IMG/VR virus record: IMGVR_UViG_3300022542_000792 | Location: 1-64,000 of that record | Origin: a virus | Reading direction: 5' to 3' (one strand) | DNA length: 64,000 nucleotides | Part shown: positions 1 to 64,000 of the stretch, piece after piece | Numbering within the stretch: the first letter of the stretch is position 1 | Layout: every line of letters starts with the position of its first letter | Program-made: the position numbers and the translations under genes | The notes under the pieces: generated by a model | Databases searched by the model: none | Told to the model about the DNA's origin: nothing | What the model saw: only the letters and a program-made list of their open reading frames with translations

Positions 1-786
1 ACGTTGACTGTGAGCATTAGCTGCAGCATCTCTTAATTCTGTAGCATTATGAGCTAATTCAAAAGAGCAAGGACAAGTTGAACTGTATGTGTAATTAGTT
101 GTTAAGTAAAACCTGAACTCTTTATAGTCTGGATCTTCATCAGAAGCGTGAAGATAAAAATCTGGTTTCTTGTGGTAACGACCTTCAAGTGTCACGTTAT
201 ATGCAATGTGTCCTTCTACCTTACGGAGGCTAACAGTTGATCCATCTTCAAGAACTTCATATAGTCCTTTTTCAATTTCTTCTTTTGTTAAAGGCAAGCG
301 AGTACGAAGTGCTTTCTGAGTCCAAGGATACTTAAACCGTAACTTACAGTATGCAGAGTTGCTGCCTTGCTTATATGCCATTTCTTCTAATGTTGACTTA
401 ATGCCATCAATAGTAAGGTGGTCCTTAATGTTATCATGCATTAACAAATACAAACGACTTAAATTTAATCCCTTTGCTTCTGGATCATCTAGTGAGCAAT
501 ACAAAGATGCTTCTGCTTGAAGGACTTGAGTGGCACCATCTCGACGCATAACAGTAATAGGTAAGTCTACTGGTGCAATTCCAACTTTTTGCAATGCAAC
601 TTTCTTACCAGGAATGATTGGGTCCGTTTGTGGGTCTGGTAATGAAGAATCTAATGGATAGAAGTCTTTATCATATCTAAAGATTAAATCATCCATCTTT
701 TCTGCATAATCAGTATAATTATATTCGCCAGTTGGTGCTTGATGATCTTTGCAGTTGTGTTCGGGTTTGTCGCAATGTTCAGACAT
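1..786 (-). CDS. folE2: GTP cyclohydrolase FolE2 (type I, FolE2 family), 3' end cut by window edge
   Basis: I translated this frame by hand; it is open from the ATG at 786 to the window edge (262 codons). FolE2 converts GTP to dihydroneopterin triphosphate, the first step to folate and to 7-deazaguanines. Family signatures seen: VDLPITVMRRDG near residue 85, an AEASLYCSL strand, KGLNLSRLYLLM (the KGxHMSRF site of FolE2), and near the end TCPCSFELAH followed by NAHSQR, matching the CPCS and GAHNQR motifs. The length agrees with a family of about 270-300 residues, so little is missing. The N-terminus has extra Cys and His residues. It is the only nucleotide-metabolism gene at this edge, so whether it serves folate or DNA modification depends on genes beyond the window. 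The family assignment is strong; the role is inferred. Confidence 0.85.
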   Translation of the reverse strand, partial: MSEHCDKPEHNCKDHQAPTGEYNYTDYAEKMDDLIFRYDKDFYPLDSSLPDPQTDPIIPGKKVALQKVGIAPVDLPITVMRRDGATQVLQAEASLYCSLDDPEAKGLNLSRLYLLMHDNIKDHLTIDGIKSTLEEMAYKQGSNSAYCKLRFKYPWTQKALRTRLPLTKEEIEKGLYEVLEDGSTVSLRKVEGHIAYNVTLEGRYHKKPDFYLHASDEDPDYKEFRFYLTTNYTYSSTCPCSFELAHNATELRDAAANAHSQR

Positions 787-811
787 TATTCTTCCTCTTT
801 ATTATTTTTCT

Positions 812-1384
812 TTATTTGTGATTATACGTTCTATCAAGAATAAATTCAACACGGTCATCTATATCCGCCATTGTTACTTGATAAAGTGATTTTTCATTTG
901 GGGCCATTAACCATGTATATTTTTTCATTACAAGGTCAACCATAGTACTGTAGTGTTGATTTGACCCTCTTACTCCATCATGTTCAACATCAAATATACC
1001 ACCTTCTATATAAAAAACTTTGGCGTATGATTGTTGGTACGATTTACAAGATTCGTAGTAGCCATTTAACCACTCACTATTAATATTATCTTTTCCTAAA
1101 CTAACCAATGCATATGTAAACAAGTCAGCGTATGTTCTTTCAGTAAACCACAGTTCATCTGATTGCATTGCATGCGCTTCATCTTTATATTTTCGAGCAA
1201 TAATTTCGTCTTGAAATCGTAAAGTCAAATCGCGATTGCTATTAACTTGTTCAAGAGTAACTCCCCAATCTGTTAAGATAGAACGAGAAGTTTTTCGTGA
1301 GACTATGTTATGACCTAATTCTTCTAATTTTTTTAGAACAGTGCTTTTACCAGCACCCTGTGAACCTGATATTGCTATTAACAT
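812..1384 (-). CDS. P-loop ATPase/kinase-like protein (AAA_28/NadR-like)
   Basis: The 190-residue protein opens with a beta strand and a clear Walker A motif, GSQGAGKST (residues 7-15), followed by an 'E...GH.IV..KTSR' segment typical of the small nucleotide-kinase-like ATPases placed in AAA_28/NadR-type families. I chose ATG 1384 over the in-frame GTG at 1393 because the sequence AGGTG, which includes that GTG, sits at ribosome-binding distance from the ATG. A near-perfect sigma-70 promoter (1410-1438) lies directly upstream, so it is an early gene. The substrate is unknown; phosphorylation of a nucleotide or cofactor is the family expectation, not something visible here. Confidence 0.7.
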   Translation of the reverse strand: MLIAISGSQGAGKSTVLKKLEELGHNIVSRKTSRSILTDWGVTLEQVNSNRDLTLRFQDEIIARKYKDEAHAMQSDELWFTERTYADLFTYALVSLGKDNINSEWLNGYYESCKSYQQSYAKVFYIEGGIFDVEHDGVRGSNQHYSTMVDLVMKKYTWLMAPNEKSLYQVTMADIDDRVEFILDRTYNHK

Positions 1385-1409
1385 ATTTTGCACCTATAAA
1401 TTTAAAATA

Positions 1410-1438
1410 ATTATACTGTATTAAAGATTAAATGTCAA
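1410..1438 (-). promoter_or_regulatory. Early sigma-70 promoter
   Basis: TTGACA at 1433-1438 and TATAAT at 1410-1415 are separated by 17 bases: a full consensus promoter reading into the P-loop gene, with about 20 bases of leader. Confidence 0.85.
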
Positions 1439-1860
1439 CCGAAATACATAATTGGGACAATCTCATCATACATAAATGTTTTACGGACCCCAAAGGTATG
1501 TCGCGAATCAGGTTTTATTCCAATATCAACAAGAATATTTAATACTTCTTCAACTACATCATCTGTTATTTCATCTTTGTCTATACACACCCTAACTGCA
1601 GAATCTTCCCCAATTTGAATAAATTCGTTAACAAAAATTTCACCCGAATTCATTATTCGTTTTGCTTTTTCATTCAACCCCTCATCGGTTTGGTCCCAAG
1701 CTTTATCATACACACGTTCAAGATATTCAGATTTGAGTGTTACTATAGTTACATCTTCAAACCACTCTCGTTCTGCTTCTGCTTCAAAGACAAGTTCGGG
1801 CCAATTGATTTTTGATATCTTTTCTTTCAGACTACGTTTGTTCATTAGCTGGTTCATCAT
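1435..1860 (-). CDS. Hypothetical protein, 141 aa
   Basis: Not recognised. It is an acidic alpha/beta protein with an N-terminal Met-rich start (MMNQLMNKR) followed by a charged 'EKISKINWPELVFEAEAEREWFED' type helix. The first ATG (1860) has GAGAG upstream; an alternative ATG lies at 1845. It overlaps the end of the preceding gene by 29 bases, suggesting translational coupling in a three-gene early cluster (2457 down to 1435). The -35 box of the next gene's promoter lies at its stop codon. Confidence 0.6.
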   Translation of the reverse strand: MMNQLMNKRSLKEKISKINWPELVFEAEAEREWFEDVTIVTLKSEYLERVYDKAWDQTDEGLNEKAKRIMNSGEIFVNEFIQIGEDSAVRVCIDKDEITDDVVEEVLNILVDIGIKPDSRHTFGVRKTFMYDEIVPIMYFG

Positions 1861-2239
1861 TACTACTCTCTATTCGGTTTAATCGTTCTAACCGCATAAT
1901 CATATCGGCTAATTTTTCATTATTTTTTCGTATCTTTTTCAAGTACAAATCTTTTTTTGGTTTAGTTTTTGCTGTATCAATTTTTTCTTTATACATTTTT
2001 GAAATTGTAACAAGACGCTGAACTTCTAGCAATACTAAATCTTTTATTGTTGGTTCAGTTGGAGGTGCTTTGTGGTCTATGTGACCAGGTGTCCCAACAT
2101 TTACTACTTCATCATAAGTAATTTCTACTGGGTCATTGATAACGAGTTCAGGTTCGGGTGTTTTGTATACTCTACCTGGATGACTCTTTTCTTCTGCTTG
2201 CATAAAGATGCTATCTACTGTTTCTTTTTCTTCGCTCAT
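1832..2239 (-). CDS. Hypothetical protein, 135 aa
   Basis: Not recognised. The N-terminal half is acidic and Pro-rich (EPELVINDPVEITYDEV), and the C-terminal half is a Lys/Arg-rich helix likely to form a coiled coil (roughly residues 65-125). Its ATG overlaps the TGA of the gene upstream (ATGA at 2236-2239), a standard coupled arrangement. Second gene of the cluster driven from 2482-2510. Confidence 0.6.
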   Translation of the reverse strand: MSEEKETVDSIFMQAEEKSHPGRVYKTPEPELVINDPVEITYDEVVNVGTPGHIDHKAPPTEPTIKDLVLLEVQRLVTISKMYKEKIDTAKTKPKKDLYLKKIRKNNEKLADMIMRLERLNRIESSNDEPANEQT

Positions 2240-2457
2240 ACTACCACCGTGTGATTATCGCCTGCTGATTTAGTTGCAATTATTTCATTGCATCTGTCTA
2301 TGCCTCTTTGCAGTTGTTGAAGCATAGGTAAGTTATTCATGTTCGCTGCTGTCATTGCACGAGTTTGTAAAATTGAAAGCTGGTCATATAGTTCGTTGAG
2401 TTGCATTTCTTCCCAACGTTCAGCTTGAACTTCATTGTGGTTATTTTCTTCAGACAT
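2236..2457 (-). CDS. Hypothetical small protein, 73 aa
   Basis: Not recognised. It is predicted almost wholly helical with Gln/Leu-rich heptads (LNELYDQLSILQTRAM), compatible with a small coiled-coil protein. It has a strong ribosome site (GGAGGA) and is the first gene behind the early promoter at 2482-2510. Confidence 0.6.
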   Translation of the reverse strand: MSEENNHNEVQAERWEEMQLNELYDQLSILQTRAMTAANMNNLPMLQQLQRGIDRCNEIIATKSAGDNHTVVV

Positions 2458-2481
2458 ATAAAATCCTCCATATGGTATAGG

Positions 2482-2510
2482 ATTATATAGTATTTTGGGG
2501 GGTGAGTCAA
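2482..2510 (-). promoter_or_regulatory. Early sigma-70 promoter
   Basis: TTGACT (2505-2510), 17-base spacer with a C-rich run, TATAAT (2482-2487). Drives the small-gene cluster ending at 1435. Confidence 0.8.
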
Positions 2511-2524
2511 CTAAAATTTAGTTG

Positions 2525-3058
2525 TTATTGAGGTAATCCAAATATTGCCAACCATTGAACATTACCCGAAGTCCATAATTCATATGTTTGGGTTTCGTCT
2601 TCTGATTTCATTTTGTTTTTAGGAATATCTGTTCCTGCAAGAATATCTCTACGTATTTCAAGCTCATCTTTGACTTTATCATTTAACTTATACAACCAAA
2701 GTTCTTCATACGTGCCTTCTTCGTCTTTACGTTTGTACACGAGGTGAGCGCTTTTTACTTTGCGGATAACGCCTTGTTTGTTAGGATCTTCTGGTTCATC
2801 TTCTGGTTCATCTTCCATTCCCATATCAAGATCATCTTCTGGTTCATCTTCCATTCCCATATCAAGATCATCTTCCATATCAAGATCATCTTCCGTATCA
2901 AGTTCGTCACCCATATCAAGATCATCTTCCTGATTTTCTGTAGATTCTTCTTCTTCAGGGGCAATGTTCATCATACGCTTACCCCACACAGTAGGAATCG
3001 CAGTTTCATCTAAATTGAGTTGAGTTAAATATTTTTTGAATGACAGTGGCTTAGCCAT
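2525..3058 (-). CDS. Late acidic-repeat protein, 177 aa
   Basis: Function unknown. The N-terminus MAKPLSFKKYLTQL resembles the FKxYL starts of other late proteins here and may be a head-targeting signal. Residues about 35-95 are an Asp/Glu tract built from repeats of DDLDMEDD and GMEDEPED, encoded by a perfect 36-base tandem duplication. The C-terminal about 80 residues look like a compact folded domain (VIRKVKSAHLVYKRKDEEGT). A late promoter at 3086-3093 and a good AGGAG site precede the ATG. Packaging inside the capsid is possible but inferred. Confidence 0.7.
   Translation of the reverse strand: MAKPLSFKKYLTQLNLDETAIPTVWGKRMMNIAPEEEESTENQEDDLDMGDELDTEDDLDMEDDLDMGMEDEPEDDLDMGMEDEPEDEPEDPNKQGVIRKVKSAHLVYKRKDEEGTYEELWLYKLNDKVKDELEIRRDILAGTDIPKNKMKSEDETQTYELWTSGNVQWLAIFGLPQ
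2791..2930. repeat. Tandem coding repeats (36-base unit) in acidic tract
   Basis: Positions 2803-2838 and 2839-2874 are identical 36-base units, flanked by partial copies. They encode the DLDMGMEDEPED unit on the minus strand. Perfect identity suggests recent slippage or ongoing length variation. Confidence 0.85.
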
Positions 3059-3085
3059 ATAAATCTCCTAATACATATGATAATG

Positions 3086-3093
3086 TATTTATG
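3086..3093 (-). promoter_or_regulatory. T4-type late promoter (CATAAATA)
   Basis: CATAAATA about 28 bases upstream of the ATG at 3058. Confidence 0.65.
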
Positions 3094-3111
3094 ACACTCA
3101 CATTTTAGAGG

Positions 3112-3119
3112 TATAAATA
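3112..3119 (+). promoter_or_regulatory. T4-type late promoter (TATAAATA)
   Basis: Perfect TATAAATA on the plus strand, 30 bases before the ATG at 3149; divergent from the late promoter at 3086. Confidence 0.75.
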
Positions 3120-3148
3120 GTACATACACCTAAAAGGAATAACCGAAT

Positions 3149-3607
3149 ATGGTAGCAAAGAAACGATCAAAACGCGGTAATCAAGTACCTCTCATAGTTG
3201 AACCACATCCAGCAGATTATGATGGTTACCCATTTATAACTCTAATACAATACCGCGACCAACACGTTTTGTCAATTATAGACAATTCCACAGATAAAAA
3301 TATAAAAGCATTTATTCTTGATTTGTGTGGACCTGAACGAGTAAACGAAGAAGTAATTATAAGTATAGCTGCTGAATGGTATGAAAAAAGTGAATTTAGT
3401 TATCCATTGTCTATTGAATTTTCAAGGAGAGGAATGTCTAATGATGTTTCTGGTATTCTTCGGACATATAATATAGATTTTGTCACTCGTGTAATTGGTC
3501 CTCTACCAAATTTTCCAATGGATGAGACGAAGAGTGTAAAGCGCCGTAGACGTAAAGCAATTTCTTCTAATATAGAAATCCACAAAAAAGTAGTGGTATT
3601 AAGATAA
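3149..3607 (+). CDS. Hypothetical late protein, 152 aa
   Basis: Not recognised. It has basic termini (MVAKKRSKRG at the start, KSVKRRRRKAI near residue 132) around a mixed alpha/beta core, suggesting contact with nucleic acid or a virion surface. It is an isolated plus-strand gene among minus-strand genes, with its own late promoter and an AAAGGA ribosome site. It ends head-to-head with the next minus-strand gene without a gap. Confidence 0.65.
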   Translation: MVAKKRSKRGNQVPLIVEPHPADYDGYPFITLIQYRDQHVLSIIDNSTDKNIKAFILDLCGPERVNEEVIISIAAEWYEKSEFSYPLSIEFSRRGMSNDVSGILRTYNIDFVTRVIGPLPNFPMDETKSVKRRRRKAISSNIEIHKKVVVLR

Positions 3608-4171
3608 TTAGAACGTACTAATAAGTTCGTTTAAGTGATCCAGAATCCACGCATCAGGATCACCAGTACGAGCTTTTTGAATACCATATGGCATATCACC
3701 ACTGTTAGCAAAGTAATTATATAATTTATCATATAATGGACTTTCCATATCTAATTCTTTTTTGTCTTGTTCAATAGCAACGATGTCTTTCTTTTCTGCA
3801 TCTGAAAATTGAGTATTTGCAGCTTCGTTGATTTGATTATTTAATGATTTTATTAAAGATTCCATTGGTTCTTTTCCTTCTTCGTATGCGAATTTGTTGC
3901 CTTCTTCTGTCAACTCACCCATATCATCTATGAGATTTGAATCTTTCATAATCTTCTCACCTTCTGGAGTTAATGCAGCATATCCATCACGGTATTCAAT
4001 CAATCCAAGTTTGACTAATAAATCACGAGCTGTAACAAGTGCTCGTCCCTTTGATATTTCTTCTGCAGCTAACACTTCTGTGGCTGAAGCAACAATTCTT
4101 GTCATCACCTTTTTCTGGTTTTCTGTTAGACGGACGGTAGTAAGAGTGCGTTTTTCGTTGATTATATTCAT
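3608..4171 (-). CDS. Hypothetical late protein, 187 aa (possible winged-helix region)
   Basis: Not assigned to a family. Residues about 10-75 (TENQKKVMTRIVASATEVLA, then LLVKLGLIEYRDGYAALTPE) look like a winged helix-turn-helix: helices followed by a hairpin ending 'ALTPEGEKIM', as in MarR-like folds. The rest is helical. The frame extends to a GTG at 4204, but I prefer ATG 4171, which lies exactly 5 bases after the late promoter CATAAATA (4177-4184) and has no Shine-Dalgarno sequence, as for a leaderless mRNA. A role in DNA binding is inferred from the fold guess only. Confidence 0.55.
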   Translation of the reverse strand: MNIINEKRTLTTVRLTENQKKVMTRIVASATEVLAAEEISKGRALVTARDLLVKLGLIEYRDGYAALTPEGEKIMKDSNLIDDMGELTEEGNKFAYEEGKEPMESLIKSLNNQINEAANTQFSDAEKKDIVAIEQDKKELDMESPLYDKLYNYFANSGDMPYGIQKARTGDPDAWILDHLNELISTF

Positions 4172-4176
4172 AGAAG

Positions 4177-4184
4177 TATTTATG
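4177..4184 (-). promoter_or_regulatory. Late promoter placed for a leaderless mRNA
   Basis: CATAAATA ends 5 bases before the ATG at 4171, so a T4-type late start site would coincide with the A of the ATG. Confidence 0.55.
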
Positions 4185-4190
4185 ATAGTA

Positions 4191-4766
4191 TTATAATATC
4201 CCACCTTTGATTAAATGCAATTGCAATACAATCGTCAGAGCATACGATATTGCGTGACTTTTCTTAAAATAATACTGGTCATCATCAGGTTTTCTATATA
4301 ATTCTTGTCTTATCAATTCTTTATTTTTTGGATATGCATTCAAAAGTTGTCGTTTTGCTGGTCTAATTAACGAAATTGCATCCGCTAATTCTTGCACAGA
4401 TGTTGGTTTAACTATGCTCAATACTTTATAATGTCTGTGGATTTGAAATAGTTTACCAACAACTTCTTCATCTTGCAATAATGACCAATCTGGTTCTATT
4501 TTAACAAGAGCACGAATTTCATCTTTATTGTCAAAGTTATCAAGAATTGATAAGTGAAGGAAATCAATTTTAAAGTATCCTAACTCTTCTGCTTGTTCAT
4601 ATGGAATGGAAGCAAGTCCAGTTATTTTATCTTTTGGAATATGTTGGAAGTATGCACCGACTGGATGTTTTTTGAGTTGTCCATCCTTAACCATAGAAGC
4701 ACGAACTGCTTCATCAAAGTAGTCAAGAGGGTCAAAATCTGAGTTGAAATCAATGTCAATATCCAT
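4191..4766 (-). CDS. DnaE-like (C-family DNA polymerase) palm fragment with catalytic Asp motifs
   Basis: This 191-residue protein starts MDIDIDF, matching the PDxDxDF catalytic motif of DnaE (D2, D4, D6 against E. coli D401, D403, D405). GYFKIDFLHLSILDNF (D68) matches VKFDFLGLRTL, the third catalytic Asp (D555). KHPVGAYF resembles KHAGGVVI, LQDEEVVGKLFQI resembles LQRSETTAVFQL, and KKSHAISYAL (residues 168-177) resembles the NKSHSAAYAL finger motif. So it is a condensed palm/fingers region lacking the PHP, beta-binding and tau-binding domains. The complementary GRGS half is encoded at 17487-18029. An early promoter places the start site at the ATG. Polymerase activity is unproven; it could be a regulatory or vestigial protein. 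Confidence 0.65.
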   Translation of the reverse strand: MDIDIDFNSDFDPLDYFDEAVRASMVKDGQLKKHPVGAYFQHIPKDKITGLASIPYEQAEELGYFKIDFLHLSILDNFDNKDEIRALVKIEPDWSLLQDEEVVGKLFQIHRHYKVLSIVKPTSVQELADAISLIRPAKRQLLNAYPKNKELIRQELYRKPDDDQYYFKKSHAISYALTIVLQLHLIKGGIL

Positions 4767-4772
4767 ACATTA

Positions 4773-4801
4773 ATTATACACGGATATTTTGGGTTAGACA
4801 A
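4773..4801 (-). promoter_or_regulatory. Early sigma-70 promoter, leaderless spacing
   Basis: TTGTCT (4796-4801), 17-base spacer, TATAAT (4773-4778). The ATG at 4766 begins 7 bases beyond the -10 box and no ribosome site precedes it, so the transcript would start at or next to the AUG. Confidence 0.75.
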
Positions 4802-6424
4802 CTACACTGCTTGTAATGAGGTAATCGCTTGATTCTTAATAGTTTCAACTTCTTCATCAGTAGTAGCTGAACCTATATTCATTTTAGCTCGTAATCTAAT
4901 TTCTTCTATTTGAGCATTTACTGCAATCCATTGTGATTTTCTTGCAAGAATACCATCAACGACTTCATCAGTTGTTTTACCTGTTCCATTTACCTCTGCA
5001 CGAAGGAGAGGAAATGTTGATAGTTCAGTTGCACCATCAGCAATATAATCTGTAGCTTCATCAACTTTTTCAGCATATAATGCTTCTTGACCAGGAACGA
5101 TAGTATTAGTTTTAGCTCGTATTGTAGAAGCAACTTCATCTATTTCTTGTTTAGCCCATACCTTATGTTCATCAAGGTTGACTGGTACTGGTTCTGGAGC
5201 AGCAATTGGTTCTGGCTCTGGTAAATGTTTTTGTACTTCTATTGCAACTAAATCTATAACAACTTGCTCATCAATAATTGCTGTAGTTGAAGTTTGAGGG
5301 AACCTATTAAAATATTCTTGAATTCCAACCGTAACTAAATGATTGACAGCTGCTTCATCAATAGTTTCAGCTATTGTATTAATCGGTGCGACAACAGGTA
5401 TGTTTGCAATCTGTTCAGCAATCATTTTATTAACTGATTGGACATCTACTTCTGGTTTAGTAAGTTCTTGTCTTGTAATTTCATCTGCAACCAGTTGATT
5501 AACTACTTCAGCAGTCATTTCTGGTTGTGCAATTATTACTTCTGGTTGTTCAGTTGGTATTTTATCAAGCTCTGCAATGACTATTTCTGTAACTGTTTTT
5601 TCATCAAGAATTAGAGCATTGTCTCGTAAATGTTTTGCAACAAGATATTTGACAGCTTCTTCATCAACCGTTTCAACTACAGTATTGATTGGTTCAAACT
5701 CAGGTATATTTGCAATCTGTTCAGCAATCATTTGATTGACTGATTGTACATTTACTTCAGGCTTAGTAAGTTCTTGTCTTGTAATTTCATTAGCAATCAT
5801 TTGATTAACTGACTGTTCGGTTACTTCAGGCTTAGTAAGTTCTTGTCTTGCAATTTCATCAGCAATTAGTTGATTAACTATTTGTGTAGTCACTTCTGGT
5901 CTTTTATCAAATTCTGCAACAACTAATTTTTCAACTGTTTTTTCATCAAGAATTGATGGTGGTGCTGGTGCACGGATTCGTAGTTCTTCTGCAACGAAAT
6001 ATCTAACCGCTTGTTCGTCAATCTTCTCAACTATACGATTGACTGGAGCGATAGTAGGTATATTTGCAATTTTCTCAGTAATCATTTCATTAACTGATTG
6101 TTTAGTTACTTCTGGTTTAGTAAGTTCTTGTCTTACAATTTCTTTGTTGATGATTTTTTTAATATCATTTTCATTTATGGTTGGAGCAGGAGCTGGTTGT
6201 AATGCTAATCGTTTAGCAACTAACTTATTGACAGTTTCTTCATCCATAGTTGGCCGTAAAGCTAACTGTTTATCAATTAACCTATTCATAAGTGCAGGGT
6301 CAATTTCTTTAACAATTTCCTTTTCGACAATTTTTTCTTGGATGATAGCTTTATCTTGAAGATGAATTATAATGTCATCTAATGAAATTCCAAGTTGTTC
6401 TAGCCGTATTGGTTTTTGTGCCAT
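4802..6424 (-). CDS. Helical-repeat virion/tail-fibre-associated protein, 540 aa
   Basis: Residues about 20-400 consist of imperfect repeats with the cores RQELTKPEV, QSVNQMIAEQIANIP, VDEEAVKYLVA and LDEKTVTEIVIAE, each a short helix ended by Pro, giving a long rod-like helical array. The C-terminal about 110 residues (ALYAEKVDEATDYI, FPLLRAEV, TDEVVDGILARKSQW, IEEIRLRAKMNI) match a domain I know from C-termini of phage tail proteins and fibre-assembly proteins. It lies directly downstream of four fibre/virion genes with 12 bases between, so it is probably co-transcribed with them late. A spacer or chaperone for fibres is the likely role (inferred). Confidence 0.6.
   Translation of the reverse strand: MAQKPIRLEQLGISLDDIIIHLQDKAIIQEKIVEKEIVKEIDPALMNRLIDKQLALRPTMDEETVNKLVAKRLALQPAPAPTINENDIKKIINKEIVRQELTKPEVTKQSVNEMITEKIANIPTIAPVNRIVEKIDEQAVRYFVAEELRIRAPAPPSILDEKTVEKLVVAEFDKRPEVTTQIVNQLIADEIARQELTKPEVTEQSVNQMIANEITRQELTKPEVNVQSVNQMIAEQIANIPEFEPINTVVETVDEEAVKYLVAKHLRDNALILDEKTVTEIVIAELDKIPTEQPEVIIAQPEMTAEVVNQLVADEITRQELTKPEVDVQSVNKMIAEQIANIPVVAPINTIAETIDEAAVNHLVTVGIQEYFNRFPQTSTTAIIDEQVVIDLVAIEVQKHLPEPEPIAAPEPVPVNLDEHKVWAKQEIDEVASTIRAKTNTIVPGQEALYAEKVDEATDYIADGATELSTFPLLRAEVNGTGKTTDEVVDGILARKSQWIAVNAQIEEIRLRAKMNIGSATTDEEVETIKNQAITSLQAV
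5440..6140. repeat. Dispersed coding repeats of about 20 residues
   Basis: The block encoding RQELTKPEV and QSVNxMI occurs four times (near 5440, 5750, 5815 and 6100) with strong DNA identity, for example 'gtaagttcttgtctt' in every copy. Confidence 0.75.
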
Positions 6425-6436
6425 TATGTTATCCTA

Positions 6437-7219
6437 TTATGGAACCTTAGGAAATGGTTGATTTCTTTCTGTGGTAAATGATCCATCAGATTGATAATGA
6501 AAATCTACATACATCAAGATTGCATCACTACCAAAAGTATCATTTGTAGAATCACGGAATATACGAAACATTATAATCGTATCTGGCTCAACATTTGTTC
6601 CATCAATTATGTTATTGATTGTAGGTGAACCAGTACCAAGTCCAGCTTCTATTAGGTGATGTATGTACTGAGCATCAGCAGCTTGTTCAAAATAAATTGT
6701 CGTAGAAGCTGGAAATGCTTCTTGATTATATCCCTTTGCAATAGTAAATTCTAACCCCCAACGAACAAACCCAGTTGGTGCTGCATTATCATGTGTCCAG
6801 TGTATATGTGGATATAAATTTGTACCAATAACATAATCATGTAATATATGAACACTCGACCATGCTTGTTCAAGTGAAGTTGGATCAAATCCCCAACCTC
6901 TAATATTGTCACGTATTGTTACAAGATCGGGTGATGTTCCAGGAGCGCCGACGTCAATATTTGAAGCAGAAGCTAAATAATCATTCCACCCCCAATTTGT
7001 CCCTGTTGTGCTTTTTGGTTTTGAAATCCAATTTGTTCCATCAAATATATATTCACCACCAATATAAGTTACAAATGATGGGGATCCTCCAACGATATCC
7101 GTTGTTAAAAAAAACTGCTTGCCAGTGGCAGGTGCACCAGGAAAGGAAGTTCCAGATTCTAATATGTTCTCGAATGTGCTTTCGTCTACTTGAAATCCTG
7201 CAATTGGTGGTTGTGCCAT
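6437..7219 (-). CDS. Virion structural protein (fibre/decoration type), 260 aa
   Basis: Beta-rich protein. The N-terminal region has GKQFFLTTDIVG and a GGEYIFDGTNWISKP unit like those in phage fibres. The C-terminal region has LYPHIHWTHDN, VRWGLEFTIAKGYN and MYVDFHYQSDG, a pattern I associate with phage virion proteins of unknown detailed function ('HPHIHW' type). It has a late promoter at 7245-7252 and a GGAGAA ribosome site. Part of the minus-strand fibre block 12241 down to 4802. No enzymatic motif is visible. Confidence 0.65.
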   Translation of the reverse strand: MAQPPIAGFQVDESTFENILESGTSFPGAPATGKQFFLTTDIVGGSPSFVTYIGGEYIFDGTNWISKPKSTTGTNWGWNDYLASASNIDVGAPGTSPDLVTIRDNIRGWGFDPTSLEQAWSSVHILHDYVIGTNLYPHIHWTHDNAAPTGFVRWGLEFTIAKGYNQEAFPASTTIYFEQAADAQYIHHLIEAGLGTGSPTINNIIDGTNVEPDTIIMFRIFRDSTNDTFGSDAILMYVDFHYQSDGSFTTERNQPFPKVP

Positions 7220-7244
7220 TTATATATTCTCCATATTTTCTAAT

Positions 7245-7252
7245 TATTTATA
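7245..7252 (-). promoter_or_regulatory. T4-type late promoter (TATAAATA)
   Basis: Perfect match, 25 bases upstream of the ATG at 7219, in the short gap after the 507-residue fibre gene. Confidence 0.75.
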
Positions 7253-7254
7253 TA

Positions 7255-8778
7255 TTATCCGAACCCGTAGAATTCTACATCATCATTCAATGCTGGAGTT
7301 TGTCCAGCATTGAATGTAACTGTATTTGGTGCAGTTATAGTGTATGCTTTACCTGATCCTTCAACTTGTTTAATACCATTAACAAATACCATTATTGATG
7401 CTTCTCCTGGTGGAGAACCAGCTGGATCAGTGAAACTGAAAGCTGTAGTATATGCTACAGGAATTTCTGGTGAGCCACCAACACCTGTTCCAGCTTGCAA
7501 ATCATAATCTGGAAGAGTTGTTTTGTTATCAACGTATTGTTTCGTTGCAGCTTCAAGTGGTTGTGCAGGGTCAATTGCAAGTGTGACAACACCGCTTCCT
7601 GCTACAGTAACATTACCTGTAAATAATGAATCACCAAGAACATCAAAAGGAACTGAAGGTGCTACATTAATACCAACTCTGTCAGACCCTGCATCAACAT
7701 AAAGTGTATCAGTATCAACAAGTAAATTGTTAAGTATTTGAACATTATCATTTGCATCAACTGCAAGAAGATTACTAGTACCAGCAACGTCTTTAATAAG
7801 CAAAGTTGCTGAAGCAACATTGTTCCCTTTAAGCTCCCAAGTAACACCAGTCGCATCTGTGCGCAAAACTGCTCCACCAACTGCTTTAATACCTTTTGCA
7901 TTTGCAAATTGTAAGTCATTTGAAAATTGATTATCTAATGTAGTTCCAGTTTGTTTAAATGAGTTTGTAGTTGATGTGTGACCATCGTGTTCAACACGAA
8001 GACGTTCACTTCCAGTTGCAGACAAAACTCTGAAAATTGAATCTGCAGAAGCAGGATCTATTAATGTACGAAGAGCAGCACCAACATCAGGATAAGATGA
8101 ATCGCTACCAGAGATAACAACATCAGCCGAAGCTGGTGAGCCAGTACCATTTGGATTTTCTGGATCAGTTAATATTAATGATCCTGATGATGCCAACGAG
8201 ACACTAGAAGACCATCCAGATAATGTATACCGATAAAGTGTTTCATCTATTGTGTTAAACCATTGTTGTCCAATAATAGGATTTGAAGGTGCAGTGCTAT
8301 TAGCAAAGTTTTCCAATAAATGGACTGAACTTTCTAACATTGCGATACCATAATTTAAGTAACCGCGACCAGGAATTAATAATGATGTAGCTTCTTCTGC
8401 ACCAGGAATTGAATATTTAATTTGTCCAAGTGGTAATGCATCTGAAGTTATTTGTCCAGTTTCTACAACTGGTATTGTTGTACGATTTGTTCCTGCACTA
8501 TATGTGCTTCCAACAAGCGGAGAACCACTACCCAAAACAGTATACGTTCCATTATTTGGTAACGCAGGGCTTCCAGCAACACCAGTATTCTCTACTGTAA
8601 ATGTTTGTCCTGGAACGAAACGATAAGTTAAATCACCAGCAAGTTCAAATGAAGCTCCTATATTGGTTACTTGAATTCGTCTTGGAATTGATAGATTACC
8701 AGGACCATTACTTTCTAATGGATAAACATTAAAAGTCGTAACTCCATCTGAAAGTGTGATTGTGTAAATATCGGCCAT
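7255..8778 (-). CDS. Tail fibre-like protein, 507 aa
   Basis: It shares an N-terminal module with the next two upstream genes: SLLIPGRGYLNYGIAMLESS, then HLLENFANS, then GQQWFN. Further along are short beta repeats, the fibre hallmark EAATKQYVDNKT (residues about 415-426) and a C-terminal ASIMVFVNGIKQ/FYGFG domain common at the tips of phage fibres. It contains five Gly-Ser-Pro tripeptides. Probably a trimeric fibre or receptor-binding protein of the distal tail. The late start signal is not obvious; it may be read from the promoter at 11167. Confidence 0.75.
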   Translation of the reverse strand: MADIYTITLSDGVTTFNVYPLESNGPGNLSIPRRIQVTNIGASFELAGDLTYRFVPGQTFTVENTGVAGSPALPNNGTYTVLGSGSPLVGSTYSAGTNRTTIPVVETGQITSDALPLGQIKYSIPGAEEATSLLIPGRGYLNYGIAMLESSVHLLENFANSTAPSNPIIGQQWFNTIDETLYRYTLSGWSSSVSLASSGSLILTDPENPNGTGSPASADVVISGSDSSYPDVGAALRTLIDPASADSIFRVLSATGSERLRVEHDGHTSTTNSFKQTGTTLDNQFSNDLQFANAKGIKAVGGAVLRTDATGVTWELKGNNVASATLLIKDVAGTSNLLAVDANDNVQILNNLLVDTDTLYVDAGSDRVGINVAPSVPFDVLGDSLFTGNVTVAGSGVVTLAIDPAQPLEAATKQYVDNKTTLPDYDLQAGTGVGGSPEIPVAYTTAFSFTDPAGSPPGEASIMVFVNGIKQVEGSGKAYTITAPNTVTFNAGQTPALNDDVEFYGFG

Positions 8779-8799
8779 TTTTTATTAATCCTTTATTAA

Positions 8800-11136
8800 T
8801 TACGTTATTAAGAACTCAACAACTGCCCCTGATGGGACTGCTGTTCTGAATACGATAGCATATGCGATTATACCTGCTGATGCTTGAATATACGATATTG
8901 AAGGTGAACCAACAAGGTCAGCCTCATAATAAGCACCATCGTTTGTTACTTGTGTGATGTCTCCTGGATAGTCAGGGAAAATATTATTATAATCATATAT
9001 AGGCAAACTAACAGTTGCACCGACAGCACCCATTGCAGTAAATAAATCAACATCTGTGATGCTTATTGCTGAACCGTTTCCTGAAGTATCTGAGAACACA
9101 AAAATACCAACCCAACGAGGATCATATATTGCTGTTGCTCCTGTTACTTGAGCATTAATTTGGTCTATGATATCCTGAACTGTTTGTACTTGCGATCCCG
9201 TAACATTTACAGTTTGAGGAGTTTGTGGACTACCAGTTGCTTGTCCATCAACTGCAACAGTAAATGAATATGCTGTCGCATCATCTGGCAAACCAGTTGC
9301 TGCAGTTGGTGAAACGTTAAACTCTCTTCTAAAATATATTGTTTGACGAGCACGCTGATCGGCATATTGTTTAATACCATTTATAAATACTTGCAATCTA
9401 TTAAATCCAGAAATATATTCTTCATCATTATCAATTAAGAATTCTGTTTGTGGTGCAACTGGACGATGAATTTGTTGTAATATTATTTGATTACCAAGTT
9501 CTCTTGAAGTTTTACTACCTATTTCTGAACTAAGTTGCTCAACTATAACATCAATCGTAGTGTCAAGTTGTTGTGGACTACCACCTGGAACAAGTGCATC
9601 ACGTAATACTGAATCAACTACAGTATGTGTTACATCAGTTGATGGATGAGTATGACTCAAGTCTACTTGTATAGGAACTGGAAGTGGCGAACCACCATCA
9701 GATGTTTGAAGATCTAATTGATAGATTGATGAATCCCAAGCTGCACTAATTAATACACCATCAGCTCCACCAAGAGCATAAGTGGCAATAGCTTGGTGTA
9801 CAAAACTACAGGTTGCAATTTGTGTCGTGGTGTTCGTAGCAGGTGTTGCTGTTGGCGCTATAGGTGTTCCAGTTAATGATGGAGAAGCAAGAGGAGCTGC
9901 ACCAGCCACATCCGCAATTAATATATTTCTATTTTTCCATTGTCCTGCTGGACTACCAACATTGTCATAATATAAAAATTCATCGTGCGATGGAGTAGGT
10001 ACATAAACATCTAATAAATCATCTATTGAAGCTGGAGTTCCTCCTGATACAATAGCTACCACATCATCAACATATTTTTTGGAGGCTGCTGCAGTATCAC
10101 CAGATGGAAGAGCTGGAAGTCCAAGAACTTCATTGTTACTCTGTATTTGAATATTACCAGCAAATGTGCTTGTATCATCAGCATCCGAAACACCAACAGT
10201 TAATACTGTCACCCCTACAGAATTCTTAACTACAAAACTACTAAAAAGGGAGTTGCCAGATTGCATCTCCCAAGTAAATCCGTCTGAACTTAATATTAGT
10301 GTTGCACCATCTGCAAGTGGAGAGCCAGCAACATTCCCTATCAAACCTTTTGTTGCATCAATATTAATATTTGCACCAGTCATTGTTAAATCACCAGTCA
10401 TTGTATCACCAGTTTGGAGAACATAGTTTCCACCTGATGATGCCCACATACTTCCATTCCAAACTTTTAAATCGGTGTTTGCAGTATCATACCACAAGTC
10501 ACCATCAACGGGGGAAGTAGGTGCTGTAGTAGATGCAAATGTGCTACTGGTTACAGAAACCCAAGCTTCGCCATTGTACACTTTAAGAGATTTTTCAGGA
10601 GTGGCATTTAACGTTATTGGATCAGTACTTCCATTAGAACCCGAGTGAAGAACTGTTACCCATGTGTTGGTTAAAGGATGGTCAGTGATAAGTACTCGTC
10701 TTTTAAGAGTTAAATTAAGAGTATCAAACCAATATATTCCATCAGCGACTGCACCTGGATCGGTGCCTTTAGCGTATGTTACTGTTAATGAATCCCAACT
10801 AGACGTACTATCATTCCAACGATACCAACCAGAAGTAGTTAAAGTGGTTTGCCAATATTCTCTTCGTGAAAACCAAACTTGCCCAGAAATTGGGAGTACA
10901 GGAACTGTTGCTCCAGAGAAATTTTCAAGTAGATGAAGAACGTTTTCAGCGATTCGTTCGCCGTAATTTGCAGAGCCCCTTCCGTATATTAGTAAACTTG
11001 TATCAGCACTAACTGCAGATGAATCAAGTTGCCCAGAGATTGGGAATGTACGACCATTTGCCGTATATGGGCTAACTATAAACGAAGACTTAGATGGGTC
11101 CGTAAAATGTATAATGTACTGTTCTGGTTGAGCCAT
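8800..11136 (-). CDS. Tail fibre-like protein, 778 aa
   Basis: Paralogue of the 507- and 330-residue proteins: N-terminal SLLIYGRGSANYGERIAENV, HLLENFSG, GQVWFS. Residues about 90-230 hold Trp/Tyr repeats (GIYWFDTLNLTLK, GDLWYDTANTDLKVWNGSMW), then VLQTGDTMTGDLTMTG and AASKKYVDDV, both fibre signatures. Residues about 608-705 carry the VDG...INAQVTG...ITDVDLF module also found in gp18 and gp13, after an LQVFINGIKQ segment. A late promoter (11167) and GAGGAAG ribosome site precede it. Likely a long fibre; host-receptor contact is inferred. Confidence 0.75.
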   Translation of the reverse strand: MAQPEQYIIHFTDPSKSSFIVSPYTANGRTFPISGQLDSSAVSADTSLLIYGRGSANYGERIAENVLHLLENFSGATVPVLPISGQVWFSRREYWQTTLTTSGWYRWNDSTSSWDSLTVTYAKGTDPGAVADGIYWFDTLNLTLKRRVLITDHPLTNTWVTVLHSGSNGSTDPITLNATPEKSLKVYNGEAWVSVTSSTFASTTAPTSPVDGDLWYDTANTDLKVWNGSMWASSGGNYVLQTGDTMTGDLTMTGANINIDATKGLIGNVAGSPLADGATLILSSDGFTWEMQSGNSLFSSFVVKNSVGVTVLTVGVSDADDTSTFAGNIQIQSNNEVLGLPALPSGDTAAASKKYVDDVVAIVSGGTPASIDDLLDVYVPTPSHDEFLYYDNVGSPAGQWKNRNILIADVAGAAPLASPSLTGTPIAPTATPATNTTTQIATCSFVHQAIATYALGGADGVLISAAWDSSIYQLDLQTSDGGSPLPVPIQVDLSHTHPSTDVTHTVVDSVLRDALVPGGSPQQLDTTIDVIVEQLSSEIGSKTSRELGNQIILQQIHRPVAPQTEFLIDNDEEYISGFNRLQVFINGIKQYADQRARQTIYFRREFNVSPTAATGLPDDATAYSFTVAVDGQATGSPQTPQTVNVTGSQVQTVQDIIDQINAQVTGATAIYDPRWVGIFVFSDTSGNGSAISITDVDLFTAMGAVGATVSLPIYDYNNIFPDYPGDITQVTNDGAYYEADLVGSPSISYIQASAGIIAYAIVFRTAVPSGAVVEFLIT

Positions 11137-11166
11137 AGCTTCCTCGCATAAAATAGACTTTTTATG

Positions 11167-11174
11167 TATTTATG
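11167..11174 (-). promoter_or_regulatory. T4-type late promoter (CATAAATA)
   Basis: 30 bases upstream of the ATG at 11136, just downstream of the terminator at 11199-11227. Confidence 0.7.
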
Positions 11175-11198
11175 ATAGGTCAATTCTTGTTCAGTAAT

Positions 11199-11227
11199 AA
11201 AAAATAGCGTCCGAAGACGCTATTTTT
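11199..11227 (-). terminator. Rho-independent terminator with UUCG loop
   Basis: A 12-base-pair stem (AAAAATAGCGTC and its complement) closes a CGAA/UUCG tetraloop; on the minus-strand RNA it reads C(UUCG)G with a terminal U run. It ends transcription of the 330-residue fibre gene. Confidence 0.85.
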
Positions 11228-11248
11228 GTTGGTATGATCAAACTCATA

Positions 11249-12241
11249 TTATGAGTATTGTGCAGGGAATATTATGTTCCAAGTACTAAACGCATATATT
11301 TTTATTTGTGTGTTGAGTGAATCAACCCAAATATCACCATCTTTTGCAGTACCAGGTGTGCTTGATGAAGTTGTTATCAACGGCTTGGCATCAACGTATG
11401 CTTTTGTGGCAGCGTGCAATGTGTTTGTCGGAGCGCCAGAAAGTGTAAGTGCACCCGTCATTGTACTGCCAGCTTTTGCAACTTTTGCATCCAATTGTGT
11501 TTGTATGCTTGAGGTTACACCACTAATATCTGTTGATATTAATCCTCTATTTTCCCAAGTAGTCCCATTGAAATATAAAACCTCACCAGTTACAGCAGAT
11601 GATGTTACATCATCTTCAACATCTGACAATTCCCATAATTCATTATTACTACTGATTAATCCATCAACATATTCTTTAGAAGCTGCTCCAGTTGCAGATG
11701 GTGACGCTGGTAATCCAAGAACTTCACCACCTCCAGCAAATGTAATGTTAGCAGCAGAGTCCATCGTATCACCAGATTTCAATACATAGTGATCAGCTGT
11801 TGATGTCCAAACCATTGCATAATATACTTTAAGTTGAGTTGCGACCGTATCAAACCACAAATCCCCATCTTGTGGATTTGGTGGTGCGGTAGCTGATGAG
11901 AAAACACCACCAGCAGAAACCCAGTTAGTCCCATCAAACATCATTAATTTATTGGTAGTTGAGTTAAACCATAGTTGTCCTTTTACAGAATATGCTGGAT
12001 CAAAAAATGCTGGATCTGGTGCTGTTGTTGCAGGGCTTCCACCCAATTCAGGACTTGCGAAATTTTCTAATATCTTGAGGAAATTTTCATTTACGCCTTC
12101 GCCATATTGTAGAGAACCTGCGCCATATAAACGAAGATTGGTATTTTGTGTTACAGATCCTGGTCCGTCTAGCTTGTTCGGACTGATTCTAAAATTGCCA
12201 TTCGCTGGATCTGTGTGGTCAATGATGTAAATGGCTGTCAT
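11249..12241 (-). CDS. Tail fibre-like protein, 330 aa
   Basis: Shortest of the three fibre paralogues. It has TNLRLYGAGSLQYGEGVNEN and ILENFASPE at the N-terminus, then KGQLWFNSTTNKLMMFDGTN and DGDLWFDTVATQLKVY repeats, YVLKSGDTMDS, AGSTMTGALTLSG and HAATKAYVDAKP, and ends with another DGDIWVDSLNTQIKIY repeat. It is the first gene of the fibre block, with late promoters at 12289 and 12330 and a terminator after it, so it forms its own late unit. Probably a short fibre or adhesin. Confidence 0.75.
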   Translation of the reverse strand: MTAIYIIDHTDPANGNFRISPNKLDGPGSVTQNTNLRLYGAGSLQYGEGVNENFLKILENFASPELGGSPATTAPDPAFFDPAYSVKGQLWFNSTTNKLMMFDGTNWVSAGGVFSSATAPPNPQDGDLWFDTVATQLKVYYAMVWTSTADHYVLKSGDTMDSAANITFAGGGEVLGLPASPSATGAASKEYVDGLISSNNELWELSDVEDDVTSSAVTGEVLYFNGTTWENRGLISTDISGVTSSIQTQLDAKVAKAGSTMTGALTLSGAPTNTLHAATKAYVDAKPLITTSSSTPGTAKDGDIWVDSLNTQIKIYAFSTWNIIFPAQYS

Positions 12242-12288
12242 ATTAGTCCATTCCCCTTAATATTTAATTAGACTTTCGTGCGTTAAGG

Positions 12289-12296
12289 TATTTATA
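12289..12296 (-). promoter_or_regulatory. T4-type late promoter (TATAAATA)
   Basis: Perfect match, 47 bases before the ATG at 12241. Confidence 0.7.
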
Positions 12297-12329
12297 CAAA
12301 GTCAATCTTTGTGTTAATCTATTAGTTTA

Positions 12330-12337
12330 TATTTATC
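12330..12337 (-). promoter_or_regulatory. Possible second late promoter (GATAAATA)
   Basis: Seven of eight bases match; 34 bases upstream of the promoter at 12289, facing the same way. Confidence 0.4.
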
Positions 12338-12341
12338 AATT

Positions 12342-12362
12342 GGGTGGTAGGGGGATAGGGGG
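12342..12362 (+). other. G-rich tract, quadruplex-capable
   Basis: Plus strand has runs GGG, GG, GGGGG and GGGGG separated by 1-3 bases, directly after the stop of the zinc-finger gene. The minus-strand RNA is correspondingly C-rich. It stands out in AT-rich DNA; function unknown. Confidence 0.5.
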
Positions 12363-12367
12363 ATGTG

Positions 12368-13048
12368 CTAGATATCAAGTTCTTCTACGTACTTTTTCAT
12401 CATTTCTACATCATTTGGTTGTTTTCCGAATTTATCCACCCAATAATGAGGACGGATGATAGACTCCATAATAATTCGTTGTTCATCAGAAGTTTGGTGT
12501 ATTAATAATTCTTTGAACTTGGGACTGAACAGCAGAATCCAAGGTGATAATCTACGTTCACGAAGTAATGTGATTACTTCATTTGGTTGTAATATGTCAA
12601 ATATTTCATTTACCTCACATTCAGCAGCATCCGCTATTTTGAATAATGTATCAATAGTAACCTTGGCTTGACTCAATGGAGATGCACGTCTATCCAAATA
12701 TTCAAGATATATAGCATACACTTGGTCGTTCGTCCATAGTGTAGGAGAAATATCCTTTTCTTTCATTAACGCAACAAATGCATCAACATCAGGAAAGTTT
12801 AATTTTTTAACACGTTGTGCAAAACGATTAAATGATTGGTAATACTTTGACTTTAAAAATGATTGGGAATTCGGAACCATTCGCTTATATGCTTTCATCC
12901 ACTTCTGGTAGAAAAGCCAAGCTGCTTGTCCTATAGGCGTACGGAATTCTTCATTACGTTGCATCTGTTTACAGTGATGCTTGAGGTATCTATCCTCTGT
13001 AACAAACTTGGCAGAACAGTACGAACATTCAAAGTGTTCTTTCTTCAT
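12368..13048 (-). CDS. C2H2-type zinc-finger protein, 226 aa
   Basis: Residues 8-27 read CSYC, a 14-residue spacer and HHC, a classic C2H2-like finger (FECSYCSAKFVTEDRYLKHH, last ligand Cys or His). The remainder is helical, with RPHYWVDKFGKQPNDVEMMK near the C-terminus. It starts by ATGA overlap with the stop of the gp62-like gene, so it is the last gene of the clamp-loader operon. Binding of DNA or of a replication protein is plausible; I do not recognise a named T4 equivalent. Confidence 0.65.
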   Translation of the reverse strand: MKKEHFECSYCSAKFVTEDRYLKHHCKQMQRNEEFRTPIGQAAWLFYQKWMKAYKRMVPNSQSFLKSKYYQSFNRFAQRVKKLNFPDVDAFVALMKEKDISPTLWTNDQVYAIYLEYLDRRASPLSQAKVTIDTLFKIADAAECEVNEIFDILQPNEVITLLRERRLSPWILLFSPKFKELLIHQTSDEQRIIMESIIRPHYWVDKFGKQPNDVEMMKKYVEELDI

Positions 13049-13518
13049 CTATTTTTCAATTCTCGTTTGATTTTCGTCATCTCTTCTTTCTGTCTTCCCA
13101 ATTGTTCAGCATACTCTAATATATCATCATTGGTCAACATCGGTAATGCTTCAATTGCATGCATTGTGCTATAATTAAAATAGTCTTTAATAACACTAAC
13201 AGACAATGGTGTTGTAGATGATTTTTTAGATAACGCCTTATTCCAGGTATATCGTTGAGACTTTCCACTCGTGCAAGTTGTCATCAAATAGTAGATTAAT
13301 TCCTTATGCGTATGCATTGAAAAGACAAAGGGATTGACTAATTCATTAAGGAAGTAAACTTGACGAGCATCTGTTGTTCCAGATAACCATCGCATAACAA
13401 CTAATGGTTGAAATGCTTTCTTTTCTTCGTCTGTTAAGTCTTTAAAGAAATTTCTATCTTTCTTACTAATATGATTTAACGTTTGGAATATATCAAGTTT
13501 ATGCTTCGTCTGTGTCAT
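13045..13518 (-). CDS. 62: Clamp-loader small subunit, gp62-like
   Basis: In T4, gp62 joins four gp44 subunits to load the gp45 sliding clamp. This 157-residue helical protein has LIYYLMTTCTSGKSQRYTW (residues about 74-92), which aligns in spacing with the T4 gp62 segment FNYLMAAVPRGKRYGKW as I remember it, and a similar KEEMTKIKREL C-terminus. It is shorter than T4 gp62 (187). It lies four genes downstream of gp44 rather than adjacent, in the same overlapping operon. Identification rests on a remembered similarity and context, so it is moderate. Confidence 0.6.
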   Translation of the reverse strand: MTQTKHKLDIFQTLNHISKKDRNFFKDLTDEEKKAFQPLVVMRWLSGTTDARQVYFLNELVNPFVFSMHTHKELIYYLMTTCTSGKSQRYTWNKALSKKSSTTPLSVSVIKDYFNYSTMHAIEALPMLTNDDILEYAEQLGRQKEEMTKIKRELKNR

Positions 13519-13843
13519 TTGGTATTCCTAATTTCGTTCCGCAAAACTTACACACAATGTGAGTGTCTTTATATAAAAGGTCATCAAGTGGGTGTATGCA
13601 TTCTTTAACCATCGTTGCACGAAGAGCAGTCACATCATCCATAATAGGCATCTTTTGTGCCATCAAATCAAGAATCTGTTCTTCAATAGGACGAATGACG
13701 GCAATTAGTTTAACCATGTTATCCATTTTACGATTCCAAGATGTCTTCTCACTTCTTGTTGAACTGTTAGCAACAGACTCAAGACGTTGACGTATTAATG
13801 TTTCTTCTGGTGTTTCGTTTTCTGGTCTCTTTCTACGTGCCAT
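13499..13843 (-). CDS. Small zinc-binding protein, 114 aa
   Basis: The N-terminus is basic (MARRKRPENETPEE), the middle is helical, and the C-terminus has ECIHPLDDLL followed by CKFCGTKLG (residues about 81-107). Cys-x-His plus CxxC gives four candidate zinc ligands, suggesting a zinc-ribbon or treble-clef. It overlaps the gp62-like gene by 20 bases and the upstream gene by 11. Likely a nucleic-acid or RNA-polymerase binding accessory factor (inferred). I considered gp33 but saw no supporting similarity. Confidence 0.6.
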   Translation of the reverse strand: MARRKRPENETPEETLIRQRLESVANSSTRSEKTSWNRKMDNMVKLIAVIRPIEEQILDLMAQKMPIMDDVTALRATMVKECIHPLDDLLYKDTHIVCKFCGTKLGIPNDTDEA

Positions 13844-14099
13844 TATTATTCTCCATTATACTCATTGCGTTTTCGAATCGTTCTTCTATTGATTTATCAC
13901 CCACATATGATGCATCAGGTATAAGTGTAATTTCTAGTGTTACCTTAGGAGTTTCTCCCATAGGAACACGTATAGAACGCCCATCCATCGTTTGCTCATC
14001 TGCATAAGATTTCTCAAATCTTATATCTGTGCTTGTAATCAACGCATCAAATCCAAAATTTTTAATATATGATTTAAAATCATCTAAAGATGTTATCAT
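13833..14099 (-). CDS. Hypothetical protein, 88 aa
   Basis: Not recognised. Alpha/beta protein with a VTLEITLIPDASYVGD strand region. The ATG overlaps the TAA of the upstream gene by one base and its own 3' end overlaps the next gene by 11 bases, so it is clearly part of the gp44 operon. Confidence 0.6.
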   Translation of the reverse strand: MITSLDDFKSYIKNFGFDALITSTDIRFEKSYADEQTMDGRSIRVPMGETPKVTLEITLIPDASYVGDKSIEERFENAMSIMENNNGT

Positions 14100-14725
14100 T
14101 ATTCTATCCCCTTCATTGCTCGTTCAAAAGCTGTTTTTTGATTCGTATCATGATATACTGACTCAACAAACGACTTTGGTTCGTTAGATGTTGCAGCGAA
14201 TGTTCCCATTTCTGTTTCTTTCCAACCACCGTTTCGTATTGCTGCGTTTGTTGTCTGAGTATTCTCCAATCCTGCAAGTTGCTTTTCTGTCTTTTCTGTA
14301 GGAATACCCATTGACATTGATTTTTCTAATTTTTCCCTAAAGTACCTAATGTCTTCGCCTATATCCAAGGCTTGTCTACTTGGTAATGTTTCGATATGAG
14401 AACCTCTGCCTTTTACAGGATGTGGGAATGTGAAATCCTCAACTATGGGATGTGGATCATATCCTTTTGTGACTCTTGTGTCTGCATCCAATTGTTTAAT
14501 TATTTCATCACACGAATATCCTAAATCTTCTGGAGTCCAACGTTTTGTAATATGTGGAAGTGTGAAGTCTTCAGTAGTTGACTGGTTATCTAATATTTTT
14601 GTATTCAAATCATTAACTGCACGTAACCTTCTTTTAAGCTCATCAATTTCTTCCAACATTTCAAACCTTTTTGTTCTCAACTCATCGATTTCTTCCTGCA
14701 TCGTTATTAGATTTTTATTATTCAT
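14099..14725 (-). CDS. Early protein with coiled coil and portal-protein (gp20) fragment, 208 aa
   Basis: Residues 8-45 form a coiled coil (EEIDELRTKRFEMLEEIDEL). Residues 106-133 (GRGSHIETLPSRQAL, then IRYFREKL) closely match residues 319-346 of this phage's own portal (GRGSRVETLPGGQGL, then LEYFQDKV), including at the DNA level. Two near-copies, EDFTLPHITKR and EDFTFPHPVKG, precede it. The function is unknown. It sits directly after gp44 in an early operon, where a portal fragment has no obvious role: it could be a decayed gp20 remnant or a protein that competes with portal contacts. Confidence 0.65.
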   Translation of the reverse strand: MNNKNLITMQEEIDELRTKRFEMLEEIDELKRRLRAVNDLNTKILDNQSTTEDFTLPHITKRWTPEDLGYSCDEIIKQLDADTRVTKGYDPHPIVEDFTFPHPVKGRGSHIETLPSRQALDIGEDIRYFREKLEKSMSMGIPTEKTEKQLAGLENTQTTNAAIRNGGWKETEMGTFAATSNEPKSFVESVYHDTNQKTAFERAMKGIE

Positions 14726-14739
14726 TTTTATTATTCTCC

Positions 14740-15672
14740 TTACACACCTGCTAAGCGTATAAACATTGCTGATGCATTTATTTCAGTGTCTGCGACAGCT
14801 GAATGCTTGTATAAATGGTCAGCGATAATAACAATACCAGCTTCCCACTTATCTTGATTTGAAAATTTTGCAGATTTTTCTAAATTCTCGTATAAGAAGC
14901 GATATACATCTTCCCATTCTTCTGCTGCAACATTTCCACACAATAGTTTACGAACTTCAAACCAGTTATCTCTTTCCAATAAATCCAGTAACTTAAATTT
15001 GTAATCACCGACTTCGCCAGATGATGTTGGTTCTTGAAGAGCACCATCAATTGTATTCTGTTGTAGGAGATTTATAATTTTACGGATGTCAGGATATCCT
15101 GCAGTTACATATTTGTCAATTAAATCAAGAGTAAATTTAACTTGCTCAGTTGCAAGTATTGTAACAACTCGTTCTGCAATTTCATCTTTGTCAAACGATT
15201 TGAAACGATAGTGTTGACAACGAGAACGAATTGCAGGCATAATTTTATGTTCGTAATTGCAAGTGAGAATAAAGCGAGCACTATCAGAAAACTCTTCCAT
15301 CAATCTACGCATTACTGCTTGTCCATTTTGAGTAATGAAATCTGCTTCTTCAAGAAGAACGACTTTATATTCACCCATTGCAAATGTAGAAATGAAATTC
15401 TTTAACTTCTCACGGATGACATCAACAGAGTTTTCATCTGATGCGTTGATAATAAGAACATCTGTTTCTTCTAGTTCTAATTCTTTAATGAGCATTAAGG
15501 CGAGTGTGGTCTTACCACTACCTTGAACACCAGAAAGCAACAAGTTAGGAATACTTTGGTCAGCAACCATTTTTAGGATTGCTAATTTTTGTGTGTGGTT
15601 TTGGAAGAGATAATCTTCCACGGTTTGTGGGCGGTATTTTTCCGTCCAGAGTTTTTCAAGATTTTTTGCCAT
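14740..15672 (-). CDS. 44: Sliding-clamp loader large subunit, gp44
   Basis: AAA+ ATPase of 310 residues (T4 gp44 is 319). Seen: WTEKYRPQTVEDYLF at the start (RFC box II), Walker A GVQGSGKT (48-55), Walker B VVLLEEAD (about 104-111), sensor I RFILTCNY, and the arginine-finger SRC motif in AIRSRCQHYRF. It hydrolyses ATP to open and place the clamp on primed DNA. It is the first gene of an early operon, with a TTGACA/TATAAT promoter 27 bases before the ATG and an AAGGAG site. Confidence 0.95.
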   Translation of the reverse strand: MAKNLEKLWTEKYRPQTVEDYLFQNHTQKLAILKMVADQSIPNLLLSGVQGSGKTTLALMLIKELELEETDVLIINASDENSVDVIREKLKNFISTFAMGEYKVVLLEEADFITQNGQAVMRRLMEEFSDSARFILTCNYEHKIMPAIRSRCQHYRFKSFDKDEIAERVVTILATEQVKFTLDLIDKYVTAGYPDIRKIINLLQQNTIDGALQEPTSSGEVGDYKFKLLDLLERDNWFEVRKLLCGNVAAEEWEDVYRFLYENLEKSAKFSNQDKWEAGIVIIADHLYKHSAVADTEINASAMFIRLAGV

Positions 15673-15698
15673 TTATTATTCTCCTTGTAGCAACGTAT

Positions 15699-15726
15699 AT
15701 TATACTACAAAGAGAAAAAATGTCAA
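15699..15726 (-). promoter_or_regulatory. Early sigma-70 promoter of gene 44
   Basis: Perfect TTGACA (15721-15726) and TATAAT (15699-15704) with a 16-base spacer. Confidence 0.85.
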
Positions 15727-15728
15727 CT

Positions 15729-23739: not shown

Positions 23740-24615
23740 TTACTCAGATTTAGCTTTCTTGCGGTTACGAATCTGTGCGAGTATATCGTCAGCTTCGGCT
23801 TCAAGTTCACCATCATCTTCAGGAGTAGTAGTTTTAGCTGCTGCAGGTTTAGATTCAGCGGCAGGTTTAGATTCAGCGGCTGGTTTTGGAGTAGAAGAAT
23901 TATCTTCTGCGTAGTCAGCACCAGTAAGTGCTGCTTCAAGCATAGCTTCAATCTTATCGCGACCTGGATTCTTTGGTAAAAGAGTTTCAAGTTCAATAAG
24001 GTCAATATTAGCTATTATATCTTCATCAAGGTCAGATGATTTACGAGCAAATTTTGAGCCTACTGCGTAAGTTGAATATTCACCTTGTTGAGATTTCTTA
24101 ATGATGAAATTACAACCACCTTCATATGCAAATGGAACATCATCCAATTCACCACTTTCAAATGCTTCTTTAATAACATTAAAAAGTTGGTAACCGAGAG
24201 CAACATAACGAACTTTGCCTTCGTGTGTTTCTTGAGTTGTTTCATCAGCTGGTAATGGGTCTTCAACAACTAATGCTTGTGCAATGTGTTGCTTTTTCTT
24301 CCAGTATTTCTTTCCGTTTTCTTTATCATCAGCTTTATAATAAGCTTGTGATACAGCACAAACAGGACAGTCTTCGCCATACATAGAAAGACAAGGAACA
24401 GATTTACGTTCACCATTAATTTCTAAATTGTGCATTACTTTTTCAACGAGGAAGCCAAGAGCATTCTCGGTATTTGAATCTGGTAAGAAACGAATAACTG
24501 CTGATTCGCCATTTTTCATATTCCAAAATGGGAAGTAGTTATTTGGTAGGTTTGCACCTTCGGTGCGTTCTGGGGTTTTAAATGCTGCTTTGAGTTGGTC
24601 TATAGATAGAGTCAT
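23740..24615 (-). CDS. 32: Single-stranded DNA-binding protein gp32
   Basis: 291 residues from ATG 24615, which has a strong AAGGAGAT site; the open frame reaches 24672 but that part lies in the leader. The zinc site reads MHNLEINGERKSVPC then CPVC (H62, C75, C83, C86), equivalent to T4 H64/C77/C87/C90. KNGESAVIRFLPDSN and the aromatic-rich core match gp32. The C-terminal tail is Ala/Pro/Lys-rich, then acidic, as needed for protein contacts. It coats single-stranded DNA in replication and recombination. The leader carries an early promoter, a possible pseudoknot and a late promoter further upstream. Confidence 0.93.
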   Translation of the reverse strand: MTLSIDQLKAAFKTPERTEGANLPNNYFPFWNMKNGESAVIRFLPDSNTENALGFLVEKVMHNLEINGERKSVPCLSMYGEDCPVCAVSQAYYKADDKENGKKYWKKKQHIAQALVVEDPLPADETTQETHEGKVRYVALGYQLFNVIKEAFESGELDDVPFAYEGGCNFIIKKSQQGEYSTYAVGSKFARKSSDLDEDIIANIDLIELETLLPKNPGRDKIEAMLEAALTGADYAEDNSSTPKPAAESKPAAESKPAAAKTTTPEDDGELEAEADDILAQIRNRKKAKSE

Positions 24616-24684
24616 TGTGTATCTCCTTTTTCTCTTCTTATTATTATTCTCTTCTTTGAGAGTCTTTTTCACTTCTTTTTTGTC

Positions 24685-24735
24685 AAGGGTACAAATAATT
24701 GCTTACCTTTTAAGTCAGAAACCCTTTCCCTGACT
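24685..24735 (-). promoter_or_regulatory. Possible H-type pseudoknot in the gp32 mRNA leader
   Basis: In the minus-strand RNA, AGUCAG (24735-24730) pairs with CUGACU (24718-24713). The loop contains AAGGGU (24726-24721), complementary to ACCCUU (24690-24685). An A-rich unstructured stretch of about 70 bases then leads to the ribosome site. T4 gene 32 mRNA has a pseudoknot followed by such a stretch, to which gp32 binds to repress itself. Confidence 0.6.
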
Positions 24736-24755
24736 GAATGCTTTTGACGAGATGG

Positions 24756-24784
24756 AGCATACCATAACCATCTTTAAGAGTCAA
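24756..24784 (-). promoter_or_regulatory. Early promoter of gene 32
   Basis: TTGACT (24779-24784), 17 bases, TATGCT (24756-24761). The expected start near 24749 puts the pseudoknot about 14 bases from the 5' end. Confidence 0.7.
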
Positions 24785-24806
24785 CAACTTTCGTTTTCTC
24801 TAATTC

Positions 24807-24814
24807 TATTTATG
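24807..24814 (-). promoter_or_regulatory. T4-type late promoter upstream of gene 32
   Basis: CATAAATA on the minus strand, about 190 bases before the gp32 ATG, allowing late expression of gp32 as in T4. It lies within an ATGGTCA/TGACCAT inverted repeat (24812-24839). Confidence 0.55.
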
Positions 24815-24846
24815 GTCAAACTATTTAAAGATGACCATTTTTATTA

Positions 24847-27075
24847 TTAAATAATACTGTTTATAGTAACCCCAATATCTGCTAATGTTGCATCTTGTGA
24901 ACCTGGAGCGACGATTGTAATTACGTCACCTGCAACAACCGAAACCGATACAATAGGTGAACCAGTTAATGTAACAACGCCTGTAGCTGATGTCGTGAAT
25001 GTAATAGAAGCAATTGAACCACCATTTAATTGAACATCAAAAACTGCAGTGCCTGTTGAGGCTGTGTCTGCTTTTGCTTGATGTCCTGTAGTTTCAATAG
25101 TAAAAGCACGTACTGAAACAAACCTTAATACTACTGCACTTGCATCTGGTAATCCAACAACTTGTGCAGCAAGGTCATAAGGAATAACGTGAGTATGAGC
25201 AGTATCAGATTTTTCTGTATCCAATTCTGCTAATGCTGCTTGCACATCAGTGGCTGCAATATTTCCTACTGGAGTAAAATCAACTTCGCTTGCAGTTACG
25301 ACAACTCCTGCACCAGAAATCTCAACCCACTTAGTTAAATAATCACTATAAACATATTGGTGATACGCATGCAATGATTCGTCATTGTTAACAAATACTG
25401 CTGCACTTCCTGTTGGAGCAATAAAACTCCAAGTTGGTGTTGCAGGATCATCAAGAACATAAATGTAATCTTTCTTACCTACAAATGTACCACCTGGTGT
25501 TGTTGTAGATTCCATTGCAATACCGAATCGTGTACCAGCGGAATGATTTGAAAGTAATCCTTCGTGGATATCTGCATACCAACTTGAACCATCCCAGATA
25601 ACAACACTTCCTATTGGGAAGCCAGACCATGCTCCACCTATTCCATCCGTGATGTACACATTAGAAGCATCTGCAGCAGTCAAAGTTGGTGCTGTTGTTA
25701 AACTATCATCTATTAAGTTAATGAAATGTACTGGATCTTGCCAATTTAATCCACTAACAAGTCCATCAACGTATTGTTTTGTTGCTGCGTGAAGAACGTT
25801 TGTTGGGTCAGCATTAAGTGTTAAAAATCCAGTTAATGTTCCACCTGCTAATGATAATTTTTCATCATCTAATTCTTGAATCGCTAACTGTGCTGTAGCC
25901 GATGATATGTCACCATATGGAGTAAATGTAATCGTTGATGCGGCTTGATTGTGAGCTGTTGGTGCACGAGCATCCGTAAGGCGAGAATCATTAGTTCCAA
26001 CAGCTATTGGAGATTCTGGGTCGTCTGGTGCTGCTGATAAAAAGACAACACCTAATTGTGATATTGTTGATGGTGTTGCATTTGCTGAAACACCTGCTGG
26101 GCCAGTTTTTCCGATTCCACCGAGACCTTGTTCAAATATAATTTCTGTTCGTGAAAGAATTCTTGCAACTGGGATAGTTCCTGATACATTTGGGTCAGTT
26201 TGTGTAAACGTGCCAGAAGCACTAACCCACAATTCGTTACCTATTGTTGCATCTGTCCAATTCCAGCTAGGATTTGTTATTATACCTTGAAGTATAACTG
26301 AAACACTGTCTCCAATTCCAGCTCCTTCTGTGACAACACCAAGAACTGTATTACCAACATCATCTTTACCTGCTGGGGATACCTTTCCACTTGCAACATA
26401 CTTAACAATATTATACGCACCAAGTGACACGTTAGCAGTTGCAAAATTGATATTAGATTCAAGACGAACTGAATTTACACGTGAGCCAGTTGCAAAGAAT
26501 TGGTCTTCTGTTGTGAATAATTCACCAGATGAGCGTTTGATGACTGCACCAGAATCGTCAAAAACGATACGTCCTGTTAGGTTCGAAAAGTTTGTTATCC
26601 CTACTTGAGATCCTGCGAATGAAAGATTTGGCAATCCTGCTGAAAGAGAAGTAAATGTTGTCACACCATCGAATTTTGCAGCAAATACACGAACAACTTC
26701 TACAAATGCGCCAGATTGATAAACGAACATTATTTCATTTGTGGTATCATACCAATGCAAATCAGCAACTGGTGATACAGGTTCGGTTGGTCCAAATACA
26801 GGCTCAATTAATGTGCTACCGAAAGTTCGTGCACCTGTTGTTAAATTAATATCCCAATATAACCATTGGTCAGTAGATACAGCAAATGACGGCCAAGCAT
26901 CATCAATCGTAGCATTTTCTATGTGAAGATAATTCGTATTCCGATGTGCAAGTGTGACTTCAATTGGCCCATTATCAGCCTTTAATCCAACATCTGACCC
27001 AACAACAGCTAAAAATTGCTGAATACTTCCACTATATGGATAGCGAACAATGCCCTGTCTGAACAGTAATCTCAT
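24847..27075 (-). CDS. Tail fibre/virion structural protein, 742 aa
   Basis: The N-terminus (MRLLFRQGIVRYPYSG, then VTLAHRNTNYLHIENAT and WLYWDINLTTG) is a module I know from large phage tail proteins. A Trp/Tyr unit DLHWYDTTNEIMFVYQSGAF follows near residue 100. Later come two copies of an ITFTPYGDISSATAQLAI / VDFTPVGNIAATDVQAALAE repeat, HAATKQYVDGLVSG (about 430) and a C-terminal TFTTSATGVVTLTGSP / DVITIVAPG domain. Late promoter at 27108. No catalytic motif. Fibre or baseplate-attached adhesin is the best guess. Confidence 0.7.
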   Translation of the reverse strand: MRLLFRQGIVRYPYSGSIQQFLAVVGSDVGLKADNGPIEVTLAHRNTNYLHIENATIDDAWPSFAVSTDQWLYWDINLTTGARTFGSTLIEPVFGPTEPVSPVADLHWYDTTNEIMFVYQSGAFVEVVRVFAAKFDGVTTFTSLSAGLPNLSFAGSQVGITNFSNLTGRIVFDDSGAVIKRSSGELFTTEDQFFATGSRVNSVRLESNINFATANVSLGAYNIVKYVASGKVSPAGKDDVGNTVLGVVTEGAGIGDSVSVILQGIITNPSWNWTDATIGNELWVSASGTFTQTDPNVSGTIPVARILSRTEIIFEQGLGGIGKTGPAGVSANATPSTISQLGVVFLSAAPDDPESPIAVGTNDSRLTDARAPTAHNQAASTITFTPYGDISSATAQLAIQELDDEKLSLAGGTLTGFLTLNADPTNVLHAATKQYVDGLVSGLNWQDPVHFINLIDDSLTTAPTLTAADASNVYITDGIGGAWSGFPIGSVVIWDGSSWYADIHEGLLSNHSAGTRFGIAMESTTTPGGTFVGKKDYIYVLDDPATPTWSFIAPTGSAAVFVNNDESLHAYHQYVYSDYLTKWVEISGAGVVVTASEVDFTPVGNIAATDVQAALAELDTEKSDTAHTHVIPYDLAAQVVGLPDASAVVLRFVSVRAFTIETTGHQAKADTASTGTAVFDVQLNGGSIASITFTTSATGVVTLTGSPIVSVSVVAGDVITIVAPGSQDATLADIGVTINSII

Positions 27076-27107
27076 TTGGTAACCCCTATTTCAATATGAT
27101 TCTCGTA

Positions 27108-27115
27108 TATTTATG
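27108..27115 (-). promoter_or_regulatory. T4-type late promoter (CATAAATA)
   Basis: 32 bases upstream of the ATG at 27075; back-to-back with the plus-strand late promoter at 27148. Confidence 0.7.
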
Positions 27116-27147
27116 TAAGGTGTATGTTGTGCGTAGAGTTTACATAA

Positions 27148-27155
27148 CATAAATA
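27148..27155 (+). promoter_or_regulatory. T4-type late promoter (CATAAATA)
   Basis: 26 bases upstream of the ATG at 27182; starts the plus-strand virion block. Confidence 0.7.
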
Positions 27156-27181
27156 TAATCAACAAAATACAGGAATTTTTG

Positions 27182-29677
27182 ATGGCAATAACATATTCAG
27201 CTGGTGCAGGTACAATAATTACTTCGTTTCTAGTTACTCAAGTATTAGGAGATCAGACTCAACAGACGGGAAATAATACAATAGTATTAGATAATATTCC
27301 GTCTGCAGCTTCAGGGTATGGTGGCAATGTCGGTGATGGTACATTAGGTATAGGAGACTCATACGATACTCGACGTATCATGATAGGTCGTGGAGGTACA
27401 ATACAAGAACGTATTGTGACCAATGATGCTGCTGGTACTGGTGCTACTCGTATTCTAACTGTACATGAGGATTGGGATACTAACCCTATAGCGACTACTG
27501 ATACTGTTGACGTATACTACGAGATTGCTGATGTTGAAGATGGTGGATCAAGTGGTGGTATCAGTTTTGCGGCACGAACAGGTCTATGGACACTCAGTAA
27601 TGATTTCTCAGTAGGCAATGGCACTGATCCAGCTGGTTTGGCCATACACGGTGGTCAAGCAATTGAAGTCTCTGATGAGGGTGTAACAGAAGCATTTAAT
27701 ATATTGAACAACGGGTATTTTCGTGCAGGATATTATTCGGTAAGCAAAGCAATATCTGGTGGTGTAATTACTATAACAGCAAATTCAGATGATGAGCCTG
27801 CTATGCGCTTTGATTCTGGTTCTGATGCAGCTTTCTTAGATACGTTAATCTGGGCACAAGTTGCAACACTAAGTCAAATAAGTAATGGTGGTGGGGTTGT
27901 AGTTTATGATAAAGTAAAATTACTGAAGACTACTCAAGAGTGTGAGTTATATGGAGATACAGTTACTGATTTAAGTATATCAGGAGAAGCTAAGACTACT
28001 GAAATAATACGTGTTGACTCATCTACTAATTGTGCTGCATTAGTTCTTGTAGATGTACAAGTATTAGATTCAGCAGCTGATACTATTACAGAAACTATTA
28101 CTTTATCTGGAGTAGTGTTCTCTGGTGTAGTTGGATATGTTGATGTTCGGCAGAATAAGACATGGAATTTAATCAATCCAGAGTGGGATGTAACAATTTA
28201 TACTCAACTAACATGGACAGGGACGTCGACGGGCAATGAATTAAACGATAAACGTAGTGTTGCTGCTATTGTACAACAAGCTGATGGTACTAAGTTACAA
28301 AATGCAGTGGTTATTGTTTATGAAGGTACTCAACTAGATGATCTAGTAATTACAGAGATAACTGATGTAAATGGGTATGCTGAAAATTCGTTTATATATC
28401 TTAAACATGCAACCAACTCAGTAACAACCACATATGGTAATCATGCTCTTCGTATTTTTAATTATGGGTATACTCCATTTGTTGCATCTCAATTATCAAC
28501 TGAATCATTTAGTGGAGCAGTTACATTAACAACTGATTCAGCGATTATAGAAGCAACCCAAGCAACGGCAATTTCAAACGGTTTAGGAATTACTCCACAA
28601 CGTCATGGTACTGGTGAAACAGATACTCGTCCAATGAAAGTATTAAATTATGATGGTGGTACTGGAAGCGTTCCAACTATTGGTGAAACAATAACACAAG
28701 GTTCAGCAACTGGTGTTGTAGTAGAATATCTTGGTGACGCTGTTAGTGGTACTCTTGTTCTTGAAACCTGGAACGGTACTGAATTTACCGACAATCAAAC
28801 AATGACTGGTGGTACATCTTCCTTTAATGCTCAAACAGATTTAATTGGTGGTACAGGATTCTATGAAGAATATACTTGGGAAGTAGATTGCAGCAGTAAA
28901 TCACTTCAAATTACATATGATTATCTTGCTGCCAAAATGGCTGACTATTCAGGCTCACCTCTTGCATTTGATGCAATATTTGAAAAACTACACGAATGGG
29001 GACAAGAAGAACAAGGACAAGCAATATATTCTGGTGGTTCTGGATATTATACAGAGCGGTCTGATACATCAGGAAGTCCATTAGTTGGTGAAGGTGTATG
29101 GTTGAGCAATCGTGGTTCAGGGACAATTGCATATTTGACTTCAGATAGTGGAACTACATATACACCACCAGCTTCTTATACATTCTCAGTTACTGGTGTT
29201 CAAACCGATTCAGAAGTTAGAATTATTCAAAACAATGCAGCAAGAGATTTTATTGATGGTACAGAAAGTACAACAGGTGGAGTAACGAAGGCAGCGATAT
29301 CAAATGTTGGTTCTGGTTATACAGTTAGTGATGTATTGACAGTTATTGGTGGTACTGGAACAGCAGCAACGCTGACTGTTACTTCTGTTTCTGGCGGTCA
29401 AATTACAGGTGTTAGCATTACAGATCCTGGGGTATATTCTGTTAATCCAACTAATCCAGTTTCAGTAACAGGTGGAACGGGAACTGGTGCACAATTCAGA
29501 TTAACACTTTCAGGGTCATTTTCATACACATATACATATAGTACAGATATTGACGTTTATGTGGTTGTTTTTCATCTTGACTTTAAAGAAGTTCGGTTAA
29601 TTGATTTAACGCTGACGAATTCGGACCAACCTATTCCAGTACAACAACAAACAGATAGGGTTTATAGCAATCTTTAA
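27182..29677 (+). CDS. Large beta-rich virion protein, 831 aa
   Basis: Start at ATG 27182 (AGGA upstream) rather than the adjacent TTG. The sequence is almost free of helix-favouring charge runs and rich in Thr, Gly, Ser and Val. Modules visible: a SNGGGVVVYDKVKLLKTTQE region, a carboxypeptidase-regulatory-like segment (SVAAIVQQADGTKLQNAVVI, then EITDVNGYAENSFIY, about 360-410), VGETITQGSATGVVVEYLGD (also in the 639-residue protein), and AAISNVGSGYTVSDVLTVIG repeats (about 695-770). First gene of the plus-strand structural operon. Exact virion location unknown. Confidence 0.65.
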   Translation: MAITYSAGAGTIITSFLVTQVLGDQTQQTGNNTIVLDNIPSAASGYGGNVGDGTLGIGDSYDTRRIMIGRGGTIQERIVTNDAAGTGATRILTVHEDWDTNPIATTDTVDVYYEIADVEDGGSSGGISFAARTGLWTLSNDFSVGNGTDPAGLAIHGGQAIEVSDEGVTEAFNILNNGYFRAGYYSVSKAISGGVITITANSDDEPAMRFDSGSDAAFLDTLIWAQVATLSQISNGGGVVVYDKVKLLKTTQECELYGDTVTDLSISGEAKTTEIIRVDSSTNCAALVLVDVQVLDSAADTITETITLSGVVFSGVVGYVDVRQNKTWNLINPEWDVTIYTQLTWTGTSTGNELNDKRSVAAIVQQADGTKLQNAVVIVYEGTQLDDLVITEITDVNGYAENSFIYLKHATNSVTTTYGNHALRIFNYGYTPFVASQLSTESFSGAVTLTTDSAIIEATQATAISNGLGITPQRHGTGETDTRPMKVLNYDGGTGSVPTIGETITQGSATGVVVEYLGDAVSGTLVLETWNGTEFTDNQTMTGGTSSFNAQTDLIGGTGFYEEYTWEVDCSSKSLQITYDYLAAKMADYSGSPLAFDAIFEKLHEWGQEEQGQAIYSGGSGYYTERSDTSGSPLVGEGVWLSNRGSGTIAYLTSDSGTTYTPPASYTFSVTGVQTDSEVRIIQNNAARDFIDGTESTTGGVTKAAISNVGSGYTVSDVLTVIGGTGTAATLTVTSVSGGQITGVSITDPGVYSVNPTNPVSVTGGTGTGAQFRLTLSGSFSYTYTYSTDIDVYVVVFHLDFKEVRLIDLTLTNSDQPIPVQQQTDRVYSNL

Positions 29678-29687
29678 TAAATAACAT

Positions 29688-29695
29688 TATAAATA
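29688..29695 (+). promoter_or_regulatory. T4-type late promoter (TATAAATA)
   Basis: Perfect match, 38 bases before the ATG at 29734. Confidence 0.75.
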
Positions 29696-29733
29696 TTAAA
29701 ACTAAGCAAATAGTTAATTAGGAGACTTAAAAA

Positions 29734-32400
29734 ATGGCAATTATCGTCGACCCAGACAACCTAGATCGTCAACAACTTATTTTTGGAACGAACACACAGA
29801 AAATGTCGTTCTATCCCGTTGGAGCGTTAGTCTTCAATAACGGAGTAGACGGTGCAGTCGTTGTAGGTGGTAGCCCAGTTGGGATTTCGTCTCAATTTAC
29901 AAGCACAACATATGCATTTACAGCGAATCACGTTGGATCTCATATCATTATTCAAGCTGCATCTGATCCGCTTAATATAGGTAGTTACGAAATTACAGCA
30001 TTTACTGATGCAAATACTGTTACAGTTGACCGAGACTTTAACTCATCAGAATCAGGAATGACATTTAATGTAGCATCAGGTTCAACAGCAGGTACACTTG
30101 ACTTTACCGATCTCGATGGTGATTTTATTACCGATGGTGTTGCTGTTGGTGATATTCTTTGTATCTTCAGTGGTCCAGATTCTGGACACTACCGAATTAA
30201 TGCTCGTACGGCGACGACCGTTACAGCAGATACATTTAATGGATTCGCAGCATTCCAAACATATGGTGCTGTTGGTTCTCCTTCATTTGAAGTAATTGCT
30301 TATACAATTCACCAAGAAACTGGTGGCTCTGCTGCTGATGGTGCTACGATTCAGTCAATGTACTCTTTCGGTAAGGAAGAATGGCGTTCTGATTCAATGC
30401 AATTCAACCGTGATGATTTAATCAAACACGAATTCCCATTTGAAGCAATCACATCGGAACAATTTGAAATTGGTGGTGGTGCTGCTCACTTTGATTGGAC
30501 ATGGCACAATGGACCAACTGATACTGACGAAACAATTCACTACATCAGAACTGGTGGGTGGGCTGATAAAGATAATACTGGTACAACTTCATTTGAATAT
30601 GCTGGTATCATCACGTTGGGTAGTATAGACATAGATGCTCAAGTTTACTATCAACAAATTGATGATACACAGACTCCTCAAGACTTCGTTTTGACTGGTC
30701 CTGTAAACCAATCAATTTTGATTTTAGATACAGCAGGTTCTCCAGATGATGATCGAAGAACTTACTTGAAATTGTTCGTACGTAAGAAAGCTCGTACATA
30801 TGCGCAATCAGAAATCGCGGATATTGGTGTATCAACAATCAAAACAATCGTTAACCGATTCCCTCTTTCTCATGCAGTTGATGCTGCTATTTTAGATATA
30901 GATGGTGACATTATTGTTACCACACCATATACAAATGCAACGGTTGCTCGTTCATTAACTGGTACATTAACATCTGGTGTAACTACAGCTGGTACTGGTA
31001 TTTTTACTGCGACTGCTACAGCATTCTTAACTGAAGTCAAAGTTGGTGATGCATTAAGACTTGTTTCTGGTGCAGATGCTGCTGACCTTATCTACTGGCA
31101 CGTCATTAGTGTTGATTCTGATACACAATTAACAGTTTCTACAGCTGATGCAACATTTGTTGGTGATACTGTAATTACGTTTGAAGTACACTCAAGTGAA
31201 CTTCTTGCTGATAGAATAGATGGTGCTCTTGCTAATGTTGATGGCGCAACTGGTACATTAACAACTGCTGTTGGTTTGACTGCTGCTGGTGTTACTACTG
31301 GCGATATGGTTATTATCACAGAGCCTGCATCTGACCATCGTGGTGTTTATAAAGTTATTAGTTCTACAGATACAGTAATAACTCTTAACACAGAAGATAA
31401 AGCATTCACAACACAAACAAATATTGACTTCTCTATAATTGAACCTTCTATAAAGCTTCAATATAAATGGGAACAAATTGTTGCTCCTGTTGTTGATGGT
31501 GGTACTGGTTATGACTTTGCTGATGTAAACCCAGATACTATTACTACTACTGGTGCTAAATGGGGTTCAGTTTTGGCTGGTGATGTTGCAATTGTTTCTG
31601 GTTCAACATCTAATGATGGTTCATATACAGTTGCATCTGCTACAGCTACAGTTCTAACACTTATTGACACTGATGGTCTTGCTGCAGAAGTAGATAACAC
31701 AATAGCAACGATTGAAATTCGACGTGGATTCTCAAGAACAATTGCTGGTATTACATATGGATTTAAGTGGCGCTTACTTGGTAACAATGCTACTGCTATT
31801 GATTGTTATCAATTTGTTCAGCATCAGCTCCGTCAAGTAGATGATGTTGATTTTGGACCAGGCGTAAGTCGTGGTGACGTAACCGATTTGTTAATGTCAT
31901 TCTCAACTCCAACTGGTATCGCAATCAATATGCACATTGATGATATTTCATCTGCTGACTTGAATAATGTTACCTTTAGGGATGCAACTGGTACTGACCG
32001 TCTATATGCATTCGTTGCTGCTGGATCAATTGTATTCAATGATAACCTCCAATCTGATACTAATGCTAAGTACTGGATGTTCTTTACTAACGATAATGCT
32101 GGTGATAACCTTGCTCGTGACTATGGTACGAAGGATGCTATCATAGTTCTCGATGCTTCTGAAACACCTGCACAGATTACTGGTAACGTTAACAGTCAAC
32201 CTTCTGTTAGCTTCACGTATGATTATACTAATAATGTTCAGCGTGGTGCTGCATCAGCGGGTATAGATGCTCCAATAACAATTGTGGCAATTGGGTTAGA
32301 CACAGCACAATTCGTTATAACAACAGGAAGTATTACTGAAAGTAAAACGAATAACTTCTCACTTGTTGCGGCTCTTGAACGTAACTACAGTAATCCTTAA
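29734..32400 (+). CDS. Large beta-repeat virion protein, 888 aa
   Basis: Contains about five copies of a beta module, each about 70 residues, with the pattern 'F..G(V/D)xxGD...I.SG..N.G.Y.I......T.TV': near 50-105, 110-160, 405-485, 490-560 and 590-660. Between them is a region with KEEWRSDSMQFNRDDLIKHE and ITSEQFEIGGGAAHFDW. The C-terminus (RRGFSRTIAGITYGFKWRLL to the end) looks like a separate folded domain. Own late promoter, and followed by a strong terminator, so it is a highly expressed monocistronic late gene, as expected for an abundant virion protein. Confidence 0.65.
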   Translation: MAIIVDPDNLDRQQLIFGTNTQKMSFYPVGALVFNNGVDGAVVVGGSPVGISSQFTSTTYAFTANHVGSHIIIQAASDPLNIGSYEITAFTDANTVTVDRDFNSSESGMTFNVASGSTAGTLDFTDLDGDFITDGVAVGDILCIFSGPDSGHYRINARTATTVTADTFNGFAAFQTYGAVGSPSFEVIAYTIHQETGGSAADGATIQSMYSFGKEEWRSDSMQFNRDDLIKHEFPFEAITSEQFEIGGGAAHFDWTWHNGPTDTDETIHYIRTGGWADKDNTGTTSFEYAGIITLGSIDIDAQVYYQQIDDTQTPQDFVLTGPVNQSILILDTAGSPDDDRRTYLKLFVRKKARTYAQSEIADIGVSTIKTIVNRFPLSHAVDAAILDIDGDIIVTTPYTNATVARSLTGTLTSGVTTAGTGIFTATATAFLTEVKVGDALRLVSGADAADLIYWHVISVDSDTQLTVSTADATFVGDTVITFEVHSSELLADRIDGALANVDGATGTLTTAVGLTAAGVTTGDMVIITEPASDHRGVYKVISSTDTVITLNTEDKAFTTQTNIDFSIIEPSIKLQYKWEQIVAPVVDGGTGYDFADVNPDTITTTGAKWGSVLAGDVAIVSGSTSNDGSYTVASATATVLTLIDTDGLAAEVDNTIATIEIRRGFSRTIAGITYGFKWRLLGNNATAIDCYQFVQHQLRQVDDVDFGPGVSRGDVTDLLMSFSTPTGIAINMHIDDISSADLNNVTFRDATGTDRLYAFVAAGSIVFNDNLQSDTNAKYWMFFTNDNAGDNLARDYGTKDAIIVLDASETPAQITGNVNSQPSVSFTYDYTNNVQRGAASAGIDAPITIVAIGLDTAQFVITTGSITESKTNNFSLVAALERNYSNP

Positions 32401-32411
32401 TAGACTAAATA

Positions 32412-32438
32412 GCTGGATGGTATTTAATACCATCCAGC
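32412..32438 (+). terminator. Rho-independent terminator
   Basis: A 12-base-pair stem GCTGGATGGTAT/ATACCATCCAGC with a TTA loop, followed by a T-rich stretch, immediately after the stop at 32400. Confidence 0.8.
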
Positions 32439-32485
32439 CTCATTTTGGGGTTTTGTATAATTATAAAAAATATAAAGGGTGAATT

Positions 32486-32803
32486 ATGTCTGTAAATAAT
32501 GAAGTATTAAACTTAGCGGAAGAATTAAAACTTCCACCAAGAATAAAAGAAAATAGACGGAATGTTAGATATAGATTATTCCGAATTCAGGAAAACAAAG
32601 ATGTAGTCAATGATGACCTTAAGCAGTTTGTTGAATCTCAATTTGAATTTGGGATGACGTGGAAAACCTTTACATTTACTTGGGATGTTTCTCCTCGAGA
32701 CCCATTAAAAGTTATTACAGAAGATATGTGGGATGACGAAAAAGGTGGATACGACCCAGTCACAGGTGTTAAATCACCTCCTGGATTTACTCACCAATCA
32801 TAA
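32486..32803 (+). CDS. Hypothetical late protein, 105 aa
   Basis: Not recognised. RIKENRRNVRYRLFRIQENK at the N-terminus, then an aromatic segment (FGMTWKTFTFTWDVSPRDP) and an acidic, Gly/Pro-rich C-terminus. AAGGGTG ribosome site. Between virion genes; small structural or assembly protein by context. Confidence 0.6.
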   Translation: MSVNNEVLNLAEELKLPPRIKENRRNVRYRLFRIQENKDVVNDDLKQFVESQFEFGMTWKTFTFTWDVSPRDPLKVITEDMWDDEKGGYDPVTGVKSPPGFTHQS

Positions 32804-32823
32804 ATTTGCTAAATTTTAACAGG

Positions 32824-32831
32824 TATAAATA
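32824..32831 (+). promoter_or_regulatory. Late promoter placed for a leaderless mRNA
   Basis: Perfect TATAAATA ending 5 bases before the ATG at 32837; it can also serve the gene at 33013. Confidence 0.65.
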
Positions 32832-32836
32832 TCTCT

Positions 32837-32992
32837 ATGGATAACGATTTACAACAAGCAATAAACAACATTGAACAATTAATAACAAAGTTAATTAATG
32901 AGCCACCTGAGGGTCTTGATATTAATCAACTTGTTCGTGATTACAATGTTGTTCGTCGAGCAGTAACAGAAAAATTAGTGAATAAAGAATAA
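32837..32992 (+). CDS. Small hypothetical protein, 51 aa
   Basis: Short gene found by hand translation: starts MDNDLQQAINNIEQLI and ends RRAVTEKLVNKE. Predicted all helical. The start lies 5 bases after a perfect late promoter with no ribosome site, so it would be translated from a leaderless mRNA; alternatively the promoter serves only the next gene. It fills the gap between neighbours tightly and uses the same codon pattern, which favours a real gene. Confidence 0.5.
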   Translation: MDNDLQQAINNIEQLITKLINEPPEGLDINQLVRDYNVVRRAVTEKLVNKE

Positions 32993-33012
32993 GAGATTTG
33001 GAGAAATAATTA

Positions 33013-34932
33013 ATGTCTGTAGAAAATATTAGAGTCCCACCAGATAGTACAGGTAAACGTGTACACGTCCAACACAATATTGAACTTGTATATTCTTCAG
33101 GAACTATTGACTTTAAAGTTGGTGATGTAGTAGTTGGACAATCATCTGGTGCATCGGGCGTAGTTGCTCAAGTAGAAGGGACTACATCAGCAGGTGACCT
33201 CTATCTGGCTCATGTTGATTCGACGCCTGAAACTTTTACTGTTAGTGAAAACTTACAGGTTGCTACTGTAACATATGCGGTTGCTGATTCACAGACTGAT
33301 TTCTATACACAGTATACTGTAAACGTTGGACAGAATAATCCTTTCAATGGACAATATGTTGATAACCAAGGTGCAGCATATATGCGGTTTGCTGAGGGTG
33401 CTCCTCAGTTCGATGCCTTTGGAAAAATGCAAGTTTCCAATGCAACAGTTCTTGGTGAATACATCAACACGTACGAAAGAGATGACAAAAACTGGTGGTA
33501 TGAAGAAATAGAAGGTGGTTCACCTGTAACAGGTAACGTTTCTGTTGAACACATTCCAAGCAATCAAGGAACATTGTTTAAAGTTGGAAGTGTTTCTGGA
33601 GATAAGGCTGCTGCAACTACTCACTTATATCACAAATATCAATTAGGTACTTCTCAACTTATCGAATTCACTATGATATGTGGTGATGTTGGAAAGACTA
33701 ATCTTCGTCGCATGTGGGGATATGGCGATGCTCAAGATGGATTATTTTTCCGTTTAGAAGGCACAGCATTCCAAGTTTACATGAGAAGTTCAACTGTTGG
33801 TGACCATATTATTGAACAAGCTGATTTTAATTTTGATAGATTAGATGGAACTGGTCTCGCTGGAATTACCTTAGATGTAACAAAAGATAATATCTACTGG
33901 ATAGACTTCCAGTGGTTGGGTGCAGGCCGTGTTCGTTTTGGTGTTATCATTGATGGTGTTCGTATCGTTGTTCACGAAATGTATCATGCAAACAAATATG
34001 CTCAACCTTACATACGAACTGGTTCACTTCCTGTTCATTATGAAATGTCAAATTTGGATACAACAATTTCTGGTTCAGAAATGAAAGTATGGTGTTCTGT
34101 TGTTAAGACAGAAGGTTCATGGGAACCAGATGTTAGAGAACATTTCCATCACATACGCGCAAATGAAAAAGTAGATGGTGGATTATATAAGAAACGTATC
34201 TTTAACTGGCATCCAGGACGATCTTTATTTTCAGTTCGCTCTAAACTAACAGTTAATGGATTAACGAATAGAACAGTAGCGATACCTACACATATAGCGT
34301 TTAGTAATGAAGGAAATAGCCCTTTGTATATTCAAGCAAGACGTGGTGCACAATTATTGGGTACTCCTTCTTGGCAAGACTTCCATGTTGAATCCTCTTT
34401 GGAGTATAATGACCGAGGTGTTGAAATTGATATGGATAACCGAGGCGTTCAAACTGGTATGTGGGTTATTCCTCCAAATAGTACTGAGAATGTATCTCTT
34501 GAAAAAGTGTTTGGTTATCGTAAAGAACGTATCTTATTAAATGCAGATGGAATTACTCAAGATACATTTACGTATACATTTACGGCTTGGAATATGAATC
34601 CTATTCTTGGTGGAGCAGATGCAGGTACATTAACTTGTAATTTTGGTACATCTGGTAGCCCAGCTATTGCAACGATTACTAAAACTGTTGGTTTTGATTT
34701 TGATACGGAAGGATTTGTTGCTGGTCAAGGTTTGTATGTTCGTAACAGTCTTAATAATCAAAATGATGGATACTATATGATTGTAAATGTCACTTCTGAT
34801 ACCTTAACCGTCACAAAATTTGATGGAACTGCTGCTTCATTTGTAGCTGAAACGGGAACAGCTGGTGTGACACTACAAGCTGGAGATACTACAAAAGCAT
34901 TTGGTTCTCTTAACATGGAAGAGATTTGGTAA
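33013..34932 (+). CDS. Virion structural protein, 639 aa
   Basis: Beta-rich. The N-terminus has a VGDVVVGQSSGASGVVAQVE module shared with the 831-residue protein. Residues about 110-480 (FAEGAPQFDAFGKMQVSNAT, FTMICGDVGKTNLRRMWGYG, NIYWIDFQWLGAGRVRFGVI, SLFSVRSKLTVNG) form a conserved structural core I have seen in marine T4-like phage virion proteins. The C-terminal about 90 residues are one copy of the beta module of the 888-residue protein. Ribosome site GGAG. Probably a baseplate- or fibre-linked protein. Confidence 0.65.
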   Translation: MSVENIRVPPDSTGKRVHVQHNIELVYSSGTIDFKVGDVVVGQSSGASGVVAQVEGTTSAGDLYLAHVDSTPETFTVSENLQVATVTYAVADSQTDFYTQYTVNVGQNNPFNGQYVDNQGAAYMRFAEGAPQFDAFGKMQVSNATVLGEYINTYERDDKNWWYEEIEGGSPVTGNVSVEHIPSNQGTLFKVGSVSGDKAAATTHLYHKYQLGTSQLIEFTMICGDVGKTNLRRMWGYGDAQDGLFFRLEGTAFQVYMRSSTVGDHIIEQADFNFDRLDGTGLAGITLDVTKDNIYWIDFQWLGAGRVRFGVIIDGVRIVVHEMYHANKYAQPYIRTGSLPVHYEMSNLDTTISGSEMKVWCSVVKTEGSWEPDVREHFHHIRANEKVDGGLYKKRIFNWHPGRSLFSVRSKLTVNGLTNRTVAIPTHIAFSNEGNSPLYIQARRGAQLLGTPSWQDFHVESSLEYNDRGVEIDMDNRGVQTGMWVIPPNSTENVSLEKVFGYRKERILLNADGITQDTFTYTFTAWNMNPILGGADAGTLTCNFGTSGSPAIATITKTVGFDFDTEGFVAGQGLYVRNSLNNQNDGYYMIVNVTSDTLTVTKFDGTAASFVAETGTAGVTLQAGDTTKAFGSLNMEEIW

Positions 34933-34940
34933 TTTGACAG

Positions 34941-35780
34941 ATGCTTACTTTATTCTTTGGAAATTGGGAGTATTGGGAACTTAGCCACAAAGTTACATTT
35001 GATGGTGAGAATCGTATTATCATTATCAATGATGAAGTAACTACTCTTGATATTAAAATAGATGTATACTCTGATTGGAAAGAGTGGGTAGACTTAGAAA
35101 ATAATGGTAAGTACTTAGCAGCACTAAGAACAATCGGTGGAGATCCCACGATTGACATACAAACAGCTGGTGATATTTACTTCACTATTAATGGGTGGCG
35201 GGTTGCTGTTGATTTAACAACAGCGAGAATCACTGGTACATTATTCAGTGATAATTATGAATCGGCTTGGATTGATAAAAATAGTTATGTCAATGATGGT
35301 TTAATTGTTCCTGTATTCCCCGCTCTTGCATCAAGTTTGGTTACTGGTATCGATTCTTCAAGTCTTCCTTCTTCCGCAAATACTGCTGAAGCAGTTCGTA
35401 CAGAATTAACACCAGAATTATCTCTTATAGATATTTCTATTTCATCACGTGCATCACAAACTTCTGTTGATAATATTCAAACTGATGTTACAACAATAGA
35501 TGGAAAGGTTGATGCTATTGATTTACTTGTCAATAATATCGACACAACTGTTACAAGCGTTGATGGTAAGGTTGATGCGATTCAACTTGACATAACCAAT
35601 ATTCTTACTGTTGTAGATGATATTATAAAATATCATGCAAATAGGACTTTCATTAACAAAAATAACCACACTTTAACTATATACGAATCTAATGGAACTA
35701 CTCCATTTAAGGTATATGATCTTAAAGATGATCTTGGTGTTGCTTCTGTTACGAAGATATTTGAACGTCTTCCTCAATAA
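34941..35780 (+). CDS. Virion protein with coiled coil, 279 aa
   Basis: Residues about 30-115 (IIINDEVTTLDIKIDVYSDW, KYLAALRTIGGDPTID, YFTINGWRVAV) are a domain I associate with phage tail proteins ('S.WKEW...N.KY..A.R..GGD'). Residues about 150-225 are heptad repeats (VDNIQTDVTTIDGKVDAID, then a second similar copy) predicted to form a trimeric coiled coil. A C-terminal beta segment (NNHTLTIYESNGTTPFKVY) follows. This resembles the neck of a fibre or spike. It is 8 bases after the previous gene, so co-transcribed. Confidence 0.65.
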   Translation: MLTLFFGNWEYWELSHKVTFDGENRIIIINDEVTTLDIKIDVYSDWKEWVDLENNGKYLAALRTIGGDPTIDIQTAGDIYFTINGWRVAVDLTTARITGTLFSDNYESAWIDKNSYVNDGLIVPVFPALASSLVTGIDSSSLPSSANTAEAVRTELTPELSLIDISISSRASQTSVDNIQTDVTTIDGKVDAIDLLVNNIDTTVTSVDGKVDAIQLDITNILTVVDDIIKYHANRTFINKNNHTLTIYESNGTTPFKVYDLKDDLGVASVTKIFERLPQ

Positions 35781-35788
35781 TAATTTCA

Positions 35789-35796
35789 CATAAATA
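35789..35796 (+). promoter_or_regulatory. Late promoter placed for a leaderless mRNA
   Basis: CATAAATA ending 5 bases before the ATG at 35802; no ribosome site precedes that ATG. Confidence 0.6.
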
Positions 35797-35801
35797 TTGC
35801 T

Positions 35802-36248
35802 ATGACTGACGTAGCACCTGGAATAATTACATTTGGTCTCGGTGGAGACCACTCCAATATGATAGTTGGAAATATATTCAATCTTGGATTTTTCGAGGTT
35901 GAAGTCATCGTTACGCCTCCTCCTACGGGTGGTCAAGGTGGTGGTTCAATCCCATTCCTTCCTGGACGAATCAAAGATTTTTATAGACCTGTTGATAACA
36001 AATGGCAAGTTCCGTACTTATATCCACGAGATAGAAGAGTTCCTGTAACAATACGGATAACTTTTATGGGCAAGACTATTGAGAAGAATTACAAAGTTCA
36101 ACCGAAGCGCAGTGATATTATCATCACAGTATTGAATATGATTAATACAATAAAAAGCCGCATTTCTGTAACAGTTAAGAACATTAGACGCGTTCCATCG
36201 CGGATTGTTGCGTATGTTAAAAACCTTCGCCACAAAGACGAAGAGTAA
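35802..36248 (+). CDS. Hypothetical virion-associated protein, 148 aa
   Basis: Hydrophobic, Gly-rich N-terminus (PGIITFGLGGDHSN, then VEVIVTPPPTGGQGGG), then a basic C-terminal half (RDRRVPVTIRITFMGKTIEK, IKSRISVTVKNIRRV). Located within the plus-strand structural operon. The start sits exactly 5 bases beyond a late promoter. Function unknown; a small capsid or tail component by context. Confidence 0.6.
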   Translation: MTDVAPGIITFGLGGDHSNMIVGNIFNLGFFEVEVIVTPPPTGGQGGGSIPFLPGRIKDFYRPVDNKWQVPYLYPRDRRVPVTIRITFMGKTIEKNYKVQPKRSDIIITVLNMINTIKSRISVTVKNIRRVPSRIVAYVKNLRHKDEE

Positions 36249-36255
36249 TAAATAT
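36248..36255 (+). promoter_or_regulatory. Possible late promoter (AATAAATA)
   Basis: Seven of eight bases match; it overlaps the previous stop codon, 23 bases before the ATG at 36279. Confidence 0.4.
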
Positions 36256-36278
36256 ATAATACGTAAAAGGGGAAATAT

Positions 36279-37169
36279 ATGGAAAATGTTGTTTCAATAG
36301 TCAATACACGAGAGAATCCACTTGAATTTGATATATCAATTCAGGGTGTAGTTGATAAAGATACATCTGTAAAATTTGTTATTGAGACAAATCCTGTTCA
36401 TTTTAGCTTTCTTTGTCATAAGGGAGAAGGTGATAAATGGGTTGTTAATATTCCTCCACTTCCTCACATTGAGCGTGTATCATATCCCTTCCATATTGAA
36501 ATTGTTGTTGATGGTTATTACTTTGAGCCATATAGTGGCACATTAATTGTAACTGCTGAACCAGAAGTGAAAGCTACTGATGTCCATAAGACTCGTCCTG
36601 CTGCTCCAATCGTTGCTCCTGTTGTTAAAAATGTTGAAGTTCAAGAAGATGAAGAATCTATAACAGATGATGAATTCAAAAATCTTGCTGAAAAGATTAT
36701 CAACAAACATAAAGAGAAGAAAGAAAAGAAAGCAGAAAAGCCTGAAAGGAAAACTGACCCAGCAAAAGAAAAGGCCATTAAAGAGGCTATTGAGCAATTT
36801 AAGAACACCCCATTAAAAGTAGAAAAGCCAAATGAAGTGATTGAGGAGTCTGGTGCCAAAAAAGCATATAGTATGGGGTTAGATGATGGAAAGAATTCAA
36901 GACCTAAAAAGAAAGCAGAAAAATCGTTTGGTGATTATGCCAATGAATATTACAAAGGGTATGAAGACGGAAAGGCTGCTGAAGAACATGAAGCTTGGAA
37001 AGAAAAAACTGCTGCAAAGAGAACTGGACGAGACTATCACGAATCAACTGATGAAGTTAAACCTCGTAAGTCTAATTTAGCTGGTGCTATTGAGAAGTTA
37101 GAAGAAGGTCCAGAATTATCAGAACAAGCAAAACGTGTTCGTGATATTGTTAATACCACAAAACATTAA
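36279..37169 (+). CDS. Hypothetical late protein, 296 aa, beta domain plus Lys/Glu-rich helical region
   Basis: Residues 1-90 are beta-rich (NPLEFDISIQGVVDKDTSVK, PFHIEIVVDGYYFEPYSG), like an Ig-type fold. The remainder is a Lys/Glu-rich, low-complexity helical region with two 'A(Y/N)..G(L/Y)..DG(K/N)' motifs (KKAYSMGLDDGKN, EYYKGYEDGKAAEE), a pattern seen in coiled or scaffold-like proteins. AAGGGG ribosome site. Last gene of the plus-strand structural block; overlaps the next convergent gene by 4 bases. Possibly an internal head or assembly protein. Confidence 0.6.
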   Translation: MENVVSIVNTRENPLEFDISIQGVVDKDTSVKFVIETNPVHFSFLCHKGEGDKWVVNIPPLPHIERVSYPFHIEIVVDGYYFEPYSGTLIVTAEPEVKATDVHKTRPAAPIVAPVVKNVEVQEDEESITDDEFKNLAEKIINKHKEKKEKKAEKPERKTDPAKEKAIKEAIEQFKNTPLKVEKPNEVIEESGAKKAYSMGLDDGKNSRPKKKAEKSFGDYANEYYKGYEDGKAAEEHEAWKEKTAAKRTGRDYHESTDEVKPRKSNLAGAIEKLEEGPELSEQAKRVRDIVNTTKH

Positions 37170-37744
37170 GAAGTAACCAATCCAGCTTGTCTTAAAGATT
37201 GAATAGTCTTAATCAAATGTTTGCATATGCCTGGAGTTCTATTAGGATTTGCTGGTGGACGTGTTTCAGTCTTACGTTGATAAGGTGGAGGTGGCTTTCC
37301 ATACAAAGCACCTCTATCATCATTCCAAACAGAAAATCTCCATCTAAAATCTAAACAATTACAAGTAACTTTACAGTTGCTTCTTGATAATGATATTGGT
37401 TGAATATTATAGTCATCTCCATCAGCAGCAGTAAATGTTACATTTGTTCTTGTATCTTCATCTTCAAAAGTTGTATCAAGAAATAAAATCTTTGGGTCGT
37501 ATGTTTTAGGACCACTCTTTGCCACAGCATCACAAATTAAATCACCAGTTGGACGAGCAGGAACTAATTTCATTTGAGTAATTTGAACTGGGTCTGTAGC
37601 GTGTTGACGTTTTGTAGTATTAGGAAATCCAGAAACTGTATCTCGCTCAAGGTCGGCAAGTGTAACTTCTTCCAAAGTTTCATCTTCTTCAGCCCATTGA
37701 AGTAATCTTGCACCACGTATAAATTTGAAGTTTTTTGTATCCAT
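37166..37744 (-). CDS. SWIM-type zinc-binding protein, 192 aa
   Basis: The C-terminal half has VTCNCLDFRWRF (C-x-C), then PGICKHLIKTI (C-x-H) about 40 residues on: the CxCx(n)CxH SWIM zinc-finger pattern. The N-terminal half (FIRGARLLQWAEEDETLEEV) is of unknown type. SWIM fingers bind DNA or proteins. It lies directly after a small gene with a late promoter, so it is probably expressed late. No named T4 equivalent is recognised. Confidence 0.65.
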   Translation of the reverse strand: MDTKNFKFIRGARLLQWAEEDETLEEVTLADLERDTVSGFPNTTKRQHATDPVQITQMKLVPARPTGDLICDAVAKSGPKTYDPKILFLDTTFEDEDTRTNVTFTAADGDDYNIQPISLSRSNCKVTCNCLDFRWRFSVWNDDRGALYGKPPPPYQRKTETRPPANPNRTPGICKHLIKTIQSLRQAGLVTS

Positions 37745-37752
37745 ACGAGTGG

Positions 37753-37956
37753 TTAATTTCCTTCGGGTTTTCTTTTACTAAGAGCTTCTGACATATCTTC
37801 AAATGCATCAAGTGCTGACATTTCATTCGTAGCAGGGCCAACTTTCAATACTTTTCCTACTGCATCCAAAAATCTAGACATGGCTTCTTCATAATCCCCT
37901 ATCGATGCCTCATCTATTTGAACGCCAGCTAATTCCATTAATCTTTCTTTATCCAC
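37753..37956 (-). CDS. Hypothetical small protein, 67 aa
   Basis: Not recognised. Acidic, helical (MELAGVQIDEASIGDYEEAM). GTG start at 37956, supported by GGAG at the right distance and by the late promoter at 37979. Confidence 0.55.
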   Translation of the reverse strand: MDKERLMELAGVQIDEASIGDYEEAMSRFLDAVGKVLKVGPATNEMSALDAFEDMSEALSKRKPEGN

Positions 37957-37978
37957 AATATTTCTCCAAGTTGTGGAG

Positions 37979-37986
37979 TATTTATA
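37979..37986 (-). promoter_or_regulatory. T4-type late promoter (TATAAATA)
   Basis: Perfect match, 22 bases upstream of the GTG at 37956, directly after the hairpin at 37991-38010. Confidence 0.7.
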
Positions 37987-37990
37987 AGGT

Positions 37991-38010
37991 AACTGCCCCG
38001 AAGGGCAGTT
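37991..38010 (-). terminator. Hairpin with UUCG loop after HD-Pnk gene
   Basis: AACTGCCC, CGAA (UUCG in the minus-strand RNA), GGGCAGTT. It begins 3 bases after the HD-Pnk stop codon. There is no clear U run, so termination may be partial. Confidence 0.6.
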
Positions 38011-38012
38011 AA

Positions 38013-39149
38013 TTAGAGGTTAGAAGGAGTGACAAGAATTCCGTCAAAATCACCATATGATGGCAACTGTAATCCCATATACATACGTTCTATGGCGTAA
38101 ACAGGGACAGTCTTGTCAGGACGAGAAGTTTGACGGTCAATTAATTCTTGCAATTCAATTGGGAATACAATTGCTTGAATGTAATAACCACGTTTGCGAG
38201 CCTCTGTAATATAGAATCTACGGCGCTTTGCAGATGTGTTTGTGTTATCAACATACAAGTCATTGCCAGTTTTAATCATCTCCATATAACGAGCGTTTGC
38301 TTTTGAGTTGAATGTATTATCACCACAAGCACGTTCAAACGCTTTGCTGTATGCTTCTCTGAGAGAATATTCTCCATCTTCTTCTGCGTCAATGTACCAT
38401 TCCAATCGCAAATCATCCAAAGAGAAAACTGGAAGGTTTGGCAAAGAGTTCCGGAATGTAGATTTCCCTGTTCCTGCTGCTCCAATCGGTACATACAAGA
38501 TTGGTTGGTCATCAGCAGCTCGTTCAGGAGACGACTCACATTCATCCATTAACGAAAAGAATTCTACAATCCATTGGTTGACTTTTGCTTTCTTTTCAGA
38601 ACCATCATCAGAAATTCGTCCCCAAGTATCAGCAAGAAGCAAATCAACGAATGCAAGTTTCAACCCCGTATCGTGAAGAGTCTGAGCGATTGCTTTACGC
38701 TTCTCAATTCTTTTAACTCCCCAAGGCAAATGATGTTCAATCATCCAACCAACGTGGTAGATATCCTCTACAACAAGTCCAAATTCCATCAACCGTACCC
38801 ATTCACGAACAGCAAAGTCTTCCCACATACGAGCGGAGAGAATTTCGTGTCCGCCAAAAGAAAGGTAGTTACCTCTTTCTGGTTTGAATTTGATACCATT
38901 CTTTTTACAAGCGGCAGGTTTGCCAACATCATGAAAAGCACAAGCTAACGCTCCAAGCAAAGTTGGAGTATCCCACATATTGTGATTACGGCCAAGATAT
39001 TGAGCCACAACCATATCCGTATGAATACCAACATTCGCTTCTCTGTGCCAAGGTGAACCCTCAACGGTTTCGACCATAGACTGATATAAATCAGTTAGGT
39101 GAAACTCATTGAAGTACCAAGTTGTAAATTCTGTTCGTAAATCTAACAT
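38013..39149 (-). CDS. HD-Pnk: HD phosphoesterase fused to polynucleotide 5'-kinase
   Basis: Residues about 1-200 are an HD phosphohydrolase: H43, FHDVGKP (H73 D74), GHE (H101), EHH (139-140) and a later Asp in FVDLLLAD. Residues 215-378 are a P-loop kinase: GAAGTGKST (223-231), SLDDLR (D245, D246), VDNTNTSAKRRRF (300-312, as in T4 Pnk), and an Arg-rich lid RQTSRPDK. This order is that of Runella HD-Pnk, which removes 2',3'-cyclic phosphates and phosphorylates 5'-OH ends of RNA for ligation. Likely tRNA or RNA repair against host nucleases. Last gene of an early operon; overlaps the upstream gene by 7 bases. Confidence 0.8.
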   Translation of the reverse strand: MLDLRTEFTTWYFNEFHLTDLYQSMVETVEGSPWHREANVGIHTDMVVAQYLGRNHNMWDTPTLLGALACAFHDVGKPAACKKNGIKFKPERGNYLSFGGHEILSARMWEDFAVREWVRLMEFGLVVEDIYHVGWMIEHHLPWGVKRIEKRKAIAQTLHDTGLKLAFVDLLLADTWGRISDDGSEKKAKVNQWIVEFFSLMDECESSPERAADDQPILYVPIGAAGTGKSTFRNSLPNLPVFSLDDLRLEWYIDAEEDGEYSLREAYSKAFERACGDNTFNSKANARYMEMIKTGNDLYVDNTNTSAKRRRFYITEARKRGYYIQAIVFPIELQELIDRQTSRPDKTVPVYAIERMYMGLQLPSYGDFDGILVTPSNL

Positions 39150-39580
39150 TCATATAATCCTCTTAAATACTCAACAGCGCGAAGATATTTTTCTAAGCGG
39201 TCAAAATCTTTCTTACGCAGTCCTTTCATTCTGGTAACTTTACAGTTGTGTTCCAAGTCTCGTAACTTAATCAGCGTAGCGATTCTGTTCACAGAGATTC
39301 GCTTAATATAATCTTCATATGCTTCACCATTACGGTGAGTCAAACAATCAATGATTGTAATAACTTCTTCTGAAAATCTTTCTACTCTTAAATCATCGAA
39401 TGTCCATTTAGTGTCTTCAATTAAGTCATGAAGCACTGCTGCAATCATTGCAATGACACTAACATGACGCACCTTGTTCATTACATATAAACAATGTAAT
39501 ATATAAGGTTTTCCACCTTTATCAAATTTACCTTCAAACTCAACTGCTGCGATTGCAATTGCTCTGTCTAATCCTGCCAT
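39143..39580 (-). CDS. SpoT/MESH1-like HD alarmone hydrolase
   Basis: A 145-residue stand-alone HD domain. GGKPYILHCLYV (H29) matches 'KPYIxHP', AAVLHDLIEDT (H51, D52, E55, D56) matches the SpoT HDxxED motif, and LIKLRDLEHN (D108) matches 'VKLADRLHN'. Such small hydrolases cleave (p)ppGpp or related nucleotides. The synthetase and regulatory domains of RelA/SpoT are absent. It is the third gene of an early operon with HD-Pnk, which suggests early removal of stress alarmones or of other 3'-phosphorylated nucleotides; substrate not proven. Confidence 0.75.
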   Translation of the reverse strand: MAGLDRAIAIAAVEFEGKFDKGGKPYILHCLYVMNKVRHVSVIAMIAAVLHDLIEDTKWTFDDLRVERFSEEVITIIDCLTHRNGEAYEDYIKRISVNRIATLIKLRDLEHNCKVTRMKGLRKKDFDRLEKYLRAVEYLRGLYEC

Positions 39581-39781
39581 TTAATTATCCACCATAACTT
39601 TTATTGGAGTTTCAGCTACCATATACCAATCTGGAGTGTAAGATAAGTTATTATCTTTATTGAAATCTGTTACAAACGTATTTGCAGATTCTTCATCATC
39701 AAAGAACTTTATTTCATCTACTTTTTGTCCCCAACCTCTTTCACTTTCAATTATGTTGACTTTCCAACGATATTTTGCCAT
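39581..39781 (-). CDS. Hypothetical small protein, 66 aa
   Basis: Not recognised. Start at ATG 39781 (MAKYRWKVNI), overlapping the upstream TGA, with GGAGAGA four bases before; an earlier ATG at 39793 is less well placed. Mixed alpha/beta: WKVNIIESERGWGQKVDEIK, then EESANTFVTDFN. Early operon. Confidence 0.6.
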   Translation of the reverse strand: MAKYRWKVNIIESERGWGQKVDEIKFFDDEESANTFVTDFNKDNNLSYTPDWYMVAETPIKVMVDN

Positions 39782-40026
39782 CAGTCTCTCCATTCTGGTA
39801 ATGGGCCAAATAATGATTCGGCCATTGTTTGTGGAATCTTACTACCCCACTGTGCAATATGTTCAGCATCAGTTTGTTCATTAATGCCTTGACCAACACC
39901 AATATAGGCTTTAACATAATGCATTGTCATATCTTCACACAATACCACACCAATAGTATCTTTCCCACTAAACCAGTGAACATCCACCAGTTTTAGATTA
40001 GTGTTTGGAATAAGTATTAATTGCAT
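39781..40026 (-). CDS. Hypothetical early protein, 81 aa
   Basis: Not recognised. Beta-rich first half (LILIPNTNLKLVDVHWFSG, IGVVLCEDMTMHYVKAYIGV), then a helical tail. First gene of the HD hydrolase/HD-Pnk operon; strong AAGGAGA site and early promoter at 40049. Confidence 0.6.
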   Translation of the reverse strand: MQLILIPNTNLKLVDVHWFSGKDTIGVVLCEDMTMHYVKAYIGVGQGINEQTDAEHIAQWGSKIPQTMAESLFGPLPEWRD

Positions 40027-40048
40027 AATTATCTCCTTTCTACGCTTT

Positions 40049-40077
40049 ATTATACCCTATATTGGGAGGGTTTTCAA
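40049..40077 (-). promoter_or_regulatory. Early sigma-70 promoter of the HD-Pnk operon
   Basis: TTGAAA (40072-40077), 17 bases, TATAAT (40049-40054). Confidence 0.8.
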
Positions 40078-40107
40078 CAGGAGATTTAGGGGTGTTAAAT
40101 CAAGGAG

Positions 40108-41697
40108 TTAGAACGACATTGGGACTGGTTCATCATCTTCATCATAATTATCATTTCCATTATCTTTGAACCAATCATCATCTTCTATGGAATATAGCTT
40201 ATCATGAGCTGCTTGTTCATACGTTGCAATTTCTTCTAACAATCTAATAACAACAAGAACTGCTGATATACAATCATCTGTACTGCCACGTTGAGCAGAA
40301 TACGAACCAGCCTTACGGGTAAATGTTTTAAGTTCTTGAAGAAGAATTCCAGACTTGATTCCAAGGTTTCCTTTTTCTAACATTTCTTTTAAGTTAAGAC
40401 AAGCACGCATTTTAGATTTTTGAGTAGTTGTCATTCCTCTACGCTTAGCACCTTCTTCAGAAATAAATTCAGACATTATTGGAGGAGAATCATCTGCTTC
40501 ATATAAAGAAATAATTCCTTCACCAACACCGTTATTTTCTACAGAGAAATAAATTGTGCAGTTTTTCTTTTCAAGGTATCGTAATACATTTTTAAGTACT
40601 TGATACATTTGTGGTGATGACATAGAGTTTGAACGATACTCTGCAACTTGTTCCATACTTGGGAATTCAAATACTTCAATGACACTAAAATCTTCTCCAG
40701 TTCCAGTAGCAGGGTCAACTCCAACCAAATACGTTCCTTCGTGAACAATTTCTTTATAAAATTTTACCTCACGAATTTCAAACTCTGGTTTAATTTTTCC
40801 AATGATAGGGGTAAGTTGACTTAGAATCAAAGAGTTAATCAATAACGCATCAGAGGATAAGAACTCACATTCGTATTCCTGACTCCACTTTTGTTCACCA
40901 ATAAGAGCAATTTGTTGTTTTTTAAATCGCTCTTGGTTGGGACGAGGTAATGCATCCCACCGAATATGCATAGGTGTAAATGTTAAGTTTTCTACATTAC
41001 CATCTTCATCTTCAAATTCCATTCCTTTACCAACTTTAGCAGCACGCCAAAGTGTTGCAAATAAATCAGCATCACCATTTGGTGTAGAGGACATAATACA
41101 GCTACCACCAGTTGATAACGTAGGTAAGATAGAAGTCCAGAACTCATTCTGAATGTTTGGTTTAACGAATGCAAATTCATCCAAGTATAATAATGAAAGA
41201 GATTCACCACGACCAGAATCTTCTGATGTTGCAGTTGAATCAATTTTGGAATCATTATCAAACGACACGCTATGTTTGTTCCAACCATCATCTGTAACAC
41301 CAGGTTTTAACCACATAGGTAAGTTTTCATATGCATAACGGATACGACGAATCATTTCCATAGCACCTTTATTTTTATTAGATGCTATAAGAATGTTTTT
41401 ATCAAAGTGAAATATTGCAAACCATAAAAGATAGATTGCTGAGGTAATTGATTTACCAGTTTGGCGAGCAGATAGTATAATGTTATAACGGTTATCTTGA
41501 AATGCTTGCATCATTTCAACCTGATAATCATATAACGTAAATGAAATAGCACCACGAGTTGGATGCTGAATTTTTACATACTTTCTTGTGAAATATATAG
41601 GGTCAGTTGCACATCGTTTAAGTTCAAGAACTTGCTCAGGAGTATACTCAGTCTCCTGCCCTGCTTTCTTTATCTTATCATTTCTTCTTCCAGCCAT
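40108..41697 (-). CDS. 17: Terminase large subunit gp17
   Basis: The packaging motor ATPase and headful nuclease. ATPase: adenine-binding YDYQ (56-59), Walker A SARQTGKS (76-83), Walker B LLYLDEF (169-175), coupling motif SSTPNG (203-208). Nuclease (RNase H fold): GVDPATGTGED (D328), FSVENNG (E387), STDDC (D474/D475). 529 residues, slightly shorter than T4 gp17 (610). The C-terminus is acidic. There is no Shine-Dalgarno sequence; CGTAAATA, a weak late-promoter match, ends 5 bases before the ATG. Gene 16-like lies two genes upstream. Confidence 0.95.
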   Translation of the reverse strand: MAGRRNDKIKKAGQETEYTPEQVLELKRCATDPIYFTRKYVKIQHPTRGAISFTLYDYQVEMMQAFQDNRYNIILSARQTGKSITSAIYLLWFAIFHFDKNILIASNKNKGAMEMIRRIRYAYENLPMWLKPGVTDDGWNKHSVSFDNDSKIDSTATSEDSGRGESLSLLYLDEFAFVKPNIQNEFWTSILPTLSTGGSCIMSSTPNGDADLFATLWRAAKVGKGMEFEDEDGNVENLTFTPMHIRWDALPRPNQERFKKQQIALIGEQKWSQEYECEFLSSDALLINSLILSQLTPIIGKIKPEFEIREVKFYKEIVHEGTYLVGVDPATGTGEDFSVIEVFEFPSMEQVAEYRSNSMSSPQMYQVLKNVLRYLEKKNCTIYFSVENNGVGEGIISLYEADDSPPIMSEFISEEGAKRRGMTTTQKSKMRACLNLKEMLEKGNLGIKSGILLQELKTFTRKAGSYSAQRGSTDDCISAVLVVIRLLEEIATYEQAAHDKLYSIEDDDWFKDNGNDNYDEDDEPVPMSF

Positions 41698-41702
41698 AAT
41701 TA

Positions 41703-41710
41703 TATTTACG
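41703..41710 (-). promoter_or_regulatory. Possible late promoter (CGTAAATA), leaderless spacing, gene 17
   Basis: Variant of NATAAATA ending 5 bases before the gp17 ATG. Confidence 0.35.
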
Positions 41711-41732
41711 GTGGAAAATTAAAGGGTTACCT

Positions 41733-42590
41733 TTATTTTATGGTAGCACCTTTAACTTTATTCAACCCTTCGCCACGAAGCACAGCCATTACATCCATAG
41801 ATGTTGGTTTAGCTCCCTTCTTAGAAAGATGACGAACTTGAACACGTACTTCCAATGAGCCAGCAAATGCAGCAGGAATTTCAGGAATAGTTTCTACTCC
41901 TAACACTTCATATAATTCTTTCTCAACTGCTTTTGATAATTTTTTACCATGAGGAATGATATACGCTTCACTTCCTAAGATAAACAACATTAAATTATCT
42001 CCACCCGCCTTCTTCTTAAATTTATTTTTGTAGTGGTCAACAATCATAGTACCTATTCGTTTATCTTTAATTGCCGGACTTGATAATTGGAAATTATTAC
42101 CTGTACCACCGAATTCTTTTTTCGCTAATTTAACAAATTTAAGTGTTTGTTTATATCGTTTGTCTTTTTCTTTAATTACAGAAAGTGAACCAGATTTTAT
42201 TTCTTTGACATCTTTACTAAAATGTTGCTTGAGTAAAGAAAGCATTTTCGTCGCTCGTTTCTTTACATCTTTACTTCCATTGAGTACATCTAAAATTAAA
42301 AGTTGATTATCTGTAACATCGCCAATTGCATCAAATTTTCCACGTTTGTATTCCCACTTACGAAGCGATCCCATTGGGTCTCTTTTGCTCATCTTTGCTT
42401 CAATGTGAAGGAAGACTTGCTTGCCGCTTGGTAGTGTAATAGAAGCACCAATATCTGGCCAGCCAGCATCTGCACCTTTTGGCTCAGCCCAAATTTTAAA
42501 ACCCTTTTTCTTCAACATTTTGGCAATGCCATCTTCGTGTGCATCTGATGCTGGAGTTTCAAGTATCATTTTAAGTTCATTCAGTTTCAT
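41733..42590 (-). CDS. Putative PD-(D/E)XK nuclease-like protein, 285 aa
   Basis: Residues 20-68 read GIAKMLKKKGFKIWAE, then AGWPDIGASI, then VFLHIEAKMSK: an E...PD...ExK arrangement (PD at about 45-46, EAK at about 64-66) expected of a restriction-like nuclease core. The rest is Lys-rich, with a C-terminal strand region (LEVRVQVRHLSKKG). The N-terminus MKLNELKMILETPASD could be a head-targeting leader. It lies between terminase genes 16 and 17 and overlaps gene 16 by 14 bases, so a part in DNA packaging or injected-DNA processing is plausible. Confidence 0.5.
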   Translation of the reverse strand: MKLNELKMILETPASDAHEDGIAKMLKKKGFKIWAEPKGADAGWPDIGASITLPSGKQVFLHIEAKMSKRDPMGSLRKWEYKRGKFDAIGDVTDNQLLILDVLNGSKDVKKRATKMLSLLKQHFSKDVKEIKSGSLSVIKEKDKRYKQTLKFVKLAKKEFGGTGNNFQLSSPAIKDKRIGTMIVDHYKNKFKKKAGGDNLMLFILGSEAYIIPHGKKLSKAVEKELYEVLGVETIPEIPAAFAGSLEVRVQVRHLSKKGAKPTSMDVMAVLRGEGLNKVKGATIK

Positions 42591-43041
42591 TTGTAATATC
42601 CTTCATTTCGCTACCATTTAAAATATTTTTGAGTAATTCATTCCTATCAATGATAATGTTATTATTAACTGTTTTTGGTCCACCACCATTCTGCTTTGTA
42701 GCTTCCAATTTATCTTTGTGTTGTTTTAATCCACCCTTTTCTTTGGCAGCATTGAGCGCAGCGTTTAAAAATTGGACTGCTACTTCTGCATTACGTGCAG
42801 CATACTTTCCTTCAACTGTATCAACTATATCAGATTGTGCGTCAAAAGCATCCATAGCTTTGTCATATACTGTCTGATACTGTCCTTCTATCTCATCGTC
42901 CTTTTCATCATACTCTTGATGGTCAGATAATTCAGTTGGAAGAGACTCTGTATATTCAACAATTGTGCTATTAGCTTCAATACCAAATACTTCTTCCATT
43001 GGATGGGATATAGTTTTCTCTTTTGTAATTTTTTCACTCAT
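42577..43041 (-). CDS. 16: Terminase small subunit gp16-like
   Basis: 154 residues (T4 gp16 164). An acidic N-terminal region is followed by a long helical pair (QTVYDKAMDAFDAQSDIVDT and NAEVAVQFLNAALNAAKEKG), the oligomerising coiled coil of gp16, and a polar C-terminus with PKTVNNNIIIDRNELLKNIL. It regulates gp17 and recognises viral DNA. Its position two genes from gp17 and next to gp4 supports the call. Sequence similarity is moderate, so the identification rests partly on context. Confidence 0.7.
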   Translation of the reverse strand: MSEKITKEKTISHPMEEVFGIEANSTIVEYTESLPTELSDHQEYDEKDDEIEGQYQTVYDKAMDAFDAQSDIVDTVEGKYAARNAEVAVQFLNAALNAAKEKGGLKQHKDKLEATKQNGGGPKTVNNNIIIDRNELLKNILNGSEMKDITNETE

Positions 43042-43499
43042 TTGAAAATCTCTCTTTCTGTCATAATACGGAACGTTATACCGTATTTATCACAGAAAAG
43101 CTTGGCGCTTTGCCATTTTGCAATATTTATTGCATAAGCGATATCTTCATACAATTTTGTTTTAGGGTTTTTACTACGAGTTCTGCGAGTTTGTTGTAAT
43201 GGTTTGACCTCAATTATTTCTTGTTTAAGGTTACCCTCCGCATCTTTATATTCAATCCAGTAGTCAGGAAAGTAACGATGCACTCGTCCAGTTGTTGGCT
43301 TTACATATGGAATAGCAATCTCTTCAGATGACCAACGAAGAATGTTTGGATTGTTATCAAGGAAATGATTAAAGTTTAATTCCCAAGAAGACATATAACG
43401 AATCTTTGTAACATCACCAGTATACTTTTCAGGGTTTTTTGGTGTATAGTATCCTTGCTTGAATCTTGATTTTTTATTGATTGTTTTAGCTAAGCTCAT
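43038..43499 (-). CDS. 4: Head completion protein gp4 (gp50/gp4 family)
   Basis: 153 residues, matching T4 gp4 (about 150). Conserved run: PKNPEKYTGDVTKIRYMSSW, ELNFNHFLDNNPNILRWSSE, IPYVKPTTGRVHRYFPDYWI, IIEVKPLQQ, and NIAKWQSAKLFCDKYGITF. The HRYFPDY...EVKP pair is a PD-(D/E)XK-like nuclease site, in line with the view of gp4 as a nuclease that trims DNA ends before tail joining. ATGA overlap with gene 16. Confidence 0.9.
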   Translation of the reverse strand: MSLAKTINKKSRFKQGYYTPKNPEKYTGDVTKIRYMSSWELNFNHFLDNNPNILRWSSEEIAIPYVKPTTGRVHRYFPDYWIEYKDAEGNLKQEIIEVKPLQQTRRTRSKNPKTKLYEDIAYAINIAKWQSAKLFCDKYGITFRIMTEREIFK

Positions 43500-43501
43500 A
43501 A

Positions 43502-44764
43502 TTATAATTGTGGGGAACTTTCATAAAAGTCATCACTATATCCTGTGGTAGTATTTGGATCATTAGAATCATCACTAGCGTAACGAAGGGGCCAATTACC
43601 ACCTTTTGTAAGTTCACTAAGATTAACTTGTCCGATACTTGGATTGGTAGGTTCATTTGGTTCAATGTATAATCCATCGTAACTAAATTGCAACCCAATT
43701 TCATTACCTTCCCCAGATTCAGCCATACTCAATTCATCCATTTGTAATTCTAAAATTTTAGGATTGAAGAAGTGGTAACTGTTCATCAACCGACCACCAT
43801 CAAAAACATGAAACAATGTAATTTCTCGTAACACTGTTTTTTGATTTTCAAGAAGAGGACCTGCAGATGCTGAATAATTGTGTGTTGGAGTTCCAAGTGC
43901 AGCGTGTTGGTTTAATTGATCAAAATTCATACCACCACCATCAAATTGTTCAATCTGTTCTCTTGTCATATTTGAAATAGGACTCATTGCTCTAAGATAA
44001 GAATTATAAAAATGCATAGCTTCATTCGTCAGATCGTCATAGAATCGCATACCGATAGGATTATAAGTTGACTTTTTGATAACCTTTGTCTTGAAGTTGT
44101 ATAAATTAATATCATCATATTCAAATTGAATTGTTGGACGATCTGACTGTTTGATTACAAACGCAAAATGTTTGAATCGATCTGACATTGCTACATATGG
44201 TTCACTAAATGTAAATTGGACAACGAATAAGAATTTACTTTTTGGTGCCCGAGCAATCAAATCCATTGCATATGGAGATGCGTGACATACTTTAAAATCT
44301 GGGGCTTTATTTGCATCTGGGGATGTAAATAATTTATCTGTAAATGTTTTTAAATTTGATAAATCTGCTACAGCATCAGGAAGGTCAGAAATATCATTAT
44401 AATTACCACCTTTAACTTTTTCCCAAACTTGTTTAGCAGAACTAATTCCTCTATTAACTACACCTGGATTTAAAGAGGCGTTTGTACGAGCGGCAGATGG
44501 ATTAATTCCCGTCTCTCCCAAAACAAAATCGGCACCAAGATCATCAGAACTTCCTAGTGGTAGTGGACCATTTCCACCCAATCCAATAATGTTGGATGTA
44601 CTAACTAATGCACGAAGACCATCACCAACTGATCCAGTTCCTTCAATCCCACCAAGAAAACTTGCACCTTCAAAAAATGACTTCTTTGATGATGTGTTTT
44701 GTATGTGTGAATTGATATCTGCTGAACAATTTTTGACTAAGAATTTTCTTGGATCTACCGCCAC
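43502..44764 (-). CDS. Tail-tube/baseplate virion protein, gp54-like
   Basis: The C-terminal two thirds contain PKSKFLFVVQFTFSEPYVAM, RPTIQFEYDDINLYNFKTKV, KSTYNPIGMRFYDDLTNEAM and FYNSYLRAMSPI. This 'E.P...FE(Y/E)(D/E)..NxYN...KV...Y.P..(M/I)xFxDD' pattern is that of tail-tube-like proteins such as gp54 and gp19. The N-terminal about 130 residues are Gly-rich. GTG start with GGGAG upstream. It lies directly after gp19. A tail-tube initiator or terminator is most likely; which one cannot be settled here. Confidence 0.5.
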   Translation of the reverse strand: MAVDPRKFLVKNCSADINSHIQNTSSKKSFFEGASFLGGIEGTGSVGDGLRALVSTSNIIGLGGNGPLPLGSSDDLGADFVLGETGINPSAARTNASLNPGVVNRGISSAKQVWEKVKGGNYNDISDLPDAVADLSNLKTFTDKLFTSPDANKAPDFKVCHASPYAMDLIARAPKSKFLFVVQFTFSEPYVAMSDRFKHFAFVIKQSDRPTIQFEYDDINLYNFKTKVIKKSTYNPIGMRFYDDLTNEAMHFYNSYLRAMSPISNMTREQIEQFDGGGMNFDQLNQHAALGTPTHNYSASAGPLLENQKTVLREITLFHVFDGGRLMNSYHFFNPKILELQMDELSMAESGEGNEIGLQFSYDGLYIEPNEPTNPSIGQVNLSELTKGGNWPLRYASDDSNDPNTTTGYSDDFYESSPQL

Positions 44765-44793
44765 AGGTTACTCCCTAAATTATGGTTTAAAAG

Positions 44794-44801
44794 TATTTAT
44801 G
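44794..44801 (-). promoter_or_regulatory. T4-type late promoter (CATAAATA)
   Basis: 29 bases upstream of the GTG at 44764, just beyond the gp19 terminator. Confidence 0.65.
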
Positions 44802-44815
44802 ACAATCGTACAGGC

Positions 44816-44846
44816 AAAAAGAAAGGGTTCATCCTTGAACCCTTCC
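44816..44846 (-). terminator. Rho-independent terminator after gene 19
   Basis: AAGGGTTCA, 4-base loop, TGAACCCTT; on the minus strand a T-rich run (TTTCTTTTT) follows. It isolates the abundant tail-tube message. Confidence 0.8.
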
Positions 44847-44900
44847 AAATACCACATCCCTGTGCTATACATCCTTGTATTATCTTCCTTAATTACTATG

Positions 44901-45485
44901 TCACGCGCCTGCGCCACCTGTAGCAACACCTTCACCTTGAGCATATCCACCAATATCTTGGCGAGCATGGTCATAACGAATTGTTGCAATAATCTGAACC
45001 GCTTCACTTGCTGCGAAATCCAAATCTGTATAATCAACATTCTGAATCCAGCAACCTTCCATTGTCCATTTTTCAACGACTTGCTCATTACCATCAAGAA
45101 GGTCAAGATATGTAACGAACTTGTAAAGTCCACCCTCACCTGCAGATGCTAACCACTGTCCTTCAGCGCCAATCAAATATTGTTGCTTCTGAAGTTGTGC
45201 TTGAACTACTGCAGAAGCAGTACCTGTAACATCATCTTCAAGAGTTAATGTGACAGGCTCAAAGTTGTGTTTGCCAGCAATCCAAGCTCTTGAATTATAA
45301 CGGTCAAGTTGAACTTCTTCAAAATTCAACGATGGACGTGTAATTGTAATTGCCTGCATTGATACTGGTTGTGAATCTGCACCACCTCCCAAGTTAGCGA
45401 ATGTTACACGCCATTTGTTCTTGAGCTTTGGCTGCAAGATTCCTGAGCCAACGCCTGGGATTCCGATGTCATTAATAGTTGCCAT
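44901..45485 (-). CDS. 19: Tail tube protein gp19
   Basis: 194 residues (T4 gp19 163). Typical features: KLKNKWRVTFANLG near the N-terminus, EEVQLDRYNSRAWIAGKHNF, VTLTLEDDVTG (the conserved 'tLtl.D' strand), QLQKQQYLIGAEGQWLASAG, KWTMEGCWIQNVDYTDLDF and EAVQIIATIRYDHA. It polymerises into the inner tube through which DNA passes. Perfect late promoter and its own terminator indicate high expression. Confidence 0.9.
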   Translation of the reverse strand: MATINDIGIPGVGSGILQPKLKNKWRVTFANLGGGADSQPVSMQAITITRPSLNFEEVQLDRYNSRAWIAGKHNFEPVTLTLEDDVTGTASAVVQAQLQKQQYLIGAEGQWLASAGEGGLYKFVTYLDLLDGNEQVVEKWTMEGCWIQNVDYTDLDFAASEAVQIIATIRYDHARQDIGGYAQGEGVATGGAGA

Positions 45486-45515
45486 GTTTTTCCTTCCCTT
45501 TTCTGCTATTTAACC

Positions 45516-45523
45516 TATTTATA
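45516..45523 (-). promoter_or_regulatory. T4-type late promoter of gene 19 (TATAAATA)
   Basis: Perfect match, 30 bases upstream of the gp19 ATG. Confidence 0.8.
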
Positions 45524-45541
45524 CTAAATTCTACTTAACCA

Positions 45542-47653
45542 TTAAATCTCAGCGCCTGATGCAACAACGCGTATTGGTACGTAGATAAATTCAGCTGCTT
45601 TGACTGGCTTAATAGCCACATCAATATACATTTCGTTTCTGTCTATACGGTCAGGTGTGTTATTTGATTCATCACAAACTGTTGCGAAATCATATAAACC
45701 ACGTTTAACCACTATGTCTCCCAAGAATCCATCAACGACAGCTTTAAGATTGTCACGGGTTAATTGGTCATTTGGTTCGAATACGAATGCAAGTGTATTT
45801 TTACGCAATTGACGCTTAATGTACATTACAAGACGTGAAACATTTACACGGTCAAGAGCACTTGCGTCAGATGCTGATGTCTTCTGTCCCCAGATAAGAA
45901 TACCACGACCAGGGAAGAATGCAATCGGATTAACGTTTGTGAAGTATTTGTATAAATCATCACGTTGACCTTGATTAACATGCAATGCATTAAATGTTGT
46001 TGCAGTTCCAAGTTCACCTGAAACATAACCAACATCAGTAAGACCAGTAACAAGACCACGACGTGTTCCTGCTGGTGCAAACCATAATTGACTTACTTCA
46101 TCACTAAATGCATATGTGCGAAGTGCTGTTCCACTTGCTGCAATGAATACATTCTTTCCATCAATATTTGATGCAAGTCCATGAGGATAGTAATAAGCAA
46201 CATTTGTAGATGATTGACGAGCTGGTGTTCCAGCCCATGCAACTACTTCAGATGCTGTCATATCCATTGGCGTATCTGCGATAACAAATGCTTCACCACT
46301 AATATCAGCAGAAAGTGCTAACATTTCATCAACTACTTCATGATATCCAGGGCAAAGAATTAAATTAAATTCAAAGTTTTCAGAACGTACTTCTGTATTA
46401 GCATTCATTGTTCCTTGAAGTGCTGTAACTATTGCTGCACGACGTGCAGTATCATTAGCACCAAGGCTTGTAAGATTTCTAAACTCAGCAGTAAACTTAA
46501 AGTTGTCTGCTGCATTAGTAAGAGATGTTGTAGCTTCTGCAGGAGACCATTCTGTAGGGGTTGGACTTCCACTACCACCAGCAACCCAAGCTGCTACATC
46601 ACCTTCAAAACCAAGATATGTACCAGTAGCTGCTTGTGAATAACCATTTCCATAAACTGGAAGAGCAACATCAATTGTAACACCGTTAACTGGAAGTGAA
46701 AATGAAACAAAACCATTTAAGTTTGCGAATAATGCTGTAGCTCCTGATCCGTCTGTAATACTGATTGTTGAAGCAGCACCTTCTAATGTACTTGTAATTA
46801 CAATATTATCAGCTTGTGGAGAGCCACCTGGAGTTAAAGATGCAACTGCACCTGTAAGGTCAGTGTTTATTGCTGCCAATAAAGCTGTCCAAGTTGTTGC
46901 ATCTGATCCAGAGAAGGAAATATTATTTACCGTACCATCAACTGTAACCGTAGCTGTATAAGTAGTACCACCAACAAGGCCAGGATCAGCACCAACATCA
47001 GTAATGCTGTTACCCATATCAACGACTTGGATACCACTTGTGCTTGCAGCAGGAATACCATTATCATCAAAGAAGTCTGTTTCAAGACCTGAGAAAGTTG
47101 CTAAGTCCCAAATATCTGTTGTTGCATCATTAGCAAGAGAAACTATCTCTGCTGCTGTTACTGTTGTTCTGAAACCAGGATCGGTTGTAACAAAACCATT
47201 TGTATTATTGTATTCGTCAAGTAATGCTTGTGCAAGAATTGCAATAGTTGTTCCTGCAGTAACAATTTTGGAATCCCATCGGGTACGTAATGTTACAGTG
47301 TCATCATCAAGATTGACATTTGCACGGACTACATAAGCTCTATTACCTAAACCAAGGAATTGGTTTAATCCAAATAGGCCGTATTCATTTCTTGCATCAC
47401 CGTGTTGAGCATTTCCACTAGAATCTTCAAGGAAGCTTGGAACACCATATAATTCAAGACTCTGTTTCAGAGACGTTACTGTGCGAACAACATCGTGTTC
47501 ATATGTGCCAGCAGCAGGTGTAGTTCCATCAATTTGAACTTTTTCATCAGCTGTTGCAACAAAAATTAGAGGGACAGTGGATGCGGCCGCTGGGATGAAG
47601 AAACTTTCATCTGTTACCGTTACACTTACACCTGGACTTACTAATGTAGCCAT
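45542..47653 (-). CDS. 18: Contractile tail sheath protein gp18
   Basis: 703 residues (T4 gp18 659). N-terminus VSPGVSVTVTDESFFIPAAA, SLKQSLELYGVPSF and GNRAYVVRANV, with C-terminal RGILIWGQKTSASDASALDR, VNVSRLVMYIKRQLRKNTLA, FVFEPNDQLTRDNLKAVVDG and YIDVAIKPVKAAEFI, are the sheath core. Residues about 230-316 are an inserted VDGTVNNISFSGSDATTWTA / ISITDGSGATALFANLNGF module also found in gp13 and a tail fibre, presumably surface-exposed decoration of the sheath. Confidence 0.93.
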   Translation of the reverse strand: MATLVSPGVSVTVTDESFFIPAAASTVPLIFVATADEKVQIDGTTPAAGTYEHDVVRTVTSLKQSLELYGVPSFLEDSSGNAQHGDARNEYGLFGLNQFLGLGNRAYVVRANVNLDDDTVTLRTRWDSKIVTAGTTIAILAQALLDEYNNTNGFVTTDPGFRTTVTAAEIVSLANDATTDIWDLATFSGLETDFFDDNGIPAASTSGIQVVDMGNSITDVGADPGLVGGTTYTATVTVDGTVNNISFSGSDATTWTALLAAINTDLTGAVASLTPGGSPQADNIVITSTLEGAASTISITDGSGATALFANLNGFVSFSLPVNGVTIDVALPVYGNGYSQAATGTYLGFEGDVAAWVAGGSGSPTPTEWSPAEATTSLTNAADNFKFTAEFRNLTSLGANDTARRAAIVTALQGTMNANTEVRSENFEFNLILCPGYHEVVDEMLALSADISGEAFVIADTPMDMTASEVVAWAGTPARQSSTNVAYYYPHGLASNIDGKNVFIAASGTALRTYAFSDEVSQLWFAPAGTRRGLVTGLTDVGYVSGELGTATTFNALHVNQGQRDDLYKYFTNVNPIAFFPGRGILIWGQKTSASDASALDRVNVSRLVMYIKRQLRKNTLAFVFEPNDQLTRDNLKAVVDGFLGDIVVKRGLYDFATVCDESNNTPDRIDRNEMYIDVAIKPVKAAEFIYVPIRVVASGAEI

Positions 47654-47700
47654 TCTTTTATCTCCTTAACCATTTTAATCTTTATCTTTGGGTCTGTCAT

Positions 47701-47708
47701 TATTTATG
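47701..47708 (-). promoter_or_regulatory. T4-type late promoter of gene 18 (CATAAATA)
   Basis: 47 bases upstream of the gp18 ATG, in the gap after gene 15. Confidence 0.7.
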
Positions 47709-47722
47709 TGATGTCACTAAGT

Positions 47723-48487
47723 TTATGGTAAATTTATGTCATCTAAACTGAACCAGTTCTCATAATCTATCCCTTGCTCATTGAGTTCATCAATCATTTC
47801 CTGATTTGTCAATGAGTCCTGACTGACTGCTCCAACGCGGACATATATGTCTTTGATGTAGTCATCTCGGAGATTTGCTGGTGCCGAGATATACACAGGA
47901 AAGTTGAATGATAATGTAGAAATTATCATTCTTCGGTCAGTTCCAGTAGGATAACTCTGGTCAAAATTGATTCCATCCAATTCAACTGTTGTTAATTTTG
48001 TCCAGTCAAAAATACCATCACTGGTTTGAATTTGCACCGTTGGGTCAAAAATCATTAATATTTGTTCTAAAATTTGAAAGTGTTGGTCAGAGTTACTTGC
48101 ATAAATTGCCACTTCTGCTTGCATCCTATATGGAATTGGCATATACTGATGAACTGTTTTGATACCATCAGGAAATACTTCACCTCTTGGTAAGTATGAT
48201 TGACGACGAGTTTGGCCTATCCCTTTTCTTAATTCAGGAGCAAGTTGAAAATTGTTTAAATATGCACTCAGCATAGGCAGACGCAATGGTTTATTTTGCG
48301 TGTTATCACCAATGATATGCGCTACAACTCTGTCCTTATTCCCATACTGGATAGGTACCGTTATTAACTGTTCTTCATCAGAATCAGCGTTTTTTCCAAT
48401 GCTTGCTTGCAGTCCAGCAAAGATAGCCATAAATTGTGTTAGGTGTTTTTTGCACTGTTGGTTGTAATAAAAGTTTGCAATTGCCAT
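47723..48487 (-). CDS. 15: Tail completion / sheath stabiliser gp15
   Basis: 254 residues (T4 gp15 272). ANFYYNQQCKKHLTQFMAIF at the start, TVPIQYGNKDRVVAHI, QYMPIPYRMQAEVAIYASN, QHFQILEQILMIFDPTVQIQ and LSFNFPVYISAP align with T4 gp15 in order. It forms a hexameric ring on the tail end that joins to the neck. It follows the gp14-like gene by 9 bases. Confidence 0.88.
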   Translation of the reverse strand: MAIANFYYNQQCKKHLTQFMAIFAGLQASIGKNADSDEEQLITVPIQYGNKDRVVAHIIGDNTQNKPLRLPMLSAYLNNFQLAPELRKGIGQTRRQSYLPRGEVFPDGIKTVHQYMPIPYRMQAEVAIYASNSDQHFQILEQILMIFDPTVQIQTSDGIFDWTKLTTVELDGINFDQSYPTGTDRRMIISTLSFNFPVYISAPANLRDDYIKDIYVRVGAVSQDSLTNQEMIDELNEQGIDYENWFSLDDINLP

Positions 48488-48496
48488 AATTTATCC

Positions 48497-50050
48497 TCAA
48501 ATATCTTCTGAAGGTGTTTTAGTTGTTGATGATAAGAATTGTTGTAAAATTGGTTTAGTTTGGTTATACTGTTCTCTCTTATCTGTTTCAAGATAGACCC
48601 AACGATTTTTAGCAGTTGAATATCTATATAATCTTGGTGGAATATCTTCAGCCAATCCGGTGTATGTTAATCTATGATAATCACCCTCTGCAAATGTTTC
48701 AGGGAATGAATCACCTTCAGTATATGCTTCATCATTAGGTGGTAGACCATCTTCAACATATAATCCTTTTGAATTTAATCCGATTTTGCTTAAATTCGGT
48801 ACTCCTTGGTCAGCAGCAGATTGGAGTTCTTCGGCAGAAAATTCTTGAACATCAAGTGGGTCACTACCACGTTCAGCTAAATCCGTTGATGCTTCTGCTT
48901 CAATTGATTGACTAACATTAGAAATATCTTGGAAGATAGGATGATTTCCATCATCTATTCCAACCAATCCTGATGCATCAGGTGTTGAATTAAATCCACC
49001 AAATATGTCTTGTGTTTCTTGTGACGCCATCATTGGTTGAGCAATAATTCTTTGCATCGTTGGTTGCCATCCAGGTGTATACCCTTCTGTACTCCAACCT
49101 ACATCTGTTACTTCAAGGAACTTCTTAATTGGTTCCATTGTTGCCGAGTATTGAGTTTCACTTGGAACTTCAAAAATATCACCAATAACAATTGGTCGGC
49201 CAAGTGCTGTGACAACTGCATTAAAACTCATATGCATATAATATTGTTGATTTGGAAGTTCAATACCAAATCTTGAAAGTTCAGTTTGTATATCAATTAA
49301 ATCATATGTGCCTTTAATCGTAGTACTTTCTGAAGCGTACTCTCTGTCTCTATTTTCTAAAAATATATCATCTTGAATATCGTCAATAGATGTTTCATCA
49401 TAATCCATTAACTGTAATGCTTGGATAATCCAACGGTCACTAACACCACCATTAAAATCAATTGGACGAAGTCTCCAAAAACGAGATGGTACAGAATGTT
49501 TAAAATGTATAACATTTAAGTTATCGTCATCTGGAAGGGTAAGAATAGAAACACCATACCAAGTTATTCCGTCTTTAGACCGTTCTACACGAACACGTGT
49601 CGCTCTGTTTTCAGAGTTAGGACCTTGCATAATTTTAATCGTTGCAATGTTATGGTTTATAGATGTATCAATACCATAACGCTGACGTTCATTTTCAAGT
49701 TTGATTTCGCCAAAGTCATAACCAATATAAGATGTTAATGGAACATTACTTCCAGTTTGTGAAGAACGCCATTGTGTAACGAATGCATCAAAAGCTTGGC
49801 TCGCAGGAAAGTTGGAAGCATTGCCTCCTGCGATTGGAGTACCATTTCCAACTAAGTCAACAAGTTGTCCTTGTTCGTGTACACCTAAAAGTTTGAAAAC
49901 GTGAATGTCAGCGGCACCGATGTTGAGATTTTCCTCAACGACACCATCAATAAAACAAGAATCATTATTTTGTGTTAATTGAAACGGAGAGCAAGAATTG
50001 TCCCTTGTTTCAAGACATTTGGTTCCATCTGGTTTATCTTCGCAACTCAT
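48497..50050 (-). CDS. 14: Neck protein gp14-like with discoidin (F5/8C)-like insertion
   Basis: 517 residues, about twice T4 gp14 (256). Four Cys lie in the first 32 residues (MSCEDKPDGTKC, NSC, DSC). Residues about 50-215 look like an F5/8 type C (discoidin) domain: FPASQAFDAFVTQWRSSQTG, SYIGYDFGEIK, VRVERSKDGITWYGV, PSRFWRLRPIDFNG. Residues about 265-350 (FNAVVTALGRPIVIGDIFEV, FLEVTDVGWSTEGYTPGWQP, ASQETQDIFG) match a neck-protein segment I recall from T4-like phages. The C-terminus is acidic. The gp14 call leans on position between gp13- and gp15-like genes. Confidence 0.55.
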   Translation of the reverse strand: MSCEDKPDGTKCLETRDNSCSPFQLTQNNDSCFIDGVVEENLNIGAADIHVFKLLGVHEQGQLVDLVGNGTPIAGGNASNFPASQAFDAFVTQWRSSQTGSNVPLTSYIGYDFGEIKLENERQRYGIDTSINHNIATIKIMQGPNSENRATRVRVERSKDGITWYGVSILTLPDDDNLNVIHFKHSVPSRFWRLRPIDFNGGVSDRWIIQALQLMDYDETSIDDIQDDIFLENRDREYASESTTIKGTYDLIDIQTELSRFGIELPNQQYYMHMSFNAVVTALGRPIVIGDIFEVPSETQYSATMEPIKKFLEVTDVGWSTEGYTPGWQPTMQRIIAQPMMASQETQDIFGGFNSTPDASGLVGIDDGNHPIFQDISNVSQSIEAEASTDLAERGSDPLDVQEFSAEELQSAADQGVPNLSKIGLNSKGLYVEDGLPPNDEAYTEGDSFPETFAEGDYHRLTYTGLAEDIPPRLYRYSTAKNRWVYLETDKREQYNQTKPILQQFLSSTTKTPSEDI

Positions 50051-50062
50051 TAATATATCCTA

Positions 50063-50305
50063 TTAATCTTCTACAGCTTTTATAATTTTTATTGCTTCAA
50101 TTAAATCTTTTCGTTGTTCTACTGCCCATTTTTGAAATTCTTTAGGATCATCTAAATGTTTATCCATTTCCTTTATACCATCAACCATACGTTGAAGAGC
50201 AGATAGAGCTATTCTCTTAATTTGTTGCTTACCAGAAACTTTTCCTTGTAACTTTCGTTTAATATCTGATGCAATACTTTCATCAAGTACATTATTCAAC
50301 TTCAT
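50063..50305 (-). CDS. Hypothetical basic helical protein, 80 aa
   Basis: Not recognised. Lys-rich helices (IKRKLQGKVSGKQQIKRIAL, DLIEAIKIIKAVED). Overlaps the cupin gene by 14 bases. Located inside the neck operon; assembly factor or DNA-contacting minor virion protein by context only. Confidence 0.6.
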   Translation of the reverse strand: MKLNNVLDESIASDIKRKLQGKVSGKQQIKRIALSALQRMVDGIKEMDKHLDDPKEFQKWAVEQRKDLIEAIKIIKAVED

Positions 50306-50771
50306 TTTCTTTCTCCGGTTTCGTTTCGTTTACTGTTCCATCTTCATGTTGTGGTGGTGAGTATAATGCATACAATTTTAAATCTTCTGTATCAGAAGTA
50401 TTAATGACATTATGTAAAGCTCCTTCTGGAACTACAACAGCATCACCATCTGTTACTGTTGTTTCCTTACCATCAATAATCATTTTACCTTCACCTTCTT
50501 CAAAGCGAAAGAATTGGTCACCTTCGTGAGTTTCTTCACCAATATCTTCACCAGGTTCCAAGCTCATTAATACGAGTTGAGTCATTTCAGTCGTAAACAA
50601 AACTTTTCTGAAATTATCATTTTCAATAGTATCTTGTTCAATATTGATTTGAAAACCACCACCATCTTCTTCATTCTCTGGAGAATACTCTTCTGGATTG
50701 CCAGCATCGGCATAAGCAATTCCTATATCCGAAGCAGGCATTTCTTTTAATATTTCTTTTAATAGTGACAT
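50292..50771 (-). CDS. Cupin-domain protein, 159 aa
   Basis: Residues about 40-145 are a single cupin barrel: MSLEPGEDIGEETHEGDQFF (motif 1, G(X)5HXH-like with E and H ligands), GEGKMIIDGKETTVTDGDAV, and VVVPEGALHNVINTS (motif 2, G...H...N). Metal ligands are plausible but motif 1 has one His rather than two. The N-terminal about 35 residues are acidic. Enzymatic cupins act on small molecules or sugars; here, between gp13 and gp14, it may instead be a virion decoration or assembly protein. Confidence 0.75.
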   Translation of the reverse strand: MSLLKEILKEMPASDIGIAYADAGNPEEYSPENEEDGGGFQINIEQDTIENDNFRKVLFTTEMTQLVLMSLEPGEDIGEETHEGDQFFRFEEGEGKMIIDGKETTVTDGDAVVVPEGALHNVINTSDTEDLKLYALYSPPQHEDGTVNETKPEKENEVE

Positions 50772-50775
50772 TATA

Positions 50776-53649
50776 TTATCCTACAATAAAGGTTGTTGCA
50801 ATTCCAAAATCTTCAACTGTATTAACAATAAAGTTATCAAGTTGTTCATAACATTCTGCCATATCAGTTTCTGCTCTTGCAATAAGCTCACCTGCGTTAA
50901 GAGATACACCACCACCAGCACCTGGAAGTGAAGCATATTTACCACGAATTTCAGCAAGCATAAGACGAGCTTGTGCAGATGCATATTTTTCAATCCAAGA
51001 TTTAGTCCAACGATCAGTTAATAATTCTTGTTCTGTTCTTTCAATTGACGCATCAATAAGAATTCTTTCATCATAACCAAATGTCTGATAGAAATTTAGT
51101 TGACGTGTTTGTTCATTCCATTGGAACACTAAACGAGTAGCAAACATATCTTCCAATGTTTCAATATATGATGCAACAAGATGATAACTCAATAAATCAA
51201 ATGTTCCCATTGTATATAGATGTTGTATAACTGTCTGTCCAAAAATACCACCTTCATATGCTGTAGTTAAGAATGCAGAATTTGTTCTGTATGCAGCCAT
51301 AACTGTAACAATTTTATTAAACCCAACGGTTTTATTTGTTAATCGTAGTGATTGTTGACCTGCAGGGACATCAACAAAGAAAAATGCGCGACGATAAGCA
51401 GCAGCACTTCGTTTGCGTAATGATTCCAATCCAGCTGTGATTGCTGTATCCAACTGATATTTTGTAAGTTCAACTTGAACAACTGGATAACCAAGCTGTG
51501 CACGAATACTATCCATTAGTTCTCGTCTTTCATCTGGAGTACCATCATCACCAACACCAATTTGTTGATATTGAGGAGTAGGATCTACCCCATCTGTTCC
51601 AGCTACATAATCTACAAGTCCAGTAAATCCAGCAAGAGAATCAAACAAATCAACATCAGTTAAAATGATTGAAGAAGTGCTACCTGTCGTAGAGCTTGTG
51701 AATAAAAGATTACCATCAGATGTTAATTCAACAATAGCAGCGTGTACTGAAGCAACATATGCTACTCCATTCCATTCATTAAGAATTTCATTAATTGTAT
51801 CATACCATAGAGAACCAGTTGCTGGTGTTAATGGTAGAGTTGTAAATAACGCTGATACCCAAGAAACACCATTCCATTGATTCAAAGCAGTATTTGTTGT
51901 ATCAAACCAAAATATACCAGTCGCTGGTGTATGTGGTGCTGCAGTTGCATCTACAGGATTAAATGCTACCCAAGTACCTGGTGAACCAGCTCGTTCATAC
52001 CAAATATTATTTGTTGTGTCAAACCAAACATCTCCAGTGCTAACAATAGTTGGATCTGTTAAGCTATTAATAAATGTAACAGCTACCCACATTGAACCAT
52101 CCCAACGATTTAGAGTAGTTGCTATTGTATTATACCAAACATCTGCAGTCGTCATTGTTGGTGGCGATGCTGGGTCTGTTGCTTGTTGTAAGAATGTAGT
52201 AACTAAGTCCCAAGATGATGTAGTGACATCCCAAACATAAAGGTTATCTCCAACAGAATCCCACCACAACCCACAAGAGTCACGATTTGTTGGATCGTCG
52301 GCTAATGATAATACTGTTAGGTCTGTCCAAGAAGTATTTGTTACATCACGTTGTTTTAATTCTTCTGTAGTAGGATTATACCAATAATTATTTGGTGCAG
52401 GTAATGTTGGTTCTGTTGAACTTATAGTAGCTGTTAAAGTATCCCATGACGCTCCATTCCACTGCTTAAGAACATTATTTGTTTCATCAAACCAGTATGT
52501 ACCAACCGTTAAACTATTCGGATCCACATTCCAATAAATTGCATCAACATCATTCCAACTATTGGTTTGATCATTCCACTGATGGAGGAGTAAACTTACA
52601 CTATCGTACCAATATGTTCCGAATGTTGGATATGTTGGAAGTGTTGGATCAGTCGCCTGGTTCCATAAAGTTTTTTCACACCATGTGTTGCCTTCCCAAA
52701 TATACGCATTTGTTTCATTGAACCAATAATCATTTCCATCAAGAGCTGTTGGATCTTGACTATACGTTGTGAATGTTTGAGTTACCCAACTTAAAGGCGA
52801 GCCACTCCATTTTGAAAGAATAAGTGTTGTCGGGTTGTACCAATAATCTCCAGCACTTGGAGAATTAGGAGCTGAGGATTCTACGATGACGGTTACTTCA
52901 ACGTGTTGTGTTCCATCCCATTGGAATAATTCTTCAGTAGTTGCATTCCAATAATATGCACCAGTATTAGGTGATGTTGGTCCTTGAGGAGGATTGTTGA
53001 CTTTCCCAATACTCTTTGCTATTTCTGTTACGAGTTGATCATACGATGGAGTATTTGTTCCATCAACTGTTACTGAATATTCTGTGCCATCAATATCAAT
53101 AGTAAATGTATAGTCTACACCAGTTGATAAACCTGTATTATCAGTCCCTGCGACTCCTAATGTTGCTACTTGGTAACCAGCAACTGGACTTACTTCATTA
53201 CCACCGACATAATCCAACGCATAAGCGTGAACGCCTTCTATATGATAACGATAAAGTTTATCAACAGCAAAACCAGAAACATACACAGCCATTTCAGCTG
53301 TTAATCCTGTTACATCAAAAAATGTTGTTGTTTTGTCATCATACAATGCACTAATAACAAGAGATGTACCAATTTTATCACCAGCGTGTAGATTTGAGTC
53401 ACCAGTTGGGTCAGCTGTATATACTGTTCCGTTGACTGGACTTTTGTCAGGAGAGGTGTGCGTGGTATCAAGTGTAACAATAATACCATTATATGCTTGG
53501 TCATCTGCAGAACAACCTGACGCTGGATTTGGAATATCCCAAGATATACGACCGGATGTTGGTCCAGTTCTCGTAAATCTAATTGTTATTTCCTGACCTT
53601 CTGTGCGAATTTGAAAGGGACTGTCAGCGGATGAATCAAATGTTCCCAT
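50776..53649 (-). CDS. 13: Neck protein gp13-like with 11-repeat N-terminal insertion, 957 aa
   Basis: The C-terminal core (about 690-957; T4 gp13 is 309) matches neck proteins: DERRELMDSIRAQLGYPVVQ, LTKYQLDTAITAGLESLRKR, GTFDLLSYHLVASYIETLED, WTKSWIEKYASAQARLMLAE and IRGKYASLPGAGGGVSLNAG. Residues 1-155 look Fn3/Ig-like. Residues 178-216 and 637-678 are the two halves of one VDG...DVDLF module, split by residues 217-636, which hold 11 repeats of 'G.YWYD..T..L.QWNG..W'. The same repeats occur in tail fibres of this phage. Late promoter at 53679. The insertion suggests neck-borne whiskers or adhesins. Confidence 0.7.
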   Translation of the reverse strand: MGTFDSSADSPFQIRTEGQEITIRFTRTGPTSGRISWDIPNPASGCSADDQAYNGIIVTLDTTHTSPDKSPVNGTVYTADPTGDSNLHAGDKIGTSLVISALYDDKTTTFFDVTGLTAEMAVYVSGFAVDKLYRYHIEGVHAYALDYVGGNEVSPVAGYQVATLGVAGTDNTGLSTGVDYTFTIDIDGTEYSVTVDGTNTPSYDQLVTEIAKSIGKVNNPPQGPTSPNTGAYYWNATTEELFQWDGTQHVEVTVIVESSAPNSPSAGDYWYNPTTLILSKWSGSPLSWVTQTFTTYSQDPTALDGNDYWFNETNAYIWEGNTWCEKTLWNQATDPTLPTYPTFGTYWYDSVSLLLHQWNDQTNSWNDVDAIYWNVDPNSLTVGTYWFDETNNVLKQWNGASWDTLTATISSTEPTLPAPNNYWYNPTTEELKQRDVTNTSWTDLTVLSLADDPTNRDSCGLWWDSVGDNLYVWDVTTSSWDLVTTFLQQATDPASPPTMTTADVWYNTIATTLNRWDGSMWVAVTFINSLTDPTIVSTGDVWFDTTNNIWYERAGSPGTWVAFNPVDATAAPHTPATGIFWFDTTNTALNQWNGVSWVSALFTTLPLTPATGSLWYDTINEILNEWNGVAYVASVHAAIVELTSDGNLLFTSSTTGSTSSIILTDVDLFDSLAGFTGLVDYVAGTDGVDPTPQYQQIGVGDDGTPDERRELMDSIRAQLGYPVVQVELTKYQLDTAITAGLESLRKRSAAAYRRAFFFVDVPAGQQSLRLTNKTVGFNKIVTVMAAYRTNSAFLTTAYEGGIFGQTVIQHLYTMGTFDLLSYHLVASYIETLEDMFATRLVFQWNEQTRQLNFYQTFGYDERILIDASIERTEQELLTDRWTKSWIEKYASAQARLMLAEIRGKYASLPGAGGGVSLNAGELIARAETDMAECYEQLDNFIVNTVEDFGIATTFIVG
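51742..53001. repeat. Array of 11 Trp/Tyr coding repeats in gp13
   Basis: Eleven diverged units of about 38-40 residues, cores such as GTYWFDETNNVLKQWNGASW, GDVWFDTTNNIWYE and GSLWYDTINEILNEWNGVAY (minus strand). Confidence 0.85.
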
Positions 53650-53678
53650 AGTTTACATACTCCTATACGATTTAGAAG

Positions 53679-53686
53679 TATTTATG
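53679..53686 (-). promoter_or_regulatory. T4-type late promoter (CATAAATA)
   Basis: 29 bases upstream of the gp13-like ATG. Confidence 0.7.
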
Positions 53687-53696
53687 TGAGGCAAAA

Positions 53697-53724
53697 GAAA
53701 AGGGCTGTTCAACAGCCCTTTTTA
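53697..53724 (-). terminator. Rho-independent terminator
   Basis: AAAGGGCTG, TTCAA loop, CAGCCCTTT; T-rich run on both sides, so it can act in either direction. It ends the 234-residue protein's message. Confidence 0.85.
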
Positions 53725-53743
53725 GAGTGATAAAATAAGAAGG

Positions 53744-54448
53744 TTATTCTTTTTCGTCTTTGGATTCGTCTTTAGATTTATTAGATCCTTGGACCTTTTC
53801 AACTGCGGTACGAATAAGTTGTAAACGTTGCTGTTTTGTTAGTTTCTTTTTCTTGGCTGCTTTCTTGCGTGCTTCTGCACCCCATTTAGCGAGAACAGTT
53901 TTAGCAACTTCACCATCTTCTGCATTTGGAATGATAACAGAGTTCATAACATAACGCATCAAATGCCCGAAAGCATCTTTTGATTTGTGATCAAAACGAG
54001 TTGGATCTATTAAATTAACAACATTCTTAGGTTCTACTCGTTTAATCTCATCAAGGATAGGACCTACGATTAGTGCCATAAATGAGTTGATTGCAGAGCG
54101 ATATCCATCTTCTGAGAATTGTATACGTAGAACATCTTCAATCTCTTGCTTAATGCCGTCAATAGTTTCAATATGTTCATCTTTGCCTTTACGTTCTTTA
54201 TATTTTGGATCTTTATATGGTTCCAAACGCTCCAACAATACTTCTTTGAATATAGAAATCATTTCAAGAGTAACTAGCTCATTTGCCATTTCTCCTTCCA
54301 TTGCGGATTTCTTAATAAGAAGATCCAAAACTTTTTCCATTTTTGGAACAAAGCGTTGAGGATTAAACAGTTTGAGTTCACCTTCTTCTTTTTTCTTAGG
54401 TGTGCCTTTCTTGGCTTCTGTAATTAAATAGTCTTTAAATGTGAACAT
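53744..54448 (-). CDS. Hypothetical late protein, 234 aa, possible packaged protein
   Basis: N-terminus MFTFKDYLITEAKKG resembles the T4 capsid-targeting sequence (MKTYQEFIAEA) with a possible gp21 cleavage site after LITE. The body is helical and charged (MEKVLDLLIKKSAMEGEMAN, LEMISIFKEVLLERLEPYKD), and the C-terminus is very Lys-rich (KKAAKKKKLTKQQRLQLIR). A basic, late, head-targeted protein would be a candidate internal protein. No named homologue is recognised. Confidence 0.6.
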   Translation of the reverse strand: MFTFKDYLITEAKKGTPKKKEEGELKLFNPQRFVPKMEKVLDLLIKKSAMEGEMANELVTLEMISIFKEVLLERLEPYKDPKYKERKGKDEHIETIDGIKQEIEDVLRIQFSEDGYRSAINSFMALIVGPILDEIKRVEPKNVVNLIDPTRFDHKSKDAFGHLMRYVMNSVIIPNAEDGEVAKTVLAKWGAEARKKAAKKKKLTKQQRLQLIRTAVEKVQGSNKSKDESKDEKE

Positions 54449-54475
54449 AAAATGTATTCTCCAGTTGGTCTTAAA

Positions 54476-54483
54476 TATTTATC
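54476..54483 (-). promoter_or_regulatory. Late promoter (GATAAATA)
   Basis: 27 bases upstream of the ATG at 54448. Confidence 0.55.
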
Positions 54484-54493
54484 AAAATGAACT

Positions 54494-55003
54494 TTATACT
54501 GTAGGTTTTTCAGTCTGTGGACCTTTGGTTAATAATCCCTTTAACTGACTAAATTGTGCACGCATTTTATTAAGGTTGTTTATAAATGCTTCTTTCTTTT
54601 GAGGGTCGGTATCAATCGTCTTTAGCATTTCAGCATATTCTGGAATTTTTGATTTTGCATACATATCTCCGATTCGCATCAATACTTTATTTACTTCTTT
54701 ATCATCACCAGCTTTCAAAATTACATCTTTAATTGTAAATTTTGGATTAATCCCCTTTACTTCAGGTGCGATTGCAGCGATGTTATCTTTACTTTGAAGA
54801 ACTGAAAGTCCAGCCAAAGCTTTCGCCATATTCTCATTACCTGCAAGACTTTTTCCGCCTTTGATTCCAGCTGATATTTTTCCAAGTAATTCTTCTGCAC
54901 CTTCAACAAGTGTTGGGCATTCATCAAGGAACAATTCAACATTTTCTTTTAGTATTAATATTTCTTGAACTTCTTCGTGTATTTCTTGTATTAATTTACT
55001 CAT
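54494..55003 (-). CDS. Hypothetical late protein, 169 aa
   Basis: Not recognised. Starts at ATG 55003 overlapping the previous stop (ATGA); the frame also extends to 55033. All helical: SKLIQEIHEEVQEILILKEN, then VEGAEELLGKISAGIKGGKS, AKALAGLSVLQSKDNIAA and AEMLKTIDTDPQKKEAFINN. Expressed from the late promoter at 55357 with the preceding gene. Internal head or assembly factor by context. Confidence 0.6.
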   Translation of the reverse strand: MSKLIQEIHEEVQEILILKENVELFLDECPTLVEGAEELLGKISAGIKGGKSLAGNENMAKALAGLSVLQSKDNIAAIAPEVKGINPKFTIKDVILKAGDDKEVNKVLMRIGDMYAKSKIPEYAEMLKTIDTDPQKKEAFINNLNKMRAQFSQLKGLLTKGPQTEKPTV

Positions 55004-55329
55004 GACGCTTCCCTTGTATTTTTGTTTAACCATCGCTGGAATCTTTCACTTGCCCAATAAGTCAAGAACGACTCAGTGGAATCTACGTTACCAGATTCAA
55101 AACGCATTTCAACTAAATCTGGATTATCAATATCATTGTATTTCCATTCAACAATAATCTTGTGTTTTGGTTTTAGTGGAATGTATTGCTTTTTTTCCAT
55201 CGTTTCACCAACAGGGAGTTTACAATACTTATTTACAATGTAAGTTACAGTACGTACTGGAGATTCACTGATTGCTTTACGCAATTGCTCTTTTGATTCC
55301 AAGTACTCTTTGAATGTAATTTTTTTCAT
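55000..55329 (-). CDS. Hypothetical late protein, 109 aa
   Basis: Not recognised. ATG 55329 gives the N-terminus MKKITFKEYLESKEQL, another FKxYL start like that of the 234-residue protein; the frame extends to a GTG at 55344. The remainder is alpha/beta with HKIIVEWKYNDIDNPDLVEM and FLTYWASERFQRWLNK. Perfect late promoter at 55357. Confidence 0.6.
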   Translation of the reverse strand: MKKITFKEYLESKEQLRKAISESPVRTVTYIVNKYCKLPVGETMEKKQYIPLKPKHKIIVEWKYNDIDNPDLVEMRFESGNVDSTESFLTYWASERFQRWLNKNTREAS

Positions 55330-55356
55330 CCGCTGCTCTACCACGTTGTTATTATA

Positions 55357-55364
55357 TATTTATA
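55357..55364 (-). promoter_or_regulatory. T4-type late promoter (TATAAATA)
   Basis: Perfect match, 27 bases before the ATG at 55329. Confidence 0.75.
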
Positions 55365-55372
55365 ATTAGAAC

Positions 55373-55699
55373 TCATTCTTCGCCAATAATTAACCAGAAT
55401 ACCTTCTTCCCTATCTTGAAAGACGTCATTTCTGGTTGCATACAATTACGCCATAAATTTTGGTCTGGGTCTTTTTTAAATTTTTCACTCTTTAATCGTT
55501 GTTGATTTATCCTACGAATCTCACCAGTTGACTTGAATAACCCAACTGTTTTAAGTATGTGCGGCAGAAATAATTCTTCTTTATCATTTATAATTTGGGC
55601 AAATGATAGATGTATAGTATCTTCGGTTGGAAGAACACCAAGTTGAATTTCGGTCAATCCCTCAACGAGGTTCCCAACGATGATATTATCTACTTGCAC
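55373..55699 (-). CDS. Early small protein, possibly S4-like RNA-binding, 108 aa
   Basis: GTG start with AAGGGT upstream and no internal ATG alternative. The C-terminal half, FLPHILKTVGLFKSTGEIRR, INQQRLKSEKF and SFKIGKKVFWLIIG, resembles an S4 domain as found at the C-terminus of tyrosyl-tRNA synthetase ('L..LGL..S..EARR.I......GKK.F..'). It has a sigma-70 early promoter although it lies inside the late head block right after the gp23 terminator, so it is expressed apart from its neighbours. RNA binding is a moderate-confidence inference. Confidence 0.5.
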   Translation of the reverse strand: MQVDNIIVGNLVEGLTEIQLGVLPTEDTIHLSFAQIINDKEELFLPHILKTVGLFKSTGEIRRINQQRLKSEKFKKDPDQNLWRNCMQPEMTSFKIGKKVFWLIIGEE

Positions 55700-55733
55700 A
55701 ATTATGACCCTTTAAGTGATTCAGAGGAACCCC

Positions 55734-55762
55734 ATTATACCATACATTTCACTTTCCGACAA
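55734..55762 (-). promoter_or_regulatory. Early sigma-70 promoter within the late head block
   Basis: TTGTCG (55757-55762), 17 bases, TATAAT (55734-55739), immediately downstream of the gp23 terminator. Confidence 0.7.
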
Positions 55763-55767
55763 CGCAT

Positions 55768-55795
55768 AAAAAAGCCCCGATAAATCGGGGCTTTT
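55768..55795 (-). terminator. Rho-independent terminator of gene 23
   Basis: AAAAGCCCCGA, TAAA loop, TCGGGGCTTTT; the minus-strand RNA ends in U6. A very strong stem, as expected after the major capsid gene. Confidence 0.92.
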
Positions 55796-55822
55796 GATTT
55801 TACACCTTTCTAAACTTTGTTT

Positions 55823-57229
55823 TTATGCAAAGTCAAGAGCAGATACAGCTATCTTACCGTAGTAATCAGCACTGTTTCCAAGTGATGTAGTTGCGCTAGT
55901 GAATGAAGTCTTGCCGTAGCGAGTCATCAAACTAACAACAGGTTGGAATGTAACTGGGTTAACAACCACACCTGAACTCATCAATGGAATATATGGGCAG
56001 TAGAAGTAACCAGTATCAGTTTCTCCGTTTCCACCTTTATAACCAATAAGGATTGTATCATTGTTACTTGCTTGAGTAGTACCAAGATCAAGACCAGCAC
56101 CTGCTTGATTCCACAAGTATGAATAAACCTTGATTGAACCATTAAGAGTACCAACTAACATTGTATTGTTAGGACCTTTGAAAGAACCTTCAACAGCTGG
56201 AGCAAATACTGACTTGCTTGCAGACTGAAGAACAGAAACAATCATTGGTGAAACAACGATGAAGTTACCAACACCACGACGAGTCTTACGACCAATCTCG
56301 TTAGCAACACGGTTAATAATTACTGAGATGTTAGCAAGACGATCACCTACGTATGCAGGAGCGTATGTACCAGCAACACCACCACCGTAACCACCACCTG
56401 AAGCACCATCAAATGTATCAGTTGTACCAGCAAGAGCGATAAGATCGCTAATGATTTCAGCGTCAATTTCTTGAACGATTTCAGCAGAAAGCGCTTGAGT
56501 CATTTCTGATTCAATATCAAGTCCGTGTTGTGAATTCATATCTTGCATAGCTTCGATAGTCCAACCAGCTTGAAGTTTACGTGAACCAGCTTCAACAGCT
56601 TGGCTTACAACTTCAAGTCCCATTTTACGACCACCAGAACCTTCAAGGTAACTACCAGAACCACCATAAGAACGGTTAGCAGTAGTTGCAGTGATGTCAA
56701 GGCTTGAAGGCCATGCTTCACCAGTAGTTTCTGAACCATCGATCGCAGTTGTTCCGATACCAATACCACCAGCACCAGCTACTTGAGCATCAGCTCCAGC
56801 AGGTAATGGAGAACCAGAACCAGCACCAGCACCACCAGAATAGAAAGCACGAAGAGCAGGGCTGTTGCCAAACGCTTCATTACCAGCTGTGATGCTTTGT
56901 GCACCGAATGCATCATTAGTTGTATCAGTTACTGATTCTTTGTAAGTGTAACGCAAAGAATAAACAAGTCCAACAGGACCAGTCATTGGTTGTACACCAA
57001 CTAATTCACTTGCAATTGTACCAGGAATGATACGACGAATCATTGGGATTAAGATTTTACGGAATCCAGCAATGTCGTGTGCAACAGTTGCGCCAGAAGC
57101 GGCTGTTTCCATCATCATTTGGTTTTTTTGGTTTTCAAGAAGAGGTGCGACAATCTTACGTTTGTCAGCGGCTAATCCTTCAAGTAACGCTTCTTTGGTC
57201 TCTGACCAATTTTCGAACATTTCGTCCAT
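55823..57229 (-). CDS. 23: Major capsid protein gp23
   Basis: 468 residues (T4 gp23 521). Conserved: AGFRKILIPMIRRIIPGTIA, ELVGVQPMTGPVGLVYSLRY, GNEAFG, SRKLQAGWTIEAMQDMNSQH, GLDIESEMTQALSAEIVQEI, NRVANEIGRKTRRGVGNFIV, GYKGGNGETDTGYFYCPYIP and PVTFQPVVSLMTRYGKTSF. The N-terminal about 42 residues are probably a propeptide removed by gp21 (candidate cut after MMME, where T4 alignment places it). A Gly-rich stretch near 130-155 is an insertion relative to T4. AAGGAGA ribosome site. Confidence 0.97.
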   Translation of the reverse strand: MDEMFENWSETKEALLEGLAADKRKIVAPLLENQKNQMMMETAASGATVAHDIAGFRKILIPMIRRIIPGTIASELVGVQPMTGPVGLVYSLRYTYKESVTDTTNDAFGAQSITAGNEAFGNSPALRAFYSGGAGAGSGSPLPAGADAQVAGAGGIGIGTTAIDGSETTGEAWPSSLDITATTANRSYGGSGSYLEGSGGRKMGLEVVSQAVEAGSRKLQAGWTIEAMQDMNSQHGLDIESEMTQALSAEIVQEIDAEIISDLIALAGTTDTFDGASGGGYGGGVAGTYAPAYVGDRLANISVIINRVANEIGRKTRRGVGNFIVVSPMIVSVLQSASKSVFAPAVEGSFKGPNNTMLVGTLNGSIKVYSYLWNQAGAGLDLGTTQASNNDTILIGYKGGNGETDTGYFYCPYIPLMSSGVVVNPVTFQPVVSLMTRYGKTSFTSATTSLGNSADYYGKIAVSALDFA

Positions 57230-57286
57230 TTTTATTTCTCCTTAAACTAGCTAAAGTTTATAATTAAAGTTTTCAGTTAAAAGTTA

Positions 57287-58234
57287 TTATTCGATTAATC
57301 CAGCAAGACGTTGTAAACGTGTACGAGTTTCCTCGGACAATTGAACGCGTCCTTCTAAATCTTCCTTCTCATTTTCTTCAATGAGTTCATCATTATCACC
57401 AGTGACTACTGCACCTTCAATGATGTCTTTCTTATTGCCTTTATCTGATTTACCTTCAGCTAGTACTTTATCTTCCTTCTCTGAAGTGTTATCTTCGACT
57501 GTTGCTTCTTTCAAAACACGGCCGATGAAGGTCTTGTATCCTTCTTCAAGTTGTTCCGTAGGAACACTTTTAAGAATTGTTTCCATAACTTCTTTGGCTG
57601 AGCCATCAAGAGGTTTTAGAATTTCTTGCATCTTAATTGTACGTTCAAGTGTTGATAACTTGGTTTCAGACTCTTCAAGAGCTGAAGTTGTATCTTCAAG
57701 ACGGCTTTCTGTTTCGCGTAATGTACCTTCAAGAGATTCATCATCTGCGTAGCTATGTGCATATTCTTCTGCAACAGCTTCGAAGATTTTACGACCAAAT
57801 TCATTCTGACGAACAACGTCAATATCTTCACGAAGTTCTTCAAGTTCAGCACCTAAACGGATTTCAAGGAAAGCGTCAAGTTTTTCAACTAACTCACCAA
57901 GGTCGCCTTTAAGTTCTTCACCCATTTCAGATTTAGCTTCAACAAGCTTTTCAGCGAATTCAGCTTCAAGGTCACGGAAACGTTCAATATCTTCTTTAAG
58001 TTCTGAAATTTCACTATCGAGGAATTCAGAAACTTTAGAATCTACTGCCTCAATTAATGCATCTCTTTCTTGTACCCACTGTTCTGTAAGTTCTGCACGA
58101 ACATCAGCAGCGGCATCTGCTTTGGCAGCTTCGACAGCTTCATCGAGCTTGCCATTAAAAGCTTCTTCAAGTTCTTTCTTTGTATCTTCAGAAAGTACTT
58201 CGGCTTCTAATAATTTTTGAAGCAATTCATCCAT
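57287..58234 (-). CDS. 22: Prohead scaffold protein gp22
   Basis: 315 residues, highly charged and helical throughout: TKKELEEAFNGKLDEAVEAA, SEISELKEDIERFRDLEAEF, ELEELREDIDVVRQNEFGRK, SRLEDTTSALEESETKLSTL. Several (L/I)xE sites allow degradation by gp21. A conserved-looking block TIKMQEILKPLDGSAKEVME lies near residue 205, and the C-terminus VQLSEETRTRLQRLAGLIE matches gp22-type tails that bind capsid. Its position between genes 21 and 23 is as in T4. Confidence 0.88.
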   Translation of the reverse strand: MDELLQKLLEAEVLSEDTKKELEEAFNGKLDEAVEAAKADAAADVRAELTEQWVQERDALIEAVDSKVSEFLDSEISELKEDIERFRDLEAEFAEKLVEAKSEMGEELKGDLGELVEKLDAFLEIRLGAELEELREDIDVVRQNEFGRKIFEAVAEEYAHSYADDESLEGTLRETESRLEDTTSALEESETKLSTLERTIKMQEILKPLDGSAKEVMETILKSVPTEQLEEGYKTFIGRVLKEATVEDNTSEKEDKVLAEGKSDKGNKKDIIEGAVVTGDNDELIEENEKEDLEGRVQLSEETRTRLQRLAGLIE

Positions 58235-58297
58235 CGTTTTATACTCCTCATTTCGAAATTAATGGTTTAATAGTTTAACATTTTGTTTTATATAAGA

Positions 58298-58305
58298 TAT
58301 TTATC
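58298..58305 (-). promoter_or_regulatory. Late promoter of gene 22 (GATAAATA)
   Basis: 63 bases before the gp22 ATG. Confidence 0.5.
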
Positions 58306-58316
58306 TAAGGTATGCA

Positions 58317-58362
58317 GAAAAAGCGGAACGATACTATGTGGTATAGTATTTCTCCGCTTTTA
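58317..58362 (-). terminator. Long terminator hairpin after gene 21
   Basis: AAAAGCGGA/TCCGCTTTT outer stem enclosing ATACTAT/ATAGTAT inner stem; the minus-strand RNA ends with a U run. Confidence 0.75.
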
Positions 58363-58407
58363 TCAAGGGGTTAAGTATTTCAGGCTTTACGAATTTTTTC
58401 GAACTTT

Positions 58408-59034
58408 TTATTTTTTAACAAATAAACCTTCTTCAAGAAACTTCATAATAGCACGCTTTAAATATAATTGAGCTGCTGGATCTTCTTGTACTTGTTCAGC
58501 CAAAGTTAACACCTTACGACCGTTCATTGAAGATTGTAAAGACTCATAAACTGTATCAGGCATCGCACCTGGAGCAGAAGGAGTTGCAACAATATCAACT
58601 GTTACAAAATTAAAATCTGCAACTGTACTTTCATTGACAGCACCAGCACCACGACTAGAAACACCTAAACGAACACCACTCTGAACAAGTTCTTTTGCGA
58701 TGTTGCCCATTGGCGTATTAAGTAATTTAGCTCGACCAATCGCGTTATTACCTTCCATACGAATATCTGTGATTGCGTGTGAAATACGGTCAAGATTAAT
58801 GTTTAATGATTGAGGATGATCTAACTCACCAAAAATCCCATTATGTTCTTTAATGCGTTGTTGCGCGGTATCAACAGCTTTCGCTATTTCAGCTAGAGGA
58901 TAAATTCGTCCGTTGCGATTCTTTAACTCAGCCTGCATAAACACACCAGAAAGATACATATCCTTTCCATCTTGTGTAGATTCAGTCACCAAATGACTTT
59001 CAGATGGTGTGAGTTCTTCAATTAATAACTCCAT
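58408..59034 (-). CDS. 21: Prohead maturation protease gp21
   Basis: 208 residues (T4 gp21 212). His-Ser protease: FGELDHP (H73) and GVRLGVSSRGAG (S126/S127), with GVFMQAELKNRNGRIYPLAE upstream and FNFVTVDIVATPSAPGAM after, all in the order of the family. It cuts gp23, gp22 and internal proteins after (L/I)xE during head maturation. AAGGAG site. Followed by a terminator. Confidence 0.92.
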   Translation of the reverse strand: MELLIEELTPSESHLVTESTQDGKDMYLSGVFMQAELKNRNGRIYPLAEIAKAVDTAQQRIKEHNGIFGELDHPQSLNINLDRISHAITDIRMEGNNAIGRAKLLNTPMGNIAKELVQSGVRLGVSSRGAGAVNESTVADFNFVTVDIVATPSAPGAMPDTVYESLQSSMNGRKVLTLAEQVQEDPAAQLYLKRAIMKFLEEGLFVKK

Positions 59035-59061
59035 AATTAACTCCTTGTTAGACTCTGACGA

Positions 59062-59331
59062 TTAATCGTCGTCTTTGTCCTTATCTTTATCATCATCTTT
59101 ATCATCTTCAGACTTATCGTCTTTATCTTCGTCTTCAGACTCATCGTTATCTTTGTCTTTGTCGTCGTCTTCATCTTTATCATCGTCTTCATCTTTATCA
59201 TCATCTTTCTTCTTTTCACCAAGAAGGACGATGTTAAATTTTTCAGCGAGATATGCGTGAAGAGCTTCAGAAGCTTTTTCACTATCATCTTCGATGAGAG
59301 CGTTAATTACTTCCTGCAGTTTATCTTTCAT
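59062..59331 (-). CDS. Prohead core protein, gp68 position, 89 aa
   Basis: True start is ATG 59331 (AAGGGGAA before it); the frame extends to 59385. MKDKLQEVINALIEDDSEKA and LHAYLAEKFNIVL at the N-terminus are followed by a long Asp/Lys repeat tail (DDDKDEDDDKDED). The N-terminus is paralogous to the 53-residue gene upstream. Gene order 20, this pair, 21, 22, 23 equals T4 20-67-68-21-22-23, so it occupies the place of gp68. It likely belongs to the prohead core and may be cleaved by gp21. Confidence 0.65.
   Translation of the reverse strand: MKDKLQEVINALIEDDSEKASEALHAYLAEKFNIVLLGEKKKDDDKDEDDDKDEDDDKDKDNDESEDEDKDDKSEDDKDDDKDKDKDDD
59070..59215. repeat. Low-complexity Asp/Lys/Glu coding repeats
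   Basis: Tandem 'tcatctttatcatcgtctt' type repeats encode the DDDKDED tail on the minus strand. Confidence 0.8.
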
Positions 59332-59341
59332 TGTATTCCCC

Positions 59342-59503
59342 TTAATCCTGTGTTGTACTATCGAGTTCTGCTGATTCTTCTTCACCTTGCAAAGTATCTT
59401 TCATCTTGTCAGAAAGGTAAGAATGAAAATCAACTTGTGCCTTTTCAGAATTGTCATCGATCAATGCATCGAGCATATCACGGAGTTTATCATTATCAGC
59501 CAT
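59342..59503 (-). CDS. Prohead core protein, gp67 position, 53 aa
   Basis: Short gene found by hand translation: starts MADNDKLRDMLDALIDD, continues NSEKAQVDFHSYLSDKMKD, and ends STTQD with TAA at 59342-59344. Strong AGGAGA site and a late promoter at 59522-59529. It resembles the next gene's N-terminus (KL...ALI(E/D)D.SEKA......YL(A/S)(E/D)K), so the two are tandem duplicates. Position between genes 20 and 21 equals T4 gp67. Confidence 0.7.
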   Translation of the reverse strand: MADNDKLRDMLDALIDDNSEKAQVDFHSYLSDKMKDTLQGEEESAELDSTTQD

Positions 59504-59521
59504 TTTAATCTCCTACTTTAT

Positions 59522-59529
59522 TATTTATG
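59522..59529 (-). promoter_or_regulatory. T4-type late promoter (CATAAATA)
   Basis: 18 bases before the ATG at 59503; drives the core/protease genes. A weaker CGTAAATA lies at 59540-59547. Confidence 0.7.
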
Positions 59530-59568
59530 GGTTTAATTATATTTACGATATATTTTTGATCGGTTGCA

Positions 59569-61167
59569 TTAAAGTTCTCCACCAAGTTCTCCACCACCAA
59601 GTTCTCCACCAAGTTCTCCACCAGCAGTCATCTCTCCTCCACCCATCTCTCCACCCATCTCTGCAGCAGCGGCTGCAGCTTCAGGTTGGTACAGTGCTAG
59701 AAGATCTTTTTCATTACCATCTGGATCAAGTCCTTTCTCTTCACGAAGTTTACGTTCATTATCAATAATTTCATCATCAGTAAGTTGTAAATAACGTTCA
59801 AGAATGAAACGTTTAGAAAGATATGGAATACCATCAGCACTACCATATGCAGATAATAATGCAGCATCTACTTCTTGTTGTCGGTATGTACCAAAGTTAG
59901 TAGGTTCTGGTAAACGAATTCTATAAAGAGTTTCATCAATGCGGATGTTAGTTTTTTGGAGATATTTTTTAAATTCCGTATCAAGGATATTTTCAATGTG
60001 TCCTTGAAGTCGCATTACATATAATGCAAATTTGAATTCTTCAATATATGCGACACCTACTTTACCGTCATTGAATACTGCACCTTCTGCTCCTTTTTTC
60101 ATATAAGAAACAGGAACACGTAAGCCTCTCCAAACTTTATCTTGGAAGTATTCTAAGTCAGCAAGTTCACCAAGACCTTGTCCACCAGGTAATGTTTCTA
60201 CACGAGAACCTCGACCATCTGCACGTTGGGCAAAAAAGAAATCTTCTGACATTGATTGAGGATTATATACTGATTCAACTTCACTTTTTCCACCAGATTG
60301 GGTAGGAATTTTTTTCTGTTTGATTTCGTTCTTGATTTGTTCAAGATATGTTTTAACACGTTGAGGAGGCATCTTACCAACATCAATATAGAATACTCGA
60401 CGTTCAGGAGCACGTTGTACACGATAGATAAGGATAGCATCTTCTAATAATTCTTTTTGTTTGTGAGCACGGAATACTGGACGAAGAACAGATTCTCCAA
60501 ATGGAGCTGTATCAGATAAGTCATCGTTTAAAGTAAACCGAACAATTTCATCTGCAGAAATAATTTCTGTTTCAGTTTCTTGTGTCCCTGTAACAGGAGC
60601 ACCATATGAAGATTTAGCTTTTGTTATACTCTTTTTTACTTGCCACCCAATGATATTTGTCACATCATCTTCTTCAACGATGGCACCAATTATATTTTTA
60701 GGATGTAAAAATGCCCAACGTTTAAAATGGTCTTCTTGTTTACGAAAGAAACAATCACCATATTTGGCTGTTGTGCGTGAAACTTTGAACAGACGATTTT
60801 CCCAATCATGAGATTTGCACCAATGATGCATTGCAGCCCGAAGAGTAAGGACAATGTTACTTGGTAATTTTTCTTCATCTTCAGCAAGAATATCAAGTTC
60901 CAGTGGCATATCTGTCTTTGGATTATTACCTGTCATTTCTTCAGCTATTGTATCAAGTGCACGAGATACTTCAACATCATTATCCATTAAATCATATTCA
61001 CGGTAACGAGTTAAACGTGAAGCTGACCCTTGAACTAGTCGAGAGTACCAAGTGTAGTTACCATATGTCCCTTGATCACCAAGAGACTGGCTATCAGAAA
61101 TCTTGGTAGTTTCAGGCTTCGGTGTTACGATTTTAAAATAGTTGGTCCACTTTGGATTCTGGGTCAT
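59569..61167 (-). CDS. 20: Portal vertex protein gp20
   Basis: 532 residues (T4 gp20 524). Seen: YREYDLMDNDVEVSRALDTI, DTIAEEMTG, AFLHPKNIIGAIVEEDDVTN, FGESVLRPVFRAHKQKELLE, DAILIYRVQRAPERRVFYID, VGKMPPQRVKTYLEQIKNEI, SMSEDFFFAQRADGRGSRVE and TLPGGQGLGELADLEYFQDK. It forms the dodecameric DNA gate and the docking site for terminase and neck. The C-terminus is an unusual Gly/Glu/Leu repeat (GGELGGELGGGELGGEL), not a T4 feature. Late promoter at 61192. Confidence 0.97.
   Translation of the reverse strand: MTQNPKWTNYFKIVTPKPETTKISDSQSLGDQGTYGNYTWYSRLVQGSASRLTRYREYDLMDNDVEVSRALDTIAEEMTGNNPKTDMPLELDILAEDEEKLPSNIVLTLRAAMHHWCKSHDWENRLFKVSRTTAKYGDCFFRKQEDHFKRWAFLHPKNIIGAIVEEDDVTNIIGWQVKKSITKAKSSYGAPVTGTQETETEIISADEIVRFTLNDDLSDTAPFGESVLRPVFRAHKQKELLEDAILIYRVQRAPERRVFYIDVGKMPPQRVKTYLEQIKNEIKQKKIPTQSGGKSEVESVYNPQSMSEDFFFAQRADGRGSRVETLPGGQGLGELADLEYFQDKVWRGLRVPVSYMKKGAEGAVFNDGKVGVAYIEEFKFALYVMRLQGHIENILDTEFKKYLQKTNIRIDETLYRIRLPEPTNFGTYRQQEVDAALLSAYGSADGIPYLSKRFILERYLQLTDDEIIDNERKLREEKGLDPDGNEKDLLALYQPEAAAAAAEMGGEMGGGEMTAGGELGGELGGGELGGEL
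59571..59660. repeat. GGEL/GGEM coding repeats at the portal C-terminus
   Basis: Tandem 'agttctccacc' units encode GGEL repeats on the minus strand, preceded by EMGGEMGGGEM. Confidence 0.8.
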
Positions 61168-61191
61168 AAAATTCTCTTAGTATTTTTCTTT

Positions 61192-61199
61192 TATTTATG
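61192..61199 (-). promoter_or_regulatory. T4-type late promoter of gene 20 (CATAAATA)
   Basis: 24 bases upstream of the portal ATG. Confidence 0.7.
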
Positions 61200-61216
61200 T
61201 ACTGAAATTATCCGTA

Positions 61217-63418
61217 TTACAATGATCTCGGACTGCGTCCGCGTTCACCTCGTTTTGTTCGCATTTCTCGTTTCATACGAGCTTGTTCGTCAATTGATAC
61301 TTTTCCATCCGCAGCAATTTCAGCTAGAGTTTGAACTTGCGTATTAGAAAATTTATTAGCTTGTTCGTTTGATATTTTTAATTCCATAAGAAGTGCTGCA
61401 ATATCTTTAAGTTGTGGATTTTCTATATTTGCGTTTGCAGCATTAAGTTTGGATTGTACTTCAGCAAATTGTGGAGTATAAGATTTGTCTGTATATGTTG
61501 CACCTGTTAATTTAGCTATCGATGAACCAATCAATTCACCCAAATTATCTGCTAATCCAAAAGATGCAATATCACCAATATTTCTGAAGCCTGATACAAT
61601 ATTATTAGTGATTTGACTCATCATACCTTTTCCAAACATAGCCTCGCCCATCTTGTTAGCATTTTCTGATGTTTGTTTTGCAGTTTCTGAGAATGTTTCA
61701 ACTACTCCACCTGCGACAGCTAATACAGATCCAATTTTTGCCACACTTTTGAGCATTCCACCAGCCACTCTTGCCATACCACCAGGTCCTTTGCCTTTCT
61801 TTCCAAACATATCCATTATTCCGCCTGCTCCCATCGCCATTCTAATTTGGAGTACAGTTGCACCAATGAATGAAACACCAGCAAGGATACCTGTCAATAA
61901 TGGATTCACTGCTAGGTTAGTAACCCATTTCTGTATACTACCAACCAGCGCTGTGGTTTTAGGATATTCTTCTGCCATCGTTTTAGTATTCAGTGCAGTT
62001 TCTGCACCAGATGATGCTACTTCAGTTAAATTCTTTTCAAATGGACTACCTGGACCTAACAATCCTTCCATACCAGATTTCTGAAGCATAGCTGAAGCAA
62101 AGAAGTCACCAGATAATGATTCTTGTTGTGTTTCAGAAACTCTAGCATTTACTTTTGCCATTGTTTCAGCAAGTTTTTTATCTTCAGGTCCAGTCCGTAC
62201 ACGCTTACGCATCAATGCAGCAGTTTCAGCTCCACCACCAATTCCCATTGCCCCCATCATCATTTGCATCTTAGCTGCGGCCTTCAATCGTTCTTTTGGT
62301 CCTTTGCCAGCCATTTGATCCAATGCTGCCGCTGCCCGTTTAGCTTGTTCAGTATTCATTCCCATAGCTAATAGGTTTTTGTGACGTTCCATTGTTTCTT
62401 GTATAATTATTCTGCGTTGTTTTTGGGATGCTGCACCCATTAATTTCCAACGAATTGTTTGATCTTCAGTAAGGTCTTTCATCATTCGTCCGGTTTCTTC
62501 AAACGTCGCACCAGATATTTTTTGGATGTCTTTAAAAGTTTTTCCGAGTGGTCCTAGATTTCCAGAAGCATCCATAAACGCATCTGTTGTTGGTTGAATA
62601 CCAGCTCTAACTAATGTCATCATACCATCAGCCATAAATTGAGTAGTTGTATCCAAATCACCAATATGTCCGAACATACTTGATTGTATAGCTGATACCT
62701 GCTTAGACCATTTAGCAGCCCCACCCATAACACTTACAGCTTGACGAGTAGAAGCTTGAATTTCGGATAAACGAGCTGGGTCAATACCTAGACTCATTGC
62801 ATTTGACATATTTGACCAAACGCCCTCGGTTACATCGGTACCATATTTCATCGCAGCTTTAAAATCATTGAATCCTTGATATGCTGCTTTAACTACAAGG
62901 AACTTAGCTGTTCTAAAGGAAAAGGCTGTCTCCATGAATGAAGATACCATTTCTTTAGAACCAGATACTACATCCTTTTTTGCTTGATTAACACTTTCAC
63001 CAAATGTTTTAATTCCATCACGATTCCGTTTATACTGCACATTAAGTGATCTTAGTTTATCCCAACTTTGTTGCTGTGTTGCCTTTCCTGAGCTAAATTG
63101 TTTTGCTACTGATATGTAAGTGTCGCCAAGGATTTCTTGTTGTTTGTTTAATTTACGCAACGCTATGGTTCGTTGAGCACGGGCGGTTTTATCCCCCTTT
63201 ATTACTGCTTCATGGGCTTTAATATACTGCCTTAATATCTTTATACTATCTTTTTCAGCTTTAATTTTGTTACGGGTGATAGGGTCCATGACACCACCAC
63301 CGTCACCAGCGCCAGCACCACCTGTAAATACACCAGCTTCTTTAAATTTTCTTGCAAAGATTGTTGCCGCACCTTCTATTTCAGGTCCCGCGAGTTTTGT
63401 GAATATACTATCTGCCAT
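61217..63418 (-). CDS. Tail tape measure protein (gp29-like role)
   Basis: 733 residues from ATG 63418 (AGGA upstream; the TTG at 63436 is less likely). Long helical N-terminal half with Lys/Gln-rich heptads (KAEKDSIKILRQYIKAHEAV), then Met/Ala-rich helices (RLKAAAKMQMMMGAMGIGGG), two hydrophobic segments (NPLLTGILAGVSFIGATVLQ about 515-535; KIGSVLAVAGGVVETFS about 568-585) and a basic C-terminus (RMKREMRTKRGERGRSPRSL). This composition is that of tape measures, which set tail length and pass into the host membrane. It lies directly upstream of the portal gene and back-to-back with a baseplate gene. Confidence 0.75.
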   Translation of the reverse strand: MADSIFTKLAGPEIEGAATIFARKFKEAGVFTGGAGAGDGGGVMDPITRNKIKAEKDSIKILRQYIKAHEAVIKGDKTARAQRTIALRKLNKQQEILGDTYISVAKQFSSGKATQQQSWDKLRSLNVQYKRNRDGIKTFGESVNQAKKDVVSGSKEMVSSFMETAFSFRTAKFLVVKAAYQGFNDFKAAMKYGTDVTEGVWSNMSNAMSLGIDPARLSEIQASTRQAVSVMGGAAKWSKQVSAIQSSMFGHIGDLDTTTQFMADGMMTLVRAGIQPTTDAFMDASGNLGPLGKTFKDIQKISGATFEETGRMMKDLTEDQTIRWKLMGAASQKQRRIIIQETMERHKNLLAMGMNTEQAKRAAAALDQMAGKGPKERLKAAAKMQMMMGAMGIGGGAETAALMRKRVRTGPEDKKLAETMAKVNARVSETQQESLSGDFFASAMLQKSGMEGLLGPGSPFEKNLTEVASSGAETALNTKTMAEEYPKTTALVGSIQKWVTNLAVNPLLTGILAGVSFIGATVLQIRMAMGAGGIMDMFGKKGKGPGGMARVAGGMLKSVAKIGSVLAVAGGVVETFSETAKQTSENANKMGEAMFGKGMMSQITNNIVSGFRNIGDIASFGLADNLGELIGSSIAKLTGATYTDKSYTPQFAEVQSKLNAANANIENPQLKDIAALLMELKISNEQANKFSNTQVQTLAEIAADGKVSIDEQARMKREMRTKRGERGRSPRSL

Positions 63419-63451
63419 TATACTGTTTCCTAACAAAGTCTTGTTTCAACG

Positions 63452-63459
63452 TATTTATA
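63452..63459 (-). promoter_or_regulatory. T4-type late promoter (TATAAATA)
   Basis: Perfect match, 33 bases before the tape measure ATG; divergent from the promoter at 63485. Confidence 0.75.
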
Positions 63460-63484
63460 CGTTGTACAACAATGATTTTTTTGG

Positions 63485-63492
63485 TATAAATA
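63485..63492 (+). promoter_or_regulatory. T4-type late promoter (TATAAATA)
   Basis: Perfect match, 23 bases before the ATG at 63516. Confidence 0.75.
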
Positions 63493-63515
63493 ATGTCAGA
63501 TAGGAGATAATTATA

Positions 63516-64000
63516 ATGACAGATAACAATGAAGCACAAGTACCTGCAATGGAACCACTAAAACCAGTAAATCCTCTTTTGGAACGAGCTCGGATGCCTG
63601 GTGGGACGTTCACTTTACCATCACAAGGACTTTTTTACAAAAAAGGCGAATTGTCACCTGACGTCAAAAATGGTGAGGTTCATGTTCATCCAATGGTGAC
63701 TTTGGATGAAATTATATTGAAGACTCCAGATAAGTTATTCTCTGGAGATGGAATCGTTGAAGTATTCAAGCGGTGCATTCCACAAATTAATGACCCAATG
63801 CAACTACTTGCAAAGGATGTTGATTTTCTGATGGTTTGTTTGCGTAAGGTGACATATGGTGATGAGATGGAAATTACGTATACTCATGATTGTGAAGAAG
63901 CCAAAGAACATAGTTATATGATTCCAGTTAATGATTTCATACAAAAAAGTAAAAGGATTGACCCCACAACATCTGGTAAACTATTTTCATTAGAATTAGA
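63516..64000 (+). CDS. 26: Baseplate hub assembly protein, gp26-like (T4_baseplate family), cut by window edge
   Basis: Hand translation gives 161 codons open to the edge. PLLERARMPGGTFTLPSQGL (residues 21-40), VHVHPMVTLDEIILKTPDKL, FSGDGIVEVFKRCIPQINDP and DFLMVCLRKVTYGDEMEIT follow the conserved order of the T4 gp26-type baseplate family ('R.PG....LPS.G', 'P.T..DE..LKTPD.L..G', 'CIP.I..P', 'R..(S/T)YG'). GGAGATAA ribosome site. It acts in assembly of the central baseplate hub, fitting its place beside the tape measure. Confidence 0.8.
   Translation, partial: MTDNNEAQVPAMEPLKPVNPLLERARMPGGTFTLPSQGLFYKKGELSPDVKNGEVHVHPMVTLDEIILKTPDKLFSGDGIVEVFKRCIPQINDPMQLLAKDVDFLMVCLRKVTYGDEMEITYTHDCEEAKEHSYMIPVNDFIQKSKRIDPTTSGKLFSLEL

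What the first reader, a model, noticed from the sequence alone, without database searches (positions are those of the whole stretch)
50776..53649. Neck protein gp13 carries 11 Trp/Tyr repeats nested inside another domain
Residues 178-216 (IDIDGTEYSVTVDGTNTPSY) and 637-678 (LLFTSSTTGSTSS, then IILTDVDLFDSLAGFTG) are the two halves of a module that is continuous in gp18 and in the 778-residue fibre. Between them sit 11 copies of a 'YWYD..T..L.QWNG..W' unit typical of tail fibres. An insertion within an insertion on a neck protein about three times the usual length suggests an adhesive or decorative structure on the neck, acquired by domain shuffling.
Basis: seen in the sequence. Interest (0 to 1): 0.65.

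Follow-up and report, generated by a model that had tools for sequence, protein, structure and literature searches.

The report
Folded-back repeat arm on phage neck
A protein that joins head to tail in a lineage of giant phages carries a long extra arm of (almost always) eleven tryptophan-rich repeats looped out of another small domain, and evolutionary covariation indicates that this arm folds back on itself like a hairpin, a design I found no description of for a phage neck.

Summary
The ORF at 50776-53649 (-) is a gp13-type neck protein (PHROG 211, head-tail adaptor Ad2; residues 704-794 match T4 gp13 6-96). Its ~250-residue core follows a ~700-residue N-terminal extension: an FN3-like domain, then a flagellin-IN-like module cut in two by 11 Trp-rich repeats of ~38 residues. 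A profile built only from uninterrupted modules (gp18, the 778-aa fibre) finds the two gp13 halves in order.

The array is not a recent acquisition. In 135 distinct gp13 sequences the extension is either absent or ~680-990 residues; 93 of 96 complete long forms, diverged to 44% core identity, carry 11 repeats. Exceptions have 13 or 15.

Cysteines covary perfectly or almost so between repeats 1 and 11, 3 and 7, 3 and 8, and between the two module halves. With cysteines excluded, couplings still concentrate on repeat pairs i+j=11-12 (corrected p about 0.004). Best reading: an antiparallel hairpin, apex at repeats 5/6, base rebuilt by the split domain, probably 12 rigid arms around the neck. An 11-bladed ring or a straight rod fits poorly. 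Function (brace or collar versus adhesin) is inferred, not shown. New variant of a known kind.

The parts
50776..53649 (-). gp13-type neck protein, 957 aa, long form
53200..53649 (-). residues 1-150: N-terminal beta domain, fibronectin-III-like by Foldseek, below Pfam detection for this protein
   Evidence: Foldseek of the full model matches FnIII domains (4wtx, prob 1.00); Pfam fn3 E 0.0026 in one of 15 relatives; low AF2 confidence
52993..53184 (-). residues 156-219: first half of flagellin-IN-like module (strands, then helix 203-215)
52879..52992 (-). repeat R1 (220-257), base of arm, covaries with R11/R10
52759..52878 (-). repeat R2 (258-297)
52654..52758 (-). repeat R3 (298-332) with Cys324
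52528..52653 (-). repeat R4 (333-374)
52417..52527 (-). repeat R5 (375-411), apex side; extra domains lie between R5 and R6 in L103, L241, L237
52300..52416 (-). repeat R6 (412-450), apex side; two extra repeats near here in L119 and L146
52180..52299 (-). repeat R7 (451-490) with Cys459, covarying with Cys324
52060..52179 (-). repeat R8 (491-530)
51943..52059 (-). repeat R9 (531-569)
51835..51942 (-). repeat R10 (570-605)
51739..51834 (-). repeat R11 (606-637), base of arm
51580..51738 (-). residues 638-690: second half of flagellin-IN-like module
50779..51546 (-). residues 702-957: gp13 core (T4 gp13 domains I-II equivalent; T4 fibritin-binding domain III absent)
46679..46987 (-). uninterrupted IN-like module in the tail sheath gp18 (residues ~223-325), comparison copy
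8986..9300 (-). uninterrupted IN-like module in the 778-aa fibre (residues ~613-717), comparison copy; Pfam Flagellin_IN E 8.6e-4, below cutoff

Best explanation
This is the head-tail adaptor gp13 of a XacN1-like jumbo phage lineage, carrying a permanent built-in neck arm. Each subunit has, N-terminal to the normal adaptor core, an FN3-like domain and a flagellin-IN-like domain. The loop after that domain's helix is replaced by 11 Trp-rich beta-meander repeats. The array runs out through R1-R5, turns at R5/R6 and returns through R7-R11, so that its two ends meet and the interrupted domain closes as one fold. Paired cysteines (R3-R7 in this phage; R1-R11, R3-R8, R3-R4 and half 1-half 2 in relatives) staple the hairpin. 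By homology to T4 there would be about 12 such arms. They must lie outside the channel and most likely form a rigid collar that braces the neck or carries fibres, the job that separate fibritin whiskers do in T4. Shown here: domain order, split module, copy number, conservation and covariation. Inferred: hairpin shape in three dimensions, twelvefold copy number, disulfide chemistry, collar function.
For: gp13 identity. Split module; both halves at pLDDT about 90-94 in a 541-residue model of mean 89.8; IN1-IN2 couplings 9 in the top 100 against 2.5 expected; Cys190+/Cys644 pair 13 both, 0 single, 77 neither, 4 shared tree events. Fixed copy number: 88 of 96 complete long forms have 11 by the automatic count, 93 after resolving split or degenerate repeats. 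Fold-back: Cys324/Cys459 79 both, 1 single, 10 neither, 7 shared events of 8 and 7, 6 of 6 independent pairs concordant; R1-R11 6/0/84 and R3-R8 10/0/80 with 3 and 4 shared events; without Cys columns, pairs with i+j=11-12 are 26 against 11.4 expected, max-statistic p about 0.004, column shuffle flat. Extra domains sit at the predicted apex in three relatives. Vertical inheritance: array-core r 0.84. T4 gp13 is a dodecamer whose domain III holds fibritin (PMC12270204), and that domain is absent here.
Against: No coordinates were available; pTM of the array model is only 0.48 and Foldseek gives no global match. Effective depth is about 80 sequences, so couplings beyond the cysteines are weak individually. 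Coevolution cannot by itself separate contacts within a chain from contacts between chains. In L121 the four extra repeats all fall between R2 and R3 by best-matching register, which a symmetric hairpin does not predict. Short-form jumbo phages also lack T4's domain III, so the arm is not a simple replacement for it. No virion proteomics or microscopy of this protein was found in the text of the XacN1 paper.
Confidence: 0.6

Rival explanations
1. The arm is an adhesin: twelve Trp-rich, carbohydrate-binding arms on the neck that hold the phage to host or environmental glycans.
For: FN3-like and Trp-rich repeat units are common in fibre-type proteins; the same repeat occurs in window fibre-like proteins at 11249-12241 and 8800-11136. 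The XacN1 authors saw no tail fibres and found no fibre homologues, yet report a wide host range (PMC5852040).
Against: The array diverges with the core (r 0.84) and keeps 11 repeats and 51 columns at 85% or more identity, mostly Trp, Pro and Gly; no swapping or copy-number variation of the kind usual in host-range adhesins was seen. No Pfam carbohydrate-binding match.
Confidence: 0.25
2. The 11 repeats close into an 11-bladed propeller-like ring whose ends meet at the split domain.
For: Fixed copy number, ends brought together (R1-R11 and IN1-IN2 covariation), repeats of 3-4 short strands, local Foldseek similarity to Kelch/WD40 blades.
Against: Foldseek TM at most 0.12 and rmsd about 25-58 A among listed hits. 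R3 covaries with R7 and R8, which would be across the ring. Couplings follow i+j=11-12, the pattern of two antiparallel rows. Lineages with 13 and 15 repeats exist.
Confidence: 0.08
3. The repeats form an extended flexible string; the covariation reflects contacts between neighbouring subunits in the ring.
For: pTM 0.48 with high local pLDDT suggests poorly defined inter-repeat placement.
Against: Parallel arms related by a rotation axis should give couplings with constant i-j, not constant i+j as seen. Copy number would not need to be fixed. The ends are locked together by the split module.
Confidence: 0.1
4. Phylogenetic artefact: the covarying cysteines and couplings are clade markers without structural meaning.
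For: Some cysteine pairs are just that: 521/657/774 change only one to three times on the tree.
Against: The five key pairs share 3-8 separate tree events with every event of the rarer site shared; 324/459 and 305/343 are concordant in all informative independent pairs; repeat relabelling and column shuffles do not reproduce the i+j pattern.
Confidence: 0.05

Closest known systems
T4 gp13 neck protein with fibritin (Wac) collar and whiskers
   Same: Homologous adaptor core; neck position; in T4 twelve gp13 subunits display twelve external appendages (PMC12270204)
   Different: T4 gp13 is 309 aa, its appendage is a separate coiled-coil protein bound through domain III; here domain III is absent and a 690-residue beta-rich arm is part of the N-terminus
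XacN1 ORF268 and RAS14 WAX21693.1 (PHROG 211 long members)
   Same: Same architecture end to end, 977 and 976 aa, about 39-40% identity
   Different: Annotated only as hypothetical proteins; extra cysteines in both module halves
Milano phage collar and neck 1
   Same: Neck enclosed by beta-rich collar domains and tied by disulfides; one collar domain resembles glycan-binding proteins (PMC10491603)
   Different: Collar is a separate small protein in four 15-mer rings; no repeat array and no split domain
Flagellin_IN (PF07196)-like modules in phage sheath and fibre proteins
   Same: Profile from gp18 and fibre copies matches both halves
   Different: Here split by 418 residues; gp13 itself is not hit by the Pfam model
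Beta-propeller repeat proteins (Kelch, WD40)
   Same: Short multi-stranded repeats of about 40 residues with Trp
   Different: No global structural match; covariation points to two antiparallel rows, not a ring

Membership tests
gp13 / head-tail adaptor Ad2 (PHROG 211) | Sequence homology of the adaptor core | tested here: met
   PHROG 211 E 4.6e-196; T4 gp13 profile match E 5e-10; Foldseek T4 gp13 E 1e-10, prob 1.00
gp13 / head-tail adaptor Ad2 (PHROG 211) | Gene context among capsid, tail sheath stabiliser, sheath and tube genes | tested here: met
   Portal at 59569-61167, gp15-type 47723-48487 (Pfam T4-gp15_tss), sheath 45542-47653
gp13 / head-tail adaptor Ad2 (PHROG 211) | Dodecameric ring between portal and gp14 | not testable with these tools
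   Known for T4 (PMC12270204)
T4 fibritin-carrying neck | gp13 domain III that binds fibritin | tested here: not met
   T4 stretch is a gap in long and short jumbo gp13
T4 fibritin-carrying neck | Fibritin gene in the genome | tested here: inconclusive
   No Fibritin_C match in XacN1, RAS14, L020, L010 or own record, but no control genome rang and several records are fragments
Flagellin_IN-like module | Sequence match of the halves to uninterrupted copies | tested here: met
   for this phage and close relatives; weak for half 2 in distant ones
Flagellin_IN-like module | Pfam PF07196 above its cutoff | tested here: not met
   No hit in gp13; 19.9 bits against cutoff 22.7 in the fibre copy
Beta-propeller | Closed ring of blades | tested here: not met
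   No global match to any propeller among listed hits; coupling pattern i+j constant
Fibronectin type III | Pfam fn3 match | tested here: inconclusive
   None in this protein; E 0.0026 in one relative; Foldseek FnIII prob 1.00

The most novel reading that the evidence does not exclude
A whole lineage of giant phages has a built-in neck collar of an undescribed protein architecture: a tandem-repeat hairpin with a fixed odd number of units (11, rarely 13 or 15), nested inside another domain and locked by covarying cysteine pairs, that does the job of separate whisker proteins.
Probability: 0.4. Interest if true: 0.75.

Novelty: new variant of a known kind. Interest (0 to 1): 0.6.

Why it matters
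Tandem-repeat arrays usually drift in number; this one is held at 11 across phages whose cores share as little as 44% identity, and covariation gives a geometric reason: the array must return to where it began for its host domain to fold. It is a clear natural case of a repeat array constrained by nesting. It also gives a concrete, testable model for a large unannotated part of the neck of XacN1-like jumbo phages, whose adsorption apparatus is unknown, and two cultured members (XacN1, RAS14) could be imaged directly.

Tried and rejected
Recent domain shuffling: rejected, extension all-or-none and vertical. Intermediates without the array: none among 135 cores; L092, L246, L058 and L059 looked short but the missing part lies just upstream behind a stop or frameshift. 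A 493-aa BFVD entry, A0A8D4KEF7, aligned over the whole model and might be a form without the array; it could not be traced. Eleven-bladed propeller: Foldseek gave only local blade similarity. Plain mutual information was dominated by clade signal; mean-field coupling with hub and cysteine filters was used instead. The i+j=11-12 window was first noticed in the unfiltered table, so a max-statistic over all windows was run. Identity of 48497-50050 as gp14 was not confirmed by profile comparison with T4 gp14. Genome contigs gave no relatives. Core-wide alignment including short forms was too diverged to scan with.

Full report
What is there. The reading frame 50776-53649 on the minus strand encodes 957 residues. 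It matches PHROG 211, head-tail adaptor Ad2, from end to end; that PHROG's profile is 976 positions long, about the length of the XacN1 protein, so the long form is in the database but I found no description of it. Pfam and NCBIfam have no significant model for it. Residues 704-794 match T4 gp13 residues 6-96, and Foldseek puts T4 gp13 first. The core (702-957) aligns with the short gp13s of RaK2, CBB, PA5oct, Atu_ph07 and others, which are about 244-267 aa. Everything before it is an N-terminal extension, not an insertion into gp13.

The split module. A profile built from the uninterrupted modules of gp18, the 778-aa fibre and a related gp18, without any gp13 sequence, finds gp13 in two ordered pieces: model 2-44 at residues 172-213 and model 62-96 at 647-677. 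Joined they reach 36.2 bits (40.8 and 42.3 in the two nearest relatives); 500 shuffles reach at most 8.2. AlphaFold2 on residues 155-695 with 13 sequences gives mean pLDDT 89.8, with both halves about 90-94. The cut falls after the module's helix.

The repeats. Eleven units lie at residues 220-637. Related cores were gathered from viral contigs: 135 distinct sequences. Their N-terminal extension is bimodal, 19 residues or fewer versus 676 or more; the few apparent exceptions (L092, L246, L058, L059) have the missing part just upstream. Of 96 complete long forms, 88 have exactly 11 repeats by the automatic count. L097 and L113 also come to 11 when degenerate units are counted (L113 by inference from an 83-residue gap), L103 and L241 have 11 plus a domain of 110-130 residues between R5 and R6, and L110 has 11 with an uninterrupted IN-like module inside R7. 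Only L119 and L146 (13) and L121 (15) differ; incomplete L115 has 15 and incomplete L117 has two extra. Additions are always even, but the independent events are few. The contigs and cultured phages with long forms include many of 270-385 kb, so this is a jumbo-phage lineage; the window's record is 68 kb, probably a fragment.

Fold-back. In 90 aligned long forms, Cys324 (R3) and Cys459 (R7) are both present in 79, both absent in 10 and single in 1. On a tree of the core alone they change 8 and 7 times, with 7 events shared and 6 of 6 independent pairs concordant, p 0.031. Four other pairs share all events of the rarer member: R3-R4 (8), R3-R8 (4), half 1-half 2 (4) and R1-R11 (3), out of 325 pairs tested. 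Pairs such as 521-657 change too few times and are set aside as clade markers. With all cysteine columns removed, mean-field couplings between non-adjacent repeats concentrate on i+j=11-12: 26 against 11.4 expected by relabelling repeats, corrected p about 0.004. The 10-12 range fixed by the cysteines gives 32 against 16.3, and column-shuffled controls are flat. This is the signature of two antiparallel rows with an apex at R5/R6. Contacts between rotationally related arms would instead give constant i-j. The extra domains of L103, L241 and L237 sit at that apex.

How it probably works. T4 gp13 forms a dodecamer around a channel 44-56 A wide and holds fibritin fibres through domain III (PMC12270204). 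Domain III is absent here and in the short jumbo forms. Twelve extensions of about 690 residues cannot fit in the channel (my volume estimate), so they must lie outside. The array diverges in step with the core (r 0.84) and keeps its Trp, Pro and Gly frame. I therefore favour a rigid collar or brace over a host-range adhesin, but the reported absence of tail fibres in XacN1 (PMC5852040) keeps the adhesin rival alive. The Milano phage shows that a beta-rich, disulfide-tied collar can add particle stability (PMC10491603). Whether the cysteines here form disulfides or bind metal is unknown.

Limits. No model coordinates or error matrix were available. pTM is 0.40-0.48. Effective alignment depth is about 80. 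Copy number in the virion, location and function rest on homology and inference.

Noticed in passing
window 14099-14725 (-): A 208-aa protein carries a stretch of T4 portal gp20 (Pfam Portal_T4 positions 245-307, 33 bits, above cutoff; GRGSHIETLP...) although the full portal gene is at 59569-61167.
   Followed up: partly
window 48497-50050 (-): A 517-aa virion structural protein beside gp13, in the place of gp14, has an F5/8 type C (discoidin) domain match at residues 123-201 (E 7e-4); gp14 identity not confirmed.
   Followed up: partly
window 50292-50771 (-): A 159-aa cupin-domain protein is encoded between the neck genes, also present in L001.
   Followed up: no
L092 3941-3943: A single in-frame TAA lies in the linker between the second module half and the gp13 core, separating arm and core into two frames: assembly error, recoding or a natural gene split.
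   Followed up: partly
L110 gp13 residues 556-641: A complete IN-like module (52.6 bits) is inserted inside repeat 7 of the array, which itself sits inside a split IN-like module.
   Followed up: partly
L119, L146, L121, L115, L117: All repeat-number exceptions gain two or four units, keeping the total odd where it can be counted.
   Followed up: partly
Foldseek BFVD hits: Proteins of the amoeba giant virus Orpheovirus IHUMI-LCC2 match the Trp repeats, suggesting a wider repeat family without a Pfam model.
   Followed up: no
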